Source: Heligmosomoides polygyrus polygyrus
Taxonomy: Eukaryota; Nematoda; Chromadorea; Rhabditida; Heligmosomidae
DNA length: 64,000 nt
Assembly: GCA_947396885.1 (NCBI GenBank)
Contig: OX377204.1
Span: 45,681,139 to 45,745,138 of the forward strand
Direction of reading: 5' to 3'
The translations under genes were made by a program, and so were the position numbers. The notes beneath the pieces were generated by a model. The model was not told the origin of the DNA. It saw only the letters and a list, made by a program, of their open reading frames with translations, and did not search any database. This document shows, one piece after another, positions 1 to 64,000 of the stretch. Positions within the stretch are counted from its first letter, which is position 1; every line of letters starts with the position of its first letter.

Positions 1-39
1 CACCGTGGTAGCTTCTAAGCGGGCGAAATTATTGCGGTG

Positions 40-2445
40 TGAAAATGCAGGTTAGCCTTATGTGACACGATTTTTTCCAAATTCAGTCGGCCACTGTGGG
101 AAGACGTGACGAGCTAAGGGTCTAGAAATGCGTAATCAAGCAAACCAGTTAAAGTACTTTGCTAAGAAGTCCCCAGAGCTCCCCAGCTTTCTAACCCGCC
201 TCCTCCCGCGAGCCATTTTAGAGCGGCGGAGGACAGTGGTGAAGTTTCTTCCGCCCTTACTCGCCATCATTTAAGTTTTCCACAGTTCTAATGGTGCCGT
301 TCTGTTCAGCTCTAAAATCTCTATAGAACGGTGTCACTCTCAATCAATTCCGGAAACATCGATTTTTTGACAATTTCGCATCAAAGGTGATGCGGCCCAA
401 GGCCGCGGTAGAAGGCCAATGACGTCATCGAAAATCGATGTTTCCGAAATTGGTGGAATTTGATACCATTTCATAGAGCTTTTCGTGCTGAATTGAACGG
501 TGTTACTATGAGCGGCGAGAACTGTAATCTGGGCGAGTAAGAGCGCGGAGAATATCGGCCGTTGTTGTGCTAAATTAGACGCGCGGGCGTATTCAGAGCG
601 CGATAACGCTGTCCGCTTCCAAGTATTCTGGCTGTAACGTGTGGATTCCGTAGGCGGTAATATGCCCTAGTAAACCGTTGAAGCACAGTAAATTACCTTA
701 CGAATTGGCAAGGTTACGGAGGTGCGAAAATGCAGGTTGGGAATGTGTGACATGATTTTTTCAGATTTCGGTCGACCGTTGCGGGTACATGAGGTGAGTT
801 AAAGGCATGCAAACTCGCGGACGAGCAAAACACCGAAGGCACTTTACGATGATCTGCTCCTAACTTTTGATGACGTCATTGTCTGGGCAGGCTATGCGAA
901 GAGCCCTTGTCCTCGAAGAAATTGTCAAAAAATCAACTTTTCCTGAATTGGCCGCGATTAATACCGTTTGATAGAGATTTTTGATCTGAACAGAACAATA
1001 CCATCTCATGCGTCAAAAACTCAAATTTGGGCGAGTAGGGGCGTAAGAATCTTCACCGCTGCCCTCCGCAGCTCTAAAATAGCAGCTGGGAATGAGGCAG
1101 TTTATGCAGCTGGAGAGCTATGGGCACTTTGTTGTAAAATAACTTAGCTGATTTGCTAGCCTACGCATTCGTAGGCCGCTAGCTTATCGCGTGTTCCTAC
1201 AGTGGTTGACTGAAATCAGAAAAAATCGTGTCACACAAGGCTAAACTGCATTTTCGCACCGCTGTAACCTTGTTCAATCATAAGTTACGTTGCTGTGTTT
1301 CAGCGCACCTATTGAGCTTTCTACTGCTTACAAAATCCACAAGTAGCAGCCGGAAGGATTTAAACGTGATAGAGTTATTGCGCTCAGAATACGCCCGTGC
1401 GTCCAATTTAGCACAACAACGGTCGATGTTCTCCGCGCTCTTAATCGCCCAGATTACAGTTCCTGCTGCTCGCAGTAACACCATTCAATTCACCACCAAA
1501 AGCTCTATCGAACAGTATCAGACTTGGCCCGGCTCCAAAACATCGATTTTCGATGACGTCATTGTCCTTCTGCCGCGGCCTTGAGCCGCCTCGCCTTTGA
1601 TGCGAAATTGTCAAAAAAAAACGATATTCCCAGAATTGGTCGATATGGACACCATTCGATAGGGCTTTCCAAGCTGAGCAGATATCCTGGCTGGGGCTCG
1701 AAAACTCGAACATGGGCGAGTAAGGGCGGAAGAATCTTCACCGCTGCCGTCCGCCACTCTAAAATGGCAGATGGGGCTAAGGCAGTTTAGGCAGCTGGGG
1801 AGTTGGGAGCAGATCGTCGTAAAGTGCCTTCGGTGCTTTACTCGTCCGCGAGTTTGCATGTCGTTAGCTCGCCTCGTCTTCCTGTAGTAGTCGACTGAAC
1901 TCGGAAAAAATCGTGTCACACATGGCCAACCTGCATTTTCGCACCGCCGTAACCTTGCCACTTTGAAAGATACTTTGATGTGCTTTCGTGCTCTACTAGA
2001 GCGTTTTACTGCCTACGGAATCCACACGTTCCAGCCAGAAAGATTGGAAGCTGACAGAGTTATCGCGCTCCGAACACGCCCGCGCGTGCAATTTAGCACA
2101 ACAACGGTCTATGTTCTCCGAGCTCTTACTCGTCCAGATGACAGTTCTCGCCACAGCTGCGAGCATATCATCGTAAAGTGCTTTCAGTCTTGGCTTGCCC
2201 GTGCATTTGGATGCCATTCGCTCGCCTCGTCTTCCTGTAGTAGTCGACTGAACTCGGAAAAAATCGTGTGACACAAGGTTTGCCTGCATTTTCGCACCGC
2301 TGTAACTTTGCTCAGTCTTAAGCTAGGCCGCTGTATTTCAACGCGCTTCCTGATCTTTCTACTGCCTACAAAATCCACAACTTGCAGGCGGAAAGACTCG
2401 AAATTGACAGAGTTATTGCGCTCAGAACACCCCCGCGGTGCAATT
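40..2445. repeat. Inverted array of ~0.7 kb non-coding repeat units
   Basis: The same unit recurs several times in two orientations. Each unit opens with a segment reading (C)GAAAATGCAGG then TGTGACAyGATTTTTTC and continues through an AATGACGTCATCG block. Forward copies start near 40 and 718 (the second is incomplete, to about 1110). Reverse copies run about 1195-1940, 1886-2290 (internally deleted) and 2270-2445. The overall picture is a head-to-head inverted array about 2.4 kb long with its centre near 1150. No coding signal survives. The short ORFs here are chance ones that recur because the units recur. It could be a non-autonomous foldback element or a local rearranged satellite, and it may continue left of the window. 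Confidence 0.75.
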
Positions 2446-2810
2446 TGCGAACTGTCTCGCCCAGTCGATTGATAGGTTCGATCCTATATACATTGTGCAC
2501 AGCGCACTCCAAAGTCTCGCCGAAACAGAGTACAGCAATTCCTGAGTAGGGCGGCTGAGAATTTCTCATGAAACTCCCTAAATGCTCACTCTACAAACTG
2601 TCCCCCCCCCCCTCGATTGATAGGTCCGATTCTATATGTGTTGTTCACGGCGCACTCCAAAGGCAACCTGGACAGTCTTAGAACAATTCCTCAGTAAGAG
2701 GGCTAGGAATTTCTGAAAAAAAATCCCTAAACGCTCACTCTACAAGCTGTCGCGCCCACTCGATTGATTCTGTCGGGCCTATATGCATTGTTCAACTCTA
2801 CTGAGATTTA
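2446..2810. repeat. ~147-bp tandem repeat, about 2.3 copies
   Basis: The motif CTGTC..CCCnCTCGATTGAT recurs at about 2451, 2597 and 2746, giving spacings of 146 and 149 bases. The middle copy carries an 11-base C run (2602-2612). No ORF of note. Confidence 0.75.
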
Positions 2811-3158
2811 TATACCAGAAGATAGAGCTTGAGCTGCTAAGTTCAAGTATATGTTTCTTTTTACAAGTACTTGATTTCTAAAGAAGTTATTCAAAAAGGC
2901 CGCCTTGGAACGCTCCAAAGCGGCCTATGTTGGCCGGCGCGGCTTTTTCGGCCAATGACCAAAAGACATGTCCGGTACTGTACTTCTCTAACCCCTGCCC
3001 CTAGTTCCTTGTCTTTCCTTCTTCACTCTTTCTCATCTTTCTTCATCTGTGCTCTCTTTCATTTTCGTTTTCCTATCTCTTCTCTGTTAAAGACAGATTT
3101 TAAAGAAATCTTAAAATATACTCCTCCTCTTCTTCACTGAAGAGCCACGGGAGGAGTA
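2811..3158. other. Stretch with no recognised gene
   Basis: Ordinary unique-looking sequence with a pyrimidine-rich tract around 3005-3090. Short ORFs here show no recognisable domain. Confidence 0.5.
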
Positions 3159-3345
3159 TAAGGGCCTCTACAGAGTCTCGCGGCAGCACCCCGAGAACTC
3201 GCCCATATCGCTCCCGTCGCAGTGGGACCCATGCTGTCACTGTGGTGGAATCCGCGGCGAGGACGAGTTGTCGCGGAGACGCCGCACGCAAAGGTTCCCG
3301 AGGGCTGCCACTGTTCGCGGCGGCTCTCACACGCAGTGCCAGGAG
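3159..3345 (+). repeat. Dispersed GC-rich repeat, copy A
   Basis: About 185 bases from TAAGGGCCTCTACAG to CACGCAGTGCCAGGAG that recur, diverged, at 22632-22816 in the same orientation. No terminal inverted repeats were recognised. Confidence 0.7.
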
Positions 3346-4582
3346 CTGCGGGTGAGACCCGCCGGAGGGCGTGGTCGATTAGAAGCTTGAGGGAAGAGGT
3401 TTTCTTAGGTTTTCGGTTCTCTTTTTCATGCTTTTTCATGCTTCAGATGGTGAGTTGTTAACCATTTCGCTAAACGTAAATGACACGGGTTCTTTCGACT
3501 GTGCTAACACGAGCCGTACAGTGAGCTCGTGATAGCGCAGTCGGAAGAAGAAGAAGCGTCGGGCGTCGCGTTCACACCGAATCGAGGTTGTTGGTATGGG
3601 CCTCGCACAGGCAAAACAAGTCCTCCATCTCTTGAGCGCCACTGAATTGGCACCAAAGTTTTCTGGGAAGGTCAAAGCATGGTTCCCCTTAGCTCACCGC
3701 CGCAGGTCTTTCTTACGCCTAAATATCCTTTTAGACTGCCTCCACGACAACCCGTAGAATAATTGGTGGAGTGATTAGCACAAGGCTCTATGCTTTACCT
3801 ATACAGCGGTACTGAAGAACTTTTTTAAGAAGTACTCGTGATTGATGAGCAGATCAGTTAAAGTTGCCATCGAATGCTCTTTCGCAGCTATGACTCAGGT
3901 AAATGAAAGAAATGTTTAAAAGCTCAAATATTCGAGTAAAAGTGCTAAGTATCAACATTTTTAATTCTTCAGCAACAGCGAGGAGCACAGTAAGGAGCAC
4001 AGTAGTGAAGGCACACTTTTTTTGAGAACAACGCGCTATCATCTGGATCAGAGTTCGCGCTTTAATACAAATTTACTCGAATTATGCAAGTGCTATGGCT
4101 TTACGTTCACCTCTAAGCTAGCCCAAGACATTTGAAATCAAAGCAAATTCTTCCGAATCGGAGTGGGTTCTTTCTACATTAAACTAATAGAAACTCTCCA
4201 AGAAAAGAAATTAGTATGATTTTTTTGCTCGAGGAAAATTTCAACATGTTTCTTTAAAGTTTTAATTCACGTGTTCAATAAGTGAACATCTTGTTTGAGA
4301 TTTTATAAAATTTTTATTATTGACGAGGAATGATTGTTTAAAACTAGTCTGTAAGAGGGGAAAGGCGGCCATTTTTATTTTTAAAAGAAAGGATGACACC
4401 AAGCCCTCATCCGAAGCGTTGCGATTTTTATTCGATTGATAGCAAAATTTTGTTTGCCTGGAGTTTCACACCTGTACGTGATGCGATAAAAATAATTGAA
4501 AAACTCACACACATACACATATATGATGTCAGCATTAACACTATCAAACAAATAAAAATCGCGACGACCTCTTCAGTGCTTC
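3346..4582. other. Stretch with no recognised gene
   Basis: AT-richer sequence; nothing coding or repetitive was recognised. Confidence 0.5.
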
Positions 4583-4690
4583 AGCCGGTAAAAGTACGCA
4601 GCATTGCGTAGAGTAGCCCTCGCGGTGCCGCACCACCCGCCGTTGTCATGGCGGGTCCGCGGCACCCGCAAGACTCTGCTGCCGACCTAA
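4583..4690. repeat. Dispersed hairpin-forming MITE-like repeat, copy A
   Basis: A 108-base segment with an internal dyad (GCGGTGCCGC...GCGGGTCCGCGGCACCCGC) ending CAGACTCTGCTGCCG-like. A diverged copy lies at 23435-23544. The ends are weakly inverted. Confidence 0.65.
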
Positions 4691-4853
4691 CACAAAGGTT
4701 CGTCTGAAGGCAGTGGCGAAACGAACTTTTTTATATGTTTTATATTTTGTGACATACCATTCTTTTAATTAATAATAATTTTAAAAATTCTATTATTTTA
4801 CACCTTTCTTTATTTCTTCGAATTTTACATTTTCTTATGTTTTATATTTTATT

Positions 4854-5700
4854 GGATCCCCTCCAAATAATCGACTGTGGACGCCCTTTCTATGATTCGG
4901 CCCACTCAGAAAATTCAAGCTCCATTTCCTCTTCCGATCCCCTCATCCAAGTTGATTTTTTAAGCCACTCCTATGAATCGTGTTTGCTCTCTTCCAGCTA
5001 CAGCAAGTCGACTGTGGAAGCTGTTTTTATGATTCAACCCATTTGGGAACATCTACAGTTTAAGTTCACCTCTCTTTCGCACCCCCTCCAACCAACCTAA
5101 ACTAAGTCCACTTCGTCGGCTGTTAGGAAGCCATTCCAATGAATCGGCCGCAAAAGTCATTCTACCTCCACCCCACTTCATCTACCTCCGAAATGCCTCC
5201 AGCAGAACGCCTCCAGCGAATGCCTCCAGCTATGAGATAGAGTGACACAGATAAAACCAGCGGAGAAAAAACTCGTGCGATAACGAAAATAACGGCGTAA
5301 AGAAGCACGAAGACTAGCATGTGACTCATCGATCACGGAGCGAACGTATTTCGCAACACCTCTGTCACGTGCAAGCCGAAGCTCAAACAAGGCGACATTG
5401 GAAGCCATTCCAATGAATCAAGTCATTCGACTACTTATAGGCTCATATCCTCATAGTATCCCCTCGACAAAGTCGATTTTTGAAAGCGTTCACATCAATC
5501 GTATCATTTTAAAAATTCCACATTCATCTCTTTTTCCGATACCCTCCAGGTGGTCGACTATGGATGCCGTCCCATGAATCGACCCATCCGGAAACTATTA
5601 CAATTATTTCCTCTTCGGATTTCGAAGTCGACTGTAGAAGCCATTCATTAATGCGAATCGGCCCATTTAGAAATTTCTAGATTCACTTCCTCCCTGAATT
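4854..5700 (+). repeat. Degenerate ~81-bp tandem repeat, block 1
   Basis: Units begin GGATCCCCTCCAAATAATCG and pass through GTCGACTGTGGAAGC and CCCATTCAGAAA. Unit starts at 4854 and 4935 are 81 apart. Later units, near 5450 and 5535, are recognisable after an unrelated insert at about 5150-5430. The same unit forms block 2 at 6619-7075. Confidence 0.7.
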
Positions 5701-6618
5701 ATAAAAATTGACCAGAATTTGTTGCCAATTTCCGAATAGGTAGCTTCGACTTCTCTACACTAACACTTGGTTAAGCAGTTAGCAGTTGTGAACGAACAGA
5801 GTCTTTAGGGTCTTCTTTGTGAGCATTATACCGCAGGCTTCCTCTCTCAATACCAGTTCCACTGAGCTTTCCTTTATTTATTTGCCGCTCTTTTCAATCC
5901 TCATTCACCTTTTCTGCTAGAGTACATTACACCTTATTTCCACAGCAGCGTCAGCTTTGGGACCGTGTGCAAAGTCATTGAAAGGGAGCGACCATTGCCT
6001 CAATTGTGTTTACTTTCAGTGAGATCTTTCTTCACTTCAATAACAAAATCTAAACCTGCAAGCCTATCTTGCGCATTCCTTACTTCCTATGGCTATTTAC
6101 AGCAGCCACCCAAGAATTAATGTATGTAAAACTCAAGCAAGTCCCACTGTGATAGAAGAAAGAACGATCGAAATTGTCGGAAGCTTCTAGTTTTCTATGC
6201 AATCATTACTCTCCACACCCACTCCTCGTGAAGGCTTCCACACTGCCCAAATTGAGTCCCTAACATCCTTGTGTTGGAATTCGTTTTGTTTGGGAATAAG
6301 AAACAGGGGTAATCACATACAGTGTGCTCCAAAGGTGACAGATTTCCTGCTCCACCTTCCAACTGAGGAACGTAGAATCTCACTTTTGCAACGTCAGTCA
6401 GTGGGTGAATCAAATGTGCTCCAACAGGAGCTTTATAGAATATACCAGTGATCATCCGAGGGAGCATAGAAGTGAAGTCAGAAACTAGAACAATGCAGCA
6501 CAAATAACCTTACTCTGATGCAAGAACGCGGCAATCGGGCCCCCGATCTGACAATGGACTGCGCTGGCAGCAAAATTCTGGTTGATTTTCATAATCCAGT
6601 AACTCCTAACTCCTATTC
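5701..6618. other. Spacer between the two 81-bp repeat blocks
   Basis: No gene, TIR or tandem structure recognised. The 102-aa minus-strand ORF at 6195-6503 has no visible domain and no splice context, and I do not call it. Confidence 0.5.
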
Positions 6619-7075
6619 GGATCCACTCCAGGTAGTCGACTATGGAAGCCGTTCCTATGGATCGTCCCATTCAGAAATTTATTGGTTTATTTCCGCTTCG
6701 GATCCCTTCCAAATAGTCGATTGTGGAAGATGTTCCTACCACTGGACCGATTCAGAAAATTCTAAGTTCATTTCGTCTTCGGATCCCAACTAAATAATCG
6801 ACTGTGGAAGCTGTCCCTATCACTCGACCCATTCAGAAAAATCTAGGTCCTTCACTTCTTTGCATCCCCTCAGCCAAGTCGATTTCCTAAGCCGCTCCTA
6901 TGAATCGCCCGTTCAGAAATTTCTAGGTCGATTTCCTCTTCGGATCCCCTGGACCAAGTCGATTTTTTATCTCTTCTTTATGATCGGTCCATTCAGACAT
7001 TTCAATGCCCTCCACTTCTTTCGATGCCCTCGGCTAACTCGATTTTTTAGCTCATTTCCTATGAGTCGTCCCATT
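6619..7075 (+). repeat. ~81-bp tandem repeat, block 2 (about six units)
   Basis: Unit starts GGATCC/GCATCC/GATGCC fall at 6619, 6700, 6781, 6862, 6942 and 7022, spaced 81, 81, 81, 80 and 80. Each unit has the GTCGA..GTGGAAG and CCCATTCAGAAA segments. Confidence 0.85.
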
Positions 7076-8598
7076 CCCTCCCCTGGGGTGCATGCAAATG
7101 CTCACGATTTTGGGGGCGGGGACAACGGCGGCGGCTGCCGTTTCGGGCGAGTTGCTAGCCATTGCGGGAGAACGCGGGAGGATGTTTTCGTCGCGTTCTC
7201 TCGCGCCCTCCGCGCCACCGTGCTCTCTGCACGCGGCTCGCTCTCTGACACACTCACCGCCAACGTATAGTACCACGCCACTCTAATCGACAGGCCGGTC
7301 TTTCAGATGTGTGCTCTCTCAGGACGGCAAATGAATGATAACAAATGACTGAAAAACTGAGGAATTCAACCGATTCCTGAGAAACCTATTACTAAAACAT
7401 ACCATATTTGATTATGAGCCTTGAACTTGACCCACAGCAGACAAAAAAGATTGAACCTCACGTTTTCGTTGTGTTTTAAAGAATTGCGCCAGCACTTTGA
7501 TGTTAATTGTTAGTGGACATGCTTTCCAATGGAAACTAAATCTGATACACATCGTTTCAGTGATTCTAGCAAGTGTATTGGTTCAGCACAGTTCTTTTGA
7601 ATTTGTGTGCTGGAGAACACTTCTGGCACGCACTGTTACAATGCTGTGTAACTACTGAACAGAATATAGGTTCCCAGTTCAGATCCTTTCATAATAGAAC
7701 CGATAGCGCCTTAAATTTGTGGAAGCCCATGTGTTCACTCTGCTTTCTTTAAAATTTGCCAATTGGCATATAATTGCACTTAATGAAATGCGGTCAGGAA
7801 GAATGAATGTCGTTCTTATGCACGTATCAGATCAAGCACTCTGTGCTACATACTCCAATCCTTTACTAATAATTATTTACATTGGTATATGCGACACCAC
7901 ACGAGGCATAGTGAGTGTGTGAATATCCCGGGATTAGGACTTGTTTTATTATTGCCTATGTATGCACATTTGTCAAAACGACGAGGCCAATAAGATGCAG
8001 CGGTCTTTTCGGCTAAGGGGTCAGACTGAAAGTAATCTAAACCTAAATGTGTTTACATAGGAGTAATTTCACCAAAAAACATGCAAAAGAAACAAAAATC
8101 CAACCCCACAATCATAATAATCAACACCTTTCAAAGCTTTCATTCTGTGTTAGTAAGCTCCATGTTCTATTCCAGCAAAACGCTTTTGGGTGAAATTAGG
8201 CAGTGATTGCGCCTTGTAACGATCAGAAACATTTCCAGTTACATCGGCTGGCAATAGTAGACAACGAAATTGTGGGTACCGCTACAAATACCAGCATATT
8301 AGAAACCTACACCTACTATCACTGTCTTAAAACCTATCCCACAACTCACATAAAGTCATCAACCTACGAAAACTGCAATGAAAACAACACCGTAACCGTA
8401 ACCAGCGCTCCCGAAAACCCTAGCGCACCTACTTCTACCTTGGGAACCACCTCTCTTATGCGTGAGACAGGCCTCGATCCTCTTGACTCAATCACCCAGC
8501 ACGCTGGGATCACGTGAACAGCTCACAACAAAACACACACAGCACAGCGTCGATATACAGCGGCAATCAAATCATATGCACGACAACACACCTCGATT
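7076..8598. other. GC-rich patch followed by stretch without recognised gene
   Basis: Bases 7080-7290 are markedly GC-rich, contain ATGCAAAT at about 7093, and are open in more than one frame (64-136 aa), but no domain or convincing splice pair is seen. From 7290 to 8598 nothing is recognised. Confidence 0.4.
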
Positions 8599-8915
8599 AA
8601 GAAAACATAGAAAAAACATTTAAAAACTCGCCAACGGGCCGGCCAGAGTCCGTCGCACCGATCGATGACGATGCACCGACCACTCTCGCAGGCGCCTCCT
8701 CGTCGCTCACGCCCGTGAGCGTGGTGTCGCACGGAATTCGCTCCATATCCGAGATTCTCTTCCATTTGGTTCCCACCCCTTCCAAAGTTGCCCCTATGCA
8801 GGGCCCTAACAACGCGAAACAAGCCTCGGTTTCTTCCTTTCTCTATCTCGAAACTTCGCTTTCGGACCGTAAAATCGGTCCCGCCCCCGAGCCGCCTTGG
8901 AATGGACTCGCCTGA
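8599..8915 (+). other. Possible exon fragment of unknown gene
   Basis: A GC-rich open frame of about 105 codons runs to a TGA at 8915 with no upstream ATG. It includes the peptide GIRSISEIL, loosely like an eh1 repression motif (FSIxxIL), followed by a Pro/Ser-rich stretch. No homeobox or other DNA-binding exon was found downstream. The opposite strand is also open here (8523-8822). It may be an exon, a promoter-proximal GC island or chance. Confidence 0.2.
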
Positions 8916-10546
8916 TGAATTGCACTGGTCGACTTACCCAGCCCCGTTCCCAGTAGGGTGTTCTAGCACCGATGTGCTCCGCTGTCTGGCTTCTAGCGCG
9001 GGCGAGAAGAGACGTAGGGGCTATATGAGGAGAATCTCTAGTACGGAGGGCGCCGACGGCGCGACGGATCGGCGAAAACATGAGTCATGGTTACCCTTTG
9101 CCCTGCAACCGTCAGAAGGGAGCCTGCTGCACTAGATCTGGATCGCCACTTGCTTTGCAGTTCTGGAGTGCTGTGATTGCTCCCAGATGTGTTGGTAGGT
9201 TCAGGATGGGCGTAGGTTTATGGGAGATGCCCTATTGTTACTGGATTTTTATACACAGGTAGACGAGCACGTGATGTCTGTCGGAGAGAGGCAAGTCGGC
9301 GAGTACAGTCTGGACAATACTATTAACACGCTGAAGCGCTGTCTACAGATTGCTACCAGTGATGGATGCCCCTCCCATTGCAACTCCGTGGAGCAGGTTC
9401 GCCATGATTTGCTTTCGTTTCGGTGTTACTATTCGTACTATTTATTTATCAGAGATGAGCATCGTATAAGCTGGCTGACGCTTTCAGTTTTGGTGCAATC
9501 CCACTCGAGAGGGAGGGGCAGTCTATTTCAATTTTCCAAGGAATGCAACATGCACCACAACATTGCTGTCCTTCCAATACCAAAATCAGCTTTCTAAATT
9601 GCTTTCCTAGTCAGGGGAAGGAGTAATGAAAACACAGTAAATTGAACGGAAACCCGGAACAATTACAATAGTATAAAACCGCGAGAACTCGTTAAAGCAA
9701 CGTTATTACCTTAATCAATTAGTGGATACCGGTTTGCGATTTCTAAAACAAATAGAGTTTTGGATGACATCCGTGCTGCCGTGCGTAGTGCCCACCTCCC
9801 CCTCTGCACCGTGCACAGTCCCATAATGAAATAATGTTTCAGCGTAACACCGTGACATTCCCAAAGGAGGGTGAGTTAAGGCATTCATATATCGTATGTA
9901 TTGATGCGTAGCTACCATTAACAATTCATAGTGGCCTGCCCCGCCCCCTCGATTGGAACTGCACTGGAATTTTCTATCTGCGGTTTCAAACAGTAATGGA
10001 GTCCTTCCAGCCCCTTGCATTAGTGAGGCAGTATTCGCGGCTGCTAGATCAGGGCATAGGCCAGCAATGGCCGGAACTGGATGCCCAGAGAAACAAAACA
10101 TAGGTGAAAATTCTGACGCAGGGCAAGGATGTGCGTGTTCATATTCCGCCGGAACAGAAACTTCTGAGCAGATTTGTCATCCATTAAAGACAAGTTTGTC
10201 TGCATTGTATCCACCGTGTCATTCTTAAAGCCAAATGCACACTCAGAGTAGGTGCATAGATAGAAGCGAGAACGTTTCGTTAGTGAAAAGCTTTCTGACT
10301 TTGGAGGCAATTGCTCACGTCAGGACATTTTGCTCAGTGCGGAGTGGAGTAGAGTTCTGAGGAGGGTTTTCCGCGTTTCTGCTCTTATGAATCTAGCTGT
10401 ACGAGGGGGTGAGCTGCACATCCCTGTATCATCATCATACCTGGCCTGCGAAACAGCTTGAACAGGTCGTGGTTATCATCCTTTTTGAGACGCTCAACCA
10501 ACTCTGTCGTTATTCCATGTAGTGAATTGGCGGTTTGGATGGTGTG
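8916..10546. other. Stretch with no recognised gene
   Basis: Several ORFs of 60-128 aa on both strands overlap one another. None has a recognisable domain or consistent splice phases. Confidence 0.5.
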
Positions 10547-10554
10547 GGGATTCG

Positions 10555-11986
10555 CAGGGATGTGCGGAAATTTTTTTGGAAAAAGCGGAAGACGAAAGGC
10601 GGAACGGAAACGCTCAAAAATGGCCGGAAACCGGAATACGAAACGCGGAAACGGAAATGACACATGATCGCCATTTTTTCAAAAATTGCATCTGAACGGC
10701 GTCAGAAGCGGCTTCTATTGCACCTTTTCTTACTCACTTTGCGAGCAGCAGAATCTTCCACAGTTTAATGCTCATCCTCATCATAACATAGCATAACGAA
10801 ACACGACTTTATAATATTGCTATGATAATCTTTTAGCTATGGCTGAGCAATAAACGAAAACAAATTCAGGGTCTTATCTGACTATTTCCCACTATTTCAG
10901 CATGCAGTCTTTCCATATCTAGTTTCTGCGACGGGTTTTTCGCTGACCTTTTTGATGCTGCAATTTTTTGAATAGTAGATTTGACCGACTTAATCACTTG
11001 AGGTTACTAACAGACCCGCATTAAGAAAACTGACTCGGGTGAAGTCTAAAAGTGGAGTAGCCACCTAGATCATTTCCCGACCAGAAAAGAGATTCCTCTC
11101 AACACTTTTAGAAACCTATGGCATCATGGACGATTTGGTGCCTGCATATTCAACATTAGCAGTTACAATGTAATCACCAAAACCAGCACTCAAAATTCGT
11201 TTTGGGATCTAAGGCGATAACTGGATGACTGATTTGTCATGGTGGGCCACACTTCCACAGGAATATTCAGTCTGTGCCAGCCTAGAAACCCGACGCCCAA
11301 GGTGACACAGCTGGACAGTTCCAAGATGATTCTCGAAGCAATACTTTTGTGACAAAATCCAATGAGTCACCATAGTCAAAATAACAGCTCATGGTAGATA
11401 TTCGTGATGCTTCGTTAAAAAATGAATTACATAACTTCATATGAATAAATATCACACATAACAAAATTAAAAATTGAAATTTTCACCTTTGGTCAGGAAC
11501 GCTGATGTAATTTTGGAGCAGACAACCGCATGGCACAACCTTCACTGAACCCTTTTTTCATGATACTGCGCTATGCTTACAAAGTGTTTGCGGCTATTTG
11601 TGACTGATGGATCAAGAATTTTATGACCATTCAAATGTTGAATGCATTTTCTTCGCACACAATGCATATATAGCCTTCGTGGCACATTAATTTTGCCCTG
11701 CACCCAGCCGTTGCCATTTTTGAGTGCTTTTTTTTGGTAGTCTAACCAATTTCAAGGATATTAATACTAGAGATGTCAAACAGTATTTTTCCCACAATTA
11801 TACGAAGGAGAAATCTTTCTAACTGATACATTGATTGTGTTCAATAGAAAACTAGTGTGAACAGTGCCCATTTCCGTTTCCGCCTTCCGGCGCAAAAATA
11901 GGCGGAACGCGGAACGGAACGGAAGAGCCCAAAATGGCCGGAAACCGGAATTCGGAACACGGAAACGGAAATTCCGCACATCCCTG
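10555..11986 (+). mobile_element. Non-autonomous hAT-type DNA transposon, copy 1
   Basis: A 1,432-base element bounded by terminal inverted repeats CAGGGATGTGCGGAA...TTCCGCACATCCCTG. It is flanked by a perfect 8-base target duplication GGGATTCG at 10547-10554 and 11987-11994. An 8-bp duplication with CAGGG termini is typical of the hAT superfamily. Subterminal regions are full of GGAAAC/GGAAT short motifs, a usual transposase-binding arrangement. No dimerisation or RNase-H-like transposase remnant is visible, so it is presumably mobilised in trans. A related copy lies inverted at 33756-35122. Confidence 0.9.
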
Positions 11987-12114
11987 GGGATTCGGTCTCT
12001 ACAATGGCTTGCAGCGACCATTCGATCAGAAAGGCGGAGTTTTGTTCTTCCCAAATAGGCCGGTCACCAAACACAGAGGAGTGTAGGGTTGAATGGCAAA
12101 GCGCAAAGTGAACA

Positions 12115-12482
12115 GGCGCAAATAGGGTCCGGAGGTTACCACAGCATGGCGCGGCGGGACGGCGTGGCGAGCAGCTACATACATTGAATCTAAATGCCGT
12201 CTTATCTCTTCGTTTCGATTATAGATCCGCGTCTTATGTGCTTCCTAATTGGACAAGGGAGGGAACTCCAGGATGTAGGCAATTTTAACACGGGTGCGTC
12301 ACTTGAGCCACACCCTGCCCCTACCGAAATCTGCGCTCTCCTCCGCTGATGCGGAGGAGAGCACAGAATACAGCTACAGCATTATTTATTTGTTTTCTTT
12401 GCCATCAGTGTGCCTTGTCTCTTTTTCTTGGTGTTGGTGACACTTTTTATAAGGTGACCCCCCCCCGGACCCTATTTGCGCC
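12115..12482. mobile_element. 368-bp MITE with 8-bp target duplication
   Basis: Terminal inverted repeats GGCGCAAATAGGGTCCGG / CCGGACCCTATTTGCGCC flank 368 bases. The 8-base duplication AGTGAACA lies at 12107-12114 and 12483-12490. The interior has a perfect 12-bp-arm hairpin (12335-12346 with 12351-12362, loop TGAT) and a C9 tract at 12458-12466. The TSD length suggests hAT or a similar superfamily. It inserted only about 120 bases beyond the first hAT copy. Confidence 0.88.
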
Positions 12483-12490
12483 AGTGAACA

Positions 12491-13981
12491 TTCTACGAAA
12501 CCAATCTTGCGGGAGGTGCCCAAGAGAACCAGCGCTTGCCGATTTCTTTACGTACACCCCAGAAAGAGCTTTCCCTAGCTTCACTGCTTACTAAGAGCAG
12601 GTGTGGCGCACTTGACAGGAGTCAATTCATGGTCGGTGATGTGCTGCTGCAGGGCTTGTTTGGAAAGAATGAAGCAAAAGTTCATCCCTCCGCCGTTCAT
12701 TGCATATTGCATGGGCAAAATATGAGGGAAATGAGAGCGCTTGTCTATCACTGGAGTACGTAATCCATTCTGCTTCTTCTGTGTATCGTGAACGCAGCTT
12801 GCATTAGGGGTGGACCTTAAATTTTAGTCCGCTAACTTTTAAATCGCAGGCAATTTGGATGGAGTAACGCGGAGAAAGCCAGATTCAGCTGTATTTTCTT
12901 CCTCACGATAGGAGGCATTACTTCAGCTTACATCAGTAAGACTTAAAACCAGCAAGATGATGAAGACTCCCGACTAAGATTGTACATCAAGAATTCTACA
13001 ACAAACAAATTCCTGGCAACAGTAGGAATAGTTTCGAGATCAGTTTATGGAATTGTTCCAGAAGTATAGGACAACATCAAACCTGCATAATTCGGCGGTC
13101 AATGTTCATTAATGGAATGATTACTTCTCAAAACAAGAATCTTGGAAGTTTTGCCGGGGTTGGTGCCTTTCGACAATCAAAATAGCTGTACGAAAAATCT
13201 GCCGAACTTGCTGGGGAATTTAACAGTGAACGGGATATGTATTGCCCCCGTTCGCCTCGTTTCTTGTCATTGCTGAAAGCTGAAAATGCGAAGAGAACGG
13301 GCGATAAGGGTGAAAATGATATGAGACAGTCTAAATACGGTAGGCGTCCCGGAATCACAAAAATGTGGTCGAGAAACGTGAGGACGCTCGCAAATATACC
13401 ATTTCGAAGTCAGAGAGGGTTCTTTTCAAACAAAATTGGGCACTTTTCGAAACAAAGCGGATGCTTTGCAGAGCAAGCTTGACGACTTTGAAATCAAACG
13501 AGAGTCTTTGAAATAGAGCGTCCTTCGCCTTTAAGGAATTTTTCATTTTTTAAGAAGAACACTGATTTAAAATTTGTTCTAAAGCGCAGGAAGGCTGAAA
13601 ATTTTCAGTGTATTGAAGGCAGAGATGCCTGCGTGCTATGCAACTGTCTTTCATTTGTTTGGTAGTGTAAATGTTGTCTACCTGAAGCAGCAAAGTGAAA
13701 ATATGTGTATTTTCTACAGATGTCTTTCTTATGTCGTTGGCAAGTGTGTACTTCCATGTAAACGGCATTTCTGCTACCAATCAAAGGAAAGTCGTGATGT
13801 CCTGATCAGCTGCATATTTTTGCTCTTCTATTAGCTCTAAAAAAATTGCTTCCTGAAAGTTAGGGTAGGTGCAAAACCATTATTTTCCCTCGAAAAATGA
13901 AAAATTTTCACCAGGTTTTTCCACCGTACGAAACAACAAACCTAAAAGGACGTTCTTCTATGCAGCATATTGTTATATCCA
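12491..13981. other. Stretch with no recognised gene
   Basis: Only unremarkable ORFs of up to 92 aa on both strands; no conserved motif seen. Confidence 0.5.
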
Positions 13982-14161
13982 GGGGCCGGATTCATCAACG
14001 ACTTACGTAACTTTAACGGAGAATTCTAAGCCTATCAAGCGATATGGTGAGCTATAAGGTGCGTTAAAAGCTCAGATAACGCGGCTTATCGCTCACCATA
14101 TCGCTTGATAAGCTTACAATTCTCCGTTAAAGTTACATAAGTCGTTAATGAATTTAGCCCC
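13982..14161. mobile_element. 180-bp foldback MITE
   Basis: Nearly the whole element is an inverted repeat. The left arm starts GGGGCCGGATTCATCAACGAC and runs to about 14060; the right arm ends GTCGTTAATGAATTTAGCCCC. The short loop lies near 14060-14090. No target duplication is obvious. Confidence 0.8.
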
Positions 14162-14362
14162 GGAATGCCAAGGGTTCCGGTTCACATGAATTTTAGCTTG
14201 TGCACTAATTTATTCGGTATATGTCGCAGCATTGTGTGATGGAAACGCCTCCATCCAATCAGACTGTATTGAATGAAACGTACCATCCAGAAGGGGCGTG
14301 TACAGTTGGTACCTTGATCGGCTGGCATGCGTGCGGTGTGCGCTCTGCTTGGTTATTATTGA

Positions 14363-14581
14363 TTGGCGCGCTCCCACCTACCAATGCTGCTCACCTTCGC
14401 GACATGTACCATTTATTCTTTACTCCATTCAGTGAGTTGCGAAGTAAACAGGTACTTAAATAGCAATGAATCTCAGAATCCAAGCAGCTCCTGCTCGTGG
14501 TCCCGCGATCAGCACGCGCTTGAAGGTGAAGAATCGAGAGGTGTTGAGAAGGCTCAGTCTGTTGCGCTGGTAGACTTTGAG
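14363..14581 (+). CDS. NAA30 exon 1 (5' limit uncertain)
   Basis: Ends ...VDFE before the donor GAG|GTATGG, phase 0. VDFE plus the next exon's [10 protein letters not shown] aligns with the family block preceding the GNAT core. Upstream acceptor-like sites (TTCAG near 14429, AAACAG near 14450) leave the true 5' end open. Confidence 0.65.
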
Positions 14582-17500
14582 GTATGGTACGATTCTGCTC
14601 GTTACTTTTTTTCTTTCGTTTTCTTTCTGTTTCCTCGTTTTGGTTTCGAATTGTATGTTTTATGGAACTTGCGATGCTTTGCAACGTCACCGATGTTGTG
14701 CGCTTGTCCTATTTCGAAAACTAAGATATTGCGCTGCTACTTAATAATTTTCTGCACTCACTCGGGCTGCACTTTGTCAGCAACAGTAGCGAACGTTCGC
14801 TTCCCCAGAGACCGCAGTATGCCGAACGAATTAGGGAGGATCTAAGCTCAGTCACACCACCGAGAAACGGGATCAAATCGCCATTCGTTCCTTTATCATG
14901 CTTCGCTCCCTATGTGCTTCTTGCATATATGTCGTGCTCTTCAATCCGCTTCTTACTGGGGAGTCAGCTCTCAATATTTTATTCACACACTTCTGTTCTT
15001 TCTGCTCTTCGTCCATCAAATCCTTATTAAGTGTTAGTTGTTGGATTTTTGTTTTGTTTTAGGCGCTCTTCTGTTGTAGGAAAAAGTAAAATAAAGAAAT
15101 AAAACCACTTCAGTTTTTTCTCAAAATGTTACGTATTTGCTTTTACCGCGCTTCGTATATCGGATTGCTCCGCCTTATGACTTGCAATGCAAACGGATAG
15201 AAAAATGAGTGGAGCACATGAGTGTGACAACTTCCTAGACCCCGCTTCCAATCACGAATGATGTATTCGACGGTTTTGCGTCAACTTTCTTCGGAGGGGT
15301 TGGTATGAATATATTATGAGCAAACTGACTAGACGTTGTTAGCGAAAAGGACGTGGGTCCACGAATGCTCTTTTCTCTTGCCCTCACAAAAAGGACTCGA
15401 ATGTCTTTTTGACGGCTGGAATGGAAAGGTCTTCGACAGTAGGAATGCGACGTGCCTTGCTAGCCCTCGGCCAGAAACGTAGGAGCACAATCTCCTAGTC
15501 AAGTACTTGTTTTTTAATGATGTGTTGTACTTGTTTCTCGTCTAGAACAGGTCTGATTCCAAACGGCAGCACTTACAATGTTAGAGGAATGGAAAAGTTA
15601 GTTAAGCGAAGAGACAAGTCGAACGCGAAACCTGTGCACAGAACGGTGGCTTCTATCGCGTTGACAAGTCAGAACATCAAAAAATAACGCTAAAAGGAAG
15701 TGGAAATGAGCTATAAGACGAGACACCTAGACTGGCCACATCCTTACAACCCGGTTCTCATTAGGTCATTTGGACGCCAGTTAGTTGTAGACCAAATTTA
15801 CAAAAATGTACTATTTACAATCTAAAATGTCGTAAATCGTAAACAATTTGCCAAAAACCTCCGGAAGTCGTAAGTCGTAATTACGCAAACCCCTGATCGC
15901 AGGCAATGCCGGTTAAGTTGTGAAGCTTCGTGAGAGCCTGTCAGCCATGGGCTGGCACAGATACGAGTGGGTTTATCATTTTAGGTGGGCATCGTCGTTT
16001 CCATTGGCGTTTGTCCCGCTTGGTGGAAACGTCTACTCCTCTAATGTGCTTATCCTATTAGACACCTCTTCTATAGCATAGAATGACCATTATTCTGTTC
16101 TGTTTTCACCTTCATAATGCTGATAGCTTCAAATCACTGCGTTTAAGGACGAGAATCAAATTGATGACATAATGCGACTTATAACGAAGGACCTCAGTGA
16201 GCCATACTCCATTTACACGTACAGATATTTTATTCACAATTGGCCGGAACTATGTGTGCTGGTACGTTTTCTACACTTCTATTTCGATGAGCAGTTGTTA
16301 ACTGTTTTCCAGTTTAGGCCTTCGACACAAGCTCTGAGTCTTATATCGGAGCGGTTGTTTGCAAGCTGGATAGGAATGCCGAAGGGCGCCGGAAAGGATA
16401 TCTTGCGATGTTAGCCATTGACGAGTCGTACCGAAAACTGGGACTTGGTTAGTAGTTTATGTTCTTCCCCGAAAAACGCTGTCGCTTTTCGGTTTATGGA
16501 ATTTTGAGCTCATCTTTTGTTTGCTGTAAGAGCAGTCAACTCGTTCGATACATTTCCGTCCACATTTATGGGATGTTCTAGCGCTGCATGGCTTCCTGAG
16601 CCGCGCTGATACCACATTCTACGCTGCCGATGTTTCTGCGGATAGCTTTCGTTTTGAAAAGTCTAAACTATATTTGATAGAACACGTCCGCGAAGACCGT
16701 TCTGCCTACAAAAGGAAAAATGACTTAGATCTCGCGCCAGAAAGAGCTCAGCCACGTTATGCAACAGGGAAAATGAAGTCGAAGCGAGATTCAAGGAATG
16801 AGATTTGAGATCGTTTTCAAAACTCAAATTTTCTATTTTTCACGCTATGGAATCTGTCGCTATCTGAGGTTCCAGATTTCTGGGTTAAACTACTTGATAA
16901 CTGGCTCTACTTTTATTCAATCTGTCATTTACGCTGTGGTTTCAGAATGAGGAGAAGGGGGTTATTAGTTAATAGGAGTAGCAGTAAGAATAGGAGTGAA
17001 TAATCTTTCTTCGGCAGTCGTTGAACCCTAGTATATTGTTGAACAATTGAACCAGCCAATTTTAAGCTGCACCTCAAACTTAATAAGCACGTCGTTTTGC
17101 GCCAAGTGTTCCGGCGTTTCCTCTTCTTGAAAGCCTAGAAAAGCCCAAGTCATCCAAATGTCGTTTGAAGTCGCCTATTGGTCCTTTACAAGAAAGGAAA
17201 TATGTACAAACCTTGTTGTGAGGGGATGATAGCCTCGCATATTGCTCTCAGAGCGAGTCACATTCTGTAGGCTATGTTTCATCTTGGTGGTGTCTGACAA
17301 GCTCAAGCTGCAGCCTGGCTACGGATGTCTTAGCAACAAATCCGTGCATTATAAGCATTCGCGGTTGTGACATCTACAACAAGTACAATTGATTCTCCTT
17401 GTTGCATTTGCTGTTGCATGATATGGTCTGCGTACACAAGGCCATTTCTCAGATGGTCTAGTATTTCTTTCATGACGAGCTTCATAAGGATGACCTGTAA

Positions 17501-19279
17501 CGTTGCGAATCTTGCGATTTCAGGTACACGACTAGTTCGTCGAGCGATTGAAAGGATGCAGGCTCAAGGATGTGACGAAGTCGTTCTAGAGACGGAGGTA
17601 TCCAATGTGAATGCCCAACGCCTCTACAGCAATTTAGGATTTATTCGTGAGAAGCGGCTTGTTAGGTACGGTTTTTTGAACCTTTGCCGATTAGTTTTAC
17701 CTTGATTACCTTGTTATTCACTTGCTGTTGCTGCATAAGATGAGGAAAACGCACTTCCTTGTAAGTCTGAAGAAGAACTCTATAATTTTCCCTGCAACCA
17801 CAGTGAGCCTGAAGCCACAGTGAAGCCAGTAAATCGGCAGTGTTCACAGCACAGTGACTCTGCCAGATTGTCCCGATGAGTGCGTATACCGCTTTAGGAA
17901 TTTCCTAACCTGTGCAGGGTCTCACCCGTTTTATGGGAGGTGTCTGATGATAGTCAAACTGGTGCATTTCATAGAACACGTCTTCGTGTGCAAAACGGCT
18001 GGGATGGGAGAGCAATGAGTATGGTAGTAGGAAGGGCTTGGAGATTGCGCTGCAGCGCCTGCGAAATTCGACTTTTTGAAGTTCTGAATAGTGTTCCACC
18101 TCAATAAAGGGGCCCTTGAATTGTACCAATCTGTTCGTAATGTATGCTTGCTGAACGCAAGCATACCTGGTGATGCCTTCCACTTCGAGGAAGCCATGCA
18201 GCTATATGGAACACCGCCTGGTAATAGCAGGTTAGGCTTTTCTGAAATGAAAGTGATAATCGTAGTCGAATGCTGTATTCTACTCTGCAGCCATTCTTGA
18301 GTCCTTGCAGCTGTGTTTTGCTCTCCGCAGAGGTATTCCTCGTACAATATTGTTTCTTGTTTTTCTTACGGTTAGTGTATGTGTGGTTTGTGAGGTTGTT
18401 GTAAGGGAGGTTTATTGCCTGATGTAGCGTTTTTGTCCGCTCCCCTTCTTCAAACCTCTGAACGAGGAGAAGAAGTTCGAGAGAGATGCGCTCCAGAGCA
18501 GAGTCACGCGCTCACTGTAACCACTAGGGAATACATTGCTGAAAGTCAGTTCGGAGAGGTATGTTTTCACTGCCTGATCCACTGAAGAGCGCTTTTGCCA
18601 CTCTTCGTTAGTGCGACCGAGAGAATGGACTTACTGGTACAACCCGCAGATTTTGAGAGAGAAAAACGGTGTCCTATCCACTTCATTCTACATCTCCAGC
18701 CGCCTGTCACGGTTTGTCGCAAACACCAGTGTCATTTGTCACATTCATTGTAGAAGATCATACTAAAGTCCGGATTGTCTCGTTTTAATTCTCAATCATC
18801 CCGTCCTTATCGCTAAAACTAAACATTTAATGCTAAAATTTTACTATCTTCTTGCACTACTTTCTGTCGTTTTTATACTGTTTTCTTTGTTTTAATAGGA
18901 AGGTACTCTCTCACTCTGATAGCTGGCTTATTTTTTGACATACTATTGTTGGAATGATAAGGTGTTGTTTTACCTGGTAGCAAGCAAATCTGCTAAGCGG
19001 AAAGCTCTGGCCAAGCGAATAAGGGAATGCTGATGAATCTTCAACCGCTGCTTGCTTGTGATATTTTCAATCATGACCTGTTTCGACATTGTTCTTCAAA
19101 GTGACGCAACATTGGTTGGGAGGTCTTGGATCTTAACACTCTTAATCCAGCGGTACAGGTGTGCGCCTTCTACTGTCTGCATATATTCCAGGTACTACTT
19201 GAACGGTGGTGATGCTTTTCGTCTGAAGCTCTACTTTTCTCCTCCCGCTGCCACCGTCAGGAAGTCGTCATATGTCTGA
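14363..19279 (+). CDS. N-alpha-acetyltransferase 30 (NatC catalytic subunit), five exons
   Basis: Exons 14363?-14581, 16148-16261, 16318-16447, 17524-17665 and 19192-19279 join in consistent phases (0, 0, 1, 2) to give about 230 aa. The protein is a GNAT acetyltransferase. Within NatC it transfers acetyl from acetyl-CoA to the N-terminal Met of proteins starting Met-hydrophobic, co-translationally at the ribosome. The C-terminal ~157 residues match the NAA30/Mak3 family closely: [19 protein letters not shown] and the FIHNWP segment, then [14 protein letters not shown], the acetyl-CoA loop RKLGLG spanning the exon 3/4 junction, [12 protein letters not shown] and LYSNLGF, ending [11 protein letters not shown]. 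The start is uncertain: the in-frame ATG at 14363 gives a hydrophobic, unconserved N-terminus, so a further upstream exon or a trans-splice site may exist. No inactivating change seen. Family assignment is firm from recognised conserved blocks. Confidence 0.9.
14582..16147 (+). other. NAA30 intron 1
   Basis: 1,566 bases, GTATGG...TTTAAG. No exon seen inside. It contains a hAT-like terminus at 15788-15893. Confidence 0.65.
15788..15893 (-). mobile_element. Solo hAT-like terminus
   Basis: On the minus strand it reads CAGGGGTTTGCGTAATTACG followed by repeated TTACGA motifs, resembling the CAGGGGTGTGCGTAAAT end at about 46985-47080. No partner end was found, so this is a terminal fragment. Confidence 0.4.
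16148..16261 (+). CDS. NAA30 exon 2
   Basis: 38 codons, phase 0 at both ends; acceptor TTTAAG (a C-less AAG-type site), donor CTG|GTACGT. Carries the near-invariant [17 protein letters not shown] block. Confidence 0.9.
16318..16447 (+). CDS. NAA30 exon 3
   Basis: Acceptor TTCCAGTTTAG, then [18 protein letters not shown]. Ends in phase 1 at CTTG|GTTAGT, splitting the glycine of the RxxGxG acetyl-CoA loop. The preceding intron is only 56 bases. Confidence 0.88.
17524..17665 (+). CDS. NAA30 exon 4
   Basis: Acceptor GATTTCAG, phase 1 in and phase 2 out (TTAG|GTACGG). Encodes the alpha helix after the acetyl-CoA loop and the [10 protein letters not shown] and [11 protein letters not shown] blocks. 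Confidence 0.92.
17666..19191 (+). other. NAA30 intron 4
   Basis: 1,526 bases, GTACGG...TATTCCAG. Contains a perfect 10-bp-arm hairpin, GTATGCTTGC-tgaac-GCAAGCATAC, at 18142-18166. ORFs at 17931-18347 (-) and 18091-18300 (+) are not supported as exons. Confidence 0.65.
19192..19279 (+). CDS. NAA30 terminal exon 5
   Basis: Acceptor ATATTCCAG. Completes the split Arg codon, then reads [15 protein letters not shown] and a short Ser/Lys tail to TGA at 19277-19279. A possible AGTAAA polyadenylation signal lies near 19426. Confidence 0.9.
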
Positions 19280-20198
19280 ATTATTCGTTCACTTTGTAGC
19301 AGAGTCGTCGGAAAATAGCTACCGCTCTTGTGCGTCGACAGGTCGCCGGCATGTGTTGTTAGATCGTATTTGCTTTGTTATTGTTAATACGTTAATGTAC
19401 TCTGGGTATGATTGTTCCGTAGTCAGTAAAGATTTATACGACGTTGCGTAGAGCCGCACCTTTTACCTCACAATTTCTCTGTATACCGTCTGTCAAACAT
19501 CACAAGGTGAACTGAGGTCGAACTGACATTCGTATCACAACATATTCTGAGACAAAACGAACACCCTGAATAAGTAAGTGAATCAGTACCACCGTTAGAT
19601 CACCAGATAAGAGATGGTGTAATCTGAAGAAAGAACTTGTGAAACTAAGCATGGCAAATTTCGACCTATACGTGTGTGGAAGGGTCCGGATTTGAGGAGC
19701 CGGAATGGAGCCGAATGTGGGTGTTGTGCTCGGGGTTTGACGCAGCATCGCTTTTGCTCTTCATTGTGAGAGGATTCCTGAAGAATGGATCGCCTGGAAG
19801 CTTGTTCCTTGTGATGTTCCACTAGGAGCTTACCCGTAGATTGTAGACGTGCACATTTCCTGGTTGTACGGAGAAGCTCTGAGACCTATCGTTGCCAGCA
19901 CTTGCTTTCTGAAGACCGAACTGTTGTCCTATGTTTGTGTTTGGGTTAAGCGCTCCACACACTTCTGCGGCGTTGCCGCAGCCCCATCCTTCATCATAGG
20001 GCAAGGACGCAGAGGCCGCCGGCAGCGGCAGCCGGTGCCGTCCCGCACCCGCACACTTTTGCGGCATTGCCGCACGGACGGCAATAATGCTTCAAATCAT
20101 TGTTGCCGTCGCTGCGGCAATGCCGCAGGCAGAGACTGTCTGCGCTCTAGCTGATCGCGCTGGGAAACTGAAGTGAAAACATTCGTCCTTTAAGTTAG
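19280..20198. other. NAA30 3' flank
   Basis: No gene recognised. Contains the first three members of a palindromic TGCGGCrwTGCCGCA motif series (19966-19980, 20060-20074, 20113-20127). Confidence 0.5.
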
Positions 20199-20926
20199 GG
20201 CCTGTTCGTACTTCGCGACAAGAGCGACGTGCGCGATGTCGCCCCAGTCGCTCTTGTTCTTGTCGCTGCGCTCTCGTCGCTCCCGTCGCCGGCGCAAAAC
20301 ATGCGAATCGATTAAAACAGAGCGCGCGCCGCAAGTATTCGTACTCGAGCGCCGGCGTTGTCGCTCCGGCCGCTCTTGTCGCTGCTGTCGCGAAGTATAA
20401 ACAGGCCTTCAGCTGATTGATAGGGCCAATCAGCTATTAATTTTCGACGACGTCTGTGGTGGAACTTTGTTGTTCTTGTGCTGGTGTTACCTATTTCGCT
20501 TGTTTACTACCCCTTTGATAGGTTTGGCGCGATAGGTTACCTATTGCGTAAGCTGTCGTTCCGTCAAGAGCCCCAAAATCAATCCACAAATGTGTCGTTA
20601 GAAGCTTTGCCGTGGGATTATTCTTTTGTAGTGATATTATTTCTTTGTTCTTCCATTTCAGGAAATCAATGAGTCGCATCTTCTCAAGAACCTCCCATGC
20701 TACTACTTTACTGAAGAGAATGGATGAAATAGAGTTCCAGCTGATTTCTTGATTCCGGCGCGCGTCGCTCATCGGAGCGCGGTTTCCTTCGGAGCGAGTG
20801 AGTCCCAACTGGAGTGCACTGTGACGGCGCCGTGCTGCGGCAACGCCGTACTACGCCGTCGCAGTGGGGAGAAGCGCCGCAACCTGAAGGCTCCGCTCCA
20901 CTTTTGCCGGCTGCGGCAACGCCGCA
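19966..20926. repeat. Recurrent 15-bp palindromic GC motif
   Basis: TGCGGC-n3-GCCGCA occurs at 19966-19980, 20060-20074, 20113-20127 and 20912-20926, with a one-base variant at 20835-20849. The middle three bases vary (GTT, ATT, AAT, AAC) while the arms are kept. Confidence 0.7.
20199..20407. mobile_element. ~209-bp MITE with ~22-bp terminal inverted repeats
   Basis: The left end GGCCTGTTCGTACTTCGCGACA matches the reverse complement of the right end TGTCGCGAAGTATAAACAGGCC with two mismatches. The interior is rich in GTCGCT / AGCGAC motifs. No clear target duplication. Confidence 0.75.
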
Positions 20927-21892
20927 AAAGAGTGCGGAGCCCTTTAGGCTCTGCTGAGACTTTAGTACGAGCTGGTTTAGATTGCGCCAGCATAAAGTTC
21001 TCATCAAGCTCCAAGCAGCACTGAGGCTTTAAGGTGCCGCGCGCCTAGCATAATCGGAAAAGGCGGCGGCTTCCAAAGGCGTCCGATTCAGTGCGGGCTT
21101 CTTGCCAATCAACGCTTCTTTCTCCTCAAGATTGACGAATTGGCACACGATTTATTTGTGAGGAATACGCCCTGAGTTCGACCGCGACTACTGCACAGGC
21201 GAAGTACGAGGTCGAATCGCCTACACGGTATCCACCGCAAGCAGATTGTGCAGCACATGCCACAAAGAGGTCATATAGCGCCTACCCTGTTCCTTAATGT
21301 ACATCGACCTGACCAATTTTTCGCTGCGTCTTATAAGGTGAGCAGAATATGCTAGCGACCCGGGGAACGAAAAGGCAAACATACTGATATCTACATGAAC
21401 TGCAGGTTGCAGAGCACAGAAGTAAATTGTGCATGCTCAATACATCCTGAAGCTCGTGATCTGTCAACTGGAACTCAGCTCTGGTTTCTTAGCCCATTAA
21501 CGACGATGTACCAATCCACGCTCGCTCGTAAACGTCATTGGTGTCGTTTTCCCTGCTAAAGATGGCGGGTTTCGTTATAACAGTGCTCTAGATTTTTCTG
21601 AGCATGTCGATGTAAGCAAGCAATTATGTCTACGTTTCATATTTTTAAAGGACTGTGCAGTAAAAATAAAGAACTTCTTGGCGCTTACAAAACTTGGCCT
21701 ATTTTAGTATTTGGCGTTACAGCCTTTAGCCCACATAATATGAAAAAATATACTGAATTGAAAGGGTTCATGTCAATTAGGTCGAAAGCTTCTGGCGCGC
21801 ACTGGCACCTGCGAGTGTGATCAAAGGCTAACTCGGATATTCGCTTTCGACGGGCCTAACAACCACCTGCTATTGGGATGAGAACCTATTCC
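20408..21892. other. Stretch with no recognised gene
   Basis: Apart from the palindromic motif near 20835-20926, nothing is recognised; ORFs of 64-105 aa overlap on both strands. Confidence 0.5.
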
Positions 21893-21985
21893 TATAATAT
21901 ATATATATATATATATATGCATATACATGGTATATACCTACTTATATACGTATATACATATCTATGTACGTACGAGGTGGATATA
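21893..21985. repeat. TA-rich microsatellite
   Basis: An uninterrupted (TA)n run at about 21898-21918 is followed by degenerate TATATAC/GTATATA repeats. Confidence 0.85.
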
Positions 21986-22631
21986 CGTGGATATATGACT
22001 GCGCAAGCATCCTGCAACACTAGCGACAGGAGCCGACCCTTGAACCCAATAGTATACTTCTACAGGAGCGTCAACGGAGTCCAAATAATCGCGCCGGGTC
22101 CTCTCACCTGGTCAATCGGCGCAGCCAGCCACACCCACTGCAACGGTTCTCACCCCAATAGCAAGTGGTTGTTCGACCCGAAAGCGAGTATCCGAAAAGG
22201 TAAGAAGTAGACTTCTTGAACTTCCTTCACTCGTTTCTCGACGCAAACTCGTCGATGTTCGTATGTCTTGCAGATTGTCTCTTTTTAATGCTGCTTACTC
22301 TGGATTTTTGTCCGTGCATTAGACTACATAAACCTTGCTAAAAGCCCTATGGGCAGCCTTACGTAGCTGACAACGCGTTCAAACTGAAGGCTCAGCGATT
22401 TCGATTGCAGAAGATGTGCAAGCTGTTATTGTATAACGCCACGTATTACCACCTCCTTCCCTCGGTGAATCTTGGCATCGTTGATGTTGTAATAGACGAA
22501 CAGTTTGTTCAGCGTAGCCAAGATTAATATAAGTCTTTATTGCAGCTTACGTTTCGGAGTTGTCGCTTTATTCAGAGCGTTAGAGTGTCCTTCGTCCAGC
22601 TATGGTGATGGTGGACACTTCTGTCCACATC
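21986..22631 (+). other. Unassigned stretch with a possible coding segment
   Basis: From about 22000 to 22205 the + strand is open and reads plausibly protein-like (for example WSIGAASHTHCNGSHPN), ending at a GTAAGAAG donor-like site. I recognise no family. It could be an orphan exon or chance. From 22210 to 22631 nothing is recognised. Confidence 0.2.
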
Positions 22632-22816
22632 TAAGGGCCTCTACAGTCTCGCGGCGGCAGCCGGAGAACTCGTCCATATCGCCCCTCCGCAGTGGGGACT
22701 TACGCTGTCACTGTGGTTGAAGCCGCAGCGCGAACGAGTTGTCGTGGAGGCGATGGTCGCAAATGTCCCCGAGGGCTGCCCTAGTTCACGGCGGCTCTCA
22801 CACGCAGTGCCAGGAG
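22632..22816 (+). repeat. Dispersed GC-rich repeat, copy B
   Basis: Diverged copy of 3159-3345, sharing TAAGGGCCTCTACAG, GAGGGCTGCC and CTCACACGCAGTGCCAGGAG. Confidence 0.7.
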
Positions 22817-23434
22817 GTTCATCTATTTGGAAACATTTCCTAACGAATCATAGGAAATGCTAGGAACATAATAGGTTGGCGCATAATTTCTGCCTATAAA
22901 GGAGCTTGACAACCAACAATATGTATAGTGCCTGCATACATATATGTGTTAGTGCCGACAAATAGCGTATGGAATCCTGCACCCAAAACGTGACGAAAAA
23001 AAGCCTTAGCACGATACTAAGTAGCCTTAATTGCACTGCAATTCTTCGTGGCCTTCCAGCCACAAGTTAGCCGTGTGAGGTTCAGGGAAAACCTTTGCAC
23101 AGAAATGCAACAACGAAGCAGACCGTTCTTCCTCGTATGAGCTATAACTGCATCGGACAAACCATCCGGACTTAACAAGACATAGGAGGGAATGCTGTGA
23201 TCACAAGGGCTACCACATTATCTTCGAGCTGCTTGTCAACCGAGGAACTTTTAGTGGAGGCAGAACGACAAAAGTGGGAGCAAGCGCAAAATGGTACAGA
23301 ACTGTTGAGTTATAAGGATTGTTTTATTAGATTTCGGTGCTTACATTCAAGAACTCTTAACTTGGCTTTGAAAACGCTTCTTCACAAAACAAAAATGCGT
23401 TTTGCTTGCTACATTTCTGACATTCATATAGGTG
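22817..23434. other. Stretch with no recognised gene
   Basis: Nothing recognisable on either strand. Confidence 0.5.
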
Positions 23435-23544
23435 ACTGCCGGCAAAGGTACGCAGTGTTGCGTACAGTAACGTTCGCGGTGCCGCATCACCCACCGTTGT
23501 TATGACGGGTCCGCGGCACCCGCAAGACTCTGCTGCCGGCCTAA
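23435..23544. repeat. Dispersed hairpin-forming MITE-like repeat, copy B
   Basis: Diverged copy of 4583-4690, sharing GGTCCGCGGCACCCGCAAGA and CTCTGCTGCCG. Confidence 0.65.
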
Positions 23545-23551
23545 GTTAAAT

Positions 23552-23671
23552 GCTACCAGACGTTCAGCGGCCTGTCGGCCGTCAAACGACTGGTTGGGGG
23601 CTTCGCCAACAATCCCCGAAAATAGAAAAACCCCAATCCTCCTCCTTTCTTCTTTAGGCCTTCTTACAGTA
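23552..23671 (+). repeat. Dispersed repeat shared with the satellite border
   Basis: CGACTGGTTGGGGGC...CTTTAGGCCTTCT recurs at 60569-60650, immediately left of the 108-bp satellite. Confidence 0.55.
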
Positions 23672-24169
23672 GAAAAAATTGGTTTTACTATAGATATAGA
23701 TTGGTGCGGTGGGATATGGAAGGGCAGAATTTTCACTGCGCAAAGCGCTCGTTCTCTACGTGTGGAGAAACAGGTAATGAGAGTCTCAATCCGGTGCTTA
23801 ATCAGCAAAATCATAATCAAAATTAATCGGTATTGGTCGACACCGCTTACTGTCCGACGGCAATAATACTCCTCCGATTCCCATGTCACTCTCTCTACTT
23901 CTCTCCCCCCTCCCCTCCCGAAATACTTCCTTTCCTATGTGCAGGCAAAGAAACGGAAAGAGCCAAGCACGCTCATGTGACACTGAGTACCGATTCACGT
24001 ATCACTACGTTATCACGATTTCTATGACACTCCTTCTGCACTCTGACACACGTGCCACAACTTCTGTAAGCCCTCTTCAGAAATGCGACACATTGAACGA
24101 TGTTGAAGGAAAATGCTGCCCCCCTTATGTATTAACCCTAATGGTCACCCTTTGTTGGTCCTCTCCTAT
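23672..24169. other. Stretch with no recognised gene
   Basis: No recognised motif; a C-rich tract at about 23900-23920. Confidence 0.5.
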
Positions 24170-24545
24170 TGGTCGCCCTTACTCCGAATCTCAGCTCACG
24201 TTGGACGACGTCTCCAACACGTCTTCTGAATGCCTATGCACGTTGGACGACGTCTAGCGCAGGTCTTCTGAATCTTGACTCACAAAGTCTAGTGCAGGTT
24301 CTCTGAATCTCTACGCGCGTTAGATGACATCTTCAGCACGTTTTTTGAATCCCTACACAAGTTGGACGACGTTGAACAATGTCTTCAGCACGTCTTCTGA
24401 ACCTTGACTCACGACATCAGGCGTAGGTCTTCTGAATCTCTACGCGCGTAAGACGACATCTTCAGCACGTTTTTTGAATCCCTACGCAAGCTGGACGACG
24501 TCTTCAGAATCCAGACGCGCGTAAGACGACATCTTCAGGGTCTTA
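24170..24545 (+). repeat. ~42-bp tandem repeat, block 1
   Basis: Degenerate units of the form GAATCCCTACGCGCGTTAGA-CGACATCTTCAGCACG-TTTTTT. Some units are truncated or carry ACTCACGACGTCTAGCGCAG variants. The array is interrupted and resumes at 25030. Confidence 0.7.
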
Positions 24546-24728
24546 CTTAGATCTAACCAGATTCTCCTGATGTCGCGTCCTATTGACGTGGCCATTTTCG
24601 ATATCCACCAACACCATGGTCAGTCGATATGGAGGAGGGTCGTTGAGCGGTCGGTGGCGGATCGCGGCTCTTCCACCGCCGCTACAGGAGAGCACTGGGA
24701 GACGGGAGCAGTTCCTCCACGAGCACCT

Positions 24729-24955
24729 TGGACGCACTACACCCTGGAGTCCCTTCACTAGCCGAGTTGTGCGCTCGAAGAGCGCACAACCCATCTCCGA
24801 TGTCCCCCTCAGCGACGAAAGCATTCTTGGCACGAGCCGCCTGGATGGCCCACACCCCGGAGTCCCTTCCCTAGCCGAGTTGTGCGCTCGAAGAGCGCAC
24901 AACCCATCTCCGATGTCCCCTCAGCGACGAAAGCAGTCTCGGCACGGATTGATGT
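24729..24955 (+). repeat. 113-bp tandem duplication with a perfect hairpin
   Basis: The segment CTGGAGTCCCTTC..AGCCGAGTTGTGCGCTCGAAGAGCGCACAACCC appears twice, with GCCGAG at 24761 and 24874. Each copy contains the perfect palindrome GTTGTGCGCTC-GAA-GAGCGCACAAC. It sits inside a ~480-base block separating the two 42-bp repeat blocks. Confidence 0.8.
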
Positions 24956-25029
24956 GCAAGTTTGCGTGGTACTCCAGCAGGAGCTGGCATATTGCCAGCG
25001 GAGCAAGTGGTTAGTTCTAATGGCTATCC

Positions 25030-25205
25030 ATCTTCAGTACGTCTTTTGGATCTTAACTCACGACGTCTAGCGCAGGTCTTCTGAATCTTACTCACAACGT
25101 CTAGCGCAGGTCTTCTGAATCCCTACGCGCGTTAGACGACATTTTCAGCACGTTTTTTGAATCCCTACGCAAGCTGGACGACGTCTAGGGCACGCCTCCT
25201 TAATC
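25030..25205 (+). repeat. ~42-bp tandem repeat, block 2
   Basis: Same unit as 24170-24545: GAATCCCTACGCGCGTTAGA, CGACATTTTCAGCACG, GCTGGACGACGTCTAG. Confidence 0.7.
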
Positions 25206-25417
25206 CCTACGCTCTGTACTTCATCCCCATTCATACCCTGACGCGCTGCCCCTTGAATATCTCGTAAACTTGGACGATCAGCCGCCAAGGATAAGTTCGC
25301 CAGCAATCGCCCATGGTTAAATTCAAAGAAAGCCCGGCTGGCATACGCCGCTCTGTCGTAGGCATCTGTTAACCGCAATAAAGACTTGCATCAATCCTGG
25401 CTACGCTGAAGAAATGA

Positions 25418-25484
25418 AGAATGTCTAATTGATCAGTGCCGCTCACGTCATGTGTGTGAGCGGCACTGATCAATTAGACATTCT
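25418..25484. repeat. Perfect 29-bp-arm hairpin just 3' of the receptor gene
   Basis: The arms 25418-25446 and 25456-25484 are perfect reverse complements (AGAATGTCTAATTGATCAGT...), separated by the 9-base loop GTCATGTGT. It starts 13 bases beyond the stop codon of the minus-strand receptor gene and so would lie in its 3' UTR. It could be a tiny foldback insertion or a transcribed hairpin. Confidence 0.9.
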
Positions 25485-25497
25485 GGGCGGAAGCGTG

Positions 25498-25765
25498 TTA
25501 CTGATTCGGAAAAGAAGAATGAGCCCCTCTGCTATAGGAGTGAGGCAAGTGCTTGTCCACAAACCTGATCGTCGTCGAGCATAATAACAGGAGAACGGGA
25601 TTTAGAGCAGAATTCGTGCAGAACACGAGCATCACTGTAAATCCAGCCCACTTCCCCTCTCCAGTGCCATGAGTGATTACCACTTGACCGACGATGAACA
25701 CCACCATGTTGATGAGACATGGTAGAATAAGCCTGGTATTAGAGAACACTTCATAACTTCGGTGC
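25498..25765 (-). CDS. Receptor exon 5 (TM6, TM7, tail)
   Basis: Phase 2 in: one base completes the Met codon, then HRSYEVFSNTR and TM6-TM7, ending in a Ser/His tail and TAA at 25498-25500. The acceptor TACATAG is weak. ACCAG further in (about 25726) is an alternative that would shorten loop 3. Confidence 0.72.
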
Positions 25766-28700
25766 CTATGTACATCGATTTGACCAAAGTCACCTGCTTT
25801 CGATGTTGTTGTGTACCAAATGTAGGGGAGTACTTCCTTTGAATACTGATCGCCTCCGTCGCACCAGCAGTACAACTGTCCATCTAGAATTGGGGGACTT
25901 AATGCGGAATTTTGTAGAGTGTATAACTGTTTGGCGACGCATGTTTCTCAGTGGTAACTGGGTCACCTTTCAAACCTCGCTTGCCTTCTCCAGGCTCTGA
26001 AGAAAGCAATTACGCCGAAGCGTCAACTGAATAAAGCGTGGTTACCAATCTTGGCTCCCGCTCGAAGATCCCAATTAGCGTCCAGGACATGCCAAGATTT
26101 AACGGCAGTCGATCATGGAATATGTTTCTCATCAACTGTTGCTGTTTGGATTAGCGTCCACTTGAAACGTTAGCCCTTTCTATAGAGGAACAAGGGTTCT
26201 GCTGGGAGGGGGACGTTCTGCCTGAAAGCGGCGTGCGCAAGGAAGCGAGACAGTGCCTGCGGAGAAATTTAGCGTCGACTCGCGCCGTGACACCCGCCGC
26301 CTCGCACTCAGATAGACAGCCCTCGCCGCGGAGGCGATGGTGACCCATCCAACCAGGGGAGCCTGTAGGTCGACCAGATTTGGTGTGATTACAGTCAATA
26401 GGGGAACAGGAGACTCAGACGGCTTGCAGTGGCAGTCCAGAAATTGAGATTGATCTGAACCAGGCCATCTCCTATATTAGGATTTCGAGCTCTATCGAGT
26501 GAGCCAGAAAAGAGTCTTGCCTCAATAACCCTTACAACATTTTTTTGAGGCGCTGTTTAATAGAATTAGTTACAAATCGATATGCAAAATTATTCAAAAT
26601 CTCACAGCTCTTTAACAGTTTGAAATTCAAAGCCACAACAATCAAATGGAATTAGATAGAATAAGTTGCATAACTGTATCTAAATTTCCTCAACAACATA
26701 AACTCAATATCACAACGATCACAAGCGAAAGACAACAATGAGAACAACGACAACCACACCTTAAACATGCTTTGTTTCGCCTCTACCTTCATACAAAACA
26801 TGTTTAAAATTAGTTACCCCGAGGCTCTTCAGTGAAGAGGGTAACTAATTAACTTGGTTGTTAGTACATTACAAAGTAATACATTAGTGTGCTTTATGTA
26901 CCAACAACCAAGTTTTACAAATGAAAAGACACACAAAACACACAAAAAAACCTTTATTTTAATTTCACTTTTTTGTTTACTTTTTATTTATCTATTATAT
27001 AGATTGTTTTCTATTTCTTTATTTTTTTATTATTTTTTTAATCTTTTAATTTTAAAAATTTTATGTTTATATTTATTTATATACACATTTCTATTTTTTA
27101 TTTATTAAAAATTTAATCTTTGTATTTTTATATAAAACGATATTCTTTAATTGTAAACTCACCACTTCTCGCGAAAGATAGCAATAAAATGAGAATAACG
27201 TTTGAGTTAAAGCATATCACTACCATTATCATTACCAGTCACAATATAATGTTTCACATTCTATTCCTCTCTTATTCTGAGTTATTTTCGCAATTAGTCC
27301 ATAGACTATTCTATAGACTGTTATTATTTCTGTGTTTTATACTTTATATTATAATTAAGCAAATTAGGAATGAAATGTGGAACATCGTAGTGATCGTATT
27401 TATATAATAAATACTTATTTCTATTCAAACATTTCGTTATATTCTTTATAATTATATCTACTGGATAGTCAACTTTAACAAGTCTAGTTATCAACTTAAC
27501 AAGGTTTTCAACAAAATCGTTAAAAGCTGTGCAACATCTAATTAATCTTAGTGTTTCGGTAAATATGATTGATTTTTTAATTTTAATAGATATATTTGAG
27601 TTGAAATGTGGGAATCTAATAACATAAAATTTAAAACTGTCTGTTTTATTGTATAATTTTGTTACTAACTTATTGTTAATAATTTTGATGTTGAGATCAA
27701 GGTAATTGCAGTCGTAGTCTGACTCATGTGTTGTTTCAAGCTGAAGAGAATTTTCGTATGTTTCGCTAAGTAGATTTTGTATATATTCATTATTTTTATT
27801 ATGAATTATAAGAATATCATCCATATATCTAAATGGGTGTATGTTTACGTATCGTTTTTGTGTTACTAATTTTTTGCAAAATTTGTATTCAAATACTGAT
27901 AACGTAAGATCAGCAAGTAAAGGACTACAATTACTTCCCTGTGGTACCCCTTCAATTTGTTTATAAATTATGCCTGCAAAAATTGTAAAGCTATTTTTAA
28001 GTAAATATTCAGTGAAAAACATTAAATCTTCCTCTGTATAATATCTGTATTTATTTATAGTATTATTATTATAATATATATTATTGTGTCCATTATATGC
28101 AAGATATTTTTTACCTGCATTGCGAAAACATATTTTGATTAATTCTTTTATATTTCTCAAAATTATATTGTGAGGAAGACTAGTAAACATATTAGTAAAG
28201 TCTGCTGAAAACAGTTTACAATTTTTGATGTTGATTTTACTTATTTTATCAGATATGTTTATGTTATTAATAGACCAATAACCGATGAAATTTTTATTTC
28301 TAGATGTTATTATATTAATATATTTAATAAAATGTTGCTTTAAGAAAGTAAAAATTATAGTCATTTCTTTTGAAAGAGGTTTTATGGAGCTATTATAAGC
28401 TCCAGTTATAAACCTAAACTTGACTGGATTTTTGTGTAATTTTGGTAAACTATATATCAACGGAACTATTTCTGTTCCTTCAACTTTAATTTTATTATTT
28501 AAACATAATATTTTATGTCTGTTGATAATTTCAAGTTCATTTTCAGAGTTATATATTTCATATGTTTGATTAAATCTTGAAATTTTCAACTCACCATTTT
28601 CTGAAACAATCCCCATCTCTTTGGCTAAAGTGATTAAATAGAATTTCTTACAAATGAAACTGTAATTATTATTTGCTTTATCAAGAGGGCAGATAACAAA

Positions 28701-31700
28701 ATTTTTCTTTAAAAAGTTCAAGTATTCTATATTATGTGTATTTAAATTTCTAAAAGATCTATTGTTTTCTATATTAATTTGATATAGTAAAGATTTCCAG
28801 ATTTTTTTCTTCAAAATATTTAGTTTCTCTTTTATCAAATTAAGGTGGAAGTCTTTTAACTTATATTTATTTTTAATTTTGTCAAGGAATAACGAAAAAA
28901 CTTCTTCAAACCAGTGTTGAATGTTTTCCTTTGAAACATTATGTTTTGGAACAAATTTTTTGCCTTTTTTAATTAAATTTTTGATAATTTTATCTGAAAT
29001 TATTTCTAGGTTACCTGTGATAATATGTTTATGTGTTATATCAATAAACTTTTTATACTTTTCTTCAATACATAAACATTTACTATTAAAGATAGAATTT
29101 AGTTCTGACAAGTTTGTGCTTCTTATTATTGTATTATAATTAAACATTTTCTTGGAAAAAGAAGGTTGTGATTTAAATACACATCTAAAAGGCAACATCC
29201 TTTTATTGGAATTATTTTCTATAATTACACGTATATAGCTATTATTAAACATTTTATTTAAGTTAACTCTATCTAGAACACTATTTATATATGTGACTCC
29301 AACATTAACATAGTATGTTTATGCTCTGATTTTAAACATTTACTTTTACTTTCGTTAAAACAGAATTTACACAACATGCTAACAAGAATTCTATATTTAT
29401 TTTCATCTATATTATTAAAGTGTTCTTTATTACATGTTATTTTTATAACTTTTTTAAGATATTTTTTCTTGAAGGTATTAATGTATCTATACATTTCCAC
29501 TATCGAATTCATTTGATTAAATCTATTAAAAAATTCATCAGGACTGAATGTATCGCATGTGTTATGACTTTCTCGTTTTTTATTCCTTTTGCCGTTTCTT
29601 TTCTTAATTTTTCTAATTTTTAAATTATAGAACGGGTGATTTTCTTTATACATTAAGGGATTATCAATATCAGATATATTTCCATAGCCTTTAATATGAT
29701 CATTGAAACCAAAAGGATGAGCTGTATTAATTAATTTAATCCAGAAAAGTTCTTTTTGTAAAAGAATATCTTTGTCTACATTATCCTCTAAGGAGTCTAA
29801 AATAGTTATATTGATTGAAAGGTTATTGCAATTATTTCCAAAATGCGTATATAAACATTTATTAATTTTTGGGTTTTTAATTTGGGACAGGTGTTCTCTA
29901 ATTCTGTATTTTAATTTTCTAGTTGTAATTCCAATATATTGTTTTTGACAATCGTTACATGCTATGCAATATACAACATTACTTATGTTGCAATTATCAT
30001 TGCTTCTATTATGGGTGTTAATCCTTAAATTTGTGACTGAAGAATGAACATATTCAGTTTTATTGATCATTGTACAAATATTACAATTTTCAGAACAATT
30101 ATTACATTTGTTGTCATTTCCAAAATTATCTAAAATATTAATACCATTAACCTTACTCTTAGCAAAACTATTATTTTTATAGTAATGGTTTTGGTTGTGG
30201 GGGTTACAAGTGTGTGTTCTTTGAGCAGGCCAAAATAATAAAGTGTAGAACAGGCCCAAGCTCTACACTGTTTTGAACTTTGGGGAGGTATTTAGTGGGG
30301 CTGCCTCTGGGTTACCGCAGGTATGTGGTCCATACCACCCTATTGTGTTCCTTCAAATGTAAATAATTATGTTAAATTAATTAGTAATGTTTGTATATAT
30401 TTTTTGAAGGAACGGTTCTTTTGGAAGCACAGGAGTTTTCCCCAGCAAACTCCTGCTTTTATCACTCCATCAAAAGAACCCCTTTTTTATTAGGTAAGAG
30501 GTGTGGTCCTCTTATTCCTTGATTTCAACTGAACGTATGAATTAGAACACACATCAGAATCAAGTTTTTTAATTGAAATTATCGTGAAAGTGAATTTTAA
30601 TATTATTATAACTGATGTTATTTTTCTAAAACGATTTTTCACTTAAAAAATAATTGTTTGCATAATTTTCAACAAATACGAATATTGAAAAAATATTAAA
30701 AATTAATGCTTCTCTTTTTCTTCTCTTTTTTCTTCTCTTTTCTTTCTTTTCTTCTCTTTTCTTTTTTTCTTTTCTTTCTTTTCTTTTTTTGTTCTCTTTT
30801 TCTAAGTTTCGTTAGATAAAGGATAAAGGATAAAGGACGGCGTTACTCAATCCCTTCTGGGATGCGCCAGCGCATTCTACTTCTACGGGATGTCGTGGAG
30901 GCGACATGAATGCGTATTTGGCCATACAATGACTTGCGGTGGCCAGCCGATGAACAAGTCAGCGCTCTATCCTTCCCAGACAAGTCTGGTACCAATTCAC
31001 CGACCCCGGAGGGATGGAAGGCTTGGTTGGCCTGGGCGGGAAATTCAAACCAGGAACCTGGTATCGGGTGCACGCGGCAGCCGCGCCTCCTCCGACTGCG
31101 CTACACGCGCCCCATATGGTTAGATATAAGCTTTTATTTATATCAGAATTAACTAAGAGGCATGCTTCCAGGCTACTGATGTGAACCCTACCATCTCCTT
31201 TATTAGAATTTCGATTTCTATCGAATGAGCTAGAAATTATCCTGCCTAATAACACTTAAGGCGACTTTTTGGGCGTTGTTTGTTTTCGTTAAATATCAGT
31301 TTTCATTTATATCAGAATTAATTGCGAGGCATGCTCCCAGGCTGAAATTGCGCGAGGAATATAAACAGATGGACTAGAAACCTTCTAAGAGCACCCCAAG
31401 TGCTCAACCTTTTGAAAACGACATTATGACCCTTCAATGCATAGAGCATGTTCTCAGTCTGAAATTGCTCGACGAGTTCAGTTTAATAATTGGTAGACCT
31501 CCTGAAAACACCTAACTAGGGAAGGGTTTCGAACTCCCATGAAACTTCAAGTGGAGACCAGGACCATTAGAAAGAGCTCGGAATGCTGATTACGAATATG
31601 CGTGTCAAAATTGCAAAATAAAATTCCTGAACGAGTAGTTGCCTGCCGAAATCGGGGGCCTCACTACAGGCTGGTTGTGCGACTCCGACTCGTGGCGCTG

Positions 31701-34700
31701 GTCATCAGGGCTCCGTAAGAAGGGCCTGCCAGCCGCGGCGGTGGCGCGGATGTAGTGCTCCTGCTCATCAGGTGCCACTCGTAGGTTCGGTTCCCGTTGC
31801 TGCCCGTTTTTTGCAAACCATAATTCATCTTCGAAATGACCTTTTGTTCTGAACTATGACACGTGTCTGAAAAAATAAATAGCCGGGAAAGCTACCATAC
31901 ACGTTTGTAAAAATTCTTGAAGGCAAGAAACTGCTATGGAGACATTTTTATCTATTATTTTCACAAATAGACTTTAAATCATATATTGAATAACTAGAGA
32001 TGTTTCTAACAACCTTGGCATTCATGGAACAAAGCAAAACATGATAAGGAAGAACTAGATGTCGTTGATCTACTGCTTTTTCTTCACTCACTATGTCTTT
32101 TTCACCAGCAAAGGTGGTGTCCATTCTTTTCGCTGGATTTGGGGTGCCAGAGTAAATAAAAATGTCACCATAGCAGTTTTTTGCCTTCAAGCATTTTTAC
32201 AAACGTGTATAGTAGTTTTCCCCGCTATTTAATCGGACACGTGTCATAATTCAGAGCGAGAGGTATTTTCGAAGATGAATTATGATTTGCGAAAACTGGT
32301 GAGGCCCCCGATTTCGGTAGGCTACAACTCGCTCAGGAGTTTCATTTTGCAATTTCGACACCCATATTCGTAAGCAGCATACCGAGCTCGTTCTAGTGAT
32401 CCTGGTCTCAACTAGAAGTTCCATGGGAGGTCGAAATGCTTCCCTAGTAAGTACTCTGGTTTTCTCAACCGTTTCATGACTGTCTCCTAACTCGTTAATT
32501 GGTGGGGTGACATTGGCTATGGGACGCGATATCAAATTACTGTTAGAAGCCGCAAACGACTGGGCGAGCAATATGAAGTATTGTGTGATGCAATTTATTT
32601 TCGGTGAACATTAGATTTGACGAAGCACCTATGCAGTCTTAGTCTCGGTATACATATATGGTGTGTGCATTATAAAGTTCCATAGAAAAATCAGTTACGA
32701 AATGCTAAAGAGATGTCATATTGAAACGAACGCTTTAAACTTCTGTTAGAAGTTCTCCCGCCTATCTAGTTGGATTCCTCGTGCAATTTTAGCCTGGAAG
32801 CATGTCTCGCGTTTAATCCTGATATATGTGGACAGAAACCGATATTTAGCGAAAAATAGCGCCTGAAAAAACTCGCTTCAAGGGTTAGTGAGGCAGGATT
32901 TTTTCTGGATCATTCGATAGAGCTCAAAATTCTAGTACAGGAAATGGTAGGGTTCACATCTGTAGTATGGAAGCATGCCTCGCAATTAATTCTGATATAA
33001 GTTAACACTGATATTTAATGAAAATTAACAACGCCTAAAAGCCGCTATAAGGGTTATTTAGGCAGGATAATTTTTGGCTCATTCGGTAGGGATCGAAATT
33101 CTAATATAGAAAATGGTAGAGTTCAAATCAGTAGCCTGGAAGCATGCCTCGTAGTTAATTCTGATATAAATAAAAACTGATATTTAACTAAAGTTAAACA
33201 GCGCCTGAAAAAATCGTTTTAACTGTTATTGAGGCAAGATTTTTTCTTGGCTCATTCGATGGAGCTCGAAATTCTAATATAGAAGATGGTAGGGTTCAGA
33301 TCAATTCCAATTCCTGGCTGCCAATGCAAGCCGTCTGAGCCTCCTATCCCTCTATCGACTGTAACCACACCAAATCTGGTCGAACTCCCCTGGTTGGAGG
33401 GTCACCATCGCCTCCGCGGCGAGGGCTGTCTGGCTGAGTGCGAAGCGGCAGGTGTCACGGTGTGAGTCGACGCTAATTGGCTCCACAGGCACTGTCCCGC
33501 GTCTCTGCCCGCGCCGCTTTCAGGCAGAACGTCCCTCACCCCGTCCTGCTAAATATTCCTGCCGAATAGCTTCCTTCAAAACTGCCTAAATTGTTTTATG
33601 CTCGGGACGGCAGTGTCCCCGTCCATAGGCGAAATCCTCTTTTTAATGGTAGTCCTGCTGAGTTAATTTTCCTGTCATACACTGGAGCTCTATAATAGAT
33701 GTCCCAGCGTCCTATTTTATCTAAATCGCATCGAGAAACTCAAATATCTTGAGACCAGGGATGTGCGGAATTTCCGTTTCCGCGTTCCGAATTCCGGTTT
33801 CCGGCCATTTTAGGCTCTTCCGTTCCGTTCCGTGTTCCGCCTGTTTTTAGGCCGGAAGGCGGAAACGGAAATGGGCTCTGTTCCACACTGTTTTCTACTG
33901 AACACAGTCAGCTTATCAATCAAAAAGAGTTCTCCTTCAATTGTGAGAGAAATACTGTTTGATAACTCCAGTATTAATAATCTTAAAATTGGCTAGGCTA
34001 CCAAAAAAACACAACGCTGGGTGCAGGGCAAAATTAGTGTGCCACAAAGGCTATGCACGCATTATATGCAAAGAAGCCCCATTTGCCGACCTCTGTGGAC
34101 TTGACCCGGGAGGGCGCCAGCCGGACTTTGTAAGCATATCGCGCAGTATCATAAGACAAAGGGTTCAGTGAAGGTTGTGCCATGCGGTTGTCTTCCAAGA
34201 TTAGATCAGTGTTCCTGATCAGTGGTGCAAATTTCAATTTTTAATTTTGTTAGGTGTGATACTCATCCATAGGGAGTTATGCGATTCATTGTTTAATCAG
34301 GCATCACGAATATTTAGTATGAGCTGTTATTTTGATTGACTATGGTGACTATTGAATTCTGACACAAAACAATTGCTTCGAGAGCCACCTTGGAACTGTT
34401 CAGCTGTGTCACCTTGAGCGTAGGGTTTCTAGGCTGGCACAGACTGAATATTCCTGTGGAAGTGTGGACCCACCATGACTAGTCAGTCATCCAATTATCA
34501 TCTTAGATCCCAGAATGAATTCTGGGTGCTGGTGTTGGTGATTACAATGTAACTGCTAATCTTGAGCATGTAGAGATATCTGTGCAGTCACCACGTCGTC
34601 CTAGGCGCCACAGGTTTCTAAAAATGTTGAGAGGAAAATTTTCCTGGTCGGAAAATGATCTAGGTGAAGTAACCTCAAGTGGTTAAGTCGGTTAGGTCTA

Positions 34701-37700
34701 CCGTTCAAAAAATATCAGCATCAGAAAAGTCAGCGAAAAACCCGTCGCAGGAACTGTATATGACAAGACTATGCTGAAATAGTGAGAAATAGTGAAATAA
34801 GCCCCTCAATTTGTTTTTGTTTATTGCACAGTCATAGCTAAAAGGTTATCATAGCAATATTATGAATTCCTGCTTCGTTATGTTATGTTATGATGAGGAC
34901 GAGCATTAATGTGTGGAAGATTCTACTGCTCGCCAAGTTCTGAGCAAGAAAAAGTGCAATAGAAGCCGCTTCTGACGCCGTTTCAGATGCACTTTTGAAA
35001 AAATGGCGAACATGTGTCATTTCCATTTCCGCGTTTCGTATTCCGGTTTCCGGCCATTTTTGAGCGTTTCCGTTCCGCGTTTCGTCTTCCGCTTTTTCCA
35101 GAAAAATTTCCGCACATCCCTGCTTGAGACGTTCCCCACAATAGCATTCGCAGTACAACGTTCGTCGTGAGGAATCAGCTCCACGAAAACCCTTCAGGGT
35201 GATCTCATTCGCCCAACCTCTGTTTATTGTTACCTAATCTGCAGTGCCAAATAGGTAGAAAGCGATCTAGGGATGAGGCAGTTTTAAGTTTTTTTTGTTT
35301 CGAGGACGAGAGTTTGTTCCTCTGTCTTCTAAAAACTTATAAAAACAGTGAGTAGTCTGTTGATTAAAGACGTTTGCACAGCTGGATAGTGGAGCAATTA
35401 AGGAAGGTTCCAGCATGTCAGAAATGACCTTTCTAGCGACGTTTCGGTAACGTTGTCTGCTCTGCGAAATCAACACGCCTAAAGGTCGATAAACAAACAT
35501 GTGTGTTGACTCACGATTTTCGAGAGAAAGTAACTCAAGAAAGTCTGATTATTTAGCGACCGACTTGTAGAAGTCGAAACACTTCTACATTGCTGAGTGG
35601 CTGACATTGTTCTTCAACCAGGTTGTTGAAGGGAAGAAAGAGTGTTTCATAGTGGGCAGAGGAGTACGACGATTACAATTTGGAAGAAGATCGACAATCC
35701 GGCAGGCTGCACAAACTACTGCCCCATTCACTTGCATTCGCATAGGGTAAATGTCTTTGAGCTAATTGTCGATGGACGCTTTCGTGATATCGCCGAGCTT
35801 TCCACCACCAGTGCAGCTTCGCAGGTTGCTGTGGCACTATAAATGCCACACAAGTTTGTGTTCTGAGGGAGAGGCATTGCGAGAACAGAAGCCAGTCCAT
35901 GTAGCGCAATCATGCGGAAGTTAGAGAGTGCACGCGGTTACTCTACTGTTGCAGCAAGACTTGAGTGGAAGCGCTGGCAGGTAATTAGATGTTTAGTGGC
36001 GTCAAAGCGTTTACCAACAAGTACAGCAACACCTTAAAGAGGTATGTCATGAAGCGACCACCCTGTTAGAATTTTCTACAATAAGAGGAGAATCGTTTGA
36101 TCCTTTAAAGTCCCCAATCGTCTCTTTCGCATCTGGCATAGCTTAGAGTCGCTCCAGCGAATCGCTGCGCATTGCACAGCGATTGCAATCCCTGCAGCTG
36201 TGTCGGTCCGCGGAAGGCGGGCGTGGCGGGTCGGCGATTGGCCAGGTGAGGGGGCGCGATTCATGCTCCGCTCAAATCGCTGGAGGGACTCGGAGGTATG
36301 ACAGATGACTTTCAGAGGCCATATGCTATTCTCTCCCCAACCGTCTCCGGCCGGGTATGAGGCGGTCTCCGCCCACCTCCCCGGTATGCACATCTCTCCC
36401 CAAGCACTCTCGGGGACGGGTGACGCCATCGAAACCCGGGGGCGGCATCCCCCTAGAAAATCGCTCGGGGAGAGGTAGAGATGCAGCGGAAATGCGACGC
36501 GGGGCGTGATATTTGCGATCAGCTGCTGCTGATCGTCTCATCGGTTGCGGATATTTACTACGACAATCGCTTTCCCATATTGAGTTGAGCACTACTCGGT
36601 GAAGAGAGCACTTCAATGCACCCGTAACAGTGTGGAATATCTAATTGGACACAATACAGGTCTTCGTAGTTAGTTCGTGATTGGTATACAACCTCTGGAA
36701 ATCAAAGGAAACGTGATAGGAGGCTGAACTTTCTAGGGCACTGCATCGGATCAACTACTATTTTTTTTCAGTGAAGAGGAAGCGAGCCACTAAAATAAAT
36801 ATAAAACTAGTATATAGTATAGTAAAACTCCCATTTCACGCGAACAGTTTCAATCTCTTAGAAATTAGAAAAAGATAGAAAAAGATAAGCTGGTAGGAAA
36901 ATGGAGTTTTTCCCACAAATAGCCTTTTTGTTCATGCAAAACTGTACTGAAATTTTAAACAAAATGATATTGTGTTCGTTTCAACTGAATGATTATCTGA
37001 ATTTGCAAAAAAAAATTGTGGTCTCTGTCAAATGCCAAATTCGCACTCAAAAATGTTCAATAATCATTTTCAGCTCGTGCTCTTAAAGCTTGGAATGAAC
37101 TTTTTTTGTACCTTTTCTCAATTCTTTGGGAAAGGCATTCAACTACAAATCAGAAAACTTTCCTAAACAGACAGAACATTTGAGAAATTAACTACAAATT
37201 TGATAAAAAAGGGTACGGTGGGTACGGTGTATTTGGATGAAATATATAATGCCTTCTCAGTGGATGAAATACTAACTCGCTTTGAAAAAAAGAGCACTTA
37301 CCACTTCACGCAATTCATGGAAAAACTCGATTTAGCAGACCTTCGAAGAGCACACTTTTGCTGTAATCTTCTGTGTTCAACTGATTTTGTACCACTTTGA
37401 GTTCAATAAATTATATGTGTTCTACACAGTGTGGACCCCCTCTGTGAAAATACATCTCTCTAAACACTGCATGGTAAATGCTGTGGTGCAGAATACTCAA
37501 TTCATCGACTAGCTATGAGAAGCTCACAGCCGTGATAGTGGTACTCCAGTCGGAATCCTCTGATTCTCTCCCCTACTCTGCCATCTCTGCCATCCCCGGG
37601 GGACGCCCCGGAGATGTGCATAAGGTGGTGTGGGGAGCGTCGAAACTCGGGGATGGTACCCGGCTTTTTCGCGCCGGGTACCATCCCCGAGTCGGGCGAG

Positions 37701-40700
37701 AATAGCATAGGGCCCCAGGTGTTAGGTTTTTGGACGACGTCGCGCCACTTAACGAATCCGCAAACTGCGGCGCGGTTTTCGCGCACCACATCTCGTCCAA
37801 ATAGGGCGGCGCGGGCAGGGAAGTGGGCAGCAGGTAGGATCGTGTAGGGAGCGCACGCCCCCCGAACGCAGGCGTTACGTCAAAATGACCAACAAAATTG
37901 AATCTTGCTCCATTAGGGCGGACGTTATTGAGCTGCCACTTAGCTCAGTTTTCAAGTAAGTGGCACCAGCAGTTGCGAACGTTGACAGCCATTTTCTTGA
38001 ACCTAACCCATGCTTGAGTGCAGCGTGGTTCAAACGACGCTCTATTATGGACAAGAGTGTACCAGAACGGCTTAAGTCGAAGACCTACGAAGTAGTCTTC
38101 CGACAGGTAGCTATTTACGGTGCTGAGTTCTGGCCGGTGAGTGAAGAAGTGGAAGAAAAAACGGAACCGAAGCTGTCACCTCGAGGAGTCTAGAATATGA
38201 CCTCGAGGGCGACTTATGTTGTTGTGGCTTGGTCGCTGCATCTGGACCTTAAGTTTGCTGAGATACACTATTATCAGGCATCCATTCGGGAGAAGTGGCG
38301 CCAACTATCAGGAATGCGGGCTCTGCTCTAAGGACGGAAACGCTGAAGAAGCAGAAGAAGAAGAGTTATAAAGAAATGAGGATTTTCATTTTTGCCAACA
38401 TCGTTTTTAGAATACCTTTAGATGATTATTTGAGCAGCCGATATTCACAGTCACATCACTGTTCTCCGTAACAATATCGTGAACACAGGACGTCAAAGAG
38501 GGTTTCAATTCTAGGCATCTCATGAGTGCTTCAAATAAGGAAGGATCACACTTCGGTTAAAGTGTGATCTGGATGCGGCTCGGAAACAACAAAATCTTCA
38601 CACACTTTGCGAATCCTCAACGATTTCGGTTCACACGTTGAACTAAAGTAGAATGATTCAAAGTTGCGATTCCTAACTGCCCGAAAAGCAGTAATGTGAC
38701 AGGGAACCACCTACGAGTAGGAATTTGTAGAAACATCCCCATCATGGAAATCTCAGATTATTCGTGTGTTTAGCAATCAGAAGTACTACAGTTGCTATTC
38801 AGCTCATCACACCGTTTCATGTTTGAGATCAGCCTAGTGCAGTCAAAAAATTCAAGAAACGATGTGACGAGTTGTACTTCGTAGCTTCTCTGAGAACAGT
38901 GAATCAATGATGCCTTCGCTTACGACTTAAGGATTCCATGTTTCTCGTGCACCAAACTGGAGAGTTGGTTATCAGAACAAATTGGGTGGAACTCACATGT
39001 AGAAGATTAGTGGAGGGATGATGGCAATCACATGATATGTGAGGAACATTGTCGACTGCCCTCCGTGGAGGTAGAGTGGGAAGTCCTCGGCCATCATGCC
39101 GTATGTAGAGGGCTCGTAGTAGAATGTCACGTACCATGGTTGGAAATGCGTAGCCAGTACCTAAAAAGAGTGCTGAAAGAGCTTGAGAGGCATCAGTACT
39201 GCAACTCCACTCTTTCCGTAAATCTTATAGTGTCCCATTATTAACATAATGTTCCCTCCCAATACCTAGCACAGCCTTAATCTGAAAATGAAATGAAACG
39301 AAATGAATCTGATTGCTCAGAGATAGGAGCAATTTGTCAAATCGAGTGTTTGAGCTGTGACGCAAAATATTATACGGTGGGGAAACGGGAAGAGCTCTGG
39401 CGGTTCGCCTAAAAGAACATTTAGCCAGCAAAAGACGCAATCCAGCCCATTTGGCAGACATAGAATTGATGTGCATGCCGTGGACGACTACGAGGTGAAA
39501 TGTACAATATTGGCCATCGAGAGTGATATCTCAGCACGAAAAGCATTGGAAGCATTCTGGATTTTTACGAGGAATCCAGTAATGAACAACAGAAATGAGT
39601 GTTTAGCCTTAACAAGTGATTTCTTGTCGTTTGTTAACTGTAGAATGATCAGAGAGCAATATTCGCAGTGTGGTCCATTCGCCTCTATTAGGGGGGGGGG
39701 GCAAAAGTAATGAGACAAAATGAAAAAAGAATCTTTATCTCTCTATAACTCAATTACAACTCAACGATGCTGAGGATTGTATTTGCCATTAAGGGCAAGG
39801 ACCTTGCTGCCATCGCTCAGCCAACTTCCTGATCCCATCCTTCCAGAACTGCTTGAGCCTGGTGTTGATCAACAGCTCGATATGGTTGTCAAGGACTGCT
39901 TGGATTCTTGTGTCCCTTCCCACCAGGAAGTCCTGTAGGCTCAAGTAGTAGTGGTAGTTGCATGGACAGATGTCCAGCGAATACGGTGGGTGAGGCATGT
40001 GAACGTAGCCCAGCTGGCCGAGCTTATCCGTGCTTACTTGTTCCTGATGGGGTGCGGCGTTGTCGAAGAGGAGAACCTTCTTGAAGCGCTGCGAATGAAT
40101 AAGAGCGAGTCGCCGGCCCATCTCTTCTATTTCGTTCACCATGGCCTTGGAGTTCATCGCGGTGCTCTTGGGAAACAGCCTCCGGTAAACCGAACCATGG
40201 GCGCAGACCCAAAAGCTCCAAAGATGCTTCTCGCCGTGAACATCTCGCCGAACGAAGGTCGGTAACAATTCACCAGGCCTCACCCAGACTCGCTGCTTGG
40301 CAGGGTTAAGGTAGAAGACGTACTTCTCATCTTGCGTGAATATTGAGCCCAGGCTGCTCGGGGTTGGGAATTGGGGGAGATTTGCGCGACACAGGTCGAG
40401 TTGTCAGACTGGGGTTTCGGCATGAGACAGGCTGGGGTTTTTGGCATGCTTCTGGAAAGGGCGGAAGTGGTAACTTTTCAGATGCGCTTCATTAAGTAGC
40501 ATACAAACATAGAAATACGATAAGCACGAAACCAGACTCCAGCCACGAGATATATGGACACGGCATGGGGTGTCTCATTACTTTTGGCCCCCCCCCCCTA
40601 ATACTGGTCACAGGGCGAACATATGCCCTCAACGGTGTACATTGGTGAGTTCGTCCTCTCATTTGGTCTCTTCGGGTGCTTGTAGAAGTAGGTCGAAAAT

Positions 40701-43700
40701 GCTAGAATAGTTGAGGCGCTTGGTGGGGTAGAGCGCAAGTCTAACCTTCACGCCATGTTTAGGCCTCTGAAGACGACGGAACGTCGAAACTTCAGGCCCT
40801 GCTGAATAAAGTTGTTCACCTAAGAACCTCGTGTGGCACAAATATACTAACTGTAACAACTTAATCTGAAAATTGTGACTCATTCATGCTGTACTTCAGC
40901 TCAAACCTCTGCTAAACTGCGTCTGTTGGAGTTTCGAATCAAATGCATGTACTACCATAGCACTCTGGAGCGCTGTAGGTCCGTTAATGTGATATGACTG
41001 AACTACACATGGACCGTAGATCTGCTAAAGGCCTCATAACAAGTGTCGCTTCATCGGGATGTTGCATAGCGTAGTGCCAATTGCGGACGGCAAAGGAATT
41101 CTAAGGGCTAGCCACAACACGCTCAGGCTGAGTGGGCCAGACCCATCATTGAGTGATGATCTACACTTTGATAGCAAGGCATACAGTTGCCAACGTCTCA
41201 AACTCGTCCACCACCTGGCATCGCTACTCATCGTCGGATTCGCTGAGCCCTCAATTTTTTCGAAAATGGGTTTTCTGATTTGTCAATCTATCCACTTAAA
41301 AAGTTCTGTTGCATTGGAATGATAGGTCAACCTATTACTTTCTCATGCTGCAAAAAGAGGAATACGAATTGCCTCTCCTTGCCGTGAGCGAAATTCCTAC
41401 CGCTAATGCTCAGCTTAACGTCCAAGATTCCTTTTATTCTGCTAAGATAATGCGGACATTGTGTGGAATTTAACAGTACCGATAGAGTTAGTTTAAAAGC
41501 GCTTAAACAATGAGAGTAAGAGATACAGAATGTCGTCCGCTCCCGGACAACAGCTTGGACACAAACGAACGACGTTATAACGGCTATAGCTACAGCTCAG
41601 GATAGCACATGCCGCTCCCGGCTTAAACAAGATAGGACGTCGATTCTTGAATTAGGAAGAAAACAAAGAAAAGCGACAAGATTTTCTTCTTCTACAATGG
41701 TTGGCTTTTCAGGACACTGCTGACAGCCCTGTTGTTCTACAGCCCGCCCGTTGTACGTATTCTACACTCTCTCTTCCTTAACCTTTAGAGCGACATGTTT
41801 TTCCAGAGTTTGAAAGCCTGACAATTTTGTGGGTGTGTGAAGGCACCGGAGAAAAGCGCTTACCTCAATTAGGGAGACGAAGTAGCAGCAAACACAAATC
41901 GAGTAGGAGTGTCGCCTGCTCTGGCACCGGAAGGAATGCGGCTTTCGAATCGCTGACCATCGAGACCAGCCGACGACCGCGTAGTGCCAAACCATGGAGA
42001 ACCATGCCCAGTCCAGGTAGAGCTAGGGGAGATCAGATGTTAGAGACACAGCAGTACAGTCCGTCTGCAAGCTTTTCAAAGGAACCTAGTCGCTGCCTAC
42101 CTGTAGCCAGTGTCGTGAGCTCTTCGAGATTATCTCCGACTTGAACAGAATGGTTACTCCTGGCCAAATGCCGTAGTTCACCAGCAGAAGAATGTCGGCG
42201 AATCCAGCCGATATCAGGAACCGATACCCGACGATGTCCTGAACATACATAGTTCTTGATGAAGGTCTGAGCAAGTGGGCGTCCCCATCCAGCACAACTT
42301 CTTGAACGAAAGTTCTCATGAAGACCTTAAAATTTAAAAGAGAACGCACACCTCTAAAAACCTTGGCTCACGACAAAAAAGTCCCGCCAAAGCATTGTTT
42401 TGTGAAAGTGCAGCTCAACTGCTTAAGATCTGAATGAGCGAGCGTCGATCTTACAATCGTCCCTGTCCGACTCACCATCAGTAGCTAATGTACTAGGTCG
42501 TTGCATATGAAATGGCCGATTTTGGTCGAAAATTTTGACAGATCATAACTTTGCCTGGAAGCAGTTTTGTAATCGAAATAAGCATCTTTACAATTAGTGC
42601 ACTTTTTCCCAATGCGGCAATGGCTTAGACATTCCATCTATATAAATTCAGAACCACGAGAATTAATAAAACATAAGAAGTTCTCTTCGACATCATCTTG
42701 GTAGCTAAATTTTTATTCGTCACATACCGATCTAAATGCTTGAAAAAATGGTCATCGGTAAGGCACAAATCTGGAAATTATTCTGGATGTGGCAGAGTTC
42801 CGTATCCCAATTCATCCAGTTTCTGGACAACAATTTTTGACGCGCGTTGTCATGCAGTAGAACTGAGCCTATTCGATTGACCAGACCCGGGTGTTTTTTA
42901 ATCAACTTCTCGGGCACCTCTTCAATTTCGGCACAGGGCTTCTCGCTGTGGTAGTCTCTCCAGTATTCAAGCCCTTGTAATGGACTATACCAGCCATACG
43001 GTCACCATGGCCTTCTTTGGATGGAGACCTTGTTTCGGCTTCTCCTTAGAACTTTCATTCTTTTTCAGCCATTGTGCAGAGCGACAATTATTGCCATAAA
43101 AGATCCGTTTTTCGTCGCATGTCACGATCCTGTCCAAAAAGGTTCCCTTGATTTGCGCAGCATTAAGGAACACAGGTGTCGTGGCGCTTCAGCATCTGAC
43201 CGGCGGTCAGTTCGTGCGGAATCCATTTATCCAATAGCTTTACATACTTATCCGATCGCATTCAAGTGGCAACTGATAGTGCTATCGTCGACGGCGAAAT
43301 GCTGTGTTAACTCTCTCACAGTTTGACGCGGAGCCGCTCCCACCATGGCTTTGAGTTGGTCTTCGTTAAGTGAAACTGTCGGCCTACCTCGGTCTTCACC
43401 TTCGAGACTTTCATCTCCAGATCGAAACCTTTCGAACCAGCGGCGAATTGTGCGTTCCTTTGCAAAATCCTCCCCAAATGCAGCGCTAATGTTACGAGCT
43501 GCGCCCGCCTACTTTTCCATTCATACAAGTAGAGCACCCGAATATCACGATGACCCATACCGTAAAAATACCGTCAGAAAGTCGGCGAGAGGCAATTATG
43601 TCAAAGGCTATAATTTGCATGGAAGGAAAATACTGCGTCTATATAGAATGCCTGAAAGGGAGCACTCATAGCCACGAAAAATGGACCAGAAATTGAAGAA

Positions 43701-46700
43701 ACTAGCAAAAACGGCCATTTCATATACAACGATCTAATAAAAAGTAGAAGTGCGCTAATAATAAATACCACGTAATTAGAGTCAATTTATTTCACAACAG
43801 TTCCAAGATTGCTAATCTGTACCCGTCGATAAAGAGTACGTATGATGGTGCCTCTGAATCTGATCCTCGGACTTCCACACGACATAACATTGAATGAGGA
43901 AATTGTTATCTGAATTTTCTCGTGAACCTCAAAACTGCATTGAAGGCACATCCATGGAAGATAAAGAACATGCCTAGTAGTATGAGATGATGACGGCTGC
44001 GTGCTAATTCGTTGGCCTCAGCCTAATTTGTAATTCCGATAGCTTGTGAGAAAAATTAGGCGTGATGTCATCACAGAAAATGAATAAAATTTGAACGCCA
44101 CGCAGCGCTTTCGTTAATTATCACAATACCCCCTTGCAAAGGGAATGGCAAGAATAATTAGGCAGCAGGCGTAGAAATTCCGAGATCTGATGAGGTCGAC
44201 TTTTTCGCGAACTCACTTCAGTGTGAGCACGGGACAGCGACCATGAAGATAAAGAGTGCATCAATTAGACAGGAATTAGGGGAGTCGTCTCAATGGCCGT
44301 TCACGAGACGTACGAGACGCGTCAGCGCAATGCTCAATGCAGAAACTATCTCGTTTCCACACTGAAGTAATTACATGCTCGCGATCGCTGTGCTCGTACG
44401 TAGTGGGGGCCACGGACTGTACATCACGAGAAAACGCTAGAGTAACGCGAGCTGTCTGAGCCAGATAGGCGAAGCAAAGCTCACGTCTCCGCAGTTCGAG
44501 GGTGAAGCCAGCCCGATGCGAAACCTCGAAACAGATTTTCCATACGTACTGATCGCAGTTTCCTATTTTCCTATCTTATTCTGCTTCTGTTACTATGAGT
44601 CTTCGCAAATGGCGTGTAAATGTAGGTGGGTATCCTGTTTGGAACAATCAGTGATAGTCGCATATGTATAAGTCACCCTTCATCTCTCTGATTACTAGAA
44701 GTTCTGCTTTCCTCTAGGAAAGCATTGAAATGACACGTCCTTCTACACTGGGTCGCACCGATAGTTCGATACTGGAGCTTCGACCGGGAAGTCGATTATA
44801 TGATTCTTCATATGAAATAAATTATTAATAAACCAGCCGTCAGAGCGGCCTGCCTCTCGGCCGCACTGACGGCTTCTTAACGGTTAAGTCGTAGTAATAA
44901 CTTATCATCAATTGTAGCTGCCACCTATGTCATGGTTTCCGCAGGAAGCTACAAGCTGTGGCAGAAGACGAGGGTACCCGAGCATCTCACAGCCTACAGG
45001 AAGCTGAAGAGGCTGGCAAAAACAGCTGTAGCGAAGGCAAAAAACGCGGAAATGGATGCCCTGTACGAAGAAACTAGACGGGCCAGAGGGAGAGAGGTTT
45101 GCCATCCGCCTGGCCAAGGCGCGTCATAGAGCTAGCCTCGACATCGAGTAGTGAAGACTGTGAAGAGTGTTGACGATAGGGTGTTACGGAAGCCGGTCGA
45201 GGTCAGAGAAAGATAGGAAGAGTACTTCAAGGAACTCTTGAACGAGGAATTCCCCCGTCGGGAGGCCCAGGAAGAACAACCAACGGAAGGACCCATTCCG
45301 CCCTGGACGCAAGAAGAGGTTCGCAAGGCCATAGGGAAGACGAAGCTCGGAAAGGAAGCAGGGCCTGACGGTGTGCCAGTAGAGGCTTGGAAGGTGCTCG
45401 AGGACCTTGGAATCAACTGGCTGAAGCAGTTCCTCAACAGAATCACGAAAAAAGGTAAGATGCCGGATCACTGGAGGAACAGCACCATAGTCCCCGTATT
45501 CAAGCAGAAGGGAGACGCTTCCGAATGCTCCAACTACCAAGGGATCAAACTGATCTCACACACGATGAAGACCTACGAACGACTGGCAGACTCAAGGCTA
45601 AGGGAGATGGTACCCATCTCCCAGGTGCAGTGGGGCTTCATGCTTGAGAGGACCACCACAGACGCCATCATCATCGCTCGTCAGGTGGTGGAGAAATATC
45701 GGGAAAAACGAAAACCCTGCTACCTGGCATTCCTGGACCTGGAGAAGGCCTACGACAGGTTAGCTCGGACTGTAATCTGGAATGCCCTTCGAGGGGGGGG
45801 GGTGTCCCGGAACGTCTGATCACGGTCATAAGGGACATGTACGAGGGATCGAAAACGGCGATGCGAACTCCACACGAGGGGACAAGGAAAGTGGACATCA
45901 CAGTGGGGGTACACCAAGGGTCGGCTCTGAGCCCGTTCCTCTTCCTGCTGACACTTGACTCTATAGTGAACCACCTTGAGGAAGGCCCTCTCAGAACGAT
46001 CCTCTACGCGGACGACATCACCCTAGTAGCCGACAACCAGGAGGAGCTGGAGGAGAAGGTGCAGCTGGGGCAGAGAGCCCTCGCAGACAACGGCCTACGG
46101 CTGAACGTAAAGAAGACGAAGTTCATCAGCTCTGAGTAGTGCGCTGGATCGATCCTAGACTGCCAAGGGGAGGTCATCGAAAAGGTGGAACAATTCCGCT
46201 ACCTCGGAAGCGATCTATCCGAGAAAGGAAGCGTGGACCAGGAGGTTTAGGGACGGATAAGTGCAGCATGGCTCAAATGGAGGGAGTGCTCAGGAATCCT
46301 CTGCGACCGTAGGTGCTCCAGGATACTCAAAGGCCAGCTATATAGAACAGCAGTGAGGCAGACCCTCCTCTACGGCTGTGAGTGCTGGGCCCTGGGAAAG
46401 GCGCAGGAGCGGCAACTGCACGCGGCGGAGATGAGGATGCTGAGGTGGGCATGTGGATGGACCCGTCGGGACAGGGTGCGAAACGAGGATGTTAGGGCGG
46501 TGATGAAGACAGCCCTGATCCAGCTGAAGATGAGAAAGCAGCGCCTGAGGTGGTATGGACACGTCCTCAGAAGACCAGAGGATCACCCCACAAGGTTGAC
46601 CCTAGATTTCGAGGCACCCGGAAAGCGTCCGAGAGGAGCGCCAAGGAAAAGATGGAAGGACGTCATCAAGAGAGACCTCGCCGAAGTCGGCGCCGCGGCA

Positions 46701-49700
46701 GATGACGCCCTTGATAGGATGAGGTGGCGACAGATCACAAGAACAGCGGACCCTGCGACTGCGCGGGAATAAACGCTCAGGTGGAGGAGAAGAAGAAGTT
46801 TAAAAAATAAGCTCCTGCCTAGGAGGCTTTGGAGGCTGGGCTCCTCCGTTTCCGGTACTTAGCTAGCACTGTTCAGCTTAAGCTTAAAATAACGCAACAG
46901 TTAAATGAATATTGAATCACATCTGATTAACATTAGCAGAAAAAGCTTCAGGAAATTTAGCTGTACTGCACTACAGATCAGGTGACCCTTACGATTTACG
47001 GTTTACGATTTACGGCGGTTTTTTCGTAACTACGATTTACGATTTACGAAATTTCGATTTTCATTTACGCACACCCCTGGTCCTAACGCAACTTGCCTCT
47101 GACGCGACGCGTGGCAGCGGAAAACTGCTCTCCGGCGCCCTTTTGAGTCGCTCTTCATCTTTCGCGCCACTTGTCCTGGTTGAACGAAGCGGCACAGTCG
47201 GTACTGGAGGAGGTTGGCCCGTTCTTCCCCCTAGCATGCGGAGGGGTGATGCTAATTGCGCGAGGAGCGCCCATCGAGGACCAGTTGTCCTAGTGCGCAA
47301 GAACAAGGGTCGAGGTGATCGGCTCATCTGTTTTGCTATTGAACACCGTGGTTGAGTGGGAAGTTATGGGCACGACATATTAATTTCGTCTGGACTTAGA
47401 AAAATGCCATAGCTCCACATAAAAGGCGATGGGTTCAAGATGAAAAGATGATCATGAAAAATATCATAACTTGATAAAGTTTAAACAAACAAAGGGAGAC
47501 AACTTTCAATCTTAGTATTTGTGGCCTGAGTACTCCCTTGAAGGCATTGTACCATCTTGCTTATCAGGAAGGGTACTTGTAGCTAGAAGCACAGGTACAC
47601 CTCCATGAAGTAACAAGTGATTACAAAGCAGACGTCAAAAATGGGAGAAGCAGAAAGAATGCAGCGCAGAATGGCCTCCTGTCGATCCCACGATGATAAC
47701 AGCTGATGGCTGGGGAGGAGGCCCGTTCTTCCCCCCCCCCCCCCCCCAGCCACCCGAGCGCCTGAATTCGCCCGCAATGGGTGGGCACTCTTCGCGCAAT
47801 TACCACCGCCCCGCTGCGTGCTGGGGGAAGAACACTACCCCGCCAGTACTGTAGTATGCAGGAAGTAAAACAAGTTTTGGAAAAAGAGGAGTACGGAGCT
47901 TGGAGGAGCTCAAAGTAGCAATCGTCCAGTATTGCAAGACTCTAACACCAGAGGTACAAAACACAGAAATAATGAGGAGGAAGATAGAGCAGATTGTGGA
48001 GCAGGGGGGCCGTAATATTGTTGGAGGGAGGAAGCATTATTAATCGGTGATAACCGTTACTTTAGTTGCACCACACATCGAGTGTTAATGGTTACATGTC
48101 TTCTATAAATTTCTTGTACTATTTGTGTATTGTACGATGTGTTTTTGATTTGTGTAGACCTGTTATTCTTGCTTTGTACAGTAATGTCTAGAATCTATGT
48201 CTACATTAAAAAATCCCTATACAGATAACAATGGATAAATTTAGAAAAAACGATATTGGAATAACAAGGAACACAAGCTGCTCTGTAAGCGAGAGTGTTG
48301 CGAATAAATTCAAAGGATTATCCTCACCTTCTTCAAATTCCATTAAGGTGCGGAAGGTTTCTGTTCATTCGATCTGAGCAAGGGCACCACTATAGAGATG
48401 GCCGCGGATCCTATTATACGATCATAGATGTCTTGTCACGAATGATATTTAGACCCACATTCTCCCTTTCTGAGATGCAGGCCTATCTGCATTCAAGAGC
48501 AGCAGTACCGCAAGCAACCTCGTCAGGCTTGCTGGGCAACTACATAGTGCCTGCTCCCTACCGAATATTACAAAGGGCGAACATTGAGTCTTCTCTTCTC
48601 TGCTGTGGCCTATATCGCATCCTTTGGAGTGAAATGCAATGTTTAATGCAGAGAAAGCAAAGCTGATTTCCGGGCCGTTGACTTCTTCCGCATGGTCCAA
48701 TCATGGCCAATTCACATTATTGAGGTCTTGACATTTTAAAAGTTACTCTTGGACAGCGGTGAAGATGAGATTGCCCCTAACCGATCCTGAGAGTTTAAAA
48801 CTTCTGATGTGCTGCTCAGCAAGCAGAAATAAATTTCTGCTTTCGAATGCCATCTTGAAGCAATGCTCGGCGACAAAACTGGTTCTATCTAGAATGAATA
48901 GGTACAACAAATTTCACGAACTAACAATACTCAAAATCGCAATAGAACTGGACTCAACCTTAGAGACTACTTTCCTCAAGCAACCCGAATAAAACTTGTT
49001 TTCTGATAATTGAAGATTTTTTGTGGGAACTATCAGTCTGTGATTTGAATCCGTAGGTAACCTCAATTGCCGTCCTTACCTTAAATTCCCGGCTTGTGCA
49101 CGTTTCAGCATTGAGGGCACTTATGAGGCACAGGGGGGGGGGGGTGCCCGCACAAAGAGTCCTGGGACATGTCCACCTATAACACTTGAGTCAAAGTTGA
49201 CCACATCCTGCAGTTCTTTCCCTTTCCCAGTCCGTCATATCCCAACCAAGAGCCTTCGTTTTTCGTGCTCGGGTCCTCTGCCCTATATGCATCGCATAGA
49301 GTATCACTTCTGACGTTTATGTCCCTTATGATGTTCTACCACAATGCTTAACAAAAATCCTAGAGAAAAACAAAATCTTCAATAAGCTGTTCCTACAACA
49401 ACCTAAAGCTTAACGAATGCTGTGTCGGTTTCGCTCGCAAATGGAAGTGCTTCAAACAAGCCAAGAACTTGGAAATTATTCCCATGCATTCGAGGGCCTG
49501 AAGGATGCTGCTAGCCGTGTGAAAATTAGAGGGAAACTCACTATGAAACTGCCTTGTTGGAACAATGGAGAAGACAGTATTTCCGGAAGAAGAGATAAAG
49601 CTAATCGTACGTTTTCTGCGATGTCCATCATTGAGTCACTGCTTCTCTCAAACCATGCAACTATGCTTGAAAGCACAATTGGAAGACGTGCTATGAGGAA

Positions 49701-49970
49701 TTTTTAAGGAAATTTGAATAGAAATAACCCTTTATCTACCAATGTGCGACGGAAGGAAATTCTCTAGTGACACGGAGATTTAAATGAAGTGAAGTAGGAA
49801 AATTGAAACTTCCACACGTGCATGGTCCAGCCCACCTTGTCTTGACGACGCATCACTTTCATTACGACGGCATAGAGTAGAATCGAAGTGGAGGCAATGA
49901 TGACGAGAGAGCCGCCAGCGAACAGATCTTTGAAGCACAACGGCCGAACGTACCATTCCGGGTCCTCCAT
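25498..49970 (-). CDS. Nematode seven-transmembrane chemoreceptor-like GPCR, five exons over 24.5 kb
   Basis: In transcript order the exons are 49970-49836, 42238-42101, 42022-41864, 39160-38997 and 25765-25498. They join in phases 0, 0, 0, 2 into about 287 aa. TM1 ends VVMKVMRRQDK; TM2 YRFLISAGFADILLLV; TM3 WAWFSMVWHYAVVGW; TM4 SYSICVCCYFVSLIE; extracellular loop 2 with QPWYVTFYYEPSTYG; TM5 MFLTYHVIAIIPPLIFYM; TM6 LILPCLINMVVFIVGQVV; TM7 FCTNSALNPVLLLLCSTTIR. Order and spacing fit nematode serpentine receptors of the srt/srx type (sensory-neuron membrane proteins). NSALNP replaces NPxxY, and the family's usual NR after TM3 is replaced by SRW. Exon 2 could instead start at 42325, which would lengthen intracellular loop 1 by 29 residues. 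Introns of 7.6, 2.7 and 13.2 kb hold mobile elements, but no exon is broken. I infer an intact gene; family subclass is less sure than the 7TM call. Confidence 0.78.
26810..26855. other. Nested hairpin at the 3' side of the Penelope-like element
   Basis: ATTAGTTACCC...GGGTAACTAAT forms an outer stem enclosing a CTCTTCAGTGAAGAG stem. Hammerhead ribozymes occur in Penelope-like elements, but the required CUGANGA/GAAA core is not complete here. Confidence 0.6.
27324..29252 (-). CDS. Penelope-like element ORF, reverse transcriptase part
   Basis: 642 codons. RT motifs in order: CPLDKANNNYSFI (about 188-200); YSLPKLHKNPVKFRFITG (267-284); SADFTNMFTSLPHN with catalytic D351; EGVPQGSNCSPLLADL (434-449); YMDDILII with catalytic D478 and D479; then a Penelope-type thumb with YLDLNIKI and the RLIRCCTAF segment. 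The N-terminal ~180 residues are the Lys-rich linker region of the family. It would reverse transcribe the element RNA, using a nicked target or free 3' end as primer. The ORF's first Met is artificial: in the other copy the frame runs in from the endonuclease ORF, and here a one-base frameshift near 29300 separates them. All catalytic residues are present, so apart from that shift the element looks young. Confidence 0.92.
   Translation of the reverse strand: MFNNSYIRVIIENNSNKRMLPFRCVFKSQPSFSKKMFNYNTIIRSTNLSELNSIFNSKCLCIEEKYKKFIDITHKHIITGNLEIISDKIIKNLIKKGKKFVPKHNVSKENIQHWFEEVFSLFLDKIKNKYKLKDFHLNLIKEKLNILKKKIWKSLLYQINIENNRSFRNLNTHNIEYLNFLKKNFVICPLDKANNNYSFICKKFYLITLAKEMGIVSENGELKISRFNQTYEIYNSENELEIINRHKILCLNNKIKVEGTEIVPLIYSLPKLHKNPVKFRFITGAYNSSIKPLSKEMTIIFTFLKQHFIKYINIITSRNKNFIGYWSINNINISDKISKINIKNCKLFSADFTNMFTSLPHNIILRNIKELIKICFRNAGKKYLAYNGHNNIYYNNNTINKYRYYTEEDLMFFTEYLLKNSFTIFAGIIYKQIEGVPQGSNCSPLLADLTLSVFEYKFCKKLVTQKRYVNIHPFRYMDDILIIHNKNNEYIQNLLSETYENSLQLETTHESDYDCNYLDLNIKIINNKLVTKLYNKTDSFKFYVIRFPHFNSNISIKIKKSIIFTETLRLIRCCTAFNDFVENLVKLITRLVKVDYPVDIIIKNITKCLNRNKYLLYKYDHYDVPHFIPNLLNYNIKYKTQK
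29285..30259 (-). CDS. Penelope-like element ORF, GIY-YIG endonuclease part
   Basis: 324 codons. A Cys cluster C-x2-C-x3-C-x2-C (residues 52-62) precedes the GIY-YIG nuclease. The nuclease has VVY (95-97), C101-x2-C104, YIG (108-110), Arg/His in the RIREH segment (119-123) and a Glu in the QKELFW segment (170). The C-terminal third is a basic linker rich in Lys, followed by CKFCFNES. GIY-YIG enzymes nick DNA, here presumably the target site. No ATG opens the frame at 30259 (the first codon is TTG), so the true start is unclear. The frame ends at a TAA just after a probable frameshift; the frame that continues is the RT ORF, 32 bases on. Confidence 0.88.
   Translation of the reverse strand: MGLFYTLLFWPAQRTHTCNPHNQNHYYKNNSFAKSKVNGINILDNFGNDNKCNNCSENCNICTMINKTEYVHSSVTNLRINTHNRSNDNCNISNVVYCIACNDCQKQYIGITTRKLKYRIREHLSQIKNPKINKCLYTHFGNNCNNLSINITILDSLEDNVDKDILLQKELFWIKLINTAHPFGFNDHIKGYGNISDIDNPLMYKENHPFYNLKIRKIKKRNGKRNKKRESHNTCDTFSPDEFFNRFNQMNSIVEMYRYINTFKKKYLKKVIKITCNKEHFNNIDENKYRILVSMLCKFCFNESKSKCLKSEHKHTMLMLESHI
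30241..30480 (-). promoter_or_regulatory. Highly structured 5' region of the Penelope-like element
   Basis: Several stems follow one another: AGTGTAGA/TCTACACT (30241-30268), GGTATG/CATACC (about 30322-30338), GTTCCTTCAAA/TTTGAAGGAAC (about 30350-30413) and a long imperfect stem GGTTCTTTTGG...CCATCAAAAGAACC enclosing CAGGAGTTT/AAACTCCTG (about 30414-30480). The arrangement suggests a folded RNA end, perhaps for processing or RT recognition. No known ribozyme core was matched. Confidence 0.55.
30711..30805 (+). repeat. Polypyrimidine TTTTC/TCTTT microsatellite
   Basis: About 95 bases of almost pure T and C on the + strand, between the Penelope-like element and the SINE. Confidence 0.85.
30819..31118 (-). 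mobile_element. tRNA-derived SINE with 8-bp target duplication
   Basis: On the minus strand the element opens GGGCGCGTGTAGCGCAGTCGG. TAGCGCAGTCGG resembles a pol III A box and GGTTTGAATTTCC a B box. It then has a ~200-base unrelated body and ends in a (CCTTTAT)n tail. The duplication GTTAGATA lies at 30811-30818 and 31119-31126. It is inserted in the left arm of the foldback element. A short related fragment is at 51763-51806. Confidence 0.85.
31667..31806 (+). mobile_element. SINE-like insertion in the foldback arm
   Basis: About 140 bases present in the left arm but absent from the matching right arm (near 32300). GGTTCGGTTCC looks like a B box in a tRNA-like segment (31735-31800). No tail or duplication was resolved. 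Confidence 0.5.
33756..35122 (-). mobile_element. Non-autonomous hAT-type DNA transposon, copy 2
   Basis: 1,367 bases with the same termini as 10555-11986 (CAGGGATGTGCGGAA), in the opposite orientation. Flanked by a perfect 8-base duplication CTTGAGAC at 33748-33755 and 35123-35130. Internal sequence aligns with copy 1 throughout. No transposase ORF. It lies in intron 4 of the receptor gene. Confidence 0.92.
35640..35830 (+). pseudogene. RTE-type reverse transcriptase fragment
   Basis: A degenerate stretch reads TITIWKKIDNPAGCTNYCPI then VFELIVDGRFRDI. This matches the RT fingers block of nematode RTE LINEs (IPIWKxKGD..CTxYRPIxLLSH..KIFERIxDxRLR). Frame and domain are lost downstream. A relic. 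Confidence 0.65.
35831..37560. other. Intron stretch with no recognised gene
   Basis: A GC-rich inverted pair AGTCGCTCCAGCGAAT / AATCGCTGGAGGGACT (about 36148-36163 and 36274-36289) suggests a small MITE. Bases 36320-36600 are GC-rich and unassigned, and 36640-37560 is AT-rich and featureless. Confidence 0.45.
37645..37692. repeat. Perfect 20-bp-arm inverted repeat
   Basis: ACTCGGGGATGGTACCCGGC (37645-37664) is exactly complementary to 37673-37692, with the 8-base loop TTTTTCGC. It sits in a GC-rich patch (37555-37850) within receptor intron 4. Confidence 0.92.
38010..38370 (+). pseudogene. RTE-type LINE C-terminal fragment, internally deleted
   Basis: Reads PERLKSKTYEVVFRQVAIYG then AEFWPVSEEVE, matching the RLKSKxYxxVxRPVAxYGAECWP block downstream of nematode RTE RT domains. 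After a deletion it resumes as LHLDLKFAE then REKWRQ, the family's C-terminal end, and finishes with a GAAGAAG-rich tail. Lies in receptor intron 4. Confidence 0.75.
38997..39160 (-). CDS. Receptor exon 4 (extracellular loop 2, TM5)
   Basis: Acceptor CTTTTTAG (strong nematode-type), donor AT|GTGAGT in phase 2, 164 bases. Encodes HFQPWYVTFYYEPS, then LHGG and a hydrophobic TM5. Confidence 0.82.
39290..39645 (+). pseudogene. Conventional Penelope-like GIY-YIG C-terminal fragment
   Basis: Frameshifted remains read GAICQIECLSCDAKYY, then after shifts RLKEHL-like sequence, then DYEVKCTILAIESDISARKA and LEAFWIFTRNPVMNN-NECLALT. This is the typical C-terminal part of canonical Penelope GIY-YIG endonucleases. 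It lies in intron 3 of the receptor gene on the opposite strand and overlaps no exon. Confidence 0.7.
39688..40601 (-). mobile_element. Internally deleted Tc1/mariner-superfamily element with G-tract termini
   Basis: 914 bases between inverted ends TTAGGGGGGGGGGG-CAAAAG-TAATGAGACA and their complement, flanked by TA (39686-39687 and 40602-40603). The termini each contain an 11-base G or C tract. Contains a transposase remnant. Confidence 0.82.
39789..40353 (-). pseudogene. Mariner-like transposase, N-terminally deleted
   Basis: The open reading runs from about 40353 (SIFTQDEKYVFYLNPAKQ) through RPGELLPTFVRRDVHGEKHL. It carries the second acidic motif VLLFDNAAPH and a third motif HPPYSLDICPCNYHYY, where the usual CDYH is CNYH. 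That Asn would replace a catalytic Asp of the DDD triad. The helix-turn-helix DNA-binding half is missing. Not functional. Confidence 0.8.
40604..41863 (-). other. Receptor intron 3 remainder, no recognised gene
   Basis: No coding or repeat signal recognised outside the mariner-like element and the Penelope fragment to its left. Confidence 0.5.
41864..42022 (-). CDS. Receptor exon 3 (TM3-TM4)
   Basis: 53 codons, phase 0; acceptor TCCCCTAG, donor GAG|GTAAGC. The intron separating it from exon 2 is only 78 bases. Encodes the Trp-rich TM3 and the Cys-rich TM4. Confidence 0.82.
42101..42238 (-). CDS. Receptor exon 2 (TM2)
   Basis: 46 codons, phase 0 at both ends; acceptor TATGTTCAG, donor CTACAG|GTAGGC. 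Encodes GFADILLLVNYGIWPGVTI. The alternative in-phase acceptor TTTTAAG at 42325/42326 is weaker and implies an unusually long loop. Confidence 0.78.
42493..43737 (-). mobile_element. Mariner transposon, complete length, inactive
   Basis: 1,245 bases bounded by inverted repeats CTAGGTCGTTGCATATGAAA / TTTCATATACAACGATCTAA that continue through ATGGCCG. Flanked by TA duplications at 42491-42492 and 43738-43739. Size, TIR position and TA target are those of mariner elements. Lies in intron 1 of the receptor gene. Confidence 0.9.
42700..43558 (-). pseudogene. Mariner transposase with frameshifts and stops
   Basis: Starts MGHRDIRVLYLYEWKS. It then shifts frame before RRWFERFR and SGDES, which are followed by DRGRP-like sequence, and resumes in VTCDEKRIFYGNN-CRSAQWLKK (first catalytic Asp). 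Later come VLLHDNARQK (second Asp) and a degraded FPDLCLTDDHFF (third Asp). Several frameshifts and stops separate these blocks. DD34D spacing identifies true mariner. Confidence 0.85.
43740..44904. other. Intron 1 stretch with no recognised gene
   Basis: Only a hairpin, GCCGTCAG-a-GCGGC...GCCGC-a-CTGACGGC at 44836-44873, immediately left of the RTE insertion. Confidence 0.5.
44905..46798 (+). mobile_element. 5'-truncated RTE-type LINE
   Basis: No endonuclease domain is present. Sequence starts in the linker (HLTAYRKLKRLAKTAVAKAK), continues through the RT and the C-terminal domain, and ends in a GAGGAGAAGAAGAAG tail. GC-rich against its surroundings. Inserted antisense in intron 1 of the receptor gene. 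Confidence 0.85.
44932..46772 (+). pseudogene. RTE reverse transcriptase, broken
   Basis: Linker at 44932-45129, frameshift, then RT from 45238: GKEAGPDGVPVEAWKVL, FKQKGDASECSNYQGIKLIS, CYLAFLDLEKAYDRL (first catalytic Asp), then a frameshift at a G10 tract (45793-45802). It resumes with GVHQGSALSPFLFLL and YADDITLV (catalytic Asp pair, about 46005-46030) until a stop at 46137-46139, then another in-frame stop near 46248. The C-terminal part from 46353 has LLYGCECWALGKAQERQL and RLRWYGHVLRRPEDH, ending TRTADPATARE. Non-functional. Confidence 0.88.
46985..47080 (-). mobile_element. Solo hAT-like terminus with TTTACGA repeats
   Basis: The minus strand starts CAGGGGTGTGCGTAAATGAA and is followed by repeated CGTAAATCGTAAA motifs. 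Resembles 15788-15893. The matching far end was not found. Confidence 0.45.
47214..47835. repeat. Inverted pair of a GC-rich dispersed repeat
   Basis: GTTCTTCCCCCTAGCATGCG...CTAATTGCGCGAGGAGCGCCCA at 47214-47275 recurs as the reverse complement at about 47770-47832. A partial third start, GTTCTTCCCC, at 47725 runs into a 17-base C tract (47731-47747). Confidence 0.6.
47900..48043 (+). pseudogene. Possible Tc-type transposase C-terminal fragment
   Basis: The frame reads SLEELKVAIVQYCKTLTPEV, then IMRRKIEQIVEQGGRNIVGG and HY-stop. The pattern (xxELKxAI...I..RIExVIxxxGGxxxHY-stop) resembles the C-terminal end of Tc1-type transposases. No catalytic motifs upstream. Confidence 0.4.
48044..49835. 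other. Receptor intron 1, 5' part, no recognised gene
   Basis: Contains a G12 tract at 49133-49144. ORFs at 48295-48666 and 49417-49707 show no domain. Confidence 0.5.
49836..49970 (-). CDS. Receptor exon 1 (start, TM1)
   Basis: ATG at 49970 begins MEDPEWYVRPLCF, and 45 codons end at AAG|GTGGGC in phase 0. Earlier in-frame starts are not ATG. Confidence 0.75.
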
Positions 49971-52900
49971 CGCTGAAGCAATGCTTACGTGTTGCGAGCA
50001 ATGAACCTTTGGCGGCAGCAATTCTTTTGGAGGCGAAGTAATTGAGAGGAAATTGCACGGGGAAGTGTCAAGTGGTTGTTGTGCTGCTTGAGATTTGCAG
50101 AGCGAAAGTTGCGAAGGAGCTAACCATCGGAAGGAGGGGAAGAACGCTGATCACCGGTAATTCGGAAAGCGACTCGGTGTGGTTTATGACGCCACTCGAC
50201 CGCTATAGCTTTCCGCTTACCGACAGCAAGCTGCATCAAGCATTGTACGACGAGGAGTGCAACGGAAAATTGTGTATCAGTTCAACCGCCGTCTCCAAGC
50301 AATCGTGCGACTTTTGTCAAGCTATGTATATATACTTGGGAGAGATGGTATTTGCCTTAAAACTACGAGAAGCTTACAAGCTTAAAGTGCCCAGGAGAAA
50401 TACGTTATACGCGGTTCATTCTTCACAATTCTGGTGATCGAATACACTACAAAATATCCGCTTCTATCAGAGCCCGTACAGAGCGCTTCTATCAGCATCC
50501 AGTGGGATACAGAAGCGTTATTCCATGATATGACTTCAAATCGTAACTAGGCAATGACGTGTGCCTCCAGATCACGAGCTCCTTTCTTTCGCTAGCTCCA
50601 TTTATACATTTTCCCAATGATGTCATCGTCTATTTGTGCACGATTTGCTACAACGGCTAGACCAGTCATAGAATAAATACACCTTGGAGCTCGTGAGCTC
50701 CAAAGTCCTCTTAATAAGATGAGCGGTCTTATCACAGGTGTAAAGCAAACGTGAAGGTGTAGAAGGTGAAAAAAGATGAGCCGACTTCAGTTCCTTTGGA
50801 ATCACTTGTCGTCAGTTCGATATTCCATGGGAGGTGCCTGATCAACGACACCATTTCCAAGCAGATGGCAAAACGCAATGCTTTTAAAAGAACTAGTCCT
50901 TAAGTCAAACTACATTCATTAAAAAAACTTAAAGCAATGTATAAATTACGCAAATTGCGTGCTGCAGCGGTGATTAATCGGTTATATCATTAGCATGCAA
51001 TATGATGTTGATGTTTCCTAACCCATTAGACCTAATTTGTCGGCTATTTTCCATGTTCAACGAAAATTCAATTTTTACACTGTTCGTGGTCCATCGAAGG
51101 TTTACATACAGCCCTTAATGGACTCAACATTAATGGAAGATTATGTGCGAGAGGTTAAGCCGTTAAGAGATATTAGGGTTTTAATTATACCGTGACGAAC
51201 CAACTTTCTGCCATCGGAACAGGGAAGAAACCCACACAATTGCTGCTCTATTGAAGTCACCTCACGAGAATGGAGCCCTGTGAGAGGCGATTTGAGAACA
51301 GTCGTCGAGAAAATGTCAATAGGAGTGGTAAAGGAACGTCAGATGTAGAAGCGGGAACCAGAAAATCCATTTAGGCGGCTGTACTGGTGGACACGTCGGA
51401 GCTTCTGAGAAGATAATATTGACAAGGTGAGTTTCTTTTGCTGTAAAACAAAGCACATTATGTCTCCTAATTGCAGAGCGATACTAATAATAGGAATACT
51501 AATACGAAGTTTAGCAGCTCAGAGAAAAAAGAAGAAGGAGAAGAAGGAGCAAAGAGGGACGAAACCCACACAAACACAAGAAGCAAATTTTTAAGATTTT
51601 TTACCTTTGCTTGTCTTCCGATCGTCTAAACATTTTCGGACTGTTCTACTTGAGCGAGTCGAGGGCAGATGAACATTAGCAGTAGCTTCTGCCACAGGGA
51701 ACAGCGTTCTACAAGGCACCGCCTCCTAGATGACGAAGGGAGAGCAAACGTAAAGCAAAGCGCCGGTAACCAATCCCAGCTCGGATGCGCCGCGCATTCT
51801 ACTTTCAGAACATCAAAAGTTTCTTAAATTCGTAGAGTGTTATCCACCTTAATTAAGAGGAATCCGCAAAGCAACTTTCTGGTTCTGAATAAGAGAACAG
51901 TTAATGCTCATAAAACAAAGGACTATATTTTTAGTATCCTCCCGTCTACGACGCCATTCCTTTTCTGAAAGCGTTCCAAGTGGTTCGGAAAACGACGCTT
52001 TTCGAAGGCGCCGCAGAATCAAGTGCAACCGTGAACTTCTAATCATACGTTTTTGCACGGATGAAGCATGCGATGTACTATGCATATAGTGCTCCAGCCC
52101 ACTATGTAGCTCGCTTCCTGCTTCCTTCTTTATAAGCAATGATCGCTTGAGAGTGGCTTAGAATGTTCGTGGCGGTTCGATGAGTCTAATTCCTCCCAAG
52201 TTCTTCAAATCAAATCATTTTACATTTTGGTAATGATGTTTTCGATAACTCTAACCCTTGGACGATTGGTTGAAAATTTCTCATTTCTTTTGGCATCCTT
52301 CCTCTAGACGTTCGTTTCATCTGAGCCAGGCTTTTCGTCATTTCAATGTTCTCCATTAGTAATATTGACGAGCTTAGGGAAACATTCTGAATGCAATTCG
52401 ATACCGAAACTGAAAGGATTTCGAGGAATTCCATACAGGGCAAATGATTTCACCGCGAACCACAATCTGCCACTAACATTCACTGGCCTACTCAAAGAGA
52501 CTTAAGTGATTAAAAACAATGCAATTGGATGTCTTGTGGTCCAAGTTGTTCGCCGTTTGCACTTGCTTAGATATCCAAGAAAAAATTCTCGTGCTCACAT
52601 CACGTAGATATTCACACTAATCTCCAATCTGGGCAGCAAATAATGTAGGCTCCATTCGTGGAGTTCAGCGGCTGCTTCAGAAGTCCGTTGAAAAGTTGTT
52701 TCTGCGAAGGATTTTTGTGTCGCCGAGCAAAAAGGAAGACGCCTGCTGATGTGCGCTTTGCGCCGTGGATACATTCCATCGGACTGAGATGAGGGCCGCT
52801 AAGGCGCGTCGATGACGCAGTGAAGGAGGATCAGCTCAAATCCTGGAATTGAGGCAGGATAGAAGCGTTGCTGATGTCGACGTCAGCCGTGAGAGGGCAG

Positions 52901-53225
52901 CAAGAAAGCAGAGTAGTCCCAAGGATAACACTTCGAGTAACATCGGACTGTGCAACCTGGGACTTTGCCTAAATAGGGATATTACATTTTTACATTTCGT
53001 CTTGCATGAACGTATTGGGTGTTATAAAAGAAATACGACTGACTTCAAAATGGCCAACGTGGAGTCCCCACAGTGAGGCCTTCTGCTCTGCTGTCCAATT
53101 AGTCGCAGTCAATAAAATTAGGTGCCATAATTGTTTTATAGGAATTATACTTCGTGTGACATTTGACTTATCTCGCCTGCTCCTATTGCATCATCAACGC
53201 AATTTCATCAGATAGAACAGCATTT
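49971..53225. other. Region upstream of the receptor gene, no recognised gene
   Basis: Presumably holds the receptor's promoter, but no element can be named. The + strand ORF 50042-50437 (131 aa, Cys-containing, no domain) is not called. A GAAGAAGGAG low-complexity patch lies near 51525-51555. Confidence 0.45.
51763..51806 (-). mobile_element. Short SINE fragment
   Basis: GGATGCGCC..GCGCATTCTACTT and the preceding CCAATCCC match the tail-side body of the SINE at 30819-31118. Too short to define ends. Confidence 0.4.
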
Positions 53226-53660
53226 TCAAGGCAGGTAGAGTAAAGAGCCGATGACCTAGATTCAGCGCATCAATCAACCTTCCAGGTGTATGTTGAGGAT
53301 CACCTACAGTCACCCTTAAGTGGATGTAGACGTGGGCGAGTGAGATACCAACCAACTTGAGTACCCTGAAGGTCAAGCCAGGTTGATCAAAACCCATAGA
53401 GCAGGACATAGAGTGCTGCTCTTGGGTTGTCGCGAAGCAATCATCCTTGCAATTGACCTGTTCTTTCCTGGCCGTTATCTGAAGCGCTTCAAGTGTCCTG
53501 CCTGCCGAAATGTTGCTTTATCTCGATTGGTACATCGCATCTAAGTGGCACTCCCTGTGCTCTCCCCAAGGAGTTGACACACTGGGAGGCTAGCTCCTCT
53601 TCCAGCGGTGGCCTTCATGTCAAAAGTGGAGAGACCTGTTCTTGAACGCATGTCAGTTGT
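53226..53660 (-). mobile_element. Conventional Penelope-like 3' fragment, inverted relative to 54390-54780
   Basis: The minus strand shares, with gaps, GATAAAGCAACATTT..GCAGGACACTT, CCCAAGA, CTCTATGGGTTTTG, ACCTTCAGGGTACTC and CTCGCCCACGTCTACATCCA with the + strand copy downstream. Coding content is degraded. Confidence 0.65.
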
Positions 53661-54099
53661 TGACTGTAGGTACAAAATATTGACGACTGCTTTGCTATGT
53701 GTTTTACTCATGCTGATATGGACACATAGTTCGATCTGTTGAACCAACAGTCCGAGCATGTAAGGCTTACGCGCGAAACATTTACAGAAAATTGGCTAGC
53801 CTTCACCAATCTACAGGTGTACTTGTCTCACGAAGAAATGAAGACTAGATGGCATCGCAAACCAAGGAGCAAGAACTTCTCTGTTTATTGTTGCTTTGCC
53901 CATCCCTCCAGCACTAACTTGGACGCCATTAAAAATATGTTCCAAACAGCTACTTTTAAAGACAGCAGCAGTTTGTGTTTGTTATTCGAAGACGGATAAC
54001 GAACACAACCTGCTGCCTTTGAAAATGGAGCAAAATATTTCACAAGTCAACGGCTACCCAGTCAATAGTTCCTCTAGAAGAGGAATAATACCATGACAT

Positions 54100-54790
54100 G
54101 ACGTGATGGCTCGCGGTGAGGAGGAACGGAGGAAAATACCCTTCTGCATGCCTTTCATCTCAGATGAAGCGAGCGCAGAGAACCGCGTGTGCGGTGGAAA
54201 AGCGGATCTCCAACGGGTGGTAAAGGTGTTTGAAGTGTATGCCACAAATCTGGAGGGGCAGTTGGTCCGGATGACTCCACTCCACCCAGCGTAGTTTGTT
54301 CTAGGGGGGGGGGGGGAGAGACTGCGGATGGATGACAGGATGGCAGGCCTCGTGCCACGTAGAATGTGCGGGCATGAGCGTGTAGAGTAAACGGGCAGAC
54401 CCCTGGGTATCAAAATTTCAAGGAGCATTTAGCCGACCTCAAAAAACCCAATGTGTTATCTCCTTGGAAAGAGCGCAGGGAACGATGTCACTACAACGCG
54501 ATGTTCCAAGGGTGCGTGCCTATCGTGGCAAGATAAAGCAACATTTAAGCAAGCAGGACACTTATGGCGCTTTGGATTGCGGCAAGGAACCGGCAGGTCA
54601 GGCGCAAAGAAATCGTAGCGCTAACCCAAGAACTGGCACCCTATGTTGAGCTCTGTGGGTTTTGGACGTAGCGGTAATCCAAGGACCTGATCTGACCTTC
54701 ACGGTACTCGGAGATTTTCAGGACTAAACCCACTCGCCCACATCTACCTCCACTTAGAATGACAGGTGGTACTCGTCGGCAACCACATGG
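54100..54790 (+). pseudogene. Conventional Penelope-like element, GIY-YIG region, degenerate
   Basis: Open segment ARGEEERRKIPFCMPFISDE then LEGQLVRMT resembles the region between RT and endonuclease of nematode Penelope elements. After a G13 tract (54304-54316) come shifted remains TGRPLGIKI / EHLADLKKPNVLSPW, and finally ALWIAARNRQVRRKEIVALT. This is the canonical RT-then-GIY-YIG order, unlike the AT-rich element at 26575-30710. Confidence 0.65.
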
Positions 54791-55329
54791 AAGGTTAGAT
54801 GACACGCTGTATCTGAGACATCGGCTCTTGGCTCGATATCTTGAGACGCTCTTCTATATAACTGGGGAGTAGTTTCGCCAATATTCTCGAACATTTCAGG
54901 CTCTGAAAAGGCGAAGATATCGAAAAGTAAAGTCTGTTAAACAATCTCGGTGGACAGCTTAGAGAGACATGCTGGAATAGCATATCCTACTATGCATGCA
55001 GGAGGAAGATTTCTTGTCTGTTGTGTATTATGGCGAACTTCATAGACATGGCCGGCTCGATGGCTTAATCACCCAAGTTCAAGGAACAGTACCACTTTCT
55101 CTCTGAGAAGGGAAGAGCTGAGAGGTGAGGAATTGCGCCGAGTGGGGCACGTGAGGCGTTGCGAAGAAATGGCCCCATTGCGGTCGACTGTTCTTGCTAC
55201 ATTTCAATTAGTAGACCGCAGAGTGCACGCATGCACATCCTGCGGTGCTGGTGCAGTTGTGTAACCGCGGGTACGACACTCCGGTGGGCGTGCTCCGGCC
55301 GAGTGTGAATTTCAAAAAGATCTCAAAAG
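54791..55329. other. Stretch with no recognised gene
   Basis: No domain recognised. A tRNA-like patch near 55050-55095 is too weak to call. Confidence 0.4.
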
Positions 55330-55985
55330 CCTAAATCTGCTAGAAATGGTGTGGCGTTGGTGTCCCTGTGCTGGCCGACTTCGATCGTGTATGTGGGAGC
55401 GTTGGACTGCAGCTGAATCTTACGATGATGATGTTCATGAGGAACGGACAAGTTTCTGATGCCCCATTCTCGCTCAACGGAACGAACAACTTCCGAACGG
55501 TCCAGCTGCGTGTATCTGGGTAGCGAATTCAATATGGGCAGAGCTGAGCAGGAGGAAACGATCGGCTTGGGAGCTTTGAAGAGTGTCGAAGAAGTCGTGA
55601 ACAAGGCGAAGAACGTCCGGCTCCATACCCTCCTCTTTGTCTCCTCTGTTCTTCTTGCGATAACATACGCCTCAGAAACCTGAGCTATACGAAAGCAAGA
55701 TTAACGCGCGATCAGCGTTACGCAGCGTGGAATTAAGAGGACGGTGCTCAAAAATACACAACTAGCGCAAGTGAGAGATTTTTCCGGAGGTCCGAGCTTT
55801 GTCGTTGTAGAAAATTAGGTGGGCCGGCCAAGCAATCGCGGACACCCTCTGGGTGAGAGCCGTCACCTACTGGATTCCACGGGATGTCAAGAAAACATAA
55901 GGGCGCCAACGATCGCGTTGGTCGGACTTCGTCGTGAAAACTCTGAACGAACGATATGACGTTCTTTGGGTCAACGGTTCTGCTT
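55330..55985 (+). pseudogene. RTE-type LINE C-terminal fragment
   Basis: Shifted frames read GLQLNLTMMMFMRNGQVSDA, then YLGSEFNMGRAEQEE, LGALKSVEEVVNKAKNVRLH, ITYASETWAIRK, and later WIPRDVK and WSDFFVKTLNERYD-like pieces. These are successive blocks of the C-terminal half of a nematode RTE polyprotein (YVYLGREVNM, YASETWALRK, DWIPRDVKR). At least two stops and several shifts. Its right end abuts the CR1-type element. Confidence 0.75.
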
Positions 55986-58696
55986 ACTAGCAAACATTCG
56001 ATCAGTTGTAAGAAATTGTAATGTGCTGTTTATGGAACTACGGCTTCATTATTACGGAGTTGTTCTACTAACTGAAACATGGCTTACTAGTGAAAATGAG
56101 CTGAGACCTCTTCTGGGTATCGTCAGCAACCATTATTTGGGAATTAGATGTGATCGACTCTCTAAAAAGGCAGTGGTATATTACATTTGGTGAAAAATTC
56201 ACTATGGTACACTGATGTGTTCAGTGAGTCAGTGGCAAATAGTTATGAAATTTCAGTTTGCGATTTGATGCATGAGAATATAACGTTTCGGGTTATCTGC
56301 GTATATAGAACACCTAACTGTGGTGTCATAGGAGCACGCCTACTAGCCAAAGCTATAAGCGACTTTTCTGCGAACAGTCTAACAACGGTTTTATTGGGTG
56401 ATTTTAATATTCAACCAGTATGCAATTTCTCACAAGAGCAAACTCTGTTTTGGACCTTGTTCTCTGTAACAAATCAAACTTTGTTAGAGAAGTGCATGTT
56501 GCCCCTCCTATTGGCACAAGTGATCATGCCACAGTTACGTTCCATTTAGGCTTCAAACCTAAGAACAAGGAATCCAAATGGGTGAAGGATTTCAAATGCG
56601 CTGACTATCAACATATTGAGGCGTATCTAGCCAGCATGATTGGATCGGTGTAATGAATTCTAGTAGCTCGGCTGATCAATTATATGAAACGTTGCTTGCA
56701 ATCCTTCACCATACAATCGATCTGTATGTGCCCATACGTATAAACAATGAAGATGAAAAAGGGTATCCAACCTATATCATAAGATTGAACAAACGTCGTT
56801 CTTACGCCTGGAAGAAGGCTCGTGCCTCCGGTAGTAGTCGTAACTGGTCACTGTGTGAGTCGTTTTCCACCAAACTTAGTCGAGCCGTTTATCGTTACAA
56901 TCTTTATATAGAAAGAAAAATGATATAAACAGGGATAAAACAGCCTTCTATCATTTTATAAGATCACGTATAGGGAATAGCAATGATATCCCCAGCTTGT
57001 TGAAAGACAGTGGTGAACTGGCTTCGACAGAGAAAGAAAAAGCGGATTTATTAGGGGAAGTATTTCAAAAGGTCTTCAACAAGAGAAATACTTGCTCAGA
57101 TAGCATGACATGCAATGATAGAGATGATCTTCCGCATATCCGAGAACGAGCAGTACCTTGTGGTTTCATAAGGACGAAATCATCGACAATCTATCTAAAT
57201 GGCCATCGTCTTCCTCAGTTTCTCCGGACTTTATCCCTCTTAGTTTTATTTAAAAAATCATCTATTATATAGCTTACTCTTTGGAACATATATATAACCT
57301 AAGTGATACTAGAGCTGAGGTGCCTGCTAGATGGAAACATGCATTCGTAACTCCCATTTACAAAAAAGCTCTGCGGTCTGATCCCAGAAATTACAGGCCA
57401 GTCAGCATACCATCAATATTTGCGCGAATCTTTGAGAAGATACTCAAGAAACATATATTAATGCATCTTAAAGATCACAATATAATTTCAGAAAATCAAT
57501 ACGGCTTGCTCAAAGGAAGATCAGTCGAAACTGCCCTTCTTACCTCTCTTAATGACTGGACAAAGGCGCTAGAAGAGAGAAAGCGTACGGACGTTATATA
57601 TTTTGATTTCGCAAAAGGGTCTTTGATCTTTCGATAGGGTCTTGGTGAACAATCTGTTGGTTAAAATGGGAGCGGTAGGAATCCACCCTATGATTATATG
57701 TTGGGTAATGCAATTTTTATCGGGCAGAACATAGCAAGTTGGCATAAAAGGTCAGTTTTCGAAAGTGTTTTCCACGTATAGCGGAGTTCCTCAGGGAGAG
57801 GTGTTATCGCCAATCTTATTTTTATTGTACACCTACGAACTTCCGAACCATCTTACCAATCTGGGTGTCATCTGTAAAATGTTCGCAATGATGTGAAGGT
57901 TTACAAAAAAATTGTAGATACTTCTGATAAACTATCCCTTCAGTCTGCGATAAATTACATCTCCAATTGGGCAGACAAGTGGGGTCTGCCACTTGCACAT
58001 GAAAAAACATGCTTTCTAACAATTGGATCTAAAAGACAGTCACAGTTCCCAACATACAGTAATAATGGTCAGGTTCTAAGCAATGTAAAAGAAGCCCGCG
58101 ATCTGGGATTCATCATAACGTCCAATCTATGCTTTTCACAGCACTACAGACTTCTCGATAAAAAGGCCGGCTACCGTATATATAACTGCTTTCGAGCTCT
58201 AAAGTCAGATCAACCAGAAATTTATATCCGAGCTTATAAAACATATATGAGGCCAATTGTTAAATCGGGAATAACGGTGTTCAATCCAACTAAGAAGAAA
58301 GATATCGAGCTTTTGGAAAGTGTTCAAAATAGCTTCACTAGAAAACTTATGATGAGATGCTTTTCAATGAACTACGATCAGATTCCACATGCTTCTCAGA
58401 GATCAGTCATACTTAGCCTATCGTCGCTCAAGAATAGAAGAAAAGCAGCAGATCGTGTCACGATGTTCAAGATCATTAGCAACAAGTTATCCATTAACCC
58501 AACCGATTTCTTTGATGGCGCTCTGACGAGATCCGTAAGAGGAAAGCTTAAGCTTCGAGTTTCAGTTGCCAAAACTCGAGTCAGATCTGATTTTCTAACG
58601 TACAGAACACTTGGAGATTTCATTCTACTGCTAGATAAATACGAAGACATGACAAGATTATCTGTACAGGTCTGCAAAAGGTTTTCCACAGCTTAA
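55975..58696 (+). pseudogene. CR1-type polyprotein, endonuclease and reverse transcriptase, broken
   Basis: APE-type endonuclease blocks: NIRSVVRNCNVLFMELRLHY, VVLLTETWLTSE, CVYRTPN, VLLGDFNI and SDHATVTFHL. RT blocks: VPARWKHAFVTPIYKKALRS, NYRPVSIPSIFARIFEKIL, NQYGLLKGRSVETALLTSL, VIYFDFAK (first catalytic Asp), then a frameshift; YSGVPQGEVLSPILFLLYTY; and the FADD box, disrupted (MFAMM) near 57880-57895. The last 267 codons (57893-58696) stay open and carry the CR1 C-terminal region, including LSSLKNRRKAADRV. At least four frameshifts or stops. Not functional. Confidence 0.82.
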
Positions 58697-58805
58697 GCAT
58701 TATAAAATATTGCGTAGTCAGTAGACGTTCAGCTTATTGTGATCCATCATTCTTTAAAAAAGGCTGTTGTCTTTGTTTAAATAAATAAATAAATAAATAA
58801 ATAAA
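55975..58805 (+). mobile_element. CR1/Jockey-superfamily LINE, 5' truncated and decayed
   Basis: An endonuclease remnant is followed by RT and ends in an (AATA)n tail at 58777-58805. The element lies immediately downstream of an RTE relic. Coding capacity is detailed in the pseudogene entry. Confidence 0.85.
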
Positions 58806-59052
58806 CCGAGCGAGGAGTATCCATTGGAGCACTTGGCATCGACAGCGGTGACGCTGCTGGCGCCCACTGGAGCAACTGGATGATTAACAAGACCACACAT
58901 GATACAGATGATACTAATTATCTCCATTTGATATACAGGTAACGTAATTGTTGGTGAGGCAGTTATAGCCTCAAGCCCAAATGTCGTTTTTGTTTTAATA
59001 CACGGCCACTATACCACCCACCACTACCACTATGTGCAAACTGCTTGTTAAG

Positions 59053-60567
59053 TAAGATATTCTTTTACAAAAAGAACTTTTTGGATAAAATTAATTAATA
59101 CAGCTTATCCTTTTAATTTCAATGACCATATTAAAGGGTACGGAAACATATCTGATAATGATAACCCTTTAACATCTAAAGAGAATCATCTATTTTATAA
59201 ATTGAAATTAGAAAAATTATGAAAAGAAGTGGTAAAAAACAATAAACCAGAAAATAATAACAAATGTATTCAATCTTGATGAATTCTTTAATAGATTTAG
59301 TCAATTGAATTCAATAGTGGAAATGTCTAGATACATTAATACTTTGAAGAAAAAATATCTTTAAAAAGTTATAAAAATTACGTGTAATAAAGAACTTCTA
59401 AATAATATAGATCCAAATCATTATAGAATTCTTGTTAGTATGTTCTGTAAATTCTATTTCAACGAAAATAAAAGTAAACGATTAAAACCAGAGCAAAATC
59501 CCAGTAAATATATTAATGTTGGGGTCGCTTATATAAATAGTGTTCTAGATAAAGTCAACTTGAATAAAATTTTAAATAATAGCTATATGCATGAAGTGAT
59601 AGATAATAACTCAATAAAAATTTTTTCACCTTTCAGATGTGTATTTAAATAACAACATTCTTTCTCCAAGAAAATGTTTGATTATAACACATTGATTAGA
59701 AATACAAACATGTCAAAATTAAATTCAACCTTCAAGTGAATGCTATGTACTAACGAAAAGTATAAAAAATTTGTTGACAAAACACATGAACATATTATCA
59801 CAGGTAATTTAGAAATAGTTTCAGTTAAAGTTATCAATAATTTAAATATGAAAGGCACAAAACTATTGTGAACTTTAGTGCTAGGTAAATTACGTATGGC
59901 GATTCATGGGCCACAGGTATCAGGTTCCAATATATATTCTATAATCCGCTTGGAACTGTTTCGTATACTGTTGAAAGCCTTTTCTGTAGGACTGCCTGGG
60001 GACATGCTCTTCGTTGGTCCTCGCCGTCATGTGCGCTGTCCGTTAAGGCTGGTTTATCTACTATTTACAGAAACCGGCAGTCTGCCAACTTCTAACGGAG
60101 GCCTTAAATCCACTCAGGTCATATAAATTTTTTTAAAATCAGGTGCTTAATCTTATCTCTCATACTTTCTTCCGCACTAAACACCTCCGATTCGCCCCTT
60201 TTTCTTAGTTTTTTTAAAAGTTTTTATCAGGGTTTACTCTATTGGTACGTAGGTAGACGACGCTTGTTTCCATGGAAAATCCGCCTAGATTAGCTAAGAG
60301 TGTTTGTCTGTTTCTTTTGTTTGTTTGTGTTTTTTCCCTTATGTGGCGCGTCTTAGGACGTATTCAATAAATAAATAAATAATTAAAAATTTGTCACAAA
60401 ACATGGTGTTTCAAAAGAAAACGTTCAACTCTGGTTTGGAGATGTTTTTTATTTTATTCCTAAACAAAAGTAAAAGTAAATATAAATTAAAAGATTTCAC
60501 CTTAATTAGATAATCAAAAACTCTATATTTTAACGAAAAATATAGAAATCTTTATTATATCACACCA
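59053..60567 (+). mobile_element. Second, decayed copy of the permuted Penelope-like element
   Basis: AT-rich. Begins in the GIY-YIG C-terminal region (LLQKELFWIKLINT-like, then FNDHIKGYGNISDNDNPLTS), continues through the basic linker and CKFYFNENKSKRLKPEQ. It reads straight on, in one frame (59440-59652), into the SPFRCVFK segment that begins the RT ORF of the other copy. It then covers the RT N-terminal ~155 residues with stops (about 59660-59870 and 60387-60567). Truncated at both ends and split by an insertion. Confidence 0.82.
59870..60385 (+). mobile_element. Insertion with (AATA)n tail inside the Penelope-like copy
   Basis: About 515 bases, GC-richer, interrupt the Penelope reading between KGTK and KFVTKHGVSKENVQ-like codons. 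It ends CAATAAATAAATAAATAA, like the CR1-type tail at 58777-58805, so probably a 5'-truncated LINE 3' end. Target duplication not clearly resolved. Confidence 0.6.
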
Positions 60568-60568
60568 G

Positions 60569-60650
60569 TCGTACGTCAGCCTAGCGGCCGCCTACGACTG
60601 GTTGGGGGCCCGCTACGGGTTTCCTATTCTTCCTTAGGCCTTCTGACCTT
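60569..60650 (+). repeat. Dispersed repeat at the satellite border
   Basis: CGACTGGTTGGGGGC..TTCCTTAGGCCTTCT, also at 23552-23671. Confidence 0.55.
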
Positions 60651-60699
60651 TATGTTAATCGAGGTGGATCGATTGATCCGAAGTAAGATTCGTGTTCAG

Positions 60700-61052
60700 C
60701 GACCTCGATTACCCCAGGGCCGAAGTTTCGCGACACTTGAACGCCATCCTCAAAAAATCGATAATATCGATCGATATCGATTGGTCGACTTCAGATTCGT
60801 GTTCAGCGCCCTCGATTACCCCTAAGGCCGAAGTTTCGCGCCACTTCAGCGGCATCCTCAAAAAATCGATAATATCGATCGATATCCATTGGCCGACTTC
60901 AGATTCGTGTTCAGCGACCTCGATTACAGCCAGGGCCGAGGTTTCCTGCCGGTTGAACGTGATCCTCAAAAAATCGATAATATCGATCGATATCGATTGG
61001 TCGACTTCAGATTCGTGTTCATCGCCCTCGATTACCCCTAAGGCCGAAGTTT
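60700..61052 (+). repeat. 108-bp tandem repeat, block 1
   Basis: CCTCAAAAAATCGATAATAT occurs at 60748, 60856 and 60964, exactly 108 apart. Each unit has a dyad core ATCGATAATATCGATCGATA, then GACTTCAGATTCGTGTTCA and GCCGAAGTTTCG. About 3.3 copies. Confidence 0.92.
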
Positions 61053-61054
61053 CG

Positions 61055-61800
61055 CGCACGGTTGCCGACGTGTTCGGCACGTCTACGGCTCGCCATGCAC
61101 AGTTGCCGACGTGTTCTGCACGTCTATGGCTCGCCATGCACGGTCGCCGACGTGTTCGGCACGTCTGCGGCTCGCCATGCACGGTCGCCGACGTGTTCGG
61201 CACGTCTGCGGCTCGCCATGCACGGTCGCCGACGTGTTCGGCACGTCTGCGGCTCGCTATGCACGGTCGCCGACGTGTTCGGCACGTCTGCGGCTCGCCA
61301 TGCACGGTCGCCGACGTGTTCGGCACGTCTGCAGCTCGCCATGCACGGTCGATGACGTGTTCGGCACATCTACGGCTCGCCATGCACAGTTGCCGACGTG
61401 TTCGGCACGTCTACGGCTCGCATGCACGGTCGATGACGTGTTCGGCACGTCCGCGGCTCGCCATGCACGGTCGCCGACGAGTTCGGCACGTCTGCGGCTC
61501 GCCATGCACGGTCGCCGACGTGTTCGGCACGTCTACGGCTCGCCATGCACGGTTGCCGACGTGTTCGGCACGTCTGCGGCTCGCCATGCACGGTCGCCGA
61601 CGTGTTCGGCACGTCTGCGGCTCGCCATGCACGGTCGCCGACGTGTTCGGCACGTCTGCAGCTCGCCATGCACGGTCGATGACGTGTTCGGCACGTCTAC
61701 GGCTCGCCATGCACAGTTGCCGACGTGTTCGGCACGTCTACGGCTCGCATGCACGGTCGATGACGTGTTCGGCACGTCTGCGGCTCGCCATGGACGGTTG
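61055..61800 (+). repeat. 41-bp satellite, block 1 (about 18 units)
   Basis: Unit CACGGTTGCCGACGTGTTCG-GCACGTCTACGGCTCGCCATG, 41 bases. It contains the perfect dyad GACGTG-ttcgg-CACGTC. Variant pairs (ggTCGcc/ctGcgg and ggTTGcc/ctAcgg) alternate. A marker unit group (CTGCAGCTCGCC at 61331 and 61658, followed by GGTCGATGACG and a 40-base unit lacking one C) recurs at 327 bases, 8 x 41 minus 1, indicating higher-order structure. Confidence 0.95.
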
Positions 61801-61841
61801 CAGACGTGCCGATCACGTCGGCAACCGTCCATGGCGAGCCG
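61781..61841. repeat. Inversion junction within the satellite
   Basis: CGGCTCGCCATGGACGGTTGC (61781-61801) is exactly inverted at 61821-61841, around a 19-base spacer. About one unit is therefore in reverse orientation just before the 108-bp block resumes. Confidence 0.92.
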
Positions 61842-61852
61842 TAGACGTGCCT

Positions 61853-62184
61853 TTTCGCGCCACTTCAGCGGCATCCTCAAAAAATCGATAATATCGATCG
61901 ATATCCATTGGCCGACTTCAGATTCGTGTTCAGCGACCTCGATTACCCACAGGGCCGAGGTTTCCTGCCGGTTGAACGTGATCCTCAAAAAATCGATAAT
62001 ATCGATCGATATCGATTGGTCGACTTCAGATTCGTGTTCAGCGACCTCGACTACCCCCAGGGCCGAAGTTTCGTGCCGGTTGAACATGATCCTCAAAAAA
62101 TCGATAATATCGATCGGTATCGATTGGTCGACTTCAGATTCGTGTTTAGCGACCTCGATTACCCCCCGGCCTGAAGTTTTGTAC
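61853..62184 (+). repeat. 108-bp tandem repeat, block 2
   Basis: CCTCAAAAAATCGATAATAT at 61875, 61983 and 62091, 108 apart; same unit and orientation as 60700-61052. Confidence 0.92.
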
Positions 62185-64000
62185 CGCCGACGTGTTCGGC
62201 ACGTCTACGGCTCGCCATGGACGGTTGCCGACGTGTTCGGCACGTCTACGGCTCGCCATGCACGGTTGCCGACGTGATCGGCACGTCTGCGGCTCGCCAT
62301 GCACGGTCGCCGACGTGTTCGGCACGTCTGCGGCTCGCCATGCACGGTCGCCGACGTGTTCGGCACGTCTACGGCTCGCCATGCACGGTCGCCGACGTGC
62401 TCGGCACGTCTACGGCTCGCCATGCACGGTTGCCGACGTGTTCGGCACGTCTACGGCTCGCCATGCACGGTTGCCGACGTGATCGGCACGTCTGCGGCTC
62501 GCCATGCACGGTTGCCGACGTGTTCGGCACGTCTACGGCTCGCCATGCACAGTTGCCGACGTGTTCGGCACGTCTGCGGCTCGCGATGCACGGTCGCCGA
62601 CGTGCTCGGCACGTTTACGGCTCGCCATGCACGGTCGCCGACGTGTTCGGCACGTCTGCGGCTCGCCATGCACGGTCGCCGACGTGTTCGGCACGTCTAC
62701 GGCTCGCCATGCACGGTTGCCGACGTGTTCGGCACGTCTACGGCTCGCCATGCACGGTTGCCGACGTGTTCGGCACGTCTGCGGCTCGCCATGCACGGTC
62801 GCCGACGTGTTCGGCACGTCTACGGCTCGCCATGCACGGTTGCCGACGTGTTCGGCACGTGTACGGCTCGCCATGCACGGTTGCCGACGTGTTCGGCACG
62901 TCTACGGCTCGCCATGCACGGTTGCCGACGTGTTCGGCACGTCTACGGCTCGCCATGCACGGTTGCCGACGTGTTCGGCACGTCTACGGCTCGCCATGCA
63001 CAGTTGCCGACGTGTTCGGCACGTCTGCGGCTCGCCATGCACGGTCGCCGACGTGTTCGGCACGTCTACGGCTCGCCATGCACGGTTGCCGACGTGTTCG
63101 GCACGTCTGCGGCTCGCCATGCACGGTCGCCGACGTGTTCGGCACGTCTACGGCTCGCCATGCACAGTTGCCGACGTGTTCGGCACGTCTACGGCTCGCA
63201 TGCACGGTCGATGACGTGTTCGGCACGTCTGCGGCTCGCCATGGACGGTTGCCTACGTGTTCGGCACGTCTACGGCTCGCCATGCACGGATGCCGACATG
63301 ATCGGCACGTCTGCGGCTCGCCATGCACGGTTGCCGACGTGTTCGGCACGTCTGCGGCTCGCCATGCACGGTCGCCGACGTGTTCGGCACGTCTGCGGCT
63401 CGCCATGCACGGTTGCCGACGTGTTCGGCACGTCTACGGCTCGCCATGCACGGTTGCCGACGTGTTCGGCACGTCTACGGCTCGCCATGCACGGTTGCCG
63501 ACGTGTTCGGCACGTCTACGGCTCGCCATGCACAGTTGCCGACGTGTTCGGCACGTCTGCGGCTCGCCATGCACGGTCGCCGACGTGTTCGGCACGTCTA
63601 CGGCTCGCCATGCACGGTTGCCGACGTGTTCGGCACGTCTACGGCTCGCATGCACGGTCGATGACGTGTTCGGTACGTCTGCGGCTCGCCATGCACGGTC
63701 GCCGACGAGTTCGGCACGTCTACGGCTCGCCATGCACGGTTGCCGACGTGTTCGGCACGTCTACGGCTCGCCATGCACGGTTGCCGACGTGTTCGGCACG
63801 TCTACGGCTCGCCATGCACAGTTGCCGACGTGTTCGGCACGTCTACGGCTCGCCATGCACGGTTGCCGACGTGTTCGGCACGTCTGCGGCTCGCCATGCA
63901 CGGTCGCCGACGTGTTCGGCACGTCTGCGGCTCGCCATGCACGGTCGCCGACGTGTTCGGCACGTCTGCAGCTCGCCATGCACGGTCGATGACGTGTTCG
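62185..64000 (+). repeat. 41-bp satellite, block 2 (about 44 units, runs off the window)
   Basis: Same unit and orientation as block 1. The 40-base variant (GGCTCGCATGCACGGTCGATG) appears at about 63197 and 63649, and the CTGCAGCTCGCC marker again at 63967. Because 41 is not a multiple of 3 and the unit has no stop in most frames, ORFs up to 591 aa cross the array. These are repeat artefacts. Confidence 0.95.

Follow-up and report, generated by a model that had tools for sequence, protein, structure and literature searches.

Permuted hammerhead motif in the 3'UTR and a predicted pseudoknot at the AUG-less start of an endonuclease-first Penelope-like element in Heligmosomoides polygyrus polygyrus

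Naiad (and Chlamys) elements carry a GIY-YIG endonuclease before the reverse transcriptase (RT) in one frame, a CxC linker between the two, RT motifs A and B set apart by an insertion, and a tandem arrangement, all of which are shared by the element reported here. The Naiad/Chlamys study of Craig et al. 2021 reportedly found these permuted elements to be without a canonical hammerhead motif. The canonical Penelope/Poseidon and Nematis-like elements, in the consulted sections of PMC7761336 and PMC11167929, have a telomerase-like RT, a GIY-YIG domain, tandem units and a hammerhead-class RNA, as ours does, but that RNA is a minimal type-I hammerhead, the stem III of which is reduced or missing. 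Unlike our element, they place the RT first, mostly read DKG rather than DKA and have no A–B insertion. A non-circularly permuted hammerhead, type CSG, has been described from two sequences, neither of which comes from a known genome, according to the consulted parts of Eckert et al. 2023 (PMC10085705).

The window analysed here is a stretch of 64,000 nucleotides of contig OX377204.1 (GCA_947396885.1, positions 45,681,139 to 45,745,138). A Penelope-like element of the N-terminal-endonuclease kind (family A) lies on its minus strand at 26559..30720, as a copy that has lost its 5' end. The 3' end was set at about 26559 because copies of the family stop at one common point, beyond which their flanks are unrelated. 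Upstream, homology to the window copy ends at 30722/30710, and since the stretches upstream of two other copies (L004 and L030) have about 450 bp further in common, the window copy is cut short at its 5' end, near 30720. A 5'–3' direct repeat of the pLTR type was sought within family A copies and not found. Family B copies include tandem units. G+C content is 25.3% within 26559-30720 vs 46.2% in the remaining window, in line with the extreme AT richness in a mid-GC locus noted in the preliminary description. No tRNA or Rfam genes were detected in the window at default thresholds.

Two open frames on the minus strand encode the protein. The upstream one (29285..30262) contains a Cys cluster and the GIY-YIG endonuclease domain (PF01541, E 2.1e-6) with its catalytic landmarks conserved, and the downstream one (27324..29318) contains the CxC linker and a telomerase-like RT (PF00078, E 8.4e-10), which agrees with the domain order first proposed. 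The stretch 29318-29285 belongs to both frames, in different phases, which confirms the single frameshift that had been noted; this break is private to the window copy, and relatives read through it. In the same genome, both domains lie in one open frame in L003 and L007 (981 codons each), L010 (1004), L013 (982), family B (972) and family C (952), so the endonuclease truly precedes the RT. A programmed frameshift between the domains is out, as intact copies use one frame. It could be argued that the order is an artefact in which the 3' end of one canonical copy lies beside the 5' part of another, and canonical RT–endonuclease tandem arrays do occur in this genome (L064, with GIY-YIG matches about 3031 bp apart). 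The single open frames in families A, B and C refute such a tandem junction, the canonical family sits across a 100/100 branch of the RT tree, and the independent metagenomic elements L058 and L059 also have the endonuclease before the RT, which together make this explanation next to inconceivable. Neither the window element nor its single-frame relatives show the RT-before-GIY-YIG order of canonical C-terminal-endonuclease elements. Further relatives were sought in viral contigs, where none of 76 candidate stretches encodes one.

In the RT-only tree, the window RT falls among 28 N-terminal-endonuclease rows and apart from 12 C-terminal-group rows (100/100), the rows without an endonuclease match of their own being the window RT frame, P0014 and P0015 among the 28 and P0118 among the 12. 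The N-terminal group was defined by domain order only and includes no named Naiad sequences. The placement lies outside the canonical clade, as the earlier reading of a permuted element would require. RT phylogeny, CxC linker and A–B insertion thus group the window element with N-terminal-endonuclease Penelope-like elements, apart from the canonical ones of the same genome. Its domain order is the known Naiad/Chlamys kind.

A 36-row alignment shows no change at the RT aspartates D373 and D500/D501 (numbered on the 664-residue frame), and the GIY-YIG landmarks Y98, Y109, G111, R120, H124, E171 and N187 (L003 numbering) are nearly invariant in a 23-row alignment; the presence of the catalytic residues had been noted for both domains. 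The N-terminal C-x2-C-x3-C-x2-C cluster is present in the frame as first described, but of its cysteines only C60 is kept widely; C60, C91, C102 and C105 of L003 are nearly invariant in the 23-row alignment, as is C397-x-C399 of the linker. C91, C102, C105, H124 and H140 of the endonuclease are nearly invariant and are candidate residues of a CCHH motif, reportedly a feature of Naiad that is absent in Chlamys. RT motifs A and B are 78-86 residues apart in the nematode elements and their nearer relatives, vs 56-60 residues in canonical elements (8 of 13 rows, those in which both motifs were found). When the RT model (pLDDT 90.4) was compared with the PDB by Foldseek, its 17 best matches were all telomerases (query TM-score 0.33-0.46). 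A fingers-domain insertion is indicated by the motif spacing and the telomerase-like model.

The 3'UTR contains what is, by its sequence and predicted pairing, a type-CSG (non-circularly permuted) hammerhead motif with presumed ribozyme activity. The motif, identified by a strict three-stem scan and by covariation, spans 26763..26850 on the minus strand and is complete, with stems I, II and III, a helix (P0) joining stems I and II, and the core nucleotides in the order C-S-G: CUGANGA at 26826..26832, the NUH triplet GUA at 26792..26794 and GAAA at 26775..26778. From its place in the core, cleavage is predicted between 26792 and 26791. The C-S-G order, core nucleotides and joining helix are those of the described type CSG, with which the motif also shares a predicted 3' fragment of 29 nt, counted up to where stem III ends (PMC10085705).

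The strict scan found the motif in 26 of the 30 best copies (L001-L030) and, with later loci added, in 38 of 67 Naiad loci, many of which are without a 3'UTR and one of which (L065) is counted among them provisionally. The five other block orders gave no match in the same 67 loci, nor any in seven canonical loci, where the scan misses minimal type-I hammerheads with a stem III shorter than 4 bp. CSG was absent from a viral control of 80 loci preselected for core letters (1.39 Mb), in which two other block orders gave three locus matches, and from 40 Mb of dinucleotide-matched random sequence. Across the genome, letter matches to the motif numbered 1,220 and 1,019, vs 3 and 6 for reversed patterns. 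The motif is present in element families A-E, though not in every copy, and in two unrelated metagenomic relatives, L058 and L059. L059 is the weakest case, with a stem III of 3 bp, a bulge and 6 bp, and a P0 equalled by 70 of 1000 shuffles. Some copies miss through a mismatch in stem II (L009, L018) or stem I (L063, L069) or because the motif region is absent (L017, L024); no motif was found in L057, L060, L062, L065 or L072.

Covariation was examined in 14 chosen representatives, all of which keep the core letters CUGANGA, GAAA and NUH. Both sides of the pair change at 5/6 positions of stem I, 5/6 of stem II and 8/10 of stem III, with position 6 of stem II paired in only four representatives. 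This table alone overstates pairing, since the stem selection of the scan favours paired positions. Independent of that selection are the P0 helix, which played no part in it and comprises 9-19 bp in 14/14 representatives, and a slid-column control, in which 98.1% of the cells of a nine-row alignment are paired vs 42-53% after sliding by one to three columns. The nine-row covariation score was equalled by none of 500 shuffles. Most stem I and II pairs in that alignment are invariant, and its four pairs with both-side changes were reached by 226/500 shuffles and its further pair types by 339/500. Covariation in stem I depends on family C, L058 and L059.

Inserted copies retain the uncut motif plus about 67 nt (family B) or 233 nt (family A), and none of the scored places begins at the predicted cleavage site. 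These observations indicate that insertion templates were uncut at the motif, in agreement with Anolis Penelope, whose ribozyme mutants still inserted in vitro according to the consulted sections of PMC11167929. The same dispensability would suit a reading that takes the element for an ordinary Naiad and its motif for some other conserved structure, for example a binding site for the element's protein, that only resembles a permuted hammerhead; ribozyme activity is so far a prediction from letters, and two Rfam searches of nine loci each, with E cut-offs of 1 and 5, returned no hammerhead. However, a structure of another kind would have to account for all core letters being kept while the stems change by compensation, and for the joining helix in every representative, and type CSG is known to cleave, as the consulted part of PMC10085705 has it. 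We consider this reading improbable and retain the type-CSG hammerhead as the better account.

The other part missed by the preliminary description lies at the 5' end. A leader with inverted repeats (30227..30513, minus strand) is alignable in families A-E, and its 3' part also with L059. Within 30226..30269 on the same strand, a hairpin (30269-30242) has a loop that can pair with 30231-30226, forming a PKI-like pseudoknot as good as which none of 60 shuffles folded. It directly precedes an AUG-less coding part, the first codon of which is GCT (30226-30224, minus strand); the first codon is GCN in families A, B and C. Of the 11 leaders examined, seven are predicted to form such a pseudoknot: A, A2 (L013), B, C, D (as the second-best solution), F and L059. 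It is weak in E (12/60 shuffles as good) and in L058 (5/60, and away from the frame start), and was not found among these leaders in L010, the 5' end of which is replaced, or L057. An AUG could instead come from a spliced upstream exon; no acceptor-like site was seen by eye at the frame starts of families A, B and D. The predicted arrangement is like the dicistrovirus intergenic-region IRES (PKI) in that a hairpin loop pairs with the bases immediately preceding a first codon other than AUG; it differs in lying in a retrotransposon and in having no Rfam match in the loci given, and its IRES function is putative. The permuted hammerhead motif and this predicted pseudoknot set the window family apart from the reported Naiad elements, and together they are the novel part of the element.

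The host has the look of a strongylid nematode, since the five best matches of its canonical Penelope element, all named Haemonchus contortus or Ancylostoma ceylanicum, are 59-65% identical to it. The preliminary description suggested a recent lineage, possibly acquired horizontally; a rival reading has it arrive recently through such transfer, as a newcomer among nematodes. Youngest-subfamily copies are indeed about 94-99% identical in DNA to the window copy, and no named nematode protein occurs among the best 36 and best 25 matches listed (E cut-offs 1e-5 and 1e-20), in contrast to the many named strongylid matches of the canonical element. That absence among the matches listed is the only sign of patchiness, this genome being the one nematode genome searched for the question. 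Against transfer, protein identity among families A, B and C is only 42-45% and decay has affected many of the copies, both of which speak for a long residence in the genome. The AT richness characterises the family as a whole. A recent acquisition is therefore unlikely.

Hence, the window element is very probably one copy, truncated at its 5' end and broken in frame, of a Naiad-kind Penelope-like retrotransposon that exists in several families in a strongylid-like nematode and has GIY-YIG, CxC linker and telomerase-like RT in one frame and a CSG hammerhead in its 3'UTR. In the cycle we propose, element RNA, often from head-to-tail copies, would be translated, and the protein would nick DNA and prime reverse transcription near the element 3' end, giving the fixed 3' ends and ragged 5' truncations. 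The ribozyme, if active, may cut the RNA between tandem units into unit-length RNAs.

The permuted ribozyme would thereby gain a natural home in an endonuclease-first retrotransposon. Unlike the described type-CSG pair without a known host (consulted parts of PMC10085705), its letters match about 1,000 places in a single animal genome, and it sits in a retroelement of a known class. This gives type CSG a biological context, data on covariation and material for experiments. The C-S-G order may derive from two type-I hammerheads in tandem (C-G-S C-G-S) that lost the first G block and the second C block, which, if true, answers how a non-circular permutation can evolve. More tentatively, and at somewhat less than an even chance, all Naiad-kind elements may carry type CSG in place of the canonical type-I hammerhead, with such a block-loss origin, and start without AUG from an IGR-IRES-like pseudoknot, so that factor-free IRESs would have a source or a relative in a cellular retrotransposon. 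If functional, an AUG-less start behind a PKI-like pseudoknot would be initiation of the factor-free type outside viruses. The CSG motif may also account for the reported lack of canonical hammerheads in permuted Penelope-like elements and close the apparent gap between them and the canonical ones, suggesting that a ribozyme has been kept across the Penelope-like group in one connectivity or another.

The Penelope-like element occupies 26559-30720 on the minus strand of the window, where a GIY-YIG endonuclease frame (30262-29285) lies upstream of a reverse transcriptase (RT) frame (29318-27324) and out of phase with it. The AT richness in a mid-GC locus remarked on in the preliminary description holds, at 25.3% G+C for the element block against 46.2% for the rest of the window. 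The RT frame has at least 68 matches in the 656-Mb assembly and, among the matches listed, all but three of 68 lie on six contigs of 97-112 Mb. A search of the same genome for copies with both domains in one open frame found them in family A, to which the window copy belongs (981 codons in L003 and L007), in a second family, B (972 codons in L034 and L035), and in a third, C (952 codons in L036), with further such frames of 1004 codons in L010 and 982 in L013; proteins of the three families are 42-45% identical pairwise. Since the single frames of relatives are open, the frame break of the window copy is private. In an alignment with 21 multi-domain rows, one of which (P0002) starts inside the endonuclease, the order runs endonuclease, CxC motif, RT, and the CxC motif is nearly invariant. 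The endonuclease-before-RT order first described for the window is real, and it is borne out by single open frames of 952-1004 codons in its relatives.

A first tree of 41 rows included the endonuclease columns. In an RT-only tree of 40 rows, from which L042, L051 and P0113, each without a recognised motif B, were left out, 28 rows of the N-terminal-endonuclease group split from 12 rows of the C-terminal group with support of 100/100, and the window RT was placed outside the canonical clade. The rows with no endonuclease match of their own (the window RT frame, P0014 and P0015 on the N-terminal side; P0118 on the C-terminal side) are cut or shorter sequences. The distance between motifs A and B is 78-86 residues among the nematode elements and nearer relatives; six more distant rows of the N-terminal group have 57-67, and the 8 of 13 canonical rows in which both motifs were found have 56-60. 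For the predicted RT structure (pLDDT 90.4), the 17 best matches among solved structures are all telomerases, with low TM-scores (0.33-0.46 by query); the predicted endonuclease structure is weaker (pLDDT 71). Naiads have an N-terminal endonuclease, a CxC motif and an insertion in the fingers domain. Set beside this description, the domain order, CxC linker, A-B spacing and RT tree, whose groups are defined by domain order, place the window element in the Naiad kind. Elements with the RT before the endonuclease are also present in the genome: L064 (G000:C13:35963000-35967300) is a canonical element in a tandem array of ~3031-bp units, and its protein is 59-65% identical over 97% of its length to its five best matches, which are named as Haemonchus contortus or Ancylostoma ceylanicum. 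This likeness speaks for a nematode host of strongylid-like character.

Family A copies end just after the CTAATTCTATT motif, beyond which the flanks are unrelated, and the same 3' end is found within a few bases in 17 of the 19 other family A copies tabulated; L024 ends earlier and the L026 locus is cut. The 5' ends fall at many different points of the element. Fixed 3' ends with scattered 5' ends are the pattern left by target-primed reverse transcription with frequent 5' truncation. Family B also forms a head-to-tail array (L034), with a spacing of 4329 bp and units 99.9% identical.

As to the surroundings, a dispersed repeat recognised by eye (GAGGC..CTCACTCGATAGAGCTCGAAAT.. and its kin; 26500-26540, 31000-31250 and also 32860-33303) flanks the element on both sides and is partly tandem, with a 169-bp unit. 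A 41-bp tandem repeat of ~71 copies and 63-67% G+C fills 61056-64000 and continues past the window end. Also by eye, a mariner transposase-like frame lies at 39792-40403 (minus strand), and non-LTR reverse transcriptase-like frames lie at 45217-46769 and 56166-58693 (plus strand).

Families A and B share CTGANGAG ... GGCGAAAC at their 3' ends, with different stems. A C block (stem I 3' strand, CUGANGA, stem II 5' strand), an S block (stem III 3' strand, GUH, stem I 5' strand) and a G block (stem II 3' strand, GAAA, stem III 5' strand) can be delineated, and the predicted fold fits the type CSG hammerhead ribozyme, a non-circular permutation described by Eckert et al. (PMC10085705). In the window the motif spans 26850-26763 (minus strand), with predicted cleavage between 26792 and 26791. 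A 3' fragment running from that site through stem III would be 29 nt long, as are those reported by Eckert et al. for CSG-1 and CSG-2.

A scan with strict criteria (stems I, II and III of 4 bp or more each; NUH, CUGANGA and GAAA) recovered the motif in 26 of the 30 best genome copies, L001-L030; stem II is mismatched in L009 and L018, and the region is absent from L017 and L024. Twelve further stretches (L061-L063, L065-L072 and L074) were chosen for their position, downstream of matches to the RT or the endonuclease. Seven carry the strict motif, L063 and L069 have the core but a single mismatch each in stem I, and the strict scan found no motif in L062, L065 (element class not established) or L072. 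The L062 stretch, from family F, contains mariner-like frames by eye. Across 67 loci that belong to Naiads or lie next to them, many lacking a 3'UTR, the strict scan found the CSG order in 38 and the other five block orders in none. No CSG motif occurred in 40 Mb of random sequence of matched dinucleotide content, nor in 80 viral control loci, each picked by core letters; one viral locus matched the order SCG and two GSC, so the scan is not free of chance matches. Genome-wide, the letters CTGANGAGCC-N(32-60)-GGCGAAAC were counted 1,220 times and the reversed pattern 3 times; with the S block included the counts are 1,019 and 6. Such counts test letters, not stems, and roughly the first 100 places were itemised. 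These ~1,000-1,200 matches lie far above the at least 68 RT-bearing copies; the excess is probably mostly 5'-truncated copies, and non-autonomous ribozyme elements could be among it.

Covariation was tabulated for 14 author-chosen representatives, with the core as the starting point of the alignment in both directions. Both sides of a pair have changed at 5 of 6 positions in stem I, 5 of 6 in stem II (where just 4 of 14 pair at position 6) and 8 of 10 in stem III, a table that leans towards pairing because its rows were chosen by their stems. Two checks are free of that selection bias. One is the helix that joins stem I to stem II, which played no part in selection: it has 9-19 bp in all 14 representatives and mostly abuts both stems (7 nt off in L068). 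Of 1000 shuffles, 70 match it in L059 and 0-9 in each of the other 13. The second is a nine-row alignment in which 98.1% of cells are paired; sliding the partners by 1-3 columns lowers this to 42-53%, and the covariation score and both-side cell count are reached by 0 of 500 shuffles. In the same nine rows stem I is nearly invariant, which counts against covariation, and neither the number of pairs with both-side changes (reached by 226 of 500 shuffles) nor that of further pair types (339 of 500) exceeds the shuffles.

Relatives were also found on four MAG contigs of the genome collection, presumably as eukaryotic contamination; those of L058 and L059 are filed under Flavobacteriaceae MAGs. 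In the RT-only tree these two occupy separate branches of a 20-row clade (96/99) that includes the nematode families. Their type-CSG motifs, with stems unrelated to the nematode stems, lie 1.05 kb past the frame in L058 and, in L059, ~310 nt past the apparent RT C-terminal end (by eye) and 2.06 kb ahead of the next frame; the motif is absent from contigs L057 and L060. The first 780 bp of L058 recur at its end (93%) and the two ends of L059 overlap over 119 identical bases, consistent with units that repeat or are circular.

Ahead of the frame, a leader with inverted repeats is alignable among families A-E. Its 3' part is a hairpin whose loop is able to pair with the bases directly before the first conserved codon, GCT in family A and GCA in B and C. 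By alignment, this leader, ending in a pseudoknot like the PKI domain of dicistrovirus intergenic-region (IGR) IRESs, spans 30513-30224 (minus strand) in the window copy, with the same type at 885-1125 of L034, 1445-1690 of L036, 1010-1250 of L042 and 2480-2720 of L059. The pseudoknot ranks first among the solutions for A, A2 (L013), B, C, F and L059, where 0-1 of 60 shuffles do as well, and second for D; it is weak in E (12 of 60) and in L058 (5 of 60, away from the frame start), and was not found in L057 or in L010, where the 5' end is replaced. The open frame of family A has an in-frame TAG upstream, at 30263-30265, and its first Met at residue 65; the first Met of family B comes at residue 266, past the endonuclease domain. 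In sequence, such a pseudoknot at the head of a frame that lacks an AUG resembles the intergenic-region type of IRES, and the obvious hypothesis is that an IGR-IRES-like RNA may drive the AUG-less start; splicing is a possible rival account of the same frames. A limited literature search, by titles and the starts of abstracts, found no report of such RNAs in retrotransposons.

For permuted hammerheads in Penelope-like and other retroelements, a search that covered subscription journals thinly found non-circular permutations, among the papers listed, in PMC10085705 alone, and earlier publication elsewhere of a permuted hammerhead in Penelope-like elements is possible. Minimal type-I hammerheads are described in canonical Penelope elements, their role being called unknown in PMC7761336. 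According to PMC11167929, the hammerhead of an Anolis element cuts only when protein is present, and insertion in vitro does not require it. Inserted copies of the present families retain the uncut motif and ~67 nt (family B, L035) or 233 nt (family A), which indicates that insertion templates were uncut at the predicted site; among the places scored, no copy starts there. Cleavage of tandem transcripts by the putative ribozyme would yield unit-length RNAs, and we infer that such cutting is its likeliest role in these elements.
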